Notes: a model not told the origin generated them from the sequence alone. 39,912 bases of DNA from Sphaerochaeta sp. (GCA_004294855.1 SHOI01000007.1:1-39912); one strand, 5' to 3'; numbered from the stretch's first letter, positions 1-39,912 are shown. Numbers and translations: made by a program.

Positions 1-1
1 C

Positions 2-1438
2 TATAACAAACGAGATGTGGAAACGGAACTTCTTATTCATGACAAGCTTTCCCGTTTTCCCATGTCGGATAAGGAATGGGAGATTTATCACAGAGATCAG
101 GAAATAAATGACCTCGGAATTCTGCTGGACAAAGACCTCGCTAAAAATGCCATCCGCATGAATGAAGCCGTGCGTGAAGAAAGCATGGCAAAACTCAAAC
201 GAATCACCGGGCTTGAAAATCCCAATTCTGTCCTGCAGCTGAAAGAATGGCTTTTATCAAGGGGAATCGCAACTGAATCTCTTGATAAAAAGGCAGTAAA
301 AGAACTCCTTAAAGATGCTTCAGGCGATGTCAAAGAGGTTCTTGAAACCAGGCAGGAACTGGCCAAGTCCAGCGTTAAGAAATATGAAGCGATGAGAGAC
401 TGTGTCTGTCGCGACGGCCGTGCCAGAGGACTCTTGCAGTTCTATGGAGCCAACCGCACCGGTCGCTTTTCAGGAAGGCTCATTCAAGTTCAAAATCTCC
501 CAAGAAACAAGATGGAAGATTTGGAGCTTGCAAGAAAGCTGGTCAAATATGGTGACCTTAAATCCTTAGACCTGCTCTTTGATTCTATTCCGCAAGTCTT
601 ATCGGAACTTATCCGCACCGCCTTTATTCCGAAAAAAGGACGCATCTTTCTTGTCGCTGACTACTCAGCCATTGAAGCCAGAGTCCTCGCCTGGCTGGCG
701 GAAGAAACATGGCGGATGGCGCTTTTCTCTGAAGGTGGCGATATCTACTGTAGGTCCGCAAGTGAGATGTTCGGCGTTCCTGTAGAAAAGCACGGAGTAA
801 ATGCCCATCTCAGGCAAAAAGGGAAAATAGCGGAACTCGCCTGCGGCTACGGCGGCTCAGTCGGAGCCTTAAAAGCAATGGGTGCCCTTGAGATGGGGCT
901 TTCGGAGGAGGAACTGCCGAACCTGGTAAGTGCCTGGCGTGCGACGAACCCTAATATTGTCATGCTCTGGCAGGACCTTGACCGTGCGGCTATATCTACC
1001 GTGAGAGAGCGATCGAGGAAAAAGGAAGTAAAAAATATCCGCTTTCGCTATGAGTCCGGCATGCTCATTATCACCCTTCCGTCCGGTCGAGAGCTTTTCT
1101 ATGCAAAACCCCGCATTGAAGAAAACCGCTTCGGCGGTGAGTCCATCACTTACGAAGGCGTAGGCGCGGGTAAGCACTGGGAGCGAATTGAAACCTACGG
1201 CGCGAAGCTTGTCGAAAACATCGTGCAGGCTATTTCTAGGGACATCTTATGCAATGCCCTTATGACTTTTAAATACTCCGACATTGTCATGCATGTTCAC
1301 GATGAGATCGTGATTGAAGCTGATCCTCGCATGTCGGTACAGGCTGTGTGCGACCAGATGAGCCGAACACCAAAATGGGCTAAAGGCCTAAAACTTGATG
1401 CGGACAGCTTCACTTGTCCGTTTTATCAGAAAGATTAA
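2..1438 (+). CDS. Family A DNA polymerase (phage type), 5'-truncated by window edge
   Basis: The reading frame is open to the left edge, and its first residues (YNKRDVE) look like the Exo III (Y-x-x-x-D) motif of a 3'-5' exonuclease domain. The gene therefore begins upstream, and the GTG at 17 is not its start. Numbered from that GTG, polymerase motif A (DYSAIEARVLAWLA) begins at about residue 215. The motif B region (K268 to Y278-G279) and motif C (HVHDE, His428-Asp429-Glu430) follow. These are the palm residues that bind metals and dNTP. This compact polymerase A replicates phages and phage-like elements in Firmicutes; it is not the housekeeping Pol I, since nothing resembling the 5' nuclease is expected upstream. 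It is followed by two small genes and then recombinases on the same strand, which fits an element replication module. The polymerase domain is complete and shows no inactivating change. Confidence 0.9.
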   Translation, partial: YNKRDVETELLIHDKLSRFPMSDKEWEIYHRDQEINDLGILLDKDLAKNAIRMNEAVREESMAKLKRITGLENPNSVLQLKEWLLSRGIATESLDKKAVKELLKDASGDVKEVLETRQELAKSSVKKYEAMRDCVCRDGRARGLLQFYGANRTGRFSGRLIQVQNLPRNKMEDLELARKLVKYGDLKSLDLLFDSIPQVLSELIRTAFIPKKGRIFLVADYSAIEARVLAWLAEETWRMALFSEGGDIYCRSASEMFGVPVEKHGVNAHLRQKGKIAELACGYGGSVGALKAMGALEMGLSEEELPNLVSAWRATNPNIVMLWQDLDRAAISTVRERSRKKEVKNIRFRYESGMLIITLPSGRELFYAKPRIEENRFGGESITYEGVGAGKHWERIETYGAKLVENIVQAISRDILCNALMTFKYSDIVMHVHDEIVIEADPRMSVQAVCDQMSRTPKWAKGLKLDADSFTCPFYQKD

Positions 1439-1453
1439 TTGCCCAAAAACAGC

Positions 1454-1516
1454 TGATCTGTCCAAGGGGGAAGTGAAGGGAGTTTTCCCTATCACAAAAA
1501 AACGGAGGACAGATCA
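1454..1516 (+). promoter_or_regulatory. Inverted repeat enclosing a ribosome-binding site
   Basis: TGATCTGTCC at 1454-1463 is perfectly complementary to GGACAGATCA at 1507-1516. The right arm overlaps the GGAGG Shine-Dalgarno (1504-1508) and the A of the ATG at 1516. Inside lies a second small hairpin, AGGGA/TCCCT (1477-1490). As RNA the outer stem would hide the ribosome-binding site of the next gene. A regulatory role is inferred; it could also be a protein-binding palindrome. Confidence 0.45.
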
Positions 1517-1737
1517 TGTTTTATACCAAATTGACGCTTTCAGAAAACAGTAAGGTTATCACCCGCCTATCTGATAAAAACGTCTACTCCATTTGCCCTA
1601 AATGCGGAAAAGAAATCCAGGTGAACCTGAGTGACGTTTTGAAAGAGGAAGATACCGATCTTCATACAACCTGTGTCTATTGCAAATCCTGTGCAAAAAA
1701 GTGGCTGAAAGAAAAAGCGGAGGTCTTCTATGAATAA
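1516..1737 (+). CDS. Small zinc-ribbon-like protein
   Basis: A 73-residue protein preceded by a good GGAGG Shine-Dalgarno. It has two cysteine pairs, CPKC at about residues 28-31 and CVYCKSC at about 53-59, spaced as in a small zinc ribbon; the rest is charged. Such proteins are common as unnamed open frames in Firmicutes prophages and conjugative elements. I do not recognise a named family. It lies between the polymerase and the recombinases, overlaps the next gene by 8 bases and is probably co-translated with it. DNA or RNA binding is plausible but not shown. The start region is enclosed by an inverted repeat. Confidence 0.7.
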   Translation: MFYTKLTLSENSKVITRLSDKNVYSICPKCGKEIQVNLSDVLKEEDTDLHTTCVYCKSCAKKWLKEKAEVFYE

Positions 1738-1930
1738 GAACCCGCTTTCCCACGAACAAATACAGGCAGAACTGGACTATCGAAGGGCTATTCATCTTGT
1801 TCTAGAAATGAAGAATATCGGCCTAATTTCTGATGAAGAAGAGGAAACGATCGAGGAAAATATCCGACAACAATTTCCTCCCTATTTAGCAGAGATATGG
1901 CCTAAAAGCCTTGCTATTCGTGGCTTTTAG
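1730..1930 (+). CDS. Small SHOCT-like protein upstream of recombinases
   Basis: A 66-residue protein whose ATG overlaps the end of the preceding gene, indicating translational coupling. The central stretch (LDYRRAIHLVLEMKNIGLIS, followed by acidic residues) resembles the short helical SHOCT-type motif: a hydrophobic helix, then G-L-I-[ST]-x-E-E. Proteins with this sequence and length often sit just upstream of large serine recombinases in Firmicutes elements. Its function is unknown; a helper role in recombination or element regulation is only inferred from position. The stop is TAG at 1928-1930, followed after 34 bases by the recombinase gene with its own Shine-Dalgarno. Confidence 0.65.
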   Translation: MNKNPLSHEQIQAELDYRRAIHLVLEMKNIGLISDEEEETIEENIRQQFPPYLAEIWPKSLAIRGF

Positions 1931-1964
1931 AGCAAACATACAGTGACGAAAGGAGGTTGAGACA

Positions 1965-3491
1965 GTGATTAAGAAAATAGAACAAAGCGTGTCCAAAATA
2001 AAGATTCTTCGTGTCTGTGCCTATGTCCGAGTATCTACAGACAGTCCGGATCAGCTGGATAGCTTTCAAGCCCAAAAGAAGCATTATCAATCCTTAATTC
2101 AAGCCAATCCTTCCTGGACGTTTGTAGGAATTTACTCGGACGAAGGCATCAGTGGGACGAAGACAGATCGCAGGTTCGGACTAAAAGAAATGATGGCGGA
2201 TGCACGTTCCGGGAAAATTGATCTCATCTTAGCCAAGTCCTTATCTCGTTTTGCAAGGAATACGGTGGATACCTTAACGCTCATCCGAGAGCTAACCAAA
2301 CTCGGTGTATTTGTCAGATTTGAAAAAGAAAATATCGATACTTCTTCGTTGGAAAGTGAATTGATCCTTTCCATTGTGGCAAGTCTTGCTGAAGATGAAA
2401 GCCGATCCACTTCTCAAAATATCAAGTGGTCTATTGAGAAAAAGTTTAAAAATGGCACCTATCTTCCCGGCTATTTACCTTATGGGTACTGTTATGTAGA
2501 TAACGAAATCAAGGTTGTTCCCAAAGAAGCGGAGATTGTTCATACCATCTACCAATTAAGTATTAATGGAAAAGGCAGCTTTCGTATTGCAAAAGAGCTA
2601 AACCAGCAAAGCATCCCTTCACCTCGAAATAGAGCTTGGTCGGATTCTACTATCCTTGGAATTTTGAAAAACGAATTCTACACCGGAGATCTTTTGTGTC
2701 AAAAGACCTATACCGATGAGCATTTTCGCAGACATCGAAACCAGGGCGAAAAAGCACAATATCTCATAAAAAATCATCATCCGGCCATAGTGAATGATAC
2801 GCTTTTTAACCAAGCGCAAAAAAGAATTGAAGCGAGAAGAAAGACAAAGAATCAGCGTAATAAGACCTATCCGTTTACCGGGATGCTCCGCTGTGCAAAA
2901 TGCGGTGCAAATCTTAAAAGAAGAATCCACTACAGCGGAGAGTATTCCAGCATTCACTGGACTTGTAGTGAGCATCTGAAATCAAAAGATCATTGCACAC
3001 AGCCATCTATCGCAGAACAAAAAATTCAGTGGGCATTCCTCACGATGCTAAATAAGCTAATGTTCGCCAGTGAACAAATCTTAAGCCCTCTCCTTGAGCT
3101 TAAAGCGGAAGAAGTGGAGCAAAAGGCAGAAGAAAAAATCAATGAATTACAAATGTATCTTCAAGATATCGCAGGACAGCTTCAAGCCACGGATGAGTTA
3201 AAAGGAAAGGGGCTGTTAAATGAGAAAAACTTCCAAAAAGTCAAAGCCGAATTGCTCCAAGAGCATCTGAGAAAAACCAATGAATTGGAAACACTCAGAA
3301 AAACGAGAAAAAAGACTCACGAAAAACAAGCGGCATTGGAAGATCTCTTTCTGCTTGCAAAGAAGAAGGAATCGATCACTGATTTTGATGAGGATATATG
3401 GGAGAGATTCATAGATAGCGCCGAGGTTTATGAAAGAACCACCATCATCTTTTACCTGAAATGTGGACTGATATTAAAGGAGGCTCTCTAA
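1965..3491 (+). CDS. Large serine recombinase 1
   Basis: Starts at GTG 1965 behind a strong AGGAGG. The 508 residues show the usual order of a large serine recombinase. The resolvase catalytic domain has the nucleophile Ser24 in VRVST and the DEGISGT segment. A recombinase domain follows (from about LPYGYCY near residue 172 to ARRK). A zinc ribbon starts at Cys310-x-x-Cys313 and ends with WTCSEHLKSKDHC, and a Lys/Glu-rich coiled coil (about 375-460) closes the protein. Such enzymes join att sites to integrate or excise an element. It is followed one base later by a mini recombinase and then a second large recombinase, so the three are almost certainly co-expressed. No frameshift or missing catalytic residue is seen. 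Which of the two large proteins integrates and which excises cannot be told from sequence. Confidence 0.93.
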   Translation: MIKKIEQSVSKIKILRVCAYVRVSTDSPDQLDSFQAQKKHYQSLIQANPSWTFVGIYSDEGISGTKTDRRFGLKEMMADARSGKIDLILAKSLSRFARNTVDTLTLIRELTKLGVFVRFEKENIDTSSLESELILSIVASLAEDESRSTSQNIKWSIEKKFKNGTYLPGYLPYGYCYVDNEIKVVPKEAEIVHTIYQLSINGKGSFRIAKELNQQSIPSPRNRAWSDSTILGILKNEFYTGDLLCQKTYTDEHFRRHRNQGEKAQYLIKNHHPAIVNDTLFNQAQKRIEARRKTKNQRNKTYPFTGMLRCAKCGANLKRRIHYSGEYSSIHWTCSEHLKSKDHCTQPSIAEQKIQWAFLTMLNKLMFASEQILSPLLELKAEEVEQKAEEKINELQMYLQDIAGQLQATDELKGKGLLNEKNFQKVKAELLQEHLRKTNELETLRKTRKKTHEKQAALEDLFLLAKKKESITDFDEDIWERFIDSAEVYERTTIIFYLKCGLILKEAL

Positions 3492-3492
3492 C

Positions 3493-3903
3493 ATGCGAAC
3501 CGTTCCTTATGCTTACTGCTACAAAAACGGAAAGATCGTCATCCAAGAGGATGAGGCAAGAGTGCTAAAAAACTTATACCAAGCTTATTTAGAGCTTTCT
3601 TCCTTACAAAAGGCGGGGAATAAAGCCGGAATAAGCTTTGCCCATCCCACCATTAAACGCATGCTATCAAATCCCATTTATCTGGGGCAAGGTATCTATC
3701 CGCAAATTATTAAAAACGATTGTTTTCATGCCGTACAGAAAAAACTTAAGCAAAGAAGTAAACCAAGAAAGACCAAAAAGGAACCAATTGTTTACAAAGT
3801 TCCCAAATTTAACCTAGCGCTGGTGCCTGCGAGCAAAAAAGATCCCTACGAGCAAGCGGCACTTATTTACGAAAGAATTGAGGTAGTACATGAAAAAGAA
3901 TAA
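3493..3903 (+). CDS. Mini recombinase: recombinase domain without catalytic domain
   Basis: This 136-residue protein lies one base after the first recombinase and overlaps the second by 14 bases. By eye it aligns with the recombinase (DNA-binding) domain of its neighbour. [19 protein letters not shown] matches the neighbour's LPYGYCYVDNEIKVVPKEA, and '[17 protein letters not shown]' matches 'TILGILKNEFYTGDLLC'. There is no resolvase domain, no catalytic serine, no zinc ribbon and no coiled coil, so it cannot cut DNA alone. It may bind att DNA or pair with one of the large recombinases as a directionality or specificity factor; that is inference. Its retention as an intact frame, overlapping the next gene, argues against it being a decaying fragment. 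Confidence 0.8.
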
Positions 3904-5452
3904 CGTGATGATCATACCTGCAAAACCACAGAGGCATCACTCATCCAGAGAAAAAGAAAAGCTCCGAGTGGCAGCCTACTGTCGTGTCTCTACGGAGACG
4001 GAAGAGCAAAACCTAAGCTACGATGCACAGATAAATCACTATACTGACTACATTAACGACCATGAAGGATGGACTCTTGCCGGGATTTATGCCGACGATG
4101 GAATATCCGGCACCCGTACAAAAGAACGTCTGGAATTTCTACGGATGATTGAGGATGCGATGGATGGAAAAATCGATTTCATCATTACTAAATCCATCTC
4201 CCGCTTTGCCCGAAACACATTAGACTGCCTTCGCTACATCCGAAAGCTTAAGGAGAAGAACATTCCCGTCTATTTCGAGAAAGAGTCTATTAACACCATG
4301 GACTCTAAGGGAGAAGTCCTTCTGACTATCATGGCTTCCCTAGCTCAGCAGGAAAGTCAGTCCCTTTCACAAAATGTCAAACTAGGGCTCCAATACCGCT
4401 ACCAACAAGGAAAAGTCCTCGTGAACCATAATCGTTTTTTGGGTTATGGAAAAGACGAAGAAGGAGGACTCATCATCATTCCTGAAGAAGCAGAAATTAT
4501 CCGCCGTATTTATCGGGAGTATTTGGAAGGACAGTCCCCCTATGCGATTGCTAAAAACTTAGAAAAAGATGGCATTTTAACGGGTGCTGGAAAGACAAAA
4601 TGGTATGATACAACCATTCGAAAAATCCTGCAAAATGAAAAATACATAGGCGATGCCCTCTTACAAAAAACCTACACTGTAGATTTTTTAAGTAAACACA
4701 GAGTTAAGAATACAGGTGAAGTGCCCCAATACTATGTAGAAGATCATCACGAAGCGATCATCCCCAAAAATATTTTTTATGCTGTACAGGAAGAAATGCT
4801 CCGAAGGCAAAGCGGAAAACGAGGTAAAAACGGCGTGAAAAGAAGCTACAGCTCCAACAATTGCTTTTCTAATATTGTAGTCTGTGGAAACTGTGGTGAT
4901 ATCTTTCGCCGGGTTCATTGGAACAACCGAGGCAAAAAGTCAATTGTCTGGCGATGCGTCAGTCGGCTGGAAAATAGAGGTACTAAGTGCACCGCAAGGA
5001 CTCTTCCTGAAGATGATCTTATTCTCACAACCATGACCTCCTTCAAGAAAATGCTTACCGATAAGAAAGAATTCTTGAACCGTTTGATGCTAGCAATTGA
5101 AGAAGGCATGGGGGCAAAAAACAGTCGCTCCCTGTTCGATATCGAGGAAGAGTTGGATCAGCTTCAACTTCAACTTATCGCCCGCACTTCCTCAAAAGAA
5201 GAGTACAACGATTTGGCAGAAAAGATTTACGCCCTAAAAGATGAGAAAGAAAGAGTTCTTCAAGAAGAAGCCGGCAAAGAAAATCATAAGAAAAATCTAC
5301 AATCTATTGAGCAGTTTATCCAAACCCAGGACGTAGAGACTTTAGAATTTGAAGACAAACTGGTCAGACAGTTTGTAGATAAAATACTGGTACTCGACGA
5401 AACAATCGAGGTGACCTTCAAGACGGGTACTTGTGTGAGGATTGATGGGTAA
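3890..5452 (+). CDS. Large serine recombinase 2
   Basis: A 520-residue enzyme whose ATG lies inside the end of the mini-recombinase gene. The catalytic domain has Ser34 in YCRVST and the DDGISGT segment. The recombinase domain follows ([10 protein letters not shown] onward), then a zinc ribbon beginning Cys332-x-x-Cys335 and ending [15 protein letters not shown] coiled coil (about 405-480) and a short beta-rich tail come last. It is related to, but clearly distinct from, recombinase 1, so the two are not a recent tandem duplication. Paired large recombinases of this kind occur in Firmicutes prophages and mobilizable elements, where both can be needed for movement. It is the last gene of the + strand block, consistent with the element end lying just downstream. 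Confidence 0.93.
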
Positions 5453-5495
5453 CAGACAGATGGTTGATGTTCTGTTAGGAGTTTTATTGATTAAT

Positions 5496-5873
5496 TTAAT
5501 CTTGGCACTTGATCGTCGTGCCGATGTGTTTATCTAATCTCCATTGGGGAGCAACGTCATCATCTGCCCAATACTCATCCATTGAAATGATTTTATCGTC
5601 TGCTATTCTTATGAACGATACCACATGAAAATGTGCACTCCTGTCTTTAGAGTACACCTTTGTTACCGTTATGAGCAAGTCATCCAGCACTTCAAGTCGT
5701 TCAACCTTCCCATCCCAATCACCGGGATATTCACAGTTAGCAATTAAAAACTCATCAACACTGAAGTGCTCATTGGTACAATGCCAATTAACAGAAGCGT
5801 CTTCATGAAAGTACATCCTAAGTGTCTGCTCGTCTTGCGTCAGCACGGCTTTCCAAAAATTATATACATTCAT
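5496..5873 (-). CDS. NTF2-like (SnoaL-type) protein
   Basis: About 125 residues from the ATG at 5873, chosen because GAGG lies seven bases upstream; an earlier TTG at 5891 would place that Shine-Dalgarno inside the gene. The order of one long N-terminal helix (VYNFWKAVLTQDEQTLRMYF), then HEDASVNWHCTNE and a curved sheet with repeated hydrophobic strands (LEVLDDLLITVTKVYSK, HFHVVSFIRIADDKI) followed by MDEYW, is the NTF2/SnoaL cone fold. Members act as small isomerases, hydrolases or ligand binders, or are uncharacterised; the ligand is unknown here. It faces the recombinase block and has no operon partner. It may be cargo of the element. Family assignment is good; function is not. Confidence 0.75.
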   Translation of the reverse strand: MNVYNFWKAVLTQDEQTLRMYFHEDASVNWHCTNEHFSVDEFLIANCEYPGDWDGKVERLEVLDDLLITVTKVYSKDRSAHFHVVSFIRIADDKIISMDEYWADDDVAPQWRLDKHIGTTIKCQD

Positions 5874-5935
5874 AATTTTCCTCGCTTGCAAATCCTATTT
5901 TTGCTTTCATAACATCTACTCCACACGCTCCACCT

Positions 5936-6025
5936 CAAAAAACATCCATTTCACTGTCTCAGCAGCAAAAAACATCTAACGTACAGTCTCAAGAGCGAAA
6001 AAATACCTGTTATCTAACCTGTACA
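5936..6025. repeat. Degenerate 30-bp tandem repeat, three units
   Basis: Units begin at 5936, 5966 and 5996 with CAAAAAACATC, CAAAAAACATC and CGAAAAAATAC, each followed by a C-rich half; the first two carry [CA][TC][GA]GTCTCA about 20 bases in. The surrounding 5874-6126 segment has no credible gene. It lies between the element cargo and the broken permease gene, near the presumed element edge, and could be a recombinase or accessory-factor binding array, or just simple repeat. Confidence 0.5.
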
Positions 6026-6126
6026 CACAACCATACCTTTCCAGACTCCATTTTTTATTAGCATGCTTTCTTGACACTCATTTTCACGAACTCACCAGTC
6101 TTTTAATCCCTTGATTTCAAGGCTTT

Positions 6127-6366
6127 TCAGCCATTTCTTGACATCAATACTACCGTCTCCACATGGAAACCTCGCGGAAAAAATCTGACCAAACCGGCTG
6201 TTACAAACTCTCCGCTGCTTACCCCCTTGCTAGCAACATGAAGAATTGGAAGCATTGCCAGGAGACTGAAGAGAAACATATACACGTAGGCAATTGCAGA
6301 TACGGTCTTCTCACTGATATCCTTGCCTACTTTTTTACTTGCTACAGCCTTATTCTTCATATTCAT
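6127..6366 (-). pseudogene. Truncated lplC-like sugar ABC permease
   Basis: The ATG at 6366 shares one base with the lplB stop (TGATG), the usual coupling of the two permease genes. The first ~70 residues match the start of LplC/YtcP-type permeases: a cytoplasmic N-terminus, a first membrane segment (about YVYMFLFSLLAMLPILHVAS), then SSGEFVTAGLV and FPRGFHVET. The sequence then turns unrelated and stops. Intact members are near 290-300 residues with six membrane segments and an EAA loop, all missing here and not found elsewhere in the window. The break lies near 6130-6160, next to the element. The heterodimeric channel formed with LplB cannot be complete. A rearrangement or insertion at this point is the likely cause. 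Confidence 0.75.
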
Positions 6367-7310
6367 CACCAAATGCTTCTACTGAGAGTCTTTCTGCTAA
6401 CAGCATTGCTTGAAACGATAAGAATCAAAGCAACAACGGAATTGAACAGACCAAGAGCGGTTGACAATGGGAAGTTCATCTGACCGATGCCGAGTCTGTA
6501 AACGTAGGTCTGGATAATATCCGCAACGTCGTAGACGGAAGGATTGTAGAAAACAAGAACCTGCTCAAAACCTGTCGTAAGGATATTGCCCACTTTGAGA
6601 ATCAACATGAGAACAATGGTTGGAAGAATGCCGGGAATCGTTATATTCCAGATTTGTAACCATTTGTTTGCACCGTCAATCTTTGCAGCTTCATACAATG
6701 TGGGATCTATAGCGGTGATGGTAGCAAGATATATGATTGTATTGTAGCCAACTTCCTTCCAACCCTCCGAGAAGACCAGCATTCCGCGAAAGACCTGCGG
6801 ATCAGTAAAGAAGCCTATTCTTTCTCCACCCGTCTTTGTAATAATGGTGTTTACGATGCCGTATGATCCAAACAGTGAATAAAAAATACCGAAGATGACA
6901 ACCCAAGAGAAGAAATAGGGAACATAAATAACGGTCTGAGTTATGGCTTTATAGGTCTTGGCTTTTATTTCGTTCAATAGAATTGCAGTAATGATCGGAA
7001 CCGGAAACAACCAAAGAATTTTCATTCCGTTGATAATAAGAGTATTCTTCAAAACCTTGAAGAACTGGTCGCTTGAGAAAAGTCTCCTGAAATGCTCAAA
7101 ACCAACCCATGGACTCTTGGCAATTGCATCGAGAGGGTTGTTTCCCGTAAAAATATTGTAATCCTTGAAAGCAATGAGAGTTCCGTAAAGAGGAAGAAAT
7201 TTGTAGATGAAGAGGAAAAACAATCCCGGAATCAACATTACATACAAAACCCAGTTTTGTCTGAAGTACTGCCAGAAGGTTTTTTTCTCCTGTCGACAAT
7301 GTTGCTTCAT
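6366..7310 (-). CDS. lplB: LplB/YtcQ-family sugar ABC transporter permease
   Basis: A 314-residue polytopic membrane protein of the usual LplB length. It has the short positive N-terminus (WQYFRQNWVLYVMLIPGLF), the family segment IYKFLPLYGTLIAFKDYNIF, and the EAA loop EAAKIDGANKWLQIWNITIP at about residues 224-243 that contacts the ATPase. Such permeases import oligosaccharides or sugar derivatives together with LplC, a solute-binding protein and a shared MsmX-type ATPase. Here the partner LplC is broken and no binding protein lies on either side, so transport is doubtful. The ATG at 7310 lacks a good Shine-Dalgarno and has a TATAAT immediately in front, so the start is uncertain. Substrate unknown. 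Confidence 0.88.
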   Translation of the reverse strand: MKQHCRQEKKTFWQYFRQNWVLYVMLIPGLFFLFIYKFLPLYGTLIAFKDYNIFTGNNPLDAIAKSPWVGFEHFRRLFSSDQFFKVLKNTLIINGMKILWLFPVPIITAILLNEIKAKTYKAITQTVIYVPYFFSWVVIFGIFYSLFGSYGIVNTIITKTGGERIGFFTDPQVFRGMLVFSEGWKEVGYNTIIYLATITAIDPTLYEAAKIDGANKWLQIWNITIPGILPTIVLMLILKVGNILTTGFEQVLVFYNPSVYDVADIIQTYVYRLGIGQMNFPLSTALGLFNSVVALILIVSSNAVSRKTLSRSIW

Positions 7311-7844
7311 GATTATATTTTATTTGGTATTTTTCACCCGGGTAAAGAATTCTTTTTTTTGATTTGTTGCTATATCTTTTACTCTTCAAACAAAAAGTAA
7401 GGAAATCGAGCAGAAAAGATAATCAGACTGCTGTCTATGGGGATAAGTAATCGATAGGAATTAGATAGCCGACCGACAGGTCATAACCTAATCGAACAAG
7501 CATCTACTTGCAGAATAGTTTCAGCCAAAGGACAAATACCCCAACTTAGCAAACAAGGAACAAGTGCAAATGAATGAGCGTAACGAATGAAAATCACCTA
7601 TCTATAATCTCCTTCAGACATGGAGCTTACATAAGAGAGGAGTACTTTTCTAAAGCTGAATTCCATGATGCTGAGATGATCCAATAGTGTGAAACCGTTT
7701 TAACTTACCCTTTCGCCATCAGTTTAACAGTCATGAGAAAGACTTTTGATTTTTATCCACAGTACATTCTCGCTCACAATCATATCGACCCTCCTGATTG
7801 CAGGAGTGGTGTACCGGTTTCGAGCGTCGGAATCTTTCATAGAC
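7311..7844. other. Intergenic region without a convincing gene
   Basis: About 530 AT-rich bases between lplB and the antiporter. A 6-bp hairpin CTCCTG-attg-CAGGAG lies at 7791-7806. On the - strand its AGGAGG is followed at the proper distance by an ATG at 7783, opening a frame of only 19 codons (stop at 7724-7726). This may be the stub of a lost gene or chance. The segment 7803-7817 recurs with one mismatch at 15479-15493 beyond the decayed antiporter copy. I see no RNA gene, and no solute-binding protein that would complete the sugar transporter. Confidence 0.5.
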
Positions 7845-8822
7845 TCAGAAGAAGAACTGGAAAGAGACGTAGGCGGCATAGATGCAGAGGAGCATGATCC
7901 CCTGCCATCGGTACAGCCGCTTCTTCAGCAGCGCCGGAAGCGTCATCAGAACCATAACCGCAAACATCACCGGAAGATCGACCAGAAGCGATGCGTTGTG
8001 ACCTGCGATCATCTTTTCGGTCGGAATGCCGAAAGGCCTGATTGTGACCGCCAGGCCGCTTACGAGCACGAGGTTGAAGAGGTTCGCTCCGACGATATTT
8101 CCAAGCGAGAGGCTTCCATGGCCTTTGGCAAGCGACGTTATCGCCGTCACGAGTTCCGGTAAAGAGGTTCCCAGCGCCACGAAGGTCAGGGCGATCACCG
8201 ATTCAGGAACTCCAAGTCCCTCGGCGATGATCTTTCCGTTCTTGACCAGGAGGTCAGCTCCCACCGCGATCACCGCCGCGCCGAGGATGAGCAACAGAAG
8301 ATCCTTGCCGAGAGAACTCTCTTTCGCTTCCTTTTCATCATCCTCCTCTACATCAAGGACCAGTTCCCCGCTGAATGCTTTCTTTGTGTTAATCATCATG
8401 TACACGACGAACACGGAAAGAAGAATCGATCCGACCACTCTTGTAAACTGACCGGTCGTATAGGCGACCGCCGAATAGAGTGCCGCAGCGCCAAAGAAGA
8501 AGAACACCGGAATCCTGAAGGTCCCCGTATCCACGGTATCCGCCGGTTTCACCGCGATCGTGATCGCGGCGATCAGGGCAGTGTTGCAGATCACCGATCC
8601 GATCGCATTTCCGTACGCCGTCTGGCTCTGGCCAAGCCCTGCAGCAATTGATGAGACGAGAACTTCCGGAATCGTCGTTCCGATCGACACGACCGTGGCC
8701 CCGATCAGGATCTCGGGGATATGATATCTGTGGGCGATTCCCACCGCCCCATCCACGAACCAGTCTCCCCCCTTGATCAGGAGGACGAGACCCACGATGA
8801 ACAATACTACGGGAACCAGCAT
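7845..8822 (-). CDS. Calcium/sodium antiporter (CaCA family, YrbG-like)
   Basis: A 325-residue inner-membrane exchanger with about ten membrane segments in two halves. The two alpha repeats that line the ion path are present: GATVVSIGTTIPEVLVS near residues 42-58 and TFVALGTSLPELVTAI in the second half. Both carry the conserved G-T-[ST]-x-P-E acidic residue. An acidic cytosolic loop (DVEEDDEKE) separates the halves. Family members exchange Ca2+ for Na+ or H+, or K+ in some, so the exact ion is not certain. The ATG has AGGAG eight bases upstream and lies 15 bases after the opine-dehydrogenase-like gene. Its coding sequence is clearly GC-richer than that operon, suggesting the operon was placed upstream later. 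A decayed copy of its 3' end lies at 15479-15571. Confidence 0.92.
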   Translation of the reverse strand: MLVPVVLFIVGLVLLIKGGDWFVDGAVGIAHRYHIPEILIGATVVSIGTTIPEVLVSSIAAGLGQSQTAYGNAIGSVICNTALIAAITIAVKPADTVDTGTFRIPVFFFFGAAALYSAVAYTTGQFTRVVGSILLSVFVVYMMINTKKAFSGELVLDVEEDDEKEAKESSLGKDLLLLILGAAVIAVGADLLVKNGKIIAEGLGVPESVIALTFVALGTSLPELVTAITSLAKGHGSLSLGNIVGANLFNLVLVSGLAVTIRPFGIPTEKMIAGHNASLLVDLPVMFAVMVLMTLPALLKKRLYRWQGIMLLCIYAAYVSFQFFF

Positions 8823-8837
8823 GGCATCTCCTAAATC

Positions 8838-9830
8838 TTAGAATGTAACCCCTAAAACAGTTTCGGCAAGAGTTATGCAGAGTTTCATCACGGGAACCTC
8901 AACCCCTACCGTATCTGCGATCTTGGTAGTCGGAACCAGCAAGTTTGGAATATCCTCCATTACATATCTGCTGTCAAGTCCAAAGCGACCGACTTTTGTG
9001 TAAGGACCGTTTTCATTACTTACGTATTCGAAAAGATTTGCAGCATTCGAATCACCATAATACTTCTTAAGCTGATCGAGTGCGGAAGTCAGTTTTACTT
9101 GGAGCTTTTCTCCGATTGCCATTCTTTCCGCATCAATTTTATCAAGAAGCTTTCCAACGGTAGGAGTCACTCCATCAATGTAATGTCTGAATGAAGCGTC
9201 TCTTTCAATTGCTCCGATGTTAAGAAGCACCGGAAGTGGATGTATTGTCATATTTATGTTATCCAAACTGGTTTCCAGAAAATTTCTTGCAACCGAGAAG
9301 ATATCAAAAACTTCATTAAGTTCAGAAATAAAAGAATCTGTTCTGCTTTCAGGGGATACTGCAACTCTCAACTCACTCTTATGGCTTTGAGAAATGATTG
9401 TATTCGAATCTTTTTGAGCACAAACAAATGGATATGATACTGCTTCAGCCACAGTAACGTCATTTGCCAACCCTTTTTCCTCTAATTGTTCCATAAAACT
9501 GATCGCCCCAAAACTTGCGGGAAAGAAAATGACCGTATCATGTTCCCTCACGTTTTTCAAAACGACCGGGAAAACCTGCGAAAACTTCGATGGGGGAACC
9601 GCAATCACGACAGTCTCGGAAGGGCTCATTTCCTCTAAAGAGAAAAGCACGTCATCGAGTTCGACTTGAGTATTCCAGATTCCCTGGACATGAAGGGTTT
9701 TCGTTTCTTTCAGAAGCCGGTTCTTTGCAAGATCTACATAACAGACCCTTTCTCCTCTTTCCGCATACTGTGCTGCCAAAGAAAGAGAAAGAGGTTCCGA
9801 TCCGATTATGGTAACGAGTTTATCATCCAT
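8838..9830 (-). CDS. Octopine/nopaline dehydrogenase-like protein
   Basis: About 330 residues from the ATG at 9830; an upstream in-frame start at 9884 would overlap the amidohydrolase gene by 38 bases. The N-terminus is a Rossmann strand and turn (KLVTIIGSEPLSLSLAAQY) followed by CYVDL, as in NAD(P)-binding opine dehydrogenases. The glycine-rich loop is degenerate (GSEPLS instead of G-x-G-x-x-[GA]). The C-terminal half has the all-helical opine-dehydrogenase look: a conserved His-Pro pair in MTIHPLPVLLNIGAIE and the FRHYIDGVTP region. Family enzymes reversibly join an amino acid to a 2-oxo acid with NAD(P)H. In this catabolic operon, oxidation of an opine-like compound is the more natural direction. 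The substrate is unknown, and the odd nucleotide loop leaves cofactor use open. Confidence 0.75.
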   Translation of the reverse strand: MDDKLVTIIGSEPLSLSLAAQYAERGERVCYVDLAKNRLLKETKTLHVQGIWNTQVELDDVLFSLEEMSPSETVVIAVPPSKFSQVFPVVLKNVREHDTVIFFPASFGAISFMEQLEEKGLANDVTVAEAVSYPFVCAQKDSNTIISQSHKSELRVAVSPESRTDSFISELNEVFDIFSVARNFLETSLDNINMTIHPLPVLLNIGAIERDASFRHYIDGVTPTVGKLLDKIDAERMAIGEKLQVKLTSALDQLKKYYGDSNAANLFEYVSNENGPYTKVGRFGLDSRYVMEDIPNLLVPTTKIADTVGVEVPVMKLCITLAETVLGVTF

Positions 9831-9846
9831 TCTTCTATGAACTGTC

Positions 9847-11070
9847 TCACTGAAGATTCGTAAGCCACTCAAGAGTAACCTCATTCCCGCCCTTGAAAAC
9901 CTTTCTCACATTGGAAAGATTACGAAGATCCTCCAGAGGATTTCCATCGACAAGCACCAAGTCCGCGATATAGCCTTCTCTTACATATCCGAGCTTGTCC
10001 TCCAGATGAAGAATCTTTGCAGCATTGCATGTCGCCGTATCAAGACACTCCTTGCGAGTAAAGCCGCATTCCTCAAAGATCAGCAGCTCGTTGAGAACGG
10101 ATCCCAAGGTATCGCTTCCCGCTCCGATCAGAATTCCGCGGGCCTTTGCTTTCTTGATGCTCTCGCGCTGAGGGTTCACGACAAGCTCTCTTATCGTGGC
10201 TGCAAGTTCTGCGCTTCCCTGCGTAGCTTCTTTATTTGCAACAGCGGTGATTCCGCTTGCCGTAGGCACATAGTAGACATCCCTTCTTTTCATGATATCA
10301 AGGGCTTCTTCGTTAAGCATCGTTCCATGCTCAATTCCATCGACTCCGGCATGAAGGGCTGCAAGAACAGGCTCGATTCCCATGGCATGAACCGTTACTT
10401 CTTTTTTGTGGGTATGCGCCGCAAAAACCGCTGCAGCGATCTCTTCCTCGCTGAGCTCCGCCCAGTTCGGATGCTCACGCTCGGGCATTCCGCCGATTCC
10501 ACCGCTTGACATAACTTTGATGAAATCGGCACCCAGTCTGATTTCATTTCTTGTCGCCTTCATCACTTCATCCGGACCGTCAACCTCCACAGCGCCTTTG
10601 TATCTATGAGTTTCATGTCCGCCTGTCGCGGCAATACCCATGCCGCAAACGATCAGTCTGGGACCTCTGATGATTCCATTGTTGATTGCTTCTTTAAGAT
10701 GATTCGCCGTTCTTCCAACGGAGCAAAGATCACGCATTGTCGTGATGCCTTGATTGATCAGCTCATACCAGGCATTGCGTACCGCATAGAGCATTCTTTC
10801 CCCATCTGGAAGCAATTCAATTGCCGGTGCACCCATTCTGAACGTTCCGGTTCCTCTGGAAACGTTTCTTCTGTTGATATGAACATGAAGGTTCATCAAG
10901 CCGGGAATAAGAAACGCTCCATCGGCATCGATTATTCTCCCTTCTTCTCTTTTACCATCTGCAATCTTCTCAATCTTATCACCGGAAATGATTACATGTT
11001 TCCCTTTGATGAGATTTGAATCGTCTCCGATAAGGATACTGTTTTTTATTGTTATCTTTTCACAATTCAT
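9847..11070 (-). CDS. Amidohydrolase-superfamily metal-dependent hydrolase
   Basis: A 407-residue cytosolic hydrolase. It shows a beta-sandwich cap at both ends (DADGAFLIPGLMNLHVH; GYIADLVLVDGNPLEDL) around a TIM barrel. Metal ligands visible are His62 and His64 (LHVH), a lysine in FIKVMSSGG, His in VTVHAMG, His in GIEHGTM and the catalytic Asp in GAGSDTLG. This is the imidazolonepropionase-like / cyclic-imide and acyl-amino-acid hydrolase branch; in that branch members also act as prolidases or carboxypeptidases. The start ATG overlaps the stop of the GntR gene (ATGA), so the two are coupled. With the transporter and opine-dehydrogenase-like enzyme next to it, a role in hydrolysing an imported N-substituted amino acid is plausible but inferred. 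Confidence 0.85.
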   Translation of the reverse strand: MNCEKITIKNSILIGDDSNLIKGKHVIISGDKIEKIADGKREEGRIIDADGAFLIPGLMNLHVHINRRNVSRGTGTFRMGAPAIELLPDGERMLYAVRNAWYELINQGITTMRDLCSVGRTANHLKEAINNGIIRGPRLIVCGMGIAATGGHETHRYKGAVEVDGPDEVMKATRNEIRLGADFIKVMSSGGIGGMPEREHPNWAELSEEEIAAAVFAAHTHKKEVTVHAMGIEPVLAALHAGVDGIEHGTMLNEEALDIMKRRDVYYVPTASGITAVANKEATQGSAELAATIRELVVNPQRESIKKAKARGILIGAGSDTLGSVLNELLIFEECGFTRKECLDTATCNAAKILHLEDKLGYVREGYIADLVLVDGNPLEDLRNLSNVRKVFKGGNEVTLEWLTNLQ

Positions 11071-11768
11071 TTTTTTGTTACCGTATTTAAGTTATAAATT
11101 GCTTCTTCAGAAATGGACATCGATCTATTGACTATCCCACAGGCCTTTTCAACGTCTTTTTCCTCAATGGCCTCGATAAGAGCTTTATGATTGGAGTACG
11201 TAGTCATCTGGACATCATAAAGCTTCTTAACCTTCCCTTCATATCTGTGATACATGGTGCTGATCATGTCATAAACGGTTATCATGACCGTATTTGCCGA
11301 CATTGAAGCCAACGTGGTATGGAACTCGATATCAAAATCCCAATATTCTTGCTCGGAAAGATTCGGCCTCTTCATCTTTTCGTTGACTCTTCGAAGTTCA
11401 GCGATATCTTCCGGACTGGCTTTGATGACCGCGAGTCTGACCAGATTGCATTCCACCAGTCTTCTTGCTTCAAAGAGATCTCTCGTCTCCCAGTCATTCA
11501 ACAGCATGGGTACAAAAGCGGATCTTACGGCAAGATCGGAAGATTCGGCGACGGAACATGTATACGTTCCCCTTACGATCAGTCCAAGTCCCATCAATCT
11601 GTTTAAAGCTTCCCTTACCGATGGCCTTGAAACACCAAGCTGTTCACTCAGTTCCAGTTCACTGGGAAGCTTATCGCCGGCTTTCAATTTTCCTGAACGT
11701 ATCTGATTGTAAAGTATCTCCGCAACTTTATCTGACAGTCTTGATTTTGTAACTTTTGGTAGATTCAT
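11067..11768 (-). CDS. FCD-domain GntR-family transcriptional regulator
   Basis: About 233 residues from the ATG at 11768, preceded by GGGGAAGG; upstream in-frame starts run into tctA. The N-terminal winged helix carries the GntR signature KLPSELELSEQLGVSRPSVR. The C-terminal helical FCD domain has the metal ligands Asp and His in FDIEFH and a His in YSNHKALIEAI. The last expected His (usually M-R-x-H) reads NRSMSI, so one ligand may be missing. FadR/FCD regulators repress catabolic operons and release DNA on binding a carboxylate. It lies inside the operon it probably controls, and a matching 13-base palindrome sits in the tctC promoter at 14820-14832. The effector is unknown. Confidence 0.9.
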   Translation of the reverse strand: MNLPKVTKSRLSDKVAEILYNQIRSGKLKAGDKLPSELELSEQLGVSRPSVREALNRLMGLGLIVRGTYTCSVAESSDLAVRSAFVPMLLNDWETRDLFEARRLVECNLVRLAVIKASPEDIAELRRVNEKMKRPNLSEQEYWDFDIEFHTTLASMSANTVMITVYDMISTMYHRYEGKVKKLYDVQMTTYSNHKALIEAIEEKDVEKACGIVNRSMSISEEAIYNLNTVTKK

Positions 11769-11790
11769 CAACACCTTCCCCTGCCAACAA

Positions 11791-13257
11791 TCAGTCGTGA
11801 ACTTTTTCTTTAAAAATCTGGAAAATGACAAGAAGTGCCAGCCCACCAACCAGAGCAACGATGCTTATCGGATGATGTACGATCTTTTCAAATCCCATGA
11901 CGGCAGCCTGCCTGAAATACGTTTCTATGGATTTCCCAAGAATAAGTCCCAAAACGAATGGCGTGATCGGTATATCTTTTTCCTTTGCCAAGAAACCCAA
12001 AGCTCCGAATGCCATCATGACCCAAAGGTCAAATGTCGCATACCTGATTACAAGCGTTCCAAGGACACAAAGGAATAGGATGATCGGAGCGAGCCACATA
12101 TATGGCAAATAGGCGATCTTCACCCAGAACCTTATCAAAGGAATATTCATTATCAGCATGATGATATTCCCGATGAAGAACCCTGCGATTACGGCACCTG
12201 TAAGATCAATGTTCACGGTAAACATGAGTGGTCCCGGAACTACACCTTGGATGATCAAGGCTGCAAGAACGATTGCAAGAACCGGTCCGGTAGGAATACC
12301 GAGAGCAAGAAGCGGAATGAATCCGGCCATGGCAGCGGAATTGTTTGCAGCCTCTGCACATGCACAACCTTCAATGGCGCCATGTCCAATCTTATCTTTT
12401 TCCACACTCAATTTCTGGTTGAGTGAATAAGCAATGAAGGTACATGAAGAAGGAGTCAGTCCCGGAAGAATTCCAAGCGAAGATCCTATGGCAGCCCCTC
12501 GGGCGGCTGCCCCTGCGCTTAATTTCAATTCACGCTTTGTCGGCCAGACGCGTGCGTACTTGCTTTCTCCTTCACTTACCGTTGTTACATTCTCTTTAAT
12601 ACCGGAAAGAACCTCAGTAATTCCAAAAAGACCTACAACGATCGGAATGCTGTCAAAACCCTGCAGCAATCTGAAAGAACCGAATGTAAGCCTGAAAGCG
12701 CTGGTCTGTGAATCGCAACCTACCATGGAAAGAAGTATTCCGAAAAAAGCCATAAACAGACTCTTTGTAACGGACTTTCCGGAAAGGCCGGAAGCACAGG
12801 CAAGGCTGAAGAACATCAATCCAAAGTACTCAAACGGCCCGAATGACAGCGCAAATCTTCCCAATGCAGGGGCAAAGAATGCCAAAAGTACCAAAGCCAC
12901 CATGCAACCAAAGAAAGAACTCAATGCACAAATAAGAAGTGTGGAACCGGCCCTTCCCTGTTTTGCCAACGGATATCCATCCATGGCAGTCGGTACGGAT
13001 GCCACTTCACCCGGAATATTTAAAAGAACGGAAGTGATTGATCCCCCGTACATCGCACCGTAATAAACGGCACCGAGACAAAGCAGGATGCTGAGAGGCG
13101 GCAGCTTAAGCATGAATGGAAACAAAAGCGACACGGATGCCGTTGGCCCAAGTCCCGGAAGAACTCCGACAAGGTTTCCAAGAAAGCAGCCGAGAAGTGA
13201 AATTAATATATTTTGGACTGTAAAAACCTGCTGAAAACCATTTAATATCCAACCCAT
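11791..13257 (-). CDS. tctA: Tripartite tricarboxylate transporter, large permease TctA
   Basis: A 488-residue membrane protein, the usual TctA length, with about 11-12 membrane segments. The family motifs are present: GNLVGVLPGLGPTASVSLLF near residue 27, YYGAMYGGSITSVLLNIPGE near 66, and the repeated half GSSLGILPGLTPSSC with LALGIPTGP in the second half. These paired G-x-x-P-G-L segments form the substrate path. TctA works with the small permease TctB and the periplasmic TctC in ion-driven uptake of citrate, other carboxylates or related acids. The ATG has GGAGG six bases upstream and starts nine bases after tctB. Complete, no anomalies. Confidence 0.95.
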   Translation of the reverse strand: MGWILNGFQQVFTVQNILISLLGCFLGNLVGVLPGLGPTASVSLLFPFMLKLPPLSILLCLGAVYYGAMYGGSITSVLLNIPGEVASVPTAMDGYPLAKQGRAGSTLLICALSSFFGCMVALVLLAFFAPALGRFALSFGPFEYFGLMFFSLACASGLSGKSVTKSLFMAFFGILLSMVGCDSQTSAFRLTFGSFRLLQGFDSIPIVVGLFGITEVLSGIKENVTTVSEGESKYARVWPTKRELKLSAGAAARGAAIGSSLGILPGLTPSSCTFIAYSLNQKLSVEKDKIGHGAIEGCACAEAANNSAAMAGFIPLLALGIPTGPVLAIVLAALIIQGVVPGPLMFTVNIDLTGAVIAGFFIGNIIMLIMNIPLIRFWVKIAYLPYMWLAPIILFLCVLGTLVIRYATFDLWVMMAFGALGFLAKEKDIPITPFVLGLILGKSIETYFRQAAVMGFEKIVHHPISIVALVGGLALLVIFQIFKEKVHD

Positions 13258-13266
13258 GGCTACCTC

Positions 13267-13797
13267 CTAAAAACCAAGAAATCCCCTTGGGAGGGAGATG
13301 CCCATAGCCGGGGCTCCCCAAAGAAGAAGAGCTAAAATAACCACGACGGTAAGAACAACTCGTAAAACGGGGTTCTTCAAAAGCATCAGATTGGCAGCAA
13401 GATATATCACTGTAGCCAATGCAAATCCGGTGTACTTGATAATGAAGATGTACACGAGAACCATAGCAAAGCTGATGATCATATCCTTGATGTAGCCTTT
13501 TTCTTCATCACTCTTTTCTTCATTCTCTTTGGTCGCGACAGTATCATTTAGCTTTTTTAGATCGCTTCTAATCTGAAAAACACTTTTAACCGTTTCAATA
13601 AAACAAATGGCGAGTATGATAAGACCAAGAATCATCATGAAAGAACTGGGGCCGGACAACCAGTCGCCATCAACATACTTTTCAGTCAATCTGATGCTTT
13701 CAAAAACGGCAATCACCCCTGTCACAAACATGAACAGGGGGAATGCCATTTTGTCGAGAACGATTGAAATCATCTTGGATGTTTTCTTTTCCGTCAT
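13267..13797 (-). CDS. tctB: Tripartite tricarboxylate transporter, small permease TctB
   Basis: A 176-residue protein with four predicted membrane segments (about residues 12-30, 48-68, 106-126 and 132-160) and a charged loop rich in Lys and Glu between the second and third. This topology, length and position between tctC and tctA define TctB, whose sequence is poorly conserved. It forms the membrane complex with TctA. It starts 14 bases after tctC and ends nine bases before tctA. Confidence 0.88.
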   Translation of the reverse strand: MTEKKTSKMISIVLDKMAFPLFMFVTGVIAVFESIRLTEKYVDGDWLSGPSSFMMILGLIILAICFIETVKSVFQIRSDLKKLNDTVATKENEEKSDEEKGYIKDMIISFAMVLVYIFIIKYTGFALATVIYLAANLMLLKNPVLRVVLTVVVILALLLWGAPAMGISLPRGFLGF

Positions 13798-13811
13798 TTC
13801 TCAATCCCCGA

Positions 13812-14780
13812 TTAATTTCCTTTCACCATCTTTCTGACGGCCGTTCCTTCTTTCTCAAGAGCCGCCGGCATATCTGCCGAACCGACGAAGTTGACGACAA
13901 CACCAACCTTGGCAAGGTCTGCGATAAAAGCAGGATCCTTGGAAATCTTCTCGGCTGCCGCTTCAATTGTTTTCACAACGGAATCAGGAATGTTTTTCGA
14001 TCCGGAAATACCGATCCAGAAGTCCGCTGTAAGTTCTGTAAGTCCAAGCTCCGCAGCACATGGTACGTCAGGAAGAGTGGCCAGTCTTGAAGAACCGCTG
14101 ACTACCAAAGGTTTTACTGAACCATCTTGAACAAATGGAGGTACTCCGGAAGCCGCACATGAACCAATCATGATATGTCCACCTGCGATAGCCGCGAGAA
14201 TCTTTCCACCACCGTCATATCTGACTTCTTTTGTCTTCGTGATATCGACACCGCAAGAATTCATGAACTGAATCACTGCGAAATTGGCCGCGGAACTGAT
14301 GCCGATGCCACCCCAAAAGAATTCCTTGCCGGGATTGGCTTTGATGAAAGCGGCAACGTCCCTGATATCATTCCAGCCCATGTTCGGGCTTCCACAAAGT
14401 ACCTGAGGACCGCTGGCAATCTTGCAGATGTACTTTCTGTCTTTGAAAATATCATACGGGATTTCATCAAGCGCCATCTGATACGATGATGAAAGACCCT
14501 GTTCACTCATCAGTGTGTAACCGTCTGCCGGCGCTGTGAGAACAGACTGAACCGCCGGAATTCCCGATCCTCCGGGAGTGTTGATGATATTGACCGTTAC
14601 TCCAAGTTCCTGACCAAGATGTTTCGCAATAAGTCTTGATGTAACGTCTCCACCGGATCCCGGCGATGATGCGAGAACGAGGTCGATTGGCTTTGTAGGA
14701 TACGCTTCCTGTGAGCCCTGGGCAAAGACTGTTCCTGCGACAGCAAGAACAACCAACAAAACTATGAAACCTTTCTTCAT
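13812..14780 (-). CDS. tctC: Tripartite tricarboxylate transporter solute-binding protein TctC (Bug family)
   Basis: A 322-residue periplasmic binding protein. The signal peptide is clear (MKKGFIVLLVVLAVAGTVFA, cleavage expected before QGSQ). The mature start YPTKPIDLVLASSPGSGGD is the standard Bug-family opening, with the ligand-contacting loop after a Tyr-Pro-x-[KR]-Pro-[IV] strand. The second lobe contains VRYDGGGKILAAIAGGHIMIG, another family segment. The ligand is an acid or amidated acid; it cannot be named. The gene leads the operon, has a GGAGGG Shine-Dalgarno, and is preceded by a near-consensus promoter with an embedded palindrome, so it is likely the point at which the GntR regulator acts. 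Confidence 0.95.
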   Translation of the reverse strand: MKKGFIVLLVVLAVAGTVFAQGSQEAYPTKPIDLVLASSPGSGGDVTSRLIAKHLGQELGVTVNIINTPGGSGIPAVQSVLTAPADGYTLMSEQGLSSSYQMALDEIPYDIFKDRKYICKIASGPQVLCGSPNMGWNDIRDVAAFIKANPGKEFFWGGIGISSAANFAVIQFMNSCGVDITKTKEVRYDGGGKILAAIAGGHIMIGSCAASGVPPFVQDGSVKPLVVSGSSRLATLPDVPCAAELGLTELTADFWIGISGSKNIPDSVVKTIEAAAEKISKDPAFIADLAKVGVVVNFVGSADMPAALEKEGTAVRKMVKGN

Positions 14781-14811
14781 AATAATACCCTCCGTGAAGT
14801 ACTCTAAGGGA

Positions 14812-14839
14812 ATTATAACATTGTATTACAATTTGACAA
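14812..14839 (-). promoter_or_regulatory. tctC operon promoter with GntR-type operator
   Basis: Reading on the - strand, TTGTCA (14834-14839) and TATAAT (14812-14817) are separated by 16 bases. The spacer contains the perfect odd palindrome ATTGTATTACAAT (14820-14832). Its GT-N-AC type core fits the operator form known for FadR/FCD GntR proteins, and binding there would block RNA polymerase. The only such regulator nearby is encoded in this operon at 11067-11768. Promoter and palindrome are seen in sequence; the pairing with that regulator is inferred. Confidence 0.7.
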
Positions 14840-14861
14840 TCTTTTATTTTTACAATTTGAC
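14826..14861 (-). repeat. Direct repeat of GTCAAATTGTAA
   Basis: TTACAATTTGAC occurs at 14826-14837 and again at 14850-14861 (+ strand reading), 24 bases apart. The first copy overlaps the tctC -35 region and palindrome; the second encodes the last three residues and stop of the AbiEi-like gene. A local duplication may have created that stop codon. Confidence 0.55.
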
Positions 14862-15329
14862 TCTTGTCTTGTCTCTGTACCGATGAAATTCATGTTTCCC
14901 GGGAGACAACATGACAACGACATCAGAGAAAGAGTTTTTGATCGTTTCAAACGCAAAATCCATCGCATCTTTTTCCACAAATACAAAAAGAGTGTTTCTT
15001 CCTATCTGGTGATTGATGAATTCATTGAGCTGTACGGTTTCAAAAATCACAAAATCCAGATATGGATGGTTGACCGTGATGCATTCCGCCACCTGACACG
15101 CAAGATCGGAGTAGGAATGGCTATATGCTCTTTTCGATGCATCTGCCACACTGTACGCGTTTCTTCCAACCCTGTGAACCAGTCCATCGTTGATGAGTTT
15201 TTGAAAATTGACCAGGAAAGATCCAAACTTCTTATTATATCCGTTCTGTAGAAGAGCTTCATAATAATCCTTTTTTGAAAAAACAACTCCATTGCCAACA
15301 GATGCCAATCCGATTTTTTCATCAACCAT
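14850..15329 (-). CDS. AbiEi-like / DUF6577-type protein, probably shortened
   Basis: About 159 residues from the ATG at 15329, chosen because GGAGGG lies eight bases upstream. The N-terminal third looks like a winged helix (FSKKDYYEALLQNGYNKKF, INDGLVHRVGRNAYSV). The second part (LDFVIFETVQLNEFINHQIG, then NTLFVFVEKD) resembles AbiEi-type antitoxins and DUF6577 proteins, where a nucleotidyltransferase toxin is often encoded beside it. No toxin is present here. The protein stops soon after HEFHRYRDK, where relatives that I recall continue for some 50 residues, and the stop lies in a duplicated 12-base sequence. It may be a truncated, orphaned antitoxin. It has no visible link with the transporter operon downstream. 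Confidence 0.6.
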   Translation of the reverse strand: MVDEKIGLASVGNGVVFSKKDYYEALLQNGYNKKFGSFLVNFQKLINDGLVHRVGRNAYSVADASKRAYSHSYSDLACQVAECITVNHPYLDFVIFETVQLNEFINHQIGRNTLFVFVEKDAMDFAFETIKNSFSDVVVMLSPGKHEFHRYRDKTRVKL

Positions 15330-15354
15330 AAGCACACCCTCCATTCTTATGTTC

Positions 15355-15379
15355 CGGCAATTTTATATCAATTTTGCCG
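15355..15379 (-). promoter_or_regulatory. Inverted repeat in the promoter region of the AbiEi-like gene
   Basis: CGGCAA (15355-15360) and TTGCCG (15374-15379) flank a 13-base AT-rich centre containing a TATAAA-like -10 on the - strand (15362-15367), about 35 bases upstream of the gene start. AbiEi-type antitoxins commonly autoregulate by binding inverted repeats in their own promoter, so this is a candidate operator. No good -35 is visible. Confidence 0.35.
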
Positions 15380-15478
15380 TTTCATAATACAATTCCGAAG
15401 ACCAGCCAGTCTCCTGATGTACTTTGCTACCTTCCGAAGATGTAGTTCTCAGAGAGATCGCGACCTTCCTTCCTTGTT

Positions 15479-15630
15479 GGAGTGCTGTACCGGTTCAAGC
15501 GAAGTATCTTGCATGGGTTTGGAAAAAAAATGGAAACAGACGTAGGAGGCTTAGGTGTAAAGGAGCAAGTATTCACCGCATTACGTGATGGTTGAACGCA
15601 TTGTTGCATCAGCCGCTCAGACCGGAAAAC
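15479..15630 (-). pseudogene. Decayed 3' end of a calcium/sodium antiporter gene
   Basis: On the - strand, 15571-15521 reads LL-YT-stop-ASYVCFHFFS, matching residue for residue the frame of the intact antiporter's last residues (LLCIYAAYVSFQFFF, 7898-7848). I count 38 identical bases of 51. The similarity continues past the intact gene's stop: 15479-15493 equals 7803-7817 with one mismatch, at nearly the same distance. Further upstream the match fades with indels (CAGCCGCT near 15616). The copy has in-frame stops and lacks the rest of the gene. It lies at the far side of the transporter operon in the same orientation as the intact gene. Confidence 0.6.
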
Positions 15631-15807
15631 ACCATGACACTTCATTGATTCCGCAAGAAAACAAAAGTGAAACGGTATGCCTACTTGGAACGAGTAGGAA
15701 ACCATGTAAGAACAATCAATCCCAACATTGGAAAGGACATTGACGAAGCTGAATCCGTTTCCCGCATTACAAAAAAGTCCGTCAGGGTACAACAATCCGG
15801 CAACCCT

Positions 15808-15848
15808 CTAAACGCAAAACGCTTCTTTTCATGGAGTTTTGCGTTTTT
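15808..15848 (-). repeat. 41-bp palindromic repeat, left copy
   Basis: Arms AAACGCAAAAC and GTTTTGCGTTT (15810-15820, 15836-15846) form an 11-bp perfect stem with a 15-base loop. In - strand reading it shares AAACGCAAAACTC, a TGAAAA loop core and GTTTTGCGTTTAG with the copy at 18314-18354. It lies 40 bases beyond the stop of the Fic extension. On the + strand it ends in a run of T and could act as a weak terminator. Confidence 0.75.
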
Positions 15849-15887
15849 GCCCAGCCCCATTCGATTCCGGCTTAGATCGCCTCAATC

Positions 15888-16994
15888 CTACCACCTGAAT
15901 CTATATTTGCCTTTGCCATGACCGGACACCGGTTCAATGATTCCGTGTTCCGCCAGCTCTTTCAAAAGCTCCGATGCTCTGGACGGTTTGATCTTGATTT
16001 CTCCCATCACATCCGAACGTCCAAAGATCTCCTGACCGGGGAATGCCTCACGGAGCTTCAGAATATGGTTTACCGTTTTCGGCTAGAATACTGGCTCAAT
16101 GTCCGCTTTCAAGCCTTCAATGTCCGGTTTTTCCGTTTCTTTCCATGTACCGCTGATATGCAATGTCCGATTATGGAGCGGATGGTTCTCATCCAAAAGA
16201 AGATTTCTTAAGAACAACTCCAGAAATTCCGTCGTTTCATGGATACCGTTTTTCAGATCATTGTAATTCGCTCGGACAAGGGAATTGCGGAAGTACCATG
16301 CGTTTTCAGCAAAAACATCGTTTGTCAAATCAAATCCCAAGGTGCGCAGGTATTTGATGAAAAATACCGCCGTTGTTCGGGTGTTGCCTTCACCAAACAC
16401 ATGTATCTGCCATAACCTTGAAATACATACAGCAAGATGATGGATGATCTCATCCATCGAAAGATTCTTATAGGAGAACTTTTTCTCTTCGGAAATCTCA
16501 TAGTCCAACGTAGCCCCAAGCTCCGTGGCACTGCCGTACAGCACCGTCGCACCATCAAGCACCCATTCCTGTTTCGTGATGGCATGGTCCCGGATACGTC
16601 CAGCATGGGAATAGATGCCGGTAAACAGCTTCCTATGGATGGAGAGATACTCATTCGGTGTAAAGCTGAAGGCACGCTCGGACAGAAGCTCCGCGATTCT
16701 GGCAGCAACCTTATCGGCCTCCTCTGTGCGATCTTCCGCATTACGGGAGGGATTCTCTTCATGATAGGCCTGTAAGAACGCGTTCGCTTCGTCAAACGTT
16801 ATCTCACCCTCGATATTTCGAAGGGCGGTACGCGTCAAGTATTCCGAAGTCTTCAGCCCGTCGACCGCCTGCAGGCCGATGGCCGTACGCCATGCATATC
16901 CTTTATTCCTCTTATCCGGCTCAGCCTCTTTGATATACTCCTTAAAAGGATCCTCGTTCACTTCATAGCACCTCGCTGATGTTCCATACGTCAT
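15888..16994 (-). pseudogene. Fic family protein with in-frame TAG before a winged-helix domain
   Basis: The ATG at 16994 follows AAGGTGAG; an ATG seven codons earlier would put that site inside the gene. Residues ~38-78 (QAVDGLKTS to GEITFDEA) look by eye like a VbhA-type inhibitory domain. The usual Ser-x-x-x-Glu-Gly would here read LQAVDG, so the inhibitory Glu may be Asp. The Fic core ends with HVFGEGNTR (His198 to Arg206), intact for AMP transfer to hydroxyl side chains. TAG at 16083-16085 closes a 303-residue product. The same frame then continues for 64 residues to TAG at 15888-15890. That tail (PKTVNHILKL, then IFGRSDVMGEI, RASELLKELAEHGIIEP) is a winged helix as found at the end of many Fic proteins. 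So a nonsense change, read-through or a sequencing error separates catalytic and DNA-binding parts. The 303-residue product alone could still be active. Confidence 0.8.
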
Positions 16995-17070
16995 GATCCA
17001 CTCACCTTTGAACATTCCATGTTCAGCGAACTACATCCGGAACACAATATCCACAAGGCGGCACCCATCA

Positions 17071-18291
17071 TTACGCCTGCTCGATGGAATCATCGGACAG
17101 CAAGAAATCTAAAACCGTCAGCAGGCGATACCCATGTTCCAAGTTTGAAAACGGTGTCCTGTCCATTGTGATGAGGATTTTCTTGTATCCGTCATCCAAT
17201 CCGTGAAAGGATGATAATTCCCGCTCCTTCACGCTTGGATTCTCTATGCTGAAACTGACTTGGATGTAATTTCTTCGCCCCTCCATATCCCTTGCAATGA
17301 AATCGATTTCCTTGTCCCTGTTTTTGCCGATATCAACTGCATATCCGCGTCTCAACAGCTCCACATAGATGATATTTTCAATGGCGCGGGATAGTTCAAG
17401 CTGACGGTACAGAATCAGTGCATTGCGGAGACCCATATCGCATACATAGTACTTTTGCCGAGTCTTGAGATACGCCTTTCCCTTGATATCATAACGATCC
17501 GCTTTATAGAAAAGAAATGCATCCGTGACATGTTGAAGGTATCGATCCACGGTTTCGTTATCGACCGTCTTATACCCTCCGCTTTTCAAGGTATTCGCTA
17601 TGTTGTTTGCCGATACCGCAGAACCGATCGAGGAACACAGCAACCGGATCACGCCACGGAAGAGACTCTCGTCACGGATGCCATAGCGATCAATCATGTC
17701 CCGAGTGATTACGGTATTGGCTACCATGTCCAAATAATCCCGTTTGTTTTTTGTATCCGGCTCTGTGACCGTATATGGAAGGGATCCAAAGAACATATAT
17801 TCATCAAGGGATTCTCGTGCATCGCCACCGCGAAACGAATGAAATTCCTGAAAGGAAAGGGGGAAACACTTTATTTCCATACCTCTTCCCCGAAAAATCG
17901 TATTGATGTCGCTGGACAGGAGCTTGGAATTCGAACCGGTAACATATATATCGGTATTGTATTCGCTGCGAATTTCATTCAGAACTTCCTCAAAACCGTC
18001 GACCATTTGAATCTCATCCAAAAACAGATAGTATTTGTCGTCATCTGCAAATTGACTGAGAAGATATGAATAGAGATGACCGGAATCACGCAAATGTTCC
18101 CATTTCTTCATATCGAAGGCTATTTTCAGGATATGGTCGGCTTGTACTCCATCGTCGATGAGATAGTGGTAAAACAATTCGTTCAAAAGGACGGATTTGC
18201 CGGAACGTCTGACTCCTGTGATGATTTTAACCAAATCCTTGTCCCTATATCGGACAAGTGCATCCAATAGTCTTTTTCTTTGAATCAGCAT
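17071..18291 (-). CDS. AAA ATPase with DUF4143 domain
   Basis: 406 residues from the ATG at 18291, which has GAGGTGG upstream; a start seven codons earlier is less well placed. Walker A is GVRRSGKS (26-33) and Walker B YYLFLDE (87-93). A sensor-like TGSNSKLL is followed by the segment RGRGMEIKCFPLSFQEF that marks this family. The C-terminal DUF4143 part has a nuclease-like core, DIGKNRDKEIDFIARD followed by YIQVSFSI (D..E-x-D...Q-V). Proteins of this family are abundant, often horizontally moved, and of unknown function; defence, repair or a toxin-like role have been suggested. It is upstream of the Fic gene by 76 bases on the same strand, probably one transcript. A 41-bp palindrome lies directly in front of the gene. 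Confidence 0.88.
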   Translation of the reverse strand: MLIQRKRLLDALVRYRDKDLVKIITGVRRSGKSVLLNELFYHYLIDDGVQADHILKIAFDMKKWEHLRDSGHLYSYLLSQFADDDKYYLFLDEIQMVDGFEEVLNEIRSEYNTDIYVTGSNSKLLSSDINTIFRGRGMEIKCFPLSFQEFHSFRGGDARESLDEYMFFGSLPYTVTEPDTKNKRDYLDMVANTVITRDMIDRYGIRDESLFRGVIRLLCSSIGSAVSANNIANTLKSGGYKTVDNETVDRYLQHVTDAFLFYKADRYDIKGKAYLKTRQKYYVCDMGLRNALILYRQLELSRAIENIIYVELLRRGYAVDIGKNRDKEIDFIARDMEGRRNYIQVSFSIENPSVKERELSSFHGLDDGYKKILITMDRTPFSNLEHGYRLLTVLDFLLSDDSIEQA

Positions 18292-18313
18292 GACACCACC
18301 TCTCGGTGACATC

Positions 18314-18354
18314 CTAAACGCAAAACTTTTATTTTCAAAGAGTTTTGCGTTTAG
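18314..18354 (-). repeat. 41-bp palindromic repeat, right copy
   Basis: CTAAACGCAAAACT (18314-18327) and AGTTTTGCGTTTAG (18341-18354) form a perfect 14-bp stem with a 13-base AT-rich loop. It matches the left copy (15808-15848) at 34 of 41 positions by eye, with conserved arms and loop core. It lies between the end of rlmD and the start of the ATPase gene, so it could also act as a transcription barrier or operator. Confidence 0.75.
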
Positions 18355-18390
18355 ACACCCGTATTTCAGCCGTCCTTTTCGAGTTGTCGC

Positions 18391-19518
18391 TTAGTCGGCA
18401 TCACCTTTGGACAGGATCGCCACCGCTTCGTGGTGGAATGTTTGAGGATAGAAATCGAACTGCTTGACGCTGTCCAGAGTGAACCCGAGGCCGACCAACG
18501 TTCCGACGTCTCTGGCAAGGGTCACCGAGTTGCAGGAGACGTAGATGATTCTCCGGGTTCCCCAGCCGGCAATCTTCTCATGAAGGTTCCGGTCGAAGCC
18601 GACCCGGGGCGGGTCGACGATGACCGTGTCGATCCTGCCCTTCTGGACGGAAGCGAGGTTCGCAACGTTCCCGGTGTAGAAGTCGGAGTGCGGAGCGTTC
18701 TTCTTTGCGAACGCCAGACAGCGCTTGCTTCGCTCGACGGCGATGACCCGCTTCGCTTCGACGAACGCGCTGAACGTTCCCACCCCGCTGTAGAGATCGA
18801 TGACCGTATCGCCGACCACATGTGCCTGAACATACCTCACAAGCGCTTCCAGCAGGACCTCGTTGGATTGGAAGAACACCTCGCTGGAGGCGTACAGCGT
18901 CCTGTCCAGGACGGGGATTCCGATCTCCCGGCCCAGAAGACTGATCTGCTCCCCGGAAGCGAGCGCACCGACCTCCACCAAGTGATTCCGCTGCTGCAGC
19001 CGGTAGGCGCTTTCGATCAGGAGATCCGGCTCCTTCAGGAGGGAGTTCAGCTTCGGCGTCAACACGGGACAGGAATCAATCGGAACCAGGTTGTTGGTAT
19101 TCCTTCCGAGGAATCCGGCCTTCCTGCTTCTCAGGTCGACATGGAAGCGCGAGCGACAGCGGTACTCCCAGGGCTTTCCCACCTCGGTGGGAAGCAGGTT
19201 GATCTCATCAATCTTCCCGATTCGGGCGAAGTTCTCCCGGATGATCCCTTCTTTGATCCGGATCTGCTCGGCGTGGATTGCATATTGGAAATCGCACCCG
19301 CCGCACACTCCCCAGTATGGACACCTCTCCCCGATCCGGGCGGGGCTCGGTTCCAGGATCTCGAGGAGCTCGGCGCGGCTGAACCCGCTCTTGGATTCAA
19401 CAAGAGCGACTTCAACCAGTTCGCCGGGTAGAACGGCTGGAACGAAGATTCGCCGCCCATCCTCCGGCACGGCGAGCCCTTCACCGCCTTGGATCACTTT
19501 CTCAATGCGGACTCGCAC
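18391..19518 (-). CDS. rlmD: 23S rRNA (uracil-C5)-methyltransferase, RlmD/RumA type
   Basis: A 375-residue SAM-dependent enzyme starting at GTG behind GGAGGAG. It has an N-terminal TRAM domain (about 1-55). An iron-sulphur cysteine set follows, Cys66-x5-Cys72-GG-Cys75 plus a fourth Cys in DSCPVL. The methyltransferase core has the SAM loop DLYSGVGTFSAF, the VDPPRVGFD motif and the catalytic cysteine in YVSCNS. Family enzymes make m5U in 23S rRNA (U1939 and/or U747) or in tRNA; the iron-sulphur set favours the RlmD/RlmCD group, but site choice cannot be read here. The usual SCNP after the nucleophile is SCNS. It overlaps the end of pepF by 17 bases. Confidence 0.9.
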   Translation of the reverse strand: MRVRIEKVIQGGEGLAVPEDGRRIFVPAVLPGELVEVALVESKSGFSRAELLEILEPSPARIGERCPYWGVCGGCDFQYAIHAEQIRIKEGIIRENFARIGKIDEINLLPTEVGKPWEYRCRSRFHVDLRSRKAGFLGRNTNNLVPIDSCPVLTPKLNSLLKEPDLLIESAYRLQQRNHLVEVGALASGEQISLLGREIGIPVLDRTLYASSEVFFQSNEVLLEALVRYVQAHVVGDTVIDLYSGVGTFSAFVEAKRVIAVERSKRCLAFAKKNAPHSDFYTGNVANLASVQKGRIDTVIVDPPRVGFDRNLHEKIAGWGTRRIIYVSCNSVTLARDVGTLVGLGFTLDSVKQFDFYPQTFHHEAVAILSKGDAD

Positions 19519-21235
19519 TCTTAAACTCCTCCACGTAGCGGGCGATCACCTCGATCCCTTCCTGCCAGAAGGAGCGATCGCCAAGATCGATTCCCGCTTC
19601 TAGGCCGACATCCCGGACGCTCTTCATCCCGCTGACCGAGAGCAGGGCATCATACTGCTCGACAAACGCGGAGGGATCGTCCTCGCTTCGTTTGCTGAGT
19701 CCCAGACCGAAGAGCTGGCCGAACGCGTACGGATAGTTATAATGGGAGAACTCCGGGCGATAGTAGTGGCTCTTGACCGCCCACATGTACGGATGATAGA
19801 CGTCAAGTGCCGGACCATAGGTGCGCTTTTGGGCATCAAGCATCATTTCGTTCAACTCTCTTGCGGTGATGTCCCCTTCCTTTCGGCGTTTGAACACCTC
19901 CTCTTCGAAGTAGAAGCGGGAAAGGATATCCAGACACACCTGCGTCGAGTCCTGAAGGAATGCATCGATGAGGGCGATCCGCTCCTCTTCATCCGCCTCC
20001 TCCAACGCGCCCCGGAAGATCAGGCCTTCACAAAAAATCGAAGCGGTCTCGGCAAGCGGCGTCGGATATTTTGCAAGCAGTCCGCCACGCTGCATCACCT
20101 TCGAGTCGTGGTAGGCATGTCCCAACTCGTGGGCGATGGTCGATACGCCACTGTAGGTGTAATCGAAGTTTGAAAGGATCCTCGATTCCTTCGCCACCGG
20201 GAAGGAGATGTCGTACGCACCGCCGACTTTGCCTTTCCGCGGTTCGGGGTCGATCCAGTTCTTTTCAAAAGCGTTCTGGGCGAATTTCCCCATCGCTTCG
20301 CTGAACCGCGAGAAGTGCTCGACGATGAAGGCTTGGGCGTCCTCGTAGGAGTAGCGCTTCGCGCTCTTGCCCACCGGGGCGAAGAGATCGTAAAAGGCGA
20401 GGTTTTCAAGCCCGAGGAGCTCCGCCTTTTTCTTCAAGTACGACCGGAAAAGAGGTACCGCTTCTTCAAGCGTGGCGATCAGGGCGGAAAGGATCTCCGA
20501 GTCGATCCGCGATTGAAAGATCGAACGCCCCAGCGGGGACTCCCATCCTCTGCGGGCGTTGAGGGAAATGGTCGCTCCCTTGACTCCGTTCAAGGCCGCG
20601 GCGAACGCTTCTTCGTGGATTTCCAGTACCTCCAGCTTCTTTTCAAACGCCTTCTTTCGGATTGCCCGGTCACCGTCGGTGGCCATGTTGCGCAACTCGA
20701 CGACCGTCTTCATCCGTCCGTCTTCCCACTCCGCCGAGATCGAAGATCCGAGACTCTGCTGCAATCGGGAAAAGGCGTCCCAGCTGCTTCTGGCCAAGTC
20801 GGCGGCGAACTCCTCCAGTTCATCGCTCATCAGATGCTTCTGTTCGATCAGGAGACCTTGAAGCACATACGCATACGGATCATCCGCTCCCCGATCTTTG
20901 ATTTCATCCTCCCGCTTCGCCAGATGTCGCATAAAACGAACGGAAAGGGGCTTGAGAACCAGAAGAAGATCCTCGACCTGGTTGAATGCCTTGAGGTATA
21001 CGGCGTTCGTCGTGTCGGTGCTCACCAGCGCATGGGCATACGATCCCAAGTTCCCCATATGGTCCAAGATCAGCTCAAACGCTTCTATGTTGATCTGAAG
21101 GTCGCTCTTCTCATCGGCGAGGCGGGCTTCCAATTCGGCGCTTTTGGTTCGGACCAGCTCGATGTCGGCAAGAAACTCGGCACTCTGCGGCCCGGGATAG
21201 ATGGGAGTAAGATCCCAACGGGGTAGTGATTTCAT
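19502..21235 (-). CDS. pepF: Oligoendopeptidase F (M3 family)
   Basis: A 577-residue cytosolic metallopeptidase of M3B/PepF length. The long helical N-terminal part precedes the catalytic domain with the zinc motif HELGH in STIAHELGHAYHD and the third ligand, Glu, in LAETASIFCE. The C-terminal YRPEFSHYNYPYAFGQLF segment carries the Tyr/His residues that stabilise substrate. It degrades short peptides of about 7-17 residues. The ATG has AGGAG six bases upstream and lies nine bases after the response regulator gene, so it may share its transcript. Confidence 0.94.
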   Translation of the reverse strand: MKSLPRWDLTPIYPGPQSAEFLADIELVRTKSAELEARLADEKSDLQINIEAFELILDHMGNLGSYAHALVSTDTTNAVYLKAFNQVEDLLLVLKPLSVRFMRHLAKREDEIKDRGADDPYAYVLQGLLIEQKHLMSDELEEFAADLARSSWDAFSRLQQSLGSSISAEWEDGRMKTVVELRNMATDGDRAIRKKAFEKKLEVLEIHEEAFAAALNGVKGATISLNARRGWESPLGRSIFQSRIDSEILSALIATLEEAVPLFRSYLKKKAELLGLENLAFYDLFAPVGKSAKRYSYEDAQAFIVEHFSRFSEAMGKFAQNAFEKNWIDPEPRKGKVGGAYDISFPVAKESRILSNFDYTYSGVSTIAHELGHAYHDSKVMQRGGLLAKYPTPLAETASIFCEGLIFRGALEEADEEERIALIDAFLQDSTQVCLDILSRFYFEEEVFKRRKEGDITARELNEMMLDAQKRTYGPALDVYHPYMWAVKSHYYRPEFSHYNYPYAFGQLFGLGLSKRSEDDPSAFVEQYDALLSVSGMKSVRDVGLEAGIDLGDRSFWQEGIEVIARYVEEFKSASPH

Positions 21236-21244
21236 ATCATTCTC

Positions 21245-22597
21245 CTACAGTGAAAGATTATATTCGGCTATTTTATTGATCAATGTCCGACGGCTGATGC
21301 CAAGCTCTTCGGCGGCCCGGGTTCGATTTCCCTCCCAGCGGTGAAGGGCGTGGATGATCGCTTCGATCTCCGCCTCCTTAAGTGATTTCGCCTCGCTTTG
21401 AGGAAGTTCCTGAGGCTGCTGCGCCTGACTGTGCAGACTCACCGAATGGCGCAGATCCAGATCGCTTTCCTGGATCTCCGCCTCGGTGGCGAAGATCATC
21501 GCCCGTTCCAGAATGTTTTCAAGCTCCCGGACATTTCCGTAAAACTCATGCTCAGTGATTCGATTCAACGCATCGGCGGAAATACCGGTGACGGTGTGCC
21601 CCATTTCGCGATTGAGGCGTTTGAGGATTCCGGCGGCCAGCAGCGGGATATCCTCCCTTCGCTGCCGAAGCGGCGGAATGTGGATCCGTACGACGTTGAG
21701 GCGGTAAAACAAGTCTTCCCTGAAGCTTCCGCTGCGAACCCGCTCTTCAAGATCCTTGTTGGTCGCGGCGATGATCCGGGCGTTGATCGGCAGCTCCGTG
21801 GTTCCCCCGAGCCGGATGATCTTCCGATCCTGGAGAACCCGTAGAATCTTCACCTGAAGCGAGAGGGGCATGTCTCCGATCTCATCCAGAAAAAGCGTCC
21901 CGCCGCCGGCAAGCTCGAACATCCCGATCTTGCGGCTCACCGCTCCGGTGAACGCCCCCTTCTCATACCCGAAAAGTTCGCTCTCGATGAGGTTCTCCGG
22001 TACGCCTCCGATATTGATCGCGACAAATGGGCCATCTGCGACGGGGCTGGTCTGGTGGATTCTTCGGGCGACGACCTCCTTTCCCGTACCGCTTTCCCCG
22101 GTGATGAGCACCATCGAGGTGGTATCGGCGATCTTCTCGATGACTTTTTTGATCTGCCTGACCTGAGGCGACTCGCCGATGAAGAGCTCGCCCTCGCTGT
22201 CCGCCTGGCGGCTTTCACTCTCCACGACGTTGCGGAGGTTCTGAAGCTCGACCAGTTTTTTCAGGCGAAGAACCAGCTCCTCGGGATCGAACGGCTTGAC
22301 GATGTAGTCTTGGGCGCCCTCCTTGAGGGCGGTGACGGCATCGCTGATCTCTCCGTGGGCGCTGATCATGATGATCGGCATGCGAAGCCCTTCGCTGCGA
22401 ATCCATTGGATCAGTTCCAGCCCGTTCATGCCGGGCATTCTCAGATCGATGATGCACGCATCAAAGCCCTGCTCCCGGAGCATCCGTTGGGCGCTGAGGC
22501 CGTTTTCCGCCTCACTGCTTTGAATTCCTTCAAGCTTGAGGTAGCGGCTCATCAGTTGGCGGATATTGATCTCATCATCGACGATCAGGACGTTCAT
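21245..22597 (-). CDS. NtrC-family sigma-54-dependent response regulator
   Basis: 450 residues in three parts. The receiver domain has acidic residues Asp7-Asp8 and the phospho-acceptor Asp51. The AAA activator domain has Walker A GESGTGKE and the sigma-54-contacting loop GAFTGA. A C-terminal Fis-type helix-turn-helix (RTRAAEELGISRRTLINKI) completes it. It activates RpoN promoters after phosphorylation by its kinase, whose stop overlaps this ATG (ATGA). The pair follows an efflux gene set at short spacing, so control of that efflux operon, or of envelope-related genes, is likely. I found no convincing -24/-12 site in front of tolC. Confidence 0.94.
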   Translation of the reverse strand: MNVLIVDDEINIRQLMSRYLKLEGIQSSEAENGLSAQRMLREQGFDACIIDLRMPGMNGLELIQWIRSEGLRMPIIMISAHGEISDAVTALKEGAQDYIVKPFDPEELVLRLKKLVELQNLRNVVESESRQADSEGELFIGESPQVRQIKKVIEKIADTTSMVLITGESGTGKEVVARRIHQTSPVADGPFVAINIGGVPENLIESELFGYEKGAFTGAVSRKIGMFELAGGGTLFLDEIGDMPLSLQVKILRVLQDRKIIRLGGTTELPINARIIAATNKDLEERVRSGSFREDLFYRLNVVRIHIPPLRQRREDIPLLAAGILKRLNREMGHTVTGISADALNRITEHEFYGNVRELENILERAMIFATEAEIQESDLDLRHSVSLHSQAQQPQELPQSEAKSLKEAEIEAIIHALHRWEGNRTRAAEELGISRRTLINKIAEYNLSL

Positions 22598-23907
22598 CCT
22601 TCACTCTCCTTATGTTTTCTGAGCGGACGGATCGCTTCGGGAAGAATCACTTCCACGATCGTGCCGCCGCCTTCCCGCCCCCTCAGGCTGATCGACCCCC
22701 CTCGGGCGCGGACGAATTGCTGACTGATCGAAAGACCGATTCCCGATCCCTGGATCTTGGTGGTATAAAAAGGATCGAAAATCTTTTTCATATCGCTCTT
22801 CTTGATTCCGACTCCCCGGTCTTTCACGATGATATGAATTACATGTTTTTTACCGGTGGAAACGGCGACTTCAACCTGAGCATCCTCGCCTTCATTGGAT
22901 TCTACCGCATTTTTGAGGATGTTTTCAAAGATTGAACGCATCCGGTCCGGATCGATCAGGATCGAAAGCGGCCGCTCGCTGGTATAGGCAATCGGCATAT
23001 CGAAGGCTTTGATGAGCATCTCGAAGAACTCATCGACGTTGACAACCTCCGGCTGTCCCAAGGGGTTGCGGAGGAAATCACTGATTTTGTTCGTCAATTG
23101 GGTGAGGCGGTTCACTTCCCCTTCGATGACCTGCAGATCCTCTTTGTGCTCCTCCGAGAGCGTTTTCTTAAGCAACGCCACCTGAATCGTAACCGCACTG
23201 AGCGGGTTTTTGATCTCATGAGCCAGCGTCCGGGCGGCCTGCCCCAAGTTCACGAGGCTTTCCTGCTTGGCCAACGTTTGCCGGTAGGAGCGGTTTTTCA
23301 GATAGATCGTCAGGACGGCGATGAACAAGCCGATGATGACGAAGCCTGAAAAGAAACCGAGAACCACAATGACCATCAACCGATGATGGTAGGCGGACCC
23401 GTCGAGACTCAGATAGAGAAGATCGGGAAAGTCGATCGGAGTCGGAAGCAGCCCCTGTTCGGTGAGGGTGAGCTGACCGGTCTCCAAGAGAATCGTCAAC
23501 CGGCTGAACCGAATATACTCAACCATCTGGGTTGCTTTGTTGTACGTCGCCCGTCCGGTGCGGACAAACCCGTCGCGGGTGGTGAAGAGCTCGGCGGGGA
23601 TTGTCATCGGCACCTTGCCCAAGCTCATCACTTTGCGCCCCATCGAGGAGTAGACCCCTACTCCGCTTACGTTTTCTTCCGCCATCGTTCGCAGCGCTTT
23701 GGCATTGCTGTCCTGCAGCGCGAGAAACACGGAGTTAAACGCCCGCTCCGCCTCGTTTTGAAGGCGAAGTTCTTCCCGCTCATACAGCGCGGAGGTCAGG
23801 AAAACAAGCAATCCAAGAAGTAAAAGAAAGCCGAAAATCAGTGATGAGATAACGAAGACTCCTTCGCGTCCATCGCCTATCATCAATCGCTTTCTGCTTC
23901 GTCGCAA
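22594..23907 (-). CDS. Membrane sensor histidine kinase
   Basis: 437 residues from TTG 23907, supported by GGAG six bases upstream; the next ATG (23883) has no Shine-Dalgarno. Two membrane segments (about 19-41 and 177-202) frame a periplasmic sensor of roughly 135 residues without an obvious known fold. The dimerisation helix has His230 in LAHEIKNPLSAV, and the ATPase domain has the N-box ILKNAVESN, G1 DRGVGI and G2 GSGIGLSIS. It is the cognate partner of the NtrC-type regulator directly downstream. It starts nine bases after the FtsX-type permease gene. The signal is unknown; position suggests an envelope or drug-related cue. Confidence 0.93.
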   Translation of the reverse strand: MRRSRKRLMIGDGREGVFVISSLIFGFLLLLGLLVFLTSALYEREELRLQNEAERAFNSVFLALQDSNAKALRTMAEENVSGVGVYSSMGRKVMSLGKVPMTIPAELFTTRDGFVRTGRATYNKATQMVEYIRFSRLTILLETGQLTLTEQGLLPTPIDFPDLLYLSLDGSAYHHRLMVIVVLGFFSGFVIIGLFIAVLTIYLKNRSYRQTLAKQESLVNLGQAARTLAHEIKNPLSAVTIQVALLKKTLSEEHKEDLQVIEGEVNRLTQLTNKISDFLRNPLGQPEVVNVDEFFEMLIKAFDMPIAYTSERPLSILIDPDRMRSIFENILKNAVESNEGEDAQVEVAVSTGKKHVIHIIVKDRGVGIKKSDMKKIFDPFYTTKIQGSGIGLSISQQFVRARGGSISLRGREGGGTIVEVILPEAIRPLRKHKESEG

Positions 23908-23916
23908 AGTATGCTC

Positions 23917-25098
23917 CTATTCATAGTTCAAGGCATCGATCGGGTCGAGTTTGGAAGCTTTCACTGCCGGATACCAGCCGAAAAACACCCCGACGAACAT
24001 CGAGAATCCTAGGGCAAGTATGAAGGAGGCGTACGATAAATGCAACGACCAGTCCATCAAATTGGTTACGGCGAAGCTGAGCAGCGATCCCAACACGATC
24101 CCTAAAAACCCGCCAAGAATCGTCAGCGTCAACGCCTCGATGAGGAACTGTCCCCGGATCACCGACGGGCTTGCTCCGATCGCTTTGCGCACCCCGATCT
24201 CCCGGGTTCGTTCGGCGACGGAAACGAGCATGATGTTCATGATTCCGATTCCCCCGACCAGAAGACTGATCGCCGCAATGAGAGCGAGGAAGGTGCTGAA
24301 CGTCCCGGTGATCTGGTCGGCCATCTCCGCAAGGGTTGCCGGACTGAAAAGCATATACCCGTCCGTTCCCACGATGTCATCGAGGTATTCGGTGATCCTG
24401 TCGCTGACGGCGATCGTATCGAACCCATCGGTGATCTTCACGACGAATGCACCGACGTTCGTCGTCCGGATGAAGCGCTGGCTGTAGGTGTTGTAGGGGA
24501 TGAAGACGCTGTCGTCGTAGGAAAGATTGAACGTCGGATCCTTGCTCTTCAGAACGCCGACGACCAGATAGTTCTTCGCTTGGTTTCTAAAAAGGCTGAT
24601 ATATCGGCCCACCGCTTCCTGCTCGGGAAAGAGTTCCTCGGCGACGCTGCTGCCGAGCACCGCCACCTGGCGGCGATTGATGTTGTCCATCGCATCGAAG
24701 AATGATCCCTGGGTGTATTCAAGATTCAGCGCATCCCCATAATCGGAAAGCACGCCGACGACCGAAGCGTCGGTGGCCTCCTGACTCACCCGTATGCGAC
24801 CCATCGATGAGTTTTGCGGCAGGACGACATCGATCCCCTCCACATCCCGTCGAAGCATTGAGGCGAACTCCTCATTGAAGATTCCCGTATTCCGCTGTCC
24901 GGGTGAGGGATAGATCGTCACCATGTCCAGGCCGCCGATGGCGATCGCGTCCTTGATCGATTGGGAGGCGCTGTCCCCGATCGTGAGGATGGCGACCACC
25001 GATGCTACTCCGATGACGATTCCGAGCAGGGATAAGGCGGTCCTCATCTTGTTCCCACGCATTGCATTGAAGGCGAGCTTGATATTTTCTATGACCAT
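23917..25098 (-). CDS. MacB/FtsX-type ABC transporter permease
   Basis: A 393-residue inner-membrane protein with the MacB layout. A first membrane helix (LSLLGIVIGVASVVAILTIG, about 22-41) leads into a large periplasmic domain (about 45-265), and three membrane helices end the protein (about 270-390, FtsX domain with RTREIGVRKAIGAS). It is a stand-alone permease; the ATPase is the separate gene just upstream. MacB-type pumps do not move substrate through the membrane but push it from the periplasm through a TolC tunnel, which fits the neighbours. Substrate could be peptide, lipid or drug. Confidence 0.92.
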   Translation of the reverse strand: MVIENIKLAFNAMRGNKMRTALSLLGIVIGVASVVAILTIGDSASQSIKDAIAIGGLDMVTIYPSPGQRNTGIFNEEFASMLRRDVEGIDVVLPQNSSMGRIRVSQEATDASVVGVLSDYGDALNLEYTQGSFFDAMDNINRRQVAVLGSSVAEELFPEQEAVGRYISLFRNQAKNYLVVGVLKSKDPTFNLSYDDSVFIPYNTYSQRFIRTTNVGAFVVKITDGFDTIAVSDRITEYLDDIVGTDGYMLFSPATLAEMADQITGTFSTFLALIAAISLLVGGIGIMNIMLVSVAERTREIGVRKAIGASPSVIRGQFLIEALTLTILGGFLGIVLGSLLSFAVTNLMDWSLHLSYASFILALGFSMFVGVFFGWYPAVKASKLDPIDALNYE

Positions 25099-25099
25099 C

Positions 25100-25771
25100 T
25101 CACACCTCGATTTTCCCGTCGCGAAGATAGATCTGACGCTTCGCCTTCAGACCCAGTTCACGGTCGTGGGTCACCAGAATCACCGTCCGCCCTTCGCTGT
25201 TGATCTCATCAAAGAGCTCCATGATCTGATTCCCCGTTCTTGTATCGAGCGCCCCGGTCGGTTCGTCCGCCAGAAGGATCGAGGGGTTGTTCACGAGCGC
25301 CCGGGCGATGGCGACGCGCTGCTTCTGTCCCCCGCTGAGCTCATTCGGCCGGTGATACATCCGATCGGCGAGGCCTACGCGCTCAAGCGCGTTGATCGCC
25401 ATCCTTCTCCGTTCACGCGGCCTGTAGCCGGCATAGAGCAACGGGGTGACCACGTTCTCCAGGGCGGTGAGCTTCCCAAGGAGGTTGAACTGCTGGAACA
25501 CGAAGCCCACCTTCTGGTTCCGGATGAAGGCAAGCTCCGCTTCGTTCATCCCGCTGGTATCCTCTCCGTCGATCAGGATCTGGCCGTCGGTGGGCGTGTC
25601 AAGACAGCCGATGAGGTTCATCATCGTCGACTTGCCGCTCCCCGAAGGACCCATGATCGAGGTGAACTCCCCTTTTTTGATTGTAATGGATACCCCGTCC
25701 AACGCTTTGACGATGAATTCGCCCATCACGTAGTAGCGGCTCACGTTCCGAAGGGCTATCACATCACTCAT
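25100..25771 (-). CDS. ABC transporter ATPase (MacB/LolD type)
   Basis: A 223-residue nucleotide-binding subunit. Walker A is GPSGSGKST (about 40-48), the Q-loop is FVFQQFNLL, the signature is LSGGQKQR, Walker B is [12 protein letters not shown] and the switch His is in VTHD. The A-D-E-P-T-G-A-L-D form is standard for the MacB/LolD branch. It powers the FtsX-type permease encoded two bases downstream. The start overlaps the end of the membrane-fusion gene by eight bases. Confidence 0.94.
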
Positions 25772-26888
25772 CGGGGATCTCCACCATCATGTTCATGTTG
25801 CCGCCCATCGAGGCGAACGGATTGCTCGTATCGGTTCGGCGGGTGACCACCGTGTCCCCGGCTTTGAGATCTCCGCTAAGCAGCTGGCTGATCCCCTCGC
25901 CGAGGTACTTCACCGTCACCGGAACCCGGGTCGTGGTTCCATCCTCGTTCCGCTTCAAGACGGAGGAACTGCCCCGCGAGGTGGTCACGGCGCTTTGAGG
26001 CAAAAGGATCAGGGCGGTCTCCCCTTCGCTGGTGATCGTTCCCTTGAACGTATACCCGGGAACAATCCGGGCGGGCGGACTTTCAATCGTCAGCTCGACA
26101 TCCATCACACCGATTCCCTGATTGGTATACCGGCCGAGCATCGGAATGTAGCTGACATATCCTTCGATGGAACCGTCGGTGTAGGAATCGAAGTAAAGAA
26201 CGGCTTTCTGGCCGAGTTCGACATATTGCATATCGATTTCGTCGATTTCGACGGTCGCCTTCAACGTCGACCGGTCGACGATCGTCATCGCCGTCTGTCC
26301 GGCGGTGAAGTAGTCCCCTTCGGAGACCTTCACCGAAGCGACGACACCGTCGAAGTTGGCGTAGGCTTTGGTGTAATCCAGCTTGTTCTTGGCGTTGGTC
26401 AGCCGAAGTTCCGCCAACTCGATCTCCCGGTCACTTGCACCGGTGAGGATCGCCGCCTGTAGGGCATCTTGGCTTTGCGCTACATCGAAGCGCTCATTGA
26501 TGTCATCCAAGGCGATCAGCACATCGCCCTTCTTCACGCTGTCCCCTTCCTTCACGTATACGTCCGTAACGGTTCCGGTCGCCCGGAGAATCACCTGCTG
26601 GATATCGTTGGGTTCGACGTAGGAGGAGAGATCGATCGTCTGGGTGAAGATCGATTCATAGACCTCGGAGTCCGTTTCCCGGACGAAACTGATCGGAGCC
26701 CGCTCTTCCGCCCAGGGGAAGCGGTTGTTCTCCTTGTAAAAACTGTAGAGGTAGAGCCCGCCGGCGATCAGGGCGAGAATGAAGATCCAGGTGAAGAAGC
26801 GGCGGGCTCTCCGCCTCCTTTGTTTCTTCTTGAATTGGTTCTTCACGAGGGTTTCCGTTGCAGTATCGCTTCTCTGCATCTCAAACAT
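25764..26888 (-). CDS. Periplasmic adaptor (HlyD/MacA-type membrane-fusion protein)
   Basis: 374 residues. A basic N-terminus (KKQRRRRARR) precedes one membrane anchor (about 30-48). The lipoyl halves flank a short helical hairpin: TGTVTDVYVKEGDSVKKGDVL, then YANFDGVVASVKVSEGDY. The beta-barrel and membrane-proximal domains follow (LKATVEIDEIDMQYVELGQ; TTRVPVTVKYLGEGISQLL). It bridges the inner-membrane ABC pump and the TolC channel. The ATG has AAGGAG eight bases upstream, and the gene starts 11 bases after tolC. The hairpin looks short, which would fit a MacA-like adaptor with a compact tunnel. Confidence 0.92.
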   Translation of the reverse strand: MFEMQRSDTATETLVKNQFKKKQRRRRARRFFTWIFILALIAGGLYLYSFYKENNRFPWAEERAPISFVRETDSEVYESIFTQTIDLSSYVEPNDIQQVILRATGTVTDVYVKEGDSVKKGDVLIALDDINERFDVAQSQDALQAAILTGASDREIELAELRLTNAKNKLDYTKAYANFDGVVASVKVSEGDYFTAGQTAMTIVDRSTLKATVEIDEIDMQYVELGQKAVLYFDSYTDGSIEGYVSYIPMLGRYTNQGIGVMDVELTIESPPARIVPGYTFKGTITSEGETALILLPQSAVTTSRGSSSVLKRNEDGTTTRVPVTVKYLGEGISQLLSGDLKAGDTVVTRRTDTSNPFASMGGNMNMMVEIPDE

Positions 26889-26899
26889 GCTCTTTCTCC

Positions 26900-28369
26900 T
26901 TACATCATCAAGCGCTTGATTTCATTTTCAAGCTGCAAGCCTTTCAGCAGCATCGCTTTCAGGTCGTATTCATCAAGTTCAACGGTAAAAGCGGCGTCTT
27001 CCACCTGTTTCTTCGTCACAAGGCCGTTCTCAAAGAGTTCCCGCTGCTGCTTCAGCAGATCCTTGTTGTACCGGATCGTCTGCAAGAGGAGCGCATACTC
27101 CAACTGCCAGGAGGCGATGCCGTTCTGCACCTCGATCGAGCTTTGGATGTACTCATCCACGGCATTATTATATGCGATCTCGGCCAGCAGCACCTCGTTC
27201 TCAAGCTGCCGGATCTCCAGTGTATCCTTGGCGAAGGCGGGGTCGTTGGACCAGGTTCCGGAGATGGCGACCACGGGCGTCAGGGTCCCCTTGTCGAAAT
27301 CGTAGGTTCCGCCAACCGCCCCTTGGACGGTGAAGCTCTTGCCGGCCAGCGCGGCCGAACCTCCCAAGGTGAGACTGTTTTGTGTCATCGGACCAAGGTT
27401 GGTATTGATCTGGCTGTTGGCGTAGGAGATGTTCCCGCCTGCCACCAGCGTCCTGTTGGTGTATTGGGCGATCCGGAGGGCGAGGGTCTCCTTCGCCTTT
27501 TGAACCTCGATCCTCTTCGAAGCGACGGAGGTCGAGCCTTCCGCATTCATCGCAAAGGAAAGATCGGGTTCCCGGATGTCGGTGATCGCATCGGGATACG
27601 GGACGCCCATGATGGTTTCAAACTGGCGGACCAGCAGATCCCGAGATGCCTGAAGGCTCTCGAGGGTTCCTTCCGTCAATCGGATCGCCTGATCCTGAGC
27701 CTGATAGACGAGACTGCCCTTTTTGACCTGCCCCAGAACCAGTTTATCACTGAGTTCTTTTTTTGCATCGGTAAGCTTCTGCGTAGTGCTCTTGATCGAC
27801 TTCTCATTGTCTACGAGCGCGCCGATCTGGCTGTAGAGGGTGTTGGCGAAGGTGAGCTTCGCTGATTCATAGCTCAAATGTGCCATCATCTCCGTCTGCC
27901 TGATGTTCAGATCCTTCAGCAAATCCTGAGTCTTGCCATACGTAATGGTGTGGCTCACCGAGAGGGAGGGGTCTTCAAGGTAGTTCCACGAAGAACCGGC
28001 CTGGCTGTAGGAGAAGGGATCGACGGAAAAAGAGAACGCCGTCTTCCCGTCGTTCGGCAGTGTAATCTCCACGCTGCTGCCGGAAAGCGAGATCCGCTGA
28101 CGGGAGACGTTCCAGTTGTTCTTCGTGTCGATCGGGTTGGTATACTTCAATTCTCCGGAGTTCACGCTCACCTTCACCCCGTCATCGATCTTCGTCGCCG
28201 CCTGCTGCAGGAGGACGTTGCTCCGGGTGATCTCGAGGTTTTTCATCGAAGAGGAGTTCTGCTCGGCTTGTTTGAGCAGGTCGTCGAGGGGTATCGCGGA
28301 AAGCGGGAGGGCGGCAAGAAGCAGTACTGCGGCGACTACCCCCACCCGTCTCGTATCTGGTCGGTGCAT
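26900..28369 (-). CDS. TolC-family outer-membrane efflux protein
   Basis: About 489 residues from the ATG at 28369 (AGGAG nine bases upstream; the preceding TTG is less likely). A signal peptide (RVGVVAAVLLLAALPLSA) leads to two similar halves of long helices: LLKQAEQNSSSMKNLEITRS opening the first, and SVASKRIEVQKAKETLALRI followed by GNISYANSQINTN opening the second. Short strand pairs lie between, as in TolC trimers. It supplies the exit duct for the adaptor and ABC pump encoded next. It is the first gene of the efflux set after the short-chain dehydrogenase. Confidence 0.9.
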   Translation of the reverse strand: MHRPDTRRVGVVAAVLLLAALPLSAIPLDDLLKQAEQNSSSMKNLEITRSNVLLQQAATKIDDGVKVSVNSGELKYTNPIDTKNNWNVSRQRISLSGSSVEITLPNDGKTAFSFSVDPFSYSQAGSSWNYLEDPSLSVSHTITYGKTQDLLKDLNIRQTEMMAHLSYESAKLTFANTLYSQIGALVDNEKSIKSTTQKLTDAKKELSDKLVLGQVKKGSLVYQAQDQAIRLTEGTLESLQASRDLLVRQFETIMGVPYPDAITDIREPDLSFAMNAEGSTSVASKRIEVQKAKETLALRIAQYTNRTLVAGGNISYANSQINTNLGPMTQNSLTLGGSAALAGKSFTVQGAVGGTYDFDKGTLTPVVAISGTWSNDPAFAKDTLEIRQLENEVLLAEIAYNNAVDEYIQSSIEVQNGIASWQLEYALLLQTIRYNKDLLKQQRELFENGLVTKKQVEDAAFTVELDEYDLKAMLLKGLQLENEIKRLMM

Positions 28370-28400
28370 CAATCTACACTCCTATCATTACATACTATCA

Positions 28401-28429
28401 AGTATCGTGATCTTTCGGCTCTTCGGCAA
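28401..28429 (-). promoter_or_regulatory. Possible promoter of the efflux operon
   Basis: On the - strand TTGCCG (28424-28429) and GATACT (28401-28406) are 17 bases apart, about 30 bases before the tolC start. Both boxes are imperfect. A sigma-54 type -24/-12 pair was looked for here because of the downstream NtrC-type regulator and was not found. Confidence 0.35.
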
Positions 28430-28454
28430 CCTGTGAGGGGCTTCTTCACACAAA

Positions 28455-29159
28455 CTACAAAAGCTTTTGACCCCCATCCACCGGAAGTTCGATACCGGAA
28501 ACAAAATCCGCTTCGAGAAGATACAAAGCCGCTTCGGCGACCTCCTCGGCCGTTCCTGTTCTCCCCAGCGGAAGGATTCGCCGCATCGTTTTGAAGTATG
28601 CTTCATCCCCGTTGGAGAGAACCGCTCCCGGACTGACGGCATTGACCCGGAGGGTCGGCCCGAGGGCAACGGCCAGCACCTTCGTCTGCTCCAGCAGGGC
28701 GCTCTTTGAAAGGTAATACCCGACTCGGGAGGCGGTGGGCTTGGAGACCCGCGTATCGACGATGTTGATGATCGAGCCGGTCCGGCCGCGCTCAAGCAGG
28801 TGATGATAGAGCGCTTTGGACAAGAACAGCGGAGCGGTTGTGTGGAGGTTCATCATCCGCTGATACGCTTCCAAGGTGAGCTCTCCGACCGTCCCCCTCT
28901 CAAAACAGGAAGCGTTGTTGATCACATGGTCGATCACTCCATATACGGTCAAGGCTTCCCGGAAAAGCGGCTCGACCGCCGCGGGGATCGAAAGATCTCC
29001 TTGGATGATCTTTGCCCCATGGATTCTCTGCAATTCGAAGGCGGCCGCTTCGCTTGTGTGGTAATGGACGACGACCCGATAGCCTTTTTGGAGAAGGCTT
29101 TGGGCCATGACGCTTCCGAGGCGTCGGGCTCCCCCGGTGATCAGGACAACTTCGCTCAT
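28455..29159 (-). CDS. Short-chain dehydrogenase/reductase (pteridine-reductase-like)
   Basis: 234 residues from the ATG at 29159; the frame is open far upstream but that part overlaps the opposite ftsH. The cofactor loop TGGARRLG (T-G-x3-R-x-G) with VVVHYHTS after it is the NADPH-type motif of the pteridine reductase/FolM group. NNAS marks the following strand, and the catalytic Tyr and Lys are in YYLSKS, with a Ser upstream (NIVDTRVS). The end RTGTAEEVAEAALYLLEAD and GIELPVDGG is typical. It may reduce dihydrobiopterin or dihydromonapterin, but many SDRs share this loop. No Shine-Dalgarno precedes the ATG; the promoter lies so close that the transcript may be leaderless. Confidence 0.87.
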   Translation of the reverse strand: MSEVVLITGGARRLGSVMAQSLLQKGYRVVVHYHTSEAAAFELQRIHGAKIIQGDLSIPAAVEPLFREALTVYGVIDHVINNASCFERGTVGELTLEAYQRMMNLHTTAPLFLSKALYHHLLERGRTGSIINIVDTRVSKPTASRVGYYLSKSALLEQTKVLAVALGPTLRVNAVSPGAVLSNGDEAYFKTMRRILPLGRTGTAEEVAEAALYLLEADFVSGIELPVDGGQKLL

Positions 29160-29168
29160 CGGGTGTAA

Positions 29169-29197
29169 ATTATAACGGGGTTGTTGTCGATTGACAA
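29169..29197 (-). promoter_or_regulatory. Near-consensus promoter of the SDR gene, probably leaderless
   Basis: On the - strand TTGTCA (29192-29197) and TATAAT (29169-29174) are 17 bases apart. A start about seven bases past the -10 would be near 29162, only some three bases before the ATG (29159). There is no ribosome-binding site between. The -35 box is also part of a palindrome, TTGTC-gatt-GACAA (29184-29197), shared with the ftsH leader. Confidence 0.65.
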
Positions 29198-29211
29198 TTG
29201 AGGGAGTATAT

Positions 29212-31177
29212 TTGAACAAGGGGATTCGTCCCACTACAAAGGGTAATGTAATGAACAATGAACACAAAAACGACAAGGATTGGAAAGAATCCTTGAAGAA
29301 GCGGATGAACATCGAGCCGGGCATCCATACCGGCGACAAGGGTCCGCAGAAGAAGTATACTTTTTCATTCTGGTATTTCTTCATCATCCTGATGGCGTTT
29401 CTTGCGATAAACTCCTTCATGGTAAGCCGCCAGCCCAACATCGTCCAGATCGACTACAACCAGTTCAAGCAGCTGGTGGAGAACCGGACGATCAAGCGGG
29501 TGAACATCGAAACGGAGCGCTATGTCGGCTACTCCTTCAGCCTGGGCCAACTCGCCACCGACGGCATCATTCCCGATGGAGGAGCGCAGGCGTTCGCCAC
29601 CTACAAAGTGGAAGACCCCTCGTTCGTCCCCCTGCTTGACGAGATGAACGTGGAGTACTTCGCCACGCCTCCGCCGAAACCCGGCATCTTCAGTTCGATT
29701 CTCTCCTATCTGCTGCCCTTCATCTTCATCGTCATTCTTTGGCGCATCATCTTCTCGAGGATGGGCAGCGGAGGCCAGGGAGTTCTCTCCTTTACGCAGA
29801 ACAAGTCGAAAATCGTGGCAGAAGGGGACACCGGAATCCGCTTTGCGGATGTGGCCGGAGTGGATGAATCGAAGTATGAACTGGAGGAAGTCGTCGACTT
29901 TCTGAAAAACCCCGACAAATACACCGAGATCGGTGGAAAGATACCCAAGGGCGTCCTCCTCGTCGGGCCGCCCGGAACCGGCAAGACCCTTCTGGCCAAA
30001 GCAGTCGCCGGTGAAGCGCAGGTGCCGTTCTTCCGGATGAGCGGAGCGGACTTCGTCGAGATGTTCGTCGGAGTCGGAGCCGCCCGAGTCCGGGACCTCT
30101 TCAGGCAGGCCAGAGAGAACTCCCCCTGCATCATCTTCATCGATGAGATCGATGCGATCGGACGCGCCCGGGTCGGAGCGGGCATCGGAGGCAACGATGA
30201 GCGCGAGCAGACCCTCAATCAGCTTCTTGTTGAAATGGACGGGTTCGACTCCCGGACCGGAGTCATCATCCTTGCGGCGACGAACCGGCCGGAAATCCTT
30301 GATCAGGCGCTCCTGAGACCCGGTCGATTCGACCCAGGTTCTGGTCGACAAACCGGATTTGAAGGGCCGATATGAGATTCTGAAGATCCATACCCGCAAG
30401 ATCACCCTCAGCGACGATGTGGATCTCAATAAGATCGCCCAAGCCTCAGCGGGCCTCGCCGGTGCGGATTTGGCGAACATCGCCAACGAGGCCGCCCTGA
30501 TGGCGGTCCGGGGAGGAAGAAAAGCGGTCACTCAGGCTGACTTCGAGGAAGCGATCGAAAAATCGGTCGCCGGTCTTGAGCGGAAGAGCAGGATCCTCAA
30601 TCCCAAGGAGCGTGAGCGCGTCGCCTACCATGAAGCGGGACACGCCCTGACCGCCTATCTGACGGAAGGGGCCGAACCGGTGAGCAAGATCTCCATCATC
30701 CCCCGCGGCTTCGGAGCCCTCGGCTATACGCTGCAGTATCCCACCGAGGATCGCTTCCTGTTAAGTGAAAGCGAGCTGATGATCAACATCGACACCCTGC
30801 TCGGCGGCCGGGCTGCGGAAGAAGTCGTCTTCGGGGACATCTCCACCGGAGCGGGTAACGACATCAGCCGAGCCAGCGACCTGGTCAGGCGGATGATCAC
30901 CGAGTTCGGAATGAGCGACCGGTATCGGAACATCACGTTGCCGACCACCCAGAGCGGCATCGCCGGGGTCGGTGGAAGCCGCGACTACTCGGAGAAGACT
31001 CAGGAGTATATAGACAACGAGACCGCCAGAATCGTCAATGAGCGCTACGAAATCGTAAAAGCCAACCTTGAAAAGAATAAGGAAGCGCTTTTGACGATCA
31101 CTTCCGAGCTCTTGGAGGATGAAGTCTTAAGTGGAGACCGCTTTGAAGAGCTTGCAAAAAGTAAAGTCATTGGCTAA
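29212..31177 (+). pseudogene. ftsH: ATP-dependent zinc metalloprotease FtsH, interrupted by a frameshift
   Basis: Start is probably TTG 29212 behind GAGGGAG; ATG 29251 is the alternative. The N-terminal part has two membrane segments (about [17 protein letters not shown] and [17 protein letters not shown]), Walker A GPPGTGKT, Walker [10 protein letters not shown] and the second region of homology up to LRPGRFD. At 30334-30336 the frame breaks. Family sequence expects Arg-Gln-Val after RFD, but GACCCAGGTT reads Pro-Gly, and two bases appear to be missing. The rest is perfect in the +1 frame from about 30335 ([16 protein letters not shown]), including the zinc motif HEAGH and the following Asp region. 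The upstream product alone would end at 30375 and lack the protease. FtsH degrades unassembled membrane proteins and is usually essential, so a sequence error is the most likely cause. Confidence 0.9.
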
Positions 31178-31187
31178 TCTCTAGCTC

Positions 31188-32123
31188 ATGCTCTATACAC
31201 CGATCACCGACCCTGAACTGACCCGACACCTCGCCACCCTTCCCAAAGACGGACGCGAGGTGTTCGTGGCTTTGGATGCAACCGTCCGAATCACCGCGAT
31301 CAGTGCGACGACGATGATCAACCAAATGCAGGCCAACCACGGTCTTCAGCCGCTGGAAACGTACGTCCTCGGGCAGGCATACCTTGCGACTGCGCTCCTT
31401 ACCTCACTGGTGGAAGGAAACGACCGGATGCAGCTCTCCATTGAATGCGGGGGCCCGATCGGCGGAATCTACACCGAAGGATGGGCGAACGGCTCGGTTC
31501 GGGGATATCTGAAGAACAACCCGATCCCTCTGACGCGGGAACTGACCTCTCTGGATTTGGATGAACTCTACGGTCCGGGATTCTTGACGATCAGCAAGCT
31601 CTTGGAGGGGAAGAAGACCCCCTTCAGCGGTCAGACGATGCTTCAGTGGGGTGACTTGGCGAAGGATCTGGCCACCCACTTCGACCAAAGCGAGCAGACG
31701 CCCACCCACTTCATCCTCTCCATCGATTTCAACGACAAAGCCCAAGTCGTCGGCGCGGGAGCCCTCTTCATCCAAGCGATGCCCGGCTGGAAACAGGATG
31801 GGTTGGATCGGCTTGCCAACTGCGCCGATATGCTTCCTGCTTTGGGGAAGCACATCGCAAACGGCTACTCGGTCAAATCGTTCGTTGAAACCCATTTCAC
31901 CGGTGTGGATCTTCGCCATCTCGGCAGTACGGACATCCGATTCTTCTGCCCGTGCACCAGGGAACAGTACGGCCGGTACATCCAACACCTGAAGGAAAGC
32001 GACCGCGCCGACATCGCGGAAAACGGACCCTTTCCCTTTGAAGTGGTCTGCGCGAACTGCAATACCACCTACCGGTGGAGCAAGGATGAGATGAAACGTC
32101 TCCTTGACGAGGTGAAGCGATGA
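31188..32123 (+). CDS. hslO: Redox-regulated chaperone Hsp33
   Basis: 311 residues, cytosolic. The N-terminal domain starts with the family pattern FVALDATVRITAISAT and contains GGPIGGIYTEGWANGSVRGY. The C-terminal redox switch is complete: Cys-x-Cys (FFCPC) and Cys-x-x-Cys (VCANC), which hold zinc when reduced and form disulphides under oxidative stress, turning on chaperone activity. It starts ten bases after ftsH and its stop overlaps the rlmKL start (ATGA), so the three genes look like one transcript. No strong Shine-Dalgarno precedes the ATG. Confidence 0.94.
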   Translation: MLYTPITDPELTRHLATLPKDGREVFVALDATVRITAISATTMINQMQANHGLQPLETYVLGQAYLATALLTSLVEGNDRMQLSIECGGPIGGIYTEGWANGSVRGYLKNNPIPLTRELTSLDLDELYGPGFLTISKLLEGKKTPFSGQTMLQWGDLAKDLATHFDQSEQTPTHFILSIDFNDKAQVVGAGALFIQAMPGWKQDGLDRLANCADMLPALGKHIANGYSVKSFVETHFTGVDLRHLGSTDIRFFCPCTREQYGRYIQHLKESDRADIAENGPFPFEVVCANCNTTYRWSKDEMKRLLDEVKR

Positions 32124-34348
32124 TCTTCTATGCGACCAGCGGCCTCCATCAAAGCGATATCCTAGCCGAAGAAGCCCGCATGGCGGGAGCGGAAGAGATC
32201 GCCACGTCAAGCAGCGGAGTTCATTTCACCGGGGATCTGCGTGTTGCTTATCGCTTCCTGCTTACGTCTCACACCGCAACGCGCCTGCTCCTCGGCATCT
32301 ATGAGGACGATGATATCCGCAGCGCCGACGAGTTCTATGACGCGTCGATGATGATTCCCTGGGAGGAGTGGATCGATCCTTCAAAAAGCTTTTCGGTGAC
32401 GATTACCACAAAGAACGTCCGCTACCTGAAGCACTCGAACTTCGGAGCGCTCCGGCTCAAAGATGCGATCGTCGACCGGATTCGAGAACACTTCGACGGC
32501 CGAAGACCGAATGTCGACCGTGATGACGGCGACCTCATCTTCCACGTCCACTTGGAAGAAGATCGGGCGACGTGGTTCGTCGATCTCAGCGGTCAAGGCC
32601 ACCACAAGCGAGGATACCGGGGGGATCAGACCGACGCCCTCCTTGCCGAACACCTCGCCTTTTCCCTCCTCTATCGCTCCCAGTGGCGCAAGCTTGCCGA
32701 CGAAACGGGCTCCTTTCCCACCCTGCTCGACCCCTTCTGCGGCTCGGGAACGATCGTCATTGAAGCTGCGCTCTGGGCGACCGGGCGTGCTCCCGGCCTC
32801 GTGAAAGCCCGGATCTTTCCCGTTTTCAACCTCCCGATCCATGACGTGGATCTCTATGAAGAGATCGTTGACGAGGTCGTCTCCCGGATGGAAGAGGAAT
32901 CGCTTTCCATCCATGGATGGGACCGCAGCCCCAAGGCGATCCGCATCGCAGAGGAAGCGGCAAGAGAAGCCGGCGTCGATCATCTGATCACCTTCGAGGT
33001 GAAGGATTTCACCACCCTGACGGCAGAAGACATTCCCCCTTCGACCGGGGTAATCGTAACCGACCCCCCGTACGGGATGCGGATGGGCGAGTGGGAGGAG
33101 ACCCGCCACCTGTATCGCTCAATCGGGGATGCCCTCGCCCAATTCTTCGGCGGATGGAACGTGAGTCTCCTCACCGCCGACGATCGCCTCCTAGGGCAGA
33201 TCGATCTGAAGCCGAATCGAACCAATGCGTTCAACAACGGAGGAATCCCGTGTACCCTTGCCCACTACTACATCTTCACCCATGAAGAGAAAGCGGCTCT
33301 GAGGGCGGAGTGGGAACATCGGAGAAAAGAACGGCTCAGCCAGCCGCTTTCAAGCGGTGCGCAGATGGCGTACAACCGGCTGATCAAGAACCTCAAAGAG
33401 CTGAAGCCGGTCATGGAACAGGAGGGGGTGACGAGCTATCGCATCTATGATGCGGATATGATCGAATACAACGCGGCGATCGACCTCTACGAAGGAAAGT
33501 GGGTCAACCTCGCCGAGTACGCCGCCCCTCCGACCGTCGACGTCGAAGACGCCGAAAGGCGCCTCAATGAGTTGATCGATGCCACCGAACGGGCAACCGG
33601 AGTAGACCGCGAGTCTATCTTTGTAAAGCAACGAACGGTTCAGAAAGGGCTCGGCCAGTATGAGCGCCAGGCATACACCGACCGGTTCTACATCATCAAT
33701 GAAAACAACGCCCGCTACTTCGTGAACTTCACCGACTATCTGGATACGGGGATCTTCCTCGACCACCGCCCGATCCGAAAATACATCAGCGAGATTACCG
33801 ACCATAAACGCTTTCTCAACCTCTTCTGCTATACGGGGACCGCTACGGTTCAAGCGGCGAAGGGAGGAGCCCTCTCCACCGTCAGCGTCGATACATCGAC
33901 GACCTATCTGGATTGGGCGAGGCGAAACATGGAGCTGAACGGCTTCGGCGGAATGAACCACTTCTACTATCAAAGCGATTCGATTTCATTCCTCTGGGAT
34001 ACGTTCGACCGCTACGATGTGATCTTCTGCGATCCGCCGACCTATTCCAACTCGAAAGACCGGGCGCCCTTCGAGGTTCAAAAGGATCATCGCTCGCTGA
34101 TCAAGGCGTGCATGATGCACCTCGATCCGGGCGGGCTGCTCATCTTCAGCTGCAACTATCGATCATTCAAGATGGATGAGGAGGTATATGATGAATTCGA
34201 TGTCGAGGAGATCACTCCTCAGACGATCGGAAAGGATTTCAGCCGCGATCCGAAGATCCACCATGCGTTCCTCATCCGGGAGCGGGCGAAAATAGTGGTG
34301 CAACCACAAAAGCCAAAGAAAGCGATTCGACGAAAGCCGGTCGACTGA
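32120..34348 (+). CDS. rlmL: Bifunctional 23S rRNA methyltransferase RlmKL
   Basis: 742 residues, close to the length of the fused RlmKL enzymes. Order: N-terminal ferredoxin-like and THUMP RNA-binding region (about 1-160); RlmL methyltransferase with DPFCGSGTIVIEAAL and the N2-guanine motif TDPPYG; then, from about residue 400, RlmK with FLDHRPIRKYI, the SAM loop NLFCYTGTATVQAAKGGA and CDPPTYSNSK. RlmL makes m2G2445 and RlmK m7G2069 in E. coli numbering, and both motif sets look active. The start overlaps hslO by four bases. A terminator hairpin immediately follows the stop. Confidence 0.94.
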   Translation: MIFYATSGLHQSDILAEEARMAGAEEIATSSSGVHFTGDLRVAYRFLLTSHTATRLLLGIYEDDDIRSADEFYDASMMIPWEEWIDPSKSFSVTITTKNVRYLKHSNFGALRLKDAIVDRIREHFDGRRPNVDRDDGDLIFHVHLEEDRATWFVDLSGQGHHKRGYRGDQTDALLAEHLAFSLLYRSQWRKLADETGSFPTLLDPFCGSGTIVIEAALWATGRAPGLVKARIFPVFNLPIHDVDLYEEIVDEVVSRMEEESLSIHGWDRSPKAIRIAEEAAREAGVDHLITFEVKDFTTLTAEDIPPSTGVIVTDPPYGMRMGEWEETRHLYRSIGDALAQFFGGWNVSLLTADDRLLGQIDLKPNRTNAFNNGGIPCTLAHYYIFTHEEKAALRAEWEHRRKERLSQPLSSGAQMAYNRLIKNLKELKPVMEQEGVTSYRIYDADMIEYNAAIDLYEGKWVNLAEYAAPPTVDVEDAERRLNELIDATERATGVDRESIFVKQRTVQKGLGQYERQAYTDRFYIINENNARYFVNFTDYLDTGIFLDHRPIRKYISEITDHKRFLNLFCYTGTATVQAAKGGALSTVSVDTSTTYLDWARRNMELNGFGGMNHFYYQSDSISFLWDTFDRYDVIFCDPPTYSNSKDRAPFEVQKDHRSLIKACMMHLDPGGLLIFSCNYRSFKMDEEVYDEFDVEEITPQTIGKDFSRDPKIHHAFLIRERAKIVVQPQKPKKAIRRKPVD

Positions 34349-34373
34349 AAAAAGGCCCTCGAAAGGGCCCCTT
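34348..34373 (-). terminator. Terminator for the outer-membrane protein gene
   Basis: GGCCCT (34354-34359) and AGGGCC (34364-34369) pair around a CGAA loop. On the - strand the stem is followed by TTTTTT (34348-34353), the correct side for the gene ending at 34393. The + strand side after rlmKL has only CCCTT, so it serves that gene weakly. Confidence 0.75.
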
Positions 34374-34392
34374 CACATGATCAAAATATCAC

Positions 34393-35397
34393 TTAGAAGA
34401 TATATCCGAACGACATGGTGGCTTCGAGGAACTGGTGTCCGCCACTAGCGAACTTGTCCAGATCGACGCCGTACTTTCCGCCGATTCCAAGGGTGAAGTG
34501 GTCGGTCAGGCGGTAGGAAAGCGCCGCCTTGGCGAACACTCCATAGCGGTAGGTGAGCGTGCTGCTGTCGATGAACGAAGGATCAAGGCTGTAGGTTAAG
34601 AAGCCGCCACCTCCGAGACCGAGGGCTATGCGGCCGCCTTCGACGTTCAGCATCACGGCGGGACTGGCGGTGAATGAGTGTTCCAGACTCGTGAAGAAGG
34701 TGGAAAGCGCGTCGAAGTTCCCTTTGAGAACCTTGCTGAGGGTGGCTCGGTAGGTTGTTCCCCTGAGGTACGGGGTGTACTCGAGATCAAGGTCGACGCC
34801 GAGTCCGAACACCTTTGCGAAGGTAAGGATGTTGTGGAACTCCAACGTCATACCGCCCTTCAGGTTGTTGATATCGTAGGCGGAGTTGAACCGGGAACGC
34901 TGGCGATTATACCCCAGATTGATTCCCAGCTTCGTGTAGAAGCGGCTCGGCTCCTTCACCTTCGGGGCCTTGGGCGGGGTGGCAACCGGTTCTGCCTTCT
35001 TGACCTCTTGCACAGGTGCTGCCGGTTGAGGCGCTGAGGGAGCGGGTGTGACCGGCTTGGGTGCAACGGGCTCCTCGACAACGGCTTGCGGCTCCGGTGC
35101 AAGAATCATTGCCTCGGCTACCGATCGGGTGCTCTCGCTGAAGTGGATCCCGTCATAGGACTGCTGCAGGTAGAGCGTATGGTCGACGGTTCCATCCAAT
35201 CCTCGTTCGGTGTAGCTCGTGACGCTTGAATCGACGGTGATCCAGCCTTCCGGTTTCTCCGAATCTATCTGGAATCGGAAGGTTGTGACTTCCGGATCTT
35301 CCAACAACCATTCCCACGTTATTACGACGGGGACGGCAAACAACATGGCGGGAAGTAGGATCAAGATTGCCAACAACGCTGTGAATTTCAACTTCAT
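34393..35397 (-). CDS. Outer-membrane beta-barrel protein with N-terminal domain
   Basis: 334 residues. A signal peptide (KFTALLAILILLPAMLFA) is followed by an Ig/fibronectin-like segment (about 22-95: VVITWEWLLEDPEVTTFRFQ, then YLQQSYDGIHFSES). A Pro/Ala/Glu-rich linker (about 100-150) leads to an ~180-residue domain of alternating strands (RFYTKLGINLGYNRQ, LALGLGGGGFLTYSL, HFTLGIGGKYGVDL). The protein ends in FGYIF, with the terminal Phe that marks barrel proteins for assembly. This plan, with a surface- or periplasm-facing domain tethered to a barrel, is common in Sphaerochaeta and Treponema. Its role is unknown. A -10/-35 pair lies in front and AGGAG precedes the ATG. Confidence 0.8.
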   Translation of the reverse strand: MKLKFTALLAILILLPAMLFAVPVVITWEWLLEDPEVTTFRFQIDSEKPEGWITVDSSVTSYTERGLDGTVDHTLYLQQSYDGIHFSESTRSVAEAMILAPEPQAVVEEPVAPKPVTPAPSAPQPAAPVQEVKKAEPVATPPKAPKVKEPSRFYTKLGINLGYNRQRSRFNSAYDINNLKGGMTLEFHNILTFAKVFGLGVDLDLEYTPYLRGTTYRATLSKVLKGNFDALSTFFTSLEHSFTASPAVMLNVEGGRIALGLGGGGFLTYSLDPSFIDSSTLTYRYGVFAKAALSYRLTDHFTLGIGGKYGVDLDKFASGGHQFLEATMSFGYIF

Positions 35398-35461
35398 GGT
35401 TTATAACTCCTATCTGTAACCTACGACGGACTACACGCTTTGATCGTAGTTCAGTACTATA

Positions 35462-35490
35462 ATAATACACGCAGCTCATTAATATAACAA
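35462..35490 (-). promoter_or_regulatory. Promoter of the outer-membrane protein gene
   Basis: On the - strand TTGTTA (35485-35490) and TATTAT (35462-35467) are separated by 17 bases, giving a leader of about 60 bases before the ATG at 35397 with AGGAG in front. Confidence 0.6.
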
Positions 35491-35532
35491 GTAAATAGGC
35501 GAAATCGATACAGAATAGGAGAATTTTACGAG

Positions 35533-36117
35533 ATGCGCGACTCAATTCAAACGCTTGCGGTGTTTTGCGGCTCGTCAAGCGGACACAACCCGCTATACAC
35601 CGAGGCGGCAAAGGCGATCGCTGAAACGATGGCCGATAACAACATCGCTCTCGTATATGGTGGAGGTAATCGCGGGTTGATGGGCATCGTTGCCGAAACG
35701 GTTCATCGACGAGGCGGTTATGTGATCGGGGTCATTCCTCAGTTGCTCAACCGAGCGGATGTCGTGATGCGCAAGGTCGAAAACGAGCTCATCGTCGCCC
35801 ATGACATGCATGAACGGAAAGCATTGATGTATGAGCGGAGCGATGGATTCATCGCCCTGCCCGGAGGAATCGGGACCTTGGAAGAACTTCTTGAGGTCTA
35901 TACCTGGCTCCAGCTCGGATATCATAAAAAACCGGTAGCCGTATTGAATATCGGGGGCTTCTTCGACCACCTGCTTGATTTGCTGACTCACGCCAATGGC
36001 GAAGGATTCATCAAAGATGACATCATGAACTCGCTGATCGTCGCTGACGACATTCCCTCCCTTTTTGAACAGCTCGATCGGTGGGACGCTCAGCTGGGAG
36101 ACAAGCTTTCACCATGA
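35533..36117 (+). CDS. LOG-family protein (TIGR00730; nucleoside 5'-monophosphate phosphoribohydrolase-like)
   Basis: 194 residues of the usual LOG length. It starts with the strand LAVFCGSSSG and has VYGGGNRGLMG and the signature PGGIGTLEELLEVYTW, in which the conserved E-x-x with an upstream Arg forms the active site. Family members cleave cytokinin or AMP-type nucleotides to base and ribose phosphate; in bacteria the true substrate is often unknown. The stop overlaps the next gene's ATG (ATGA), so translation is coupled. Confidence 0.9.
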   Translation: MRDSIQTLAVFCGSSSGHNPLYTEAAKAIAETMADNNIALVYGGGNRGLMGIVAETVHRRGGYVIGVIPQLLNRADVVMRKVENELIVAHDMHERKALMYERSDGFIALPGGIGTLEELLEVYTWLQLGYHKKPVAVLNIGGFFDHLLDLLTHANGEGFIKDDIMNSLIVADDIPSLFEQLDRWDAQLGDKLSP

Positions 36118-37034
36118 AGATCAATCGCTACCTCATCATCGAATATTTCAACGTCATAGCGGGATCATACCTCACCGCATTGGGAATCGCCCTGTTCAGT
36201 GCGCCAAGCAAAATCGTGAACGGCGGAGTCAGTGGAATCGCCATCATCGTTCACCACAGCCTCGGGTGGGATACCGGGTTCTCCATTTTCCTCTTTTCAA
36301 TCCCCCTGTTTCTCCTCGGGCTTCTCGTCTTTGGCAAGCGCTATGCGGTAAAGAGCCTTGCGGGAACAATCCTCCTAAGCGTGTTCACCACGATGAACAA
36401 CATGATTTTCGGCTACGAGGGGGTTTTGGATCCTTCCAACGTCCTCTCCGTCCTATTAAACTCGCTCAGCGCCGGAGCTTTGATGGGGTTGGGGCTTGGA
36501 ATGGTGGTCCGCAGCGGATCGAACACCGGTGGAACGGATATCCTTGCCCAGGTGGTGGCCCGCTATACTCCCCTTTCGATGGGAACCTCCTTTCTCATCG
36601 TCGACGGATTGATTATCCTCGTCGGAGCATTGATCTTCGGTCTTGAGATGGCGCTCTACGCCCTCATTACCGTCTTCATCACCAGCGCGGCGATCGACAA
36701 GGTGGTCCTCGCCTTCGGGCGTCGTTCGGCAAAAACGGTGTTTATCATTTCAACGCAGTTGGAAGCAATAAAAGATGCGATCCTCACCGAGCTCGGTCAT
36801 GGCGGGACGATTCTTTCCGGCACCGGAATGTATACCCGGACCGACCGTCCGGTGATCATGACCGTCGTGGCGAATACGAAGCTCGCCGCCTTGACGCACA
36901 TCGTCCACCGGTACGATAAAAACGCCTTCATGGTTGTCCAAGAGGCGTTCAATGTGCTCGGCGAAGGGTTTACACCGATCGAGGAGGGAGCATGGAGTTC
37001 CCACCTCGACATTACCCAGGAGCAGCGTCCTTAA
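36114..37034 (+). CDS. YitT-family membrane protein (DUF161 + DUF2179)
   Basis: 306 residues from the ATG at 36114, which overlaps the LOG stop; an upstream in-frame start would reach well into the LOG gene. Five to six membrane segments occupy about 1-185, with the family signature GGVSGIAIIVHH and GMVVRSGSNTGGTDILAQV. A cytosolic C-terminal domain (about 200-285: FIISTQLEAIKDAILTELGHG onward) is DUF2179. Function is unknown in the family. It converges with the nucleotidyltransferase gene and overlaps its end by four bases. Confidence 0.9.
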   Translation: MKINRYLIIEYFNVIAGSYLTALGIALFSAPSKIVNGGVSGIAIIVHHSLGWDTGFSIFLFSIPLFLLGLLVFGKRYAVKSLAGTILLSVFTTMNNMIFGYEGVLDPSNVLSVLLNSLSAGALMGLGLGMVVRSGSNTGGTDILAQVVARYTPLSMGTSFLIVDGLIILVGALIFGLEMALYALITVFITSAAIDKVVLAFGRRSAKTVFIISTQLEAIKDAILTELGHGGTILSGTGMYTRTDRPVIMTVVANTKLAALTHIVHRYDKNAFMVVQEAFNVLGEGFTPIEEGAWSSHLDITQEQRP

Positions 37035-37939
37035 TTGAGCCAGAGCTGCTCGGGATAGAGTCCCTCTTCAGTTTTTTTGGCAAGTTGAAGTTTCACGTTT
37101 TCCCGGTCTTCGGCGTAGGTCATTCCGAACCAATGCTCGTCAGTGGTGTAGAAACGAACTTTTCCTTCACCTTTTGCTACGAGGTTTCCCACTCCGTTGG
37201 GAAGGTAGCACTCGTTCTTTTCACTGGTGACGTGCTCTTCAATGAAGGTGTGCCAGTAGCGTTCAAAGGAATCGAATGCACTGTGGGCGAATCCGAAGAA
37301 GTTCATCGAGACCCATTCTTTCCCGGTAAGCGGAAGGTTCCCGCTCTCGCGAAAGCTCATCAGAGAATCGCCTTCATACCCGATCTTCGTGTGTTCGACC
37401 ATGCTCTTGAGGTACCCACCCTTTTCCGAGCAGATTGCCCGACTGACCGTTCCGATTCGACTTGTGGTGTTTTCAAGGACATAGCCGACCATGGCGTGCT
37501 CCTTGGCATCGGGGGCGAGACCGGCTAAATGGTTATACAGAGTAACATAAGGGGTTTTACCATAGTAATCGTCAGCGTTGATCACCGCAAAACTCCCATG
37601 AATCTCTTCTCGGGCACAGAGCACCGCGTGAATCGTTCCCCACGGTTTGACCCGTCCCGCCGAGAGTTCGAGCTGCTCCTCATTGAGCAGGGAATCCTGA
37701 TGTTGGAATACGTAGGTTGCGTCCATGTTTCTGGCGATTCGATCGAAAAGGTGGTAGCGAAACTCTTTTTCAATGGACTTCCTGACTACAAAAACAACTT
37801 TTTCAAACCCGGCCTCTTTGGCATCGAAGATCCCATAATCCAGGAGGGTCTGCCCATAGGCGCCGACACTATCGATCTGCTTGATGCCGCCATAGCGGCT
37901 ACCCATCCCAGCAGCTAAAATCAGAAGCGTTGGTTTCAT
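37031..37939 (-). CDS. Nucleotidyltransferase (sugar-phosphate NTP transferase type)
   Basis: 302 residues with the classical N-terminal loop LLILAAGMGSRYGGIKQ (L-x-x-G-x-G-[ST]-R). INADDYYG supplies the metal-binding Asp; a further strand is HAMVGYVLENTTSRIGTVSRA, and the C-terminal extension is WFGMTYAEDRENV. It resembles glucose-1-phosphate thymidylyl/uridylyltransferases in fold, but the usual P-K-x-x-x-P segment reads GGIKQIDSVG, so the sugar is not certain. The ATG has GGAGGAAG in front. It stands alone on the - strand. Confidence 0.85.
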   Translation of the reverse strand: MKPTLLILAAGMGSRYGGIKQIDSVGAYGQTLLDYGIFDAKEAGFEKVVFVVRKSIEKEFRYHLFDRIARNMDATYVFQHQDSLLNEEQLELSAGRVKPWGTIHAVLCAREEIHGSFAVINADDYYGKTPYVTLYNHLAGLAPDAKEHAMVGYVLENTTSRIGTVSRAICSEKGGYLKSMVEHTKIGYEGDSLMSFRESGNLPLTGKEWVSMNFFGFAHSAFDSFERYWHTFIEEHVTSEKNECYLPNGVGNLVAKGEGKVRFYTTDEHWFGMTYAEDRENVKLQLAKKTEEGLYPEQLWLN

Positions 37940-38041
37940 CGTCTTCCTCCTTGGTAACCAAATCGCGCCTATTCTACCCTCTCCGCTTAAAAATAGTCAA
38001 ATCCTTCACCCCCGGGAAACCATCTGGTACTGAAGGTCAAA

Positions 38042-38338
38042 GTGGAGTATCCTCTCTTCATGAACAATCACGAACGCTTTACCAATGTTTTGGAATTTTG
38101 TGCGCTCAGCCCAACGTGCCGAACCTGTCCCTACTCGTTATATACCCGCCGTCATCAGGATGCTTCCAACAAGGCGTGTTTTACATCCAAAGAAAATCTG
38201 GAAGCGCTCGAACGATGGCTGCACAGCGAACATGAAGAGGACGATCCTGCCGAAGAGTTCCTCTCCGATGACCAAAAATGGCTTCAGGATCTCCTGAAGC
38301 TCCAATTCAACGATGATGAGGATGAGTTTGACTTTTAG
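38042..38338 (+). CDS. Small cysteine-containing acidic protein, unknown
   Basis: 98 residues from GTG 38042 (AAGG five bases upstream) or 92 from ATG 38060 (GGAG twelve bases upstream); the former spacing is better. Four cysteines cluster near the N-terminus (CALSPTCRTCPYS and a later AC), suitable for a metal or an iron-sulphur centre. The C-terminal half is helical and very acidic, ending DDEDEFDF. I do not recognise a family. Its end overlaps the convergent next gene by four bases. Confidence 0.55.
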   Translation: MEYPLFMNNHERFTNVLEFCALSPTCRTCPYSLYTRRHQDASNKACFTSKENLEALERWLHSEHEEDDPAEEFLSDDQKWLQDLLKLQFNDDEDEFDF

Positions 38339-38913
38339 TCGGTGGTCACTGTGAACTGAATCGCTGCACTATAGGTGCCGGTTGCGAAGCGATTGGGATC
38401 GAAATTGTCGATCTTGGCATAAATCTCTCCGCTTTCCTGAACTCCAAACGAGTTCGAATCACGATCCTGCGGTCCCACGGATCTGGAGACGATCGAGGAG
38501 CCTTCCACGGCAACGGCCCGCGCATCACCATAGGGAATAAAGCCTGCAGTAAACGGAATCTCCGTTTCAAGATGGGGGGCATGGGGAGTCCCGGGGGTCA
38601 AATAAAGCTTGAACCGTGTTCCCGATCCATCCTCGCCGGGGCGGATTTCAATCTTGAACCGTGCATTTCCAACATTTGAAAAGAGTCGATATCGACCGAT
38701 GGGAACGATGCTTCCCCGCGCTTCAATCAAATCGACGTTTTCAGCCTCGGTGGAGACCTCGATGCGGAAGTACTGGTCTTCGGGCATTCGTCCTTGGAGC
38801 GTGAATGAACTGATTACCGGGCTGTTGTTGCCCGACAAGGACCCGAGAACGATCACGGTGAAGATAATCGCCCATACAAGCCGCTTCAATTGCTGCATCA
38901 AACCTCTCTCCAT
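38335..38913 (-). CDS. Exported protein of unknown function
   Basis: 192 residues from the ATG at 38913 (GAGG eight bases upstream); ATG 38898 behind GAGAGAGG is equally possible, while an in-frame start 33 codons earlier is not. An N-terminal hydrophobic stretch (LVWAIIFTVIVLGSLSG) acts as a signal or anchor. The rest is a beta-rich domain (FRIEVSTEAENVDLIEARGS, RFKIEIRPGED, YSAAIQFTVTTD) reminiscent of pilin-like or surface adhesin sandwich folds, with one probable domain. No cysteine is visible in the mature part. Function unknown; found alone. Confidence 0.6.
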   Translation of the reverse strand: MERGLMQQLKRLVWAIIFTVIVLGSLSGNNSPVISSFTLQGRMPEDQYFRIEVSTEAENVDLIEARGSIVPIGRYRLFSNVGNARFKIEIRPGEDGSGTRFKLYLTPGTPHAPHLETEIPFTAGFIPYGDARAVAVEGSSIVSRSVGPQDRDSNSFGVQESGEIYAKIDNFDPNRFATGTYSAAIQFTVTTD

Positions 38914-39212
38914 ATTCTTTTCCTCAGCCACAGTGTACAAAGCGAAGCAACGGATGTCAAGAGTTTTCATTGTATATCTAACATTTTTTTCTGCAAAACA
39001 GATTAATATCAAACAAATCCTTTATTTATAAATAGTTACAATACCTATCCCTTCTGACATAGGGTTTTCATTCGCCACCAATCATGTGTATGCGGCGTGA
39101 GAATAGAACACGATGGCAACGGGAAGAGAATGATGTATGCCGAATGGATACCGTTGAGAGCTCGCCAATCAACCGAACGTTGGAATCGGATTCCTGAATT
39201 TGAGTAAAAGGG

Positions 39213-39242
39213 TTGAACATCACCGCGCTGATTCGTTAGTAT
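39213..39242 (+). promoter_or_regulatory. Possible promoter of tRNA-Arg
   Basis: TTGAAC (39213-39218) and TAGTAT (39237-39242) are 18 bases apart, with the tRNA starting 17 bases further on. The boxes are imperfect. The rest of 39013-39259 holds no convincing gene. Confidence 0.4.
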
Positions 39243-39259
39243 TACGGCTAGCATTTGCC

Positions 39260-39333
39260 GAGTCCGTAGCTCAGTTGGATAGAGCGTCTCCCTCCGGAGG
39301 AGAAGGCCGTGCGTTCGAATCGCGTCGGACTCA
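39260..39333 (+). tRNA. tRNA-Arg (anticodon CCG)
   Basis: A complete cloverleaf of 74 bases. Acceptor arms GAGTCCG and CGGACTC pair fully, with discriminator A at 39333. The D-arm is AGCTCAGTTGGATAGAGC. The anticodon stem TCTCC/GGAGA closes the loop CTCCGGA, giving anticodon CCG (reads CGG). The T-arm loop is TTCGAAT with two G-U pairs at the stem base. CCA is not encoded. A terminator follows seven bases later. Confidence 0.95.
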
Positions 39334-39339
39334 AAGCAG

Positions 39340-39367
39340 GGAGACTGGTCATTCAGTCTCCTTTTTT
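39340..39367 (+). terminator. Rho-independent terminator after tRNA-Arg
   Basis: GGAGACTG (39340-39347) pairs perfectly with CAGTCTCC (39354-39361) around a six-base loop, followed by TTTTTT (39362-39367). Confidence 0.92.
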
Positions 39368-39410
39368 GCGGGCGTATACTTTTTCCGTCCGATTCGGTAT
39401 CCTTTGAACC

Positions 39411-39912
39411 ATGAGTATTCGGGTCCTTTTTTTAGGAGAAATCGTCGGAAAGGCGGGAGTTCAGGCCGTTCGTCAAAACCTCAGAACGCTCCGGGAAGAA
39501 CAAGCGATCGATCTGGTGATCGCAAACGGGGAAGGAGCCACCGGAGGATTCGGTCTCGGCAAAGCCCATTCGATGCAGCTGCTGAAGAGCGGCATCGACG
39601 TGCTGACCGGAGGCGAGAAGATCTACTATAAGCTTGACATGGTCGAGTTCATCGACAAGAACCCTGCGATCCTTCGACCTGCAAACTTCCCCCAGCAGAA
39701 CCCCGGTCGGGGAGTTCGCTATCTGAACGTCGGTGAAACCAAAATCTGCGTCATCAACATCCTGGGCAACGCCGATTTTCCCCGAACCCATTTGACCAAT
39801 GCGTTCCCGCTGGCCGAATACCTCGTGACGAAAGCCCTTGAAGAGGGGGCGATTCCCCTTGTGCAATTTCACGCTTCCCCCACTGCCGAGAAGCAGGCGA
39901 TGGGGTTTCATC
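39411..39912 (+). CDS. YmdB/TIGR00282-like phosphoesterase with altered ligands, 3' end outside window
   Basis: The first 167 residues are present; the frame runs off the window. The N-terminus MSIRVLFLGEIVGKAG and VIANGEG, VDVLTGGEK, then FHASPTAEKQAMGF follow the order of YmdB/DR1281-type cyclic-nucleotide phosphodiesterases. Several of the metal-binding positions differ. Asp of the first strand (usually G-D-I-V-G) is Glu10; Asn after Glu (N-G-E-N) is Gly42; the G-N-H of the third motif is Gly68-Glu69-Lys70. His154 of H-A-x-x-T is kept (HAS-PT). The fold is probably retained but catalysis is doubtful or changed. The ATG has no strong Shine-Dalgarno and lies 44 bases after the tRNA terminator. 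Confidence 0.8.
   Translation, partial: MSIRVLFLGEIVGKAGVQAVRQNLRTLREEQAIDLVIANGEGATGGFGLGKAHSMQLLKSGIDVLTGGEKIYYKLDMVEFIDKNPAILRPANFPQQNPGRGVRYLNVGETKICVINILGNADFPRTHLTNAFPLAEYLVTKALEEGAIPLVQFHASPTAEKQAMGFH

Follow-up and report, generated by a model that had tools for sequence, protein, structure and literature searches.

We describe four adjacent genes, encoding a SHOCT_2-domain protein (SHOCT), a large serine recombinase (LSR1), a recombinase-domain-only protein (here called mini) and a second large serine recombinase (LSR2), which are found as one conserved unit. Mini is probably functional in the insertion machinery rather than a broken gene. The reading that we favour, with moderate confidence, is that it acts as one subunit of a heteromeric LSR1/mini/LSR2 serine integrase, binding DNA but taking no part in catalysis. 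The genes were analysed in a stretch of 39,912 nucleotides from Sphaerochaeta sp. (GCA_004294855.1 SHOI01000007.1:1-39912), called the window below, in which a phage-type element, integrated in the spirochaete genome, carries the module at its right end. The features are listed in Table 1.

Table 1. Features of the recombinase module and its surroundings in the window, counted from the first letter of the whole stretch
Feature	Position	Strand	Evidence
Family A DNA polymerase of phage-type element, 5' of module	2..1438	+	PF00476 5.9e-24
SHOCT_2-domain protein, 66 aa, first gene of module	1730..1930	+	PF20612 9.4e-9; phrog_2996
LSR1, large serine recombinase, 508 aa, GTG start, catalytic S24	1965..3491	+	Pfam; phrog_95 3.6e-139
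Mini, recombinase-domain-only protein, 136 aa	3493..3903	+	PF07508 only; phrog_7701 6.5e-35
LSR2, large serine recombinase, 520 aa, catalytic S34	3890..5452	+	Pfam; phrog_95 1.6e-143
YtcP-type sugar ABC permease, interrupted, 5' part (target site)	6130..6372	-	81-aa N-terminal fragment
Inferred attR crossover dinucleotide, GT on + / AC on permease strand	6155..6156	.	Flank joining; ambiguous by few positions

An earlier note on this DNA had drawn attention to LSR1, mini and LSR2 as a trio, and the coordinates and the spacing are as it claimed. LSR1 and mini are separated by one base and mini overlaps LSR2 by 14; in the family the gap from LSR1 to mini is mostly -4 to +5, and mini and LSR2 usually overlap or lie a few bases apart, the overlaps being upper bounds because the ORF caller takes the earliest possible start. 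The presence of two large serine recombinases with an intact catalytic serine was borne out by the YVRVST and YCRVST motifs that contain S24 of LSR1 and S34 of LSR2, respectively, and both serines are invariant in the family alignments. The Pfam domains Resolvase (PF00239, 4.6e-34 for LSR1 and 1.3e-34 for LSR2), Recombinase (PF07508, 2.3e-26 and 3.9e-26) and Zn ribbon (PF13408, 1.6e-11 and 2.3e-11) were all matched, the latter two above the cutoffs, and each protein has in the alignment a long insert at the place where the coiled coil of the zinc domain is expected. The middle protein showed a Recombinase match (3.2e-6, above the Pfam cutoff) and no Resolvase match, in agreement with its earlier description as the DNA-binding domain of a recombinase alone. 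Its sequence starts at the recombinase domain, and it lacks the catalytic domain by which a large serine recombinase is defined. The trio of genes stood, but not its extent: a conserved fourth member, the SHOCT gene, had been overlooked. Of the 138 loci in which LSR1 was intact and the sequence reached far enough upstream, 135 have a SHOCT homologue of about 70 aa directly 5' of LSR1.

Mini belongs to a family that has been catalogued under a generic name. Its residues 1-131 are matched by positions 1-135 of 137 in the profile of PHROG 7701, which is named 'DNA invertase', with context, origin and role absent there. This label is misleading, because the members of PHROG 7701 are without a catalytic domain. 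NCBIfam has no model for mini, and the current annotations of the family read only 'DNA invertase', 'recombinase' or 'hypothetical protein'. With a profile built from 14 minis, 199 relatives were obtained from bacterial genomes and a further 189 from viral contigs, and 80 from each source were examined. Hundreds of elements have a full-length relative at the corresponding position. The order SHOCT-LSR1-mini-LSR2 was complete and unbroken in 134 of the 171 loci found through mini. Because these loci had been found via mini, the scan was redone with LSR1 and LSR2 as queries, and the full LSR1-mini-LSR2 set was present in 78 of 80 loci with the LSR2 query and in 72 of 80 with the LSR1 query. The remaining loci of these two scans were partial, with mini beside one recombinase, except for a single locus that ended inside LSR1. 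Among the 150 complete LSR1/LSR2 pairs from the two scans, in which some contigs occur in both sets, none was without mini. Viruses with this gene set number well over a hundred. These include the Gardnerella phage vB_Gva_AB1, in which ORF46-49 correspond to the quartet, and the Terrisporobacter phage TPDSL_ph1, sequenced from a culture supernatant. The former is inducible by mitomycin C and plaque-forming, and mini is listed there as a hypothetical protein (PMC7996455).

The coding sequence of mini is under purifying selection, as judged from 52 close pairs with a median dN/dS of 0.146 and a maximum of 0.58; in the same comparison, the values were 0.083 for LSR1 and 0.064 for LSR2. Most members are 136-143 aa long, and in decayed loci truncation often affects LSR1, the frame of mini remaining open. 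A tree built on the recombinase domains united all minis in one clade with a UFBoot value of 100, and LSR1, LSR2 and the short LSRs of two-gene sets formed clades with values of 91, 77 and 99, respectively. These results bear on the proposal that mini is a functionless leftover of a third recombinase or a pseudogene fragment. Such a proposal could draw on the likely descent from a full recombinase and on the streptococcal triplets, in which the middle gene is full (PMC4701971), but it is scarcely credible beside the dN/dS of 0.15, the fixed length, the single ancient origin, the occurrence in every complete LSR1/LSR2 pair and the open frames in decayed loci. The random decaying fragment that the earlier note had considered is rejected likewise by selection, monophyly and universal presence, mini being conserved and always between both enzymes.

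The origin of mini can be followed in long relatives. Proteins of 254-277 aa occupy the same genetic position in six loci (L420, L421, L423, L424, L433 and L448) and consist of a recombinase domain and a zinc ribbon (PF13408, 9e-13 in L420), with the catalytic domain absent. In these proteins, the sequence DPxKQAEYxYS occupies the place of the coiled-coil insertion of LSRs, and the final portion of the zinc domain comes after it. With the root placed by LSR1 and LSR2, the long minis are sister to the short minis with supports of 96 and 87, and the support of the clade of all minis is 100. Mini is thus likely to be a third recombinase that has lost the catalytic domain, the zinc ribbon and the coiled coil. 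The simplest history would be that the catalytic domain was lost, the coiled coil was replaced by the motif, and the zinc ribbon was then lost, with the recombinase domain and the motif retained.

An AlphaFold2 model of mini, calculated from 52 minis, had a pLDDT of 91.7. The best PDB matches in a Foldseek search were 4kis and 6dnw, which represent the C-terminal domain of the A118/LI integrase (1.6e-4). In the VIA comparison, the best 21 PDB entries were all LSR recombinase domains, including those of A118/LI, SPbeta YokA, Bxb1 and phiC31, with Z from 6.3 to 11.5 over mini residues 1-92. The entries 6dnw, 4kis and 9y66 reached a Z of 11.5, with an rmsd of 2.0-2.1 over 87-90 residues, and the next-best chain, from an unrelated transcription factor, had a Z of 5.6. 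The fold predicted for mini is that of a recombinase domain, and the unrelated fold that the earlier note had allowed for is not what was found. In a Foldseek search against viral models the matches were all weak, with integrases the best, and in the RDF-bound complex 9dxd the part matched by mini was the recombinase domain of the integrase (residues 169-304). Relative to LSRs, mini is missing the helix that links the catalytic domain to the recombinase domain, a loop and a hairpin of about 10 and 30 residues, respectively, and the whole region from the zinc ribbon onward; the helix-turn-helix is retained.

In the A118 integrase, Tyr207 and Asn208 of helix H contact bases, and its recombinase domain contacts few bases directly, 3 bp in the major groove (PMC3783163). 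Since these contacts are few, mini alone, lacking the zinc ribbon and the linker, may bind DNA weakly. In the profile alignment, residue 51 of mini is aligned to Tyr207 of A118, and it is His in 97% of the minis and variable in LSR1 and LSR2. This suggests that the minis read DNA in their own manner.

One hypothesis is that mini acts as an operon repressor or dominant-negative protein, which would bind at or near the att site or the operon promoter and tune the expression or the activity of the LSRs. A DNA-binding domain without catalysis and with a conserved His at the base-reading position suits such a function, and mini is made together with its targets, as is common for autoregulators. However, mini always lies between both enzymes and is never swapped for an unrelated regulator, and its ancestor, which had both recombinase DNA-binding domains, fits an att site better than a promoter. 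We consider this hypothesis unlikely.

The C-terminus of mini carries the conserved motif DP[YF]xQAxYxYSxIE, in which P118 (97%), Q121 (94%), A122 (98%), Y126 (98%) and I129 (97%) are conserved among the minis. In known LSRs, the coiled coil is the element for synapsis and direction. Directionality is controlled through it (PMC3783163). Because the motif is conserved and stands in place of the coiled coil, it is probably a protein-contact surface. The replacement of the direction-control element by this motif, together with the expectation that unidirectional LSRs would require some accessory protein, could also indicate that mini is a directionality factor that turns the LSR complex from an integrating into an excising one. 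Like mini, the directionality factors (RDFs) phiC31 gp3, SPbeta SprB/YotN and GirX of the Bacillus gin element are small proteins encoded with an LSR. Unlike them, mini resembles the recombinase domain itself and is locked within the recombinase operon; to our knowledge, known RDFs carry no recombinase domain. Separate timing of its expression is not evident, since in nearly all loci its gene abuts or overlaps both LSR genes and the + strand of the operon showed no promoter-like site, and a protein whose amount is tied to that of its enzymes is ill suited to direction switching. The SHOCT gene or an unseen gene is an equally good candidate for this function. A directionality role is weakened by these considerations, and a switch of this kind seems to us about as improbable as the repressor function.

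The model of the SHOCT protein was a helical hairpin with a pLDDT of 79. Comparison with the PDB gave chance matches only and nothing significant, so that a known RDF fold was neither supported nor excluded for this protein. Related genomes contain two-gene sets in the order SHOCT-LSR-LSR, in which mini is absent and the first LSR is short.

Comparison of the divergence of the three proteins in 157 trios gave a partial correlation of mini with LSR1 of 0.58, as opposed to 0.16 with LSR2. Mosaic modules all break near the start of LSR2, so that LSR2 is exchanged while LSR1 and mini are kept together, and no module with LSR1 separated from mini was found among the mosaic trios. The pairs of trios are not independent, and about four or more mosaic events are counted, so these values are suggestive that mini is inherited mainly with LSR1. 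Against this closer tie, the one fusion seen joins mini to LSR2: in a Lachnospiraceae assembly (L149), the two form one frame of 685 aa with a stop-free linker of 20 codons, which implies that mini may contact both recombinases. An internal GTG start is possible in this fused frame.

The closer tie to LSR1 also raises the question of whether LSR1 and LSR2 work independently, for example at different sites or in opposite directions, with mini serving one of them alone. Both enzymes look complete, LSR2 is exchanged between modules, and the divergence of mini tracks LSR1 far more than LSR2. For gerE excision, the Bacillus gin element needs just one of its three serine recombinases, the other two being dispensable (PMC5595907); gene number is thus no proof of co-operation, and each complete-looking LSR might work alone. 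However, LSR1 and LSR2 co-occur almost without exception, and their trees correlate with an r of 0.83. Independent action is in our estimation more doubtful still than a repressor or a directionality switch.

In the subunit reading that we favour, the four genes would constitute one conserved integration/excision module. The helix-turn-helix of mini would occupy part of an att site, its tail motif would touch a recombinase, LSR1 and/or LSR2, and the mixed LSR1/mini/LSR2 complex would perform integration or excision. Mini may help to define the sites bound by LSR1, as is suggested by their closer co-inheritance. A specificity or architectural role of mini is compatible with the family-specific His at the base-reading position and with this co-inheritance.

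The position of the element end was deduced from the interrupted permease gene in Table 1. The rest of the gene is an ORF of 278 aa on another contig (C23) of the same genome, and a relative has an intact gene of 291 aa. When the right flank of the window was joined to C23 (locus L268, around position 1486), an in-frame permease was obtained, ...VRFFPRGFHVET|LKFIILGTGFL..., and the attR crossover inferred from this joining, about 700 bp beyond LSR2, would be the end of the element. At the opposite end of the element lies an Erm-type methyltransferase gene. Relatives have cargo genes between LSR2 and the end of the element. A family A DNA polymerase gene also stands 5' of the module in L039-L042. 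Depending on where the centre was set, 3-11 of 25 pairs were palindromic in the reconstructed attP and attB, which favoured neither homodimer nor heterodimer binding. A prophage body was not found in a terminase profile search of the host bin.

Tandem serine recombinases are known from several mobile elements. The streptococcal ICEs described by Ambroset et al. (2016) have serine-integrase triplets (E/M/I), which agree with the present module in their three co-oriented tandem genes close to one end of an integrated element, in very short direct repeats, in insertion into a protein gene and in clades formed by gene position (PMC4701971). They differ in that every member of the ICE triplet has a catalytic Resolvase domain, whereas the middle member here is without the catalytic domain, the zinc ribbon and the coiled coil; a SHOCT gene is not mentioned in the description consulted (PMC4701971). 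The module was not assigned to the published ICE triplets, because mini is without the Resolvase domain required there. The quartet may have been derived from an ancestor that resembled an ICE triplet. CcrA and CcrB of SCC elements and orf56 and orf57 of prophage Phi1207.3 are also two tandem LSRs that are thought to cooperate, and a recombinase-domain-only protein between them is unreported (PMC6222049, PMC4260502). Identity with the SCC recombinases CcrA, CcrB or CcrC was rejected, the scores of LSR1 and LSR2 with CcrB being 133.7 and 137.5 bits, respectively, against an NCBIfam cutoff of 900. In the literature searched, outside which most subscription journals fell, neither a middle member without a catalytic domain nor an association of SHOCT with serine recombinases was described.

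Both in published descriptions and in genome engineering, a large serine integrase is treated as an enzyme of one protein, with its direction determined by unrelated factors. The present module, widespread in phages and prophages, has two catalytic recombinases and an obligate paralogue reduced to DNA binding, which suggests a heteromeric version of the integrase. A more specific form, which we put forward only tentatively and regard as rather unlikely, is a three-subunit integrase in which the non-catalytic paralogue sets site choice or direction, LSR1 and mini form an exchangeable specificity unit and LSR2 is the common catalytic partner; if true, this would be serine-integrase control of a kind unseen before. 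If mini sets site choice or synapsis, the presence of three recombinase genes in some elements would be accounted for, the att sites of these elements would be easier to find, and there would be a new means of controlling the enzymes.

Departures from the usual form of the mini, the recombinase-domain-only protein encoded between the large serine recombinases LSR1 and LSR2, were found among the loci compared with the window module (L numbers). Long minis of 254-277 aa are encoded at L420, L421, L423, L424, L433 and L448, and form the sister group of all short minis. They possess the zinc ribbon, and the conserved C-terminal tail motif occupies the position of the coiled coil. In a Lachnospiraceae metagenome assembly (L149), mini and LSR2 are fused into one reading frame of 685 aa.

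In many chromosomal copies, LSR1 is cut short or split at differing points, with the mini still open and usually LSR2 as well (L090, L092, L093, L102, L105, L116, L121, L122, L127, L129, L137, L142, L146, L147, L152, L226 and L227; genomes G017, G018 and G029). Decay or insertion may account for these breaks. The mini of the rumA-associated phage record phi-SsuFJNP3_rum (L013) adjoins only a C-terminal piece of LSR1. A stretch resembling the N-terminal part of LSR1 is located at a distance in the same record; an att site within this LSR1 is possible.

Coordinates of the features
Feature	Location	Position	Strand
CxxC zinc-ribbon-like protein gene	window	1516-1737	
SHOCT_2-domain gene	window	1730-1930	
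SnoaL-like small protein gene	window	5496-5891	minus
Mini-LSR2 fusion	L149	5001-7058	
LSR1 C-terminal piece	L013	1807-2097	
LSR1-like N-terminal part	L013, W01	47976-49106	
Erm-type gene	L268 (G000:C23)	192-992	minus

At the opposite element end, on a contig of the host genome (L268), a gene for a 23S rRNA methyltransferase of the Erm type (NF000499; score 222 bits, cutoff 212) adjoins the junction where the sugar ABC permease ORF is restored. In the window, the interval from LSR2 to the inferred end of the element contains a SnoaL-like small protein gene. A conserved gene of 77-84 aa is located about 135-230 bp downstream of LSR2 in several unrelated hosts (L088, L098, L123, L126, L170, L277, L279 and L293).

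The gene immediately 5' of LSR1 encodes a SHOCT_2-domain protein (about 70 aa) in the window, in L012, L015, L016 and L039-L044, and in 135 of 138 loci, and the module is thus a conserved quartet. In the window, the gene adjoining the SHOCT gene upstream encodes a 73-aa CxxC zinc-ribbon-like protein (phrog_21057, 7.4e-16). Four loci from related genomes (L235, L236, L237 and L240) share the leading SHOCT gene but lack the mini, the order being SHOCT gene, short LSR (434-472 aa, coiled coil apparently absent) and long LSR (526-674 aa). Judged by gene position, the SHOCT_2 protein is a candidate directionality factor.
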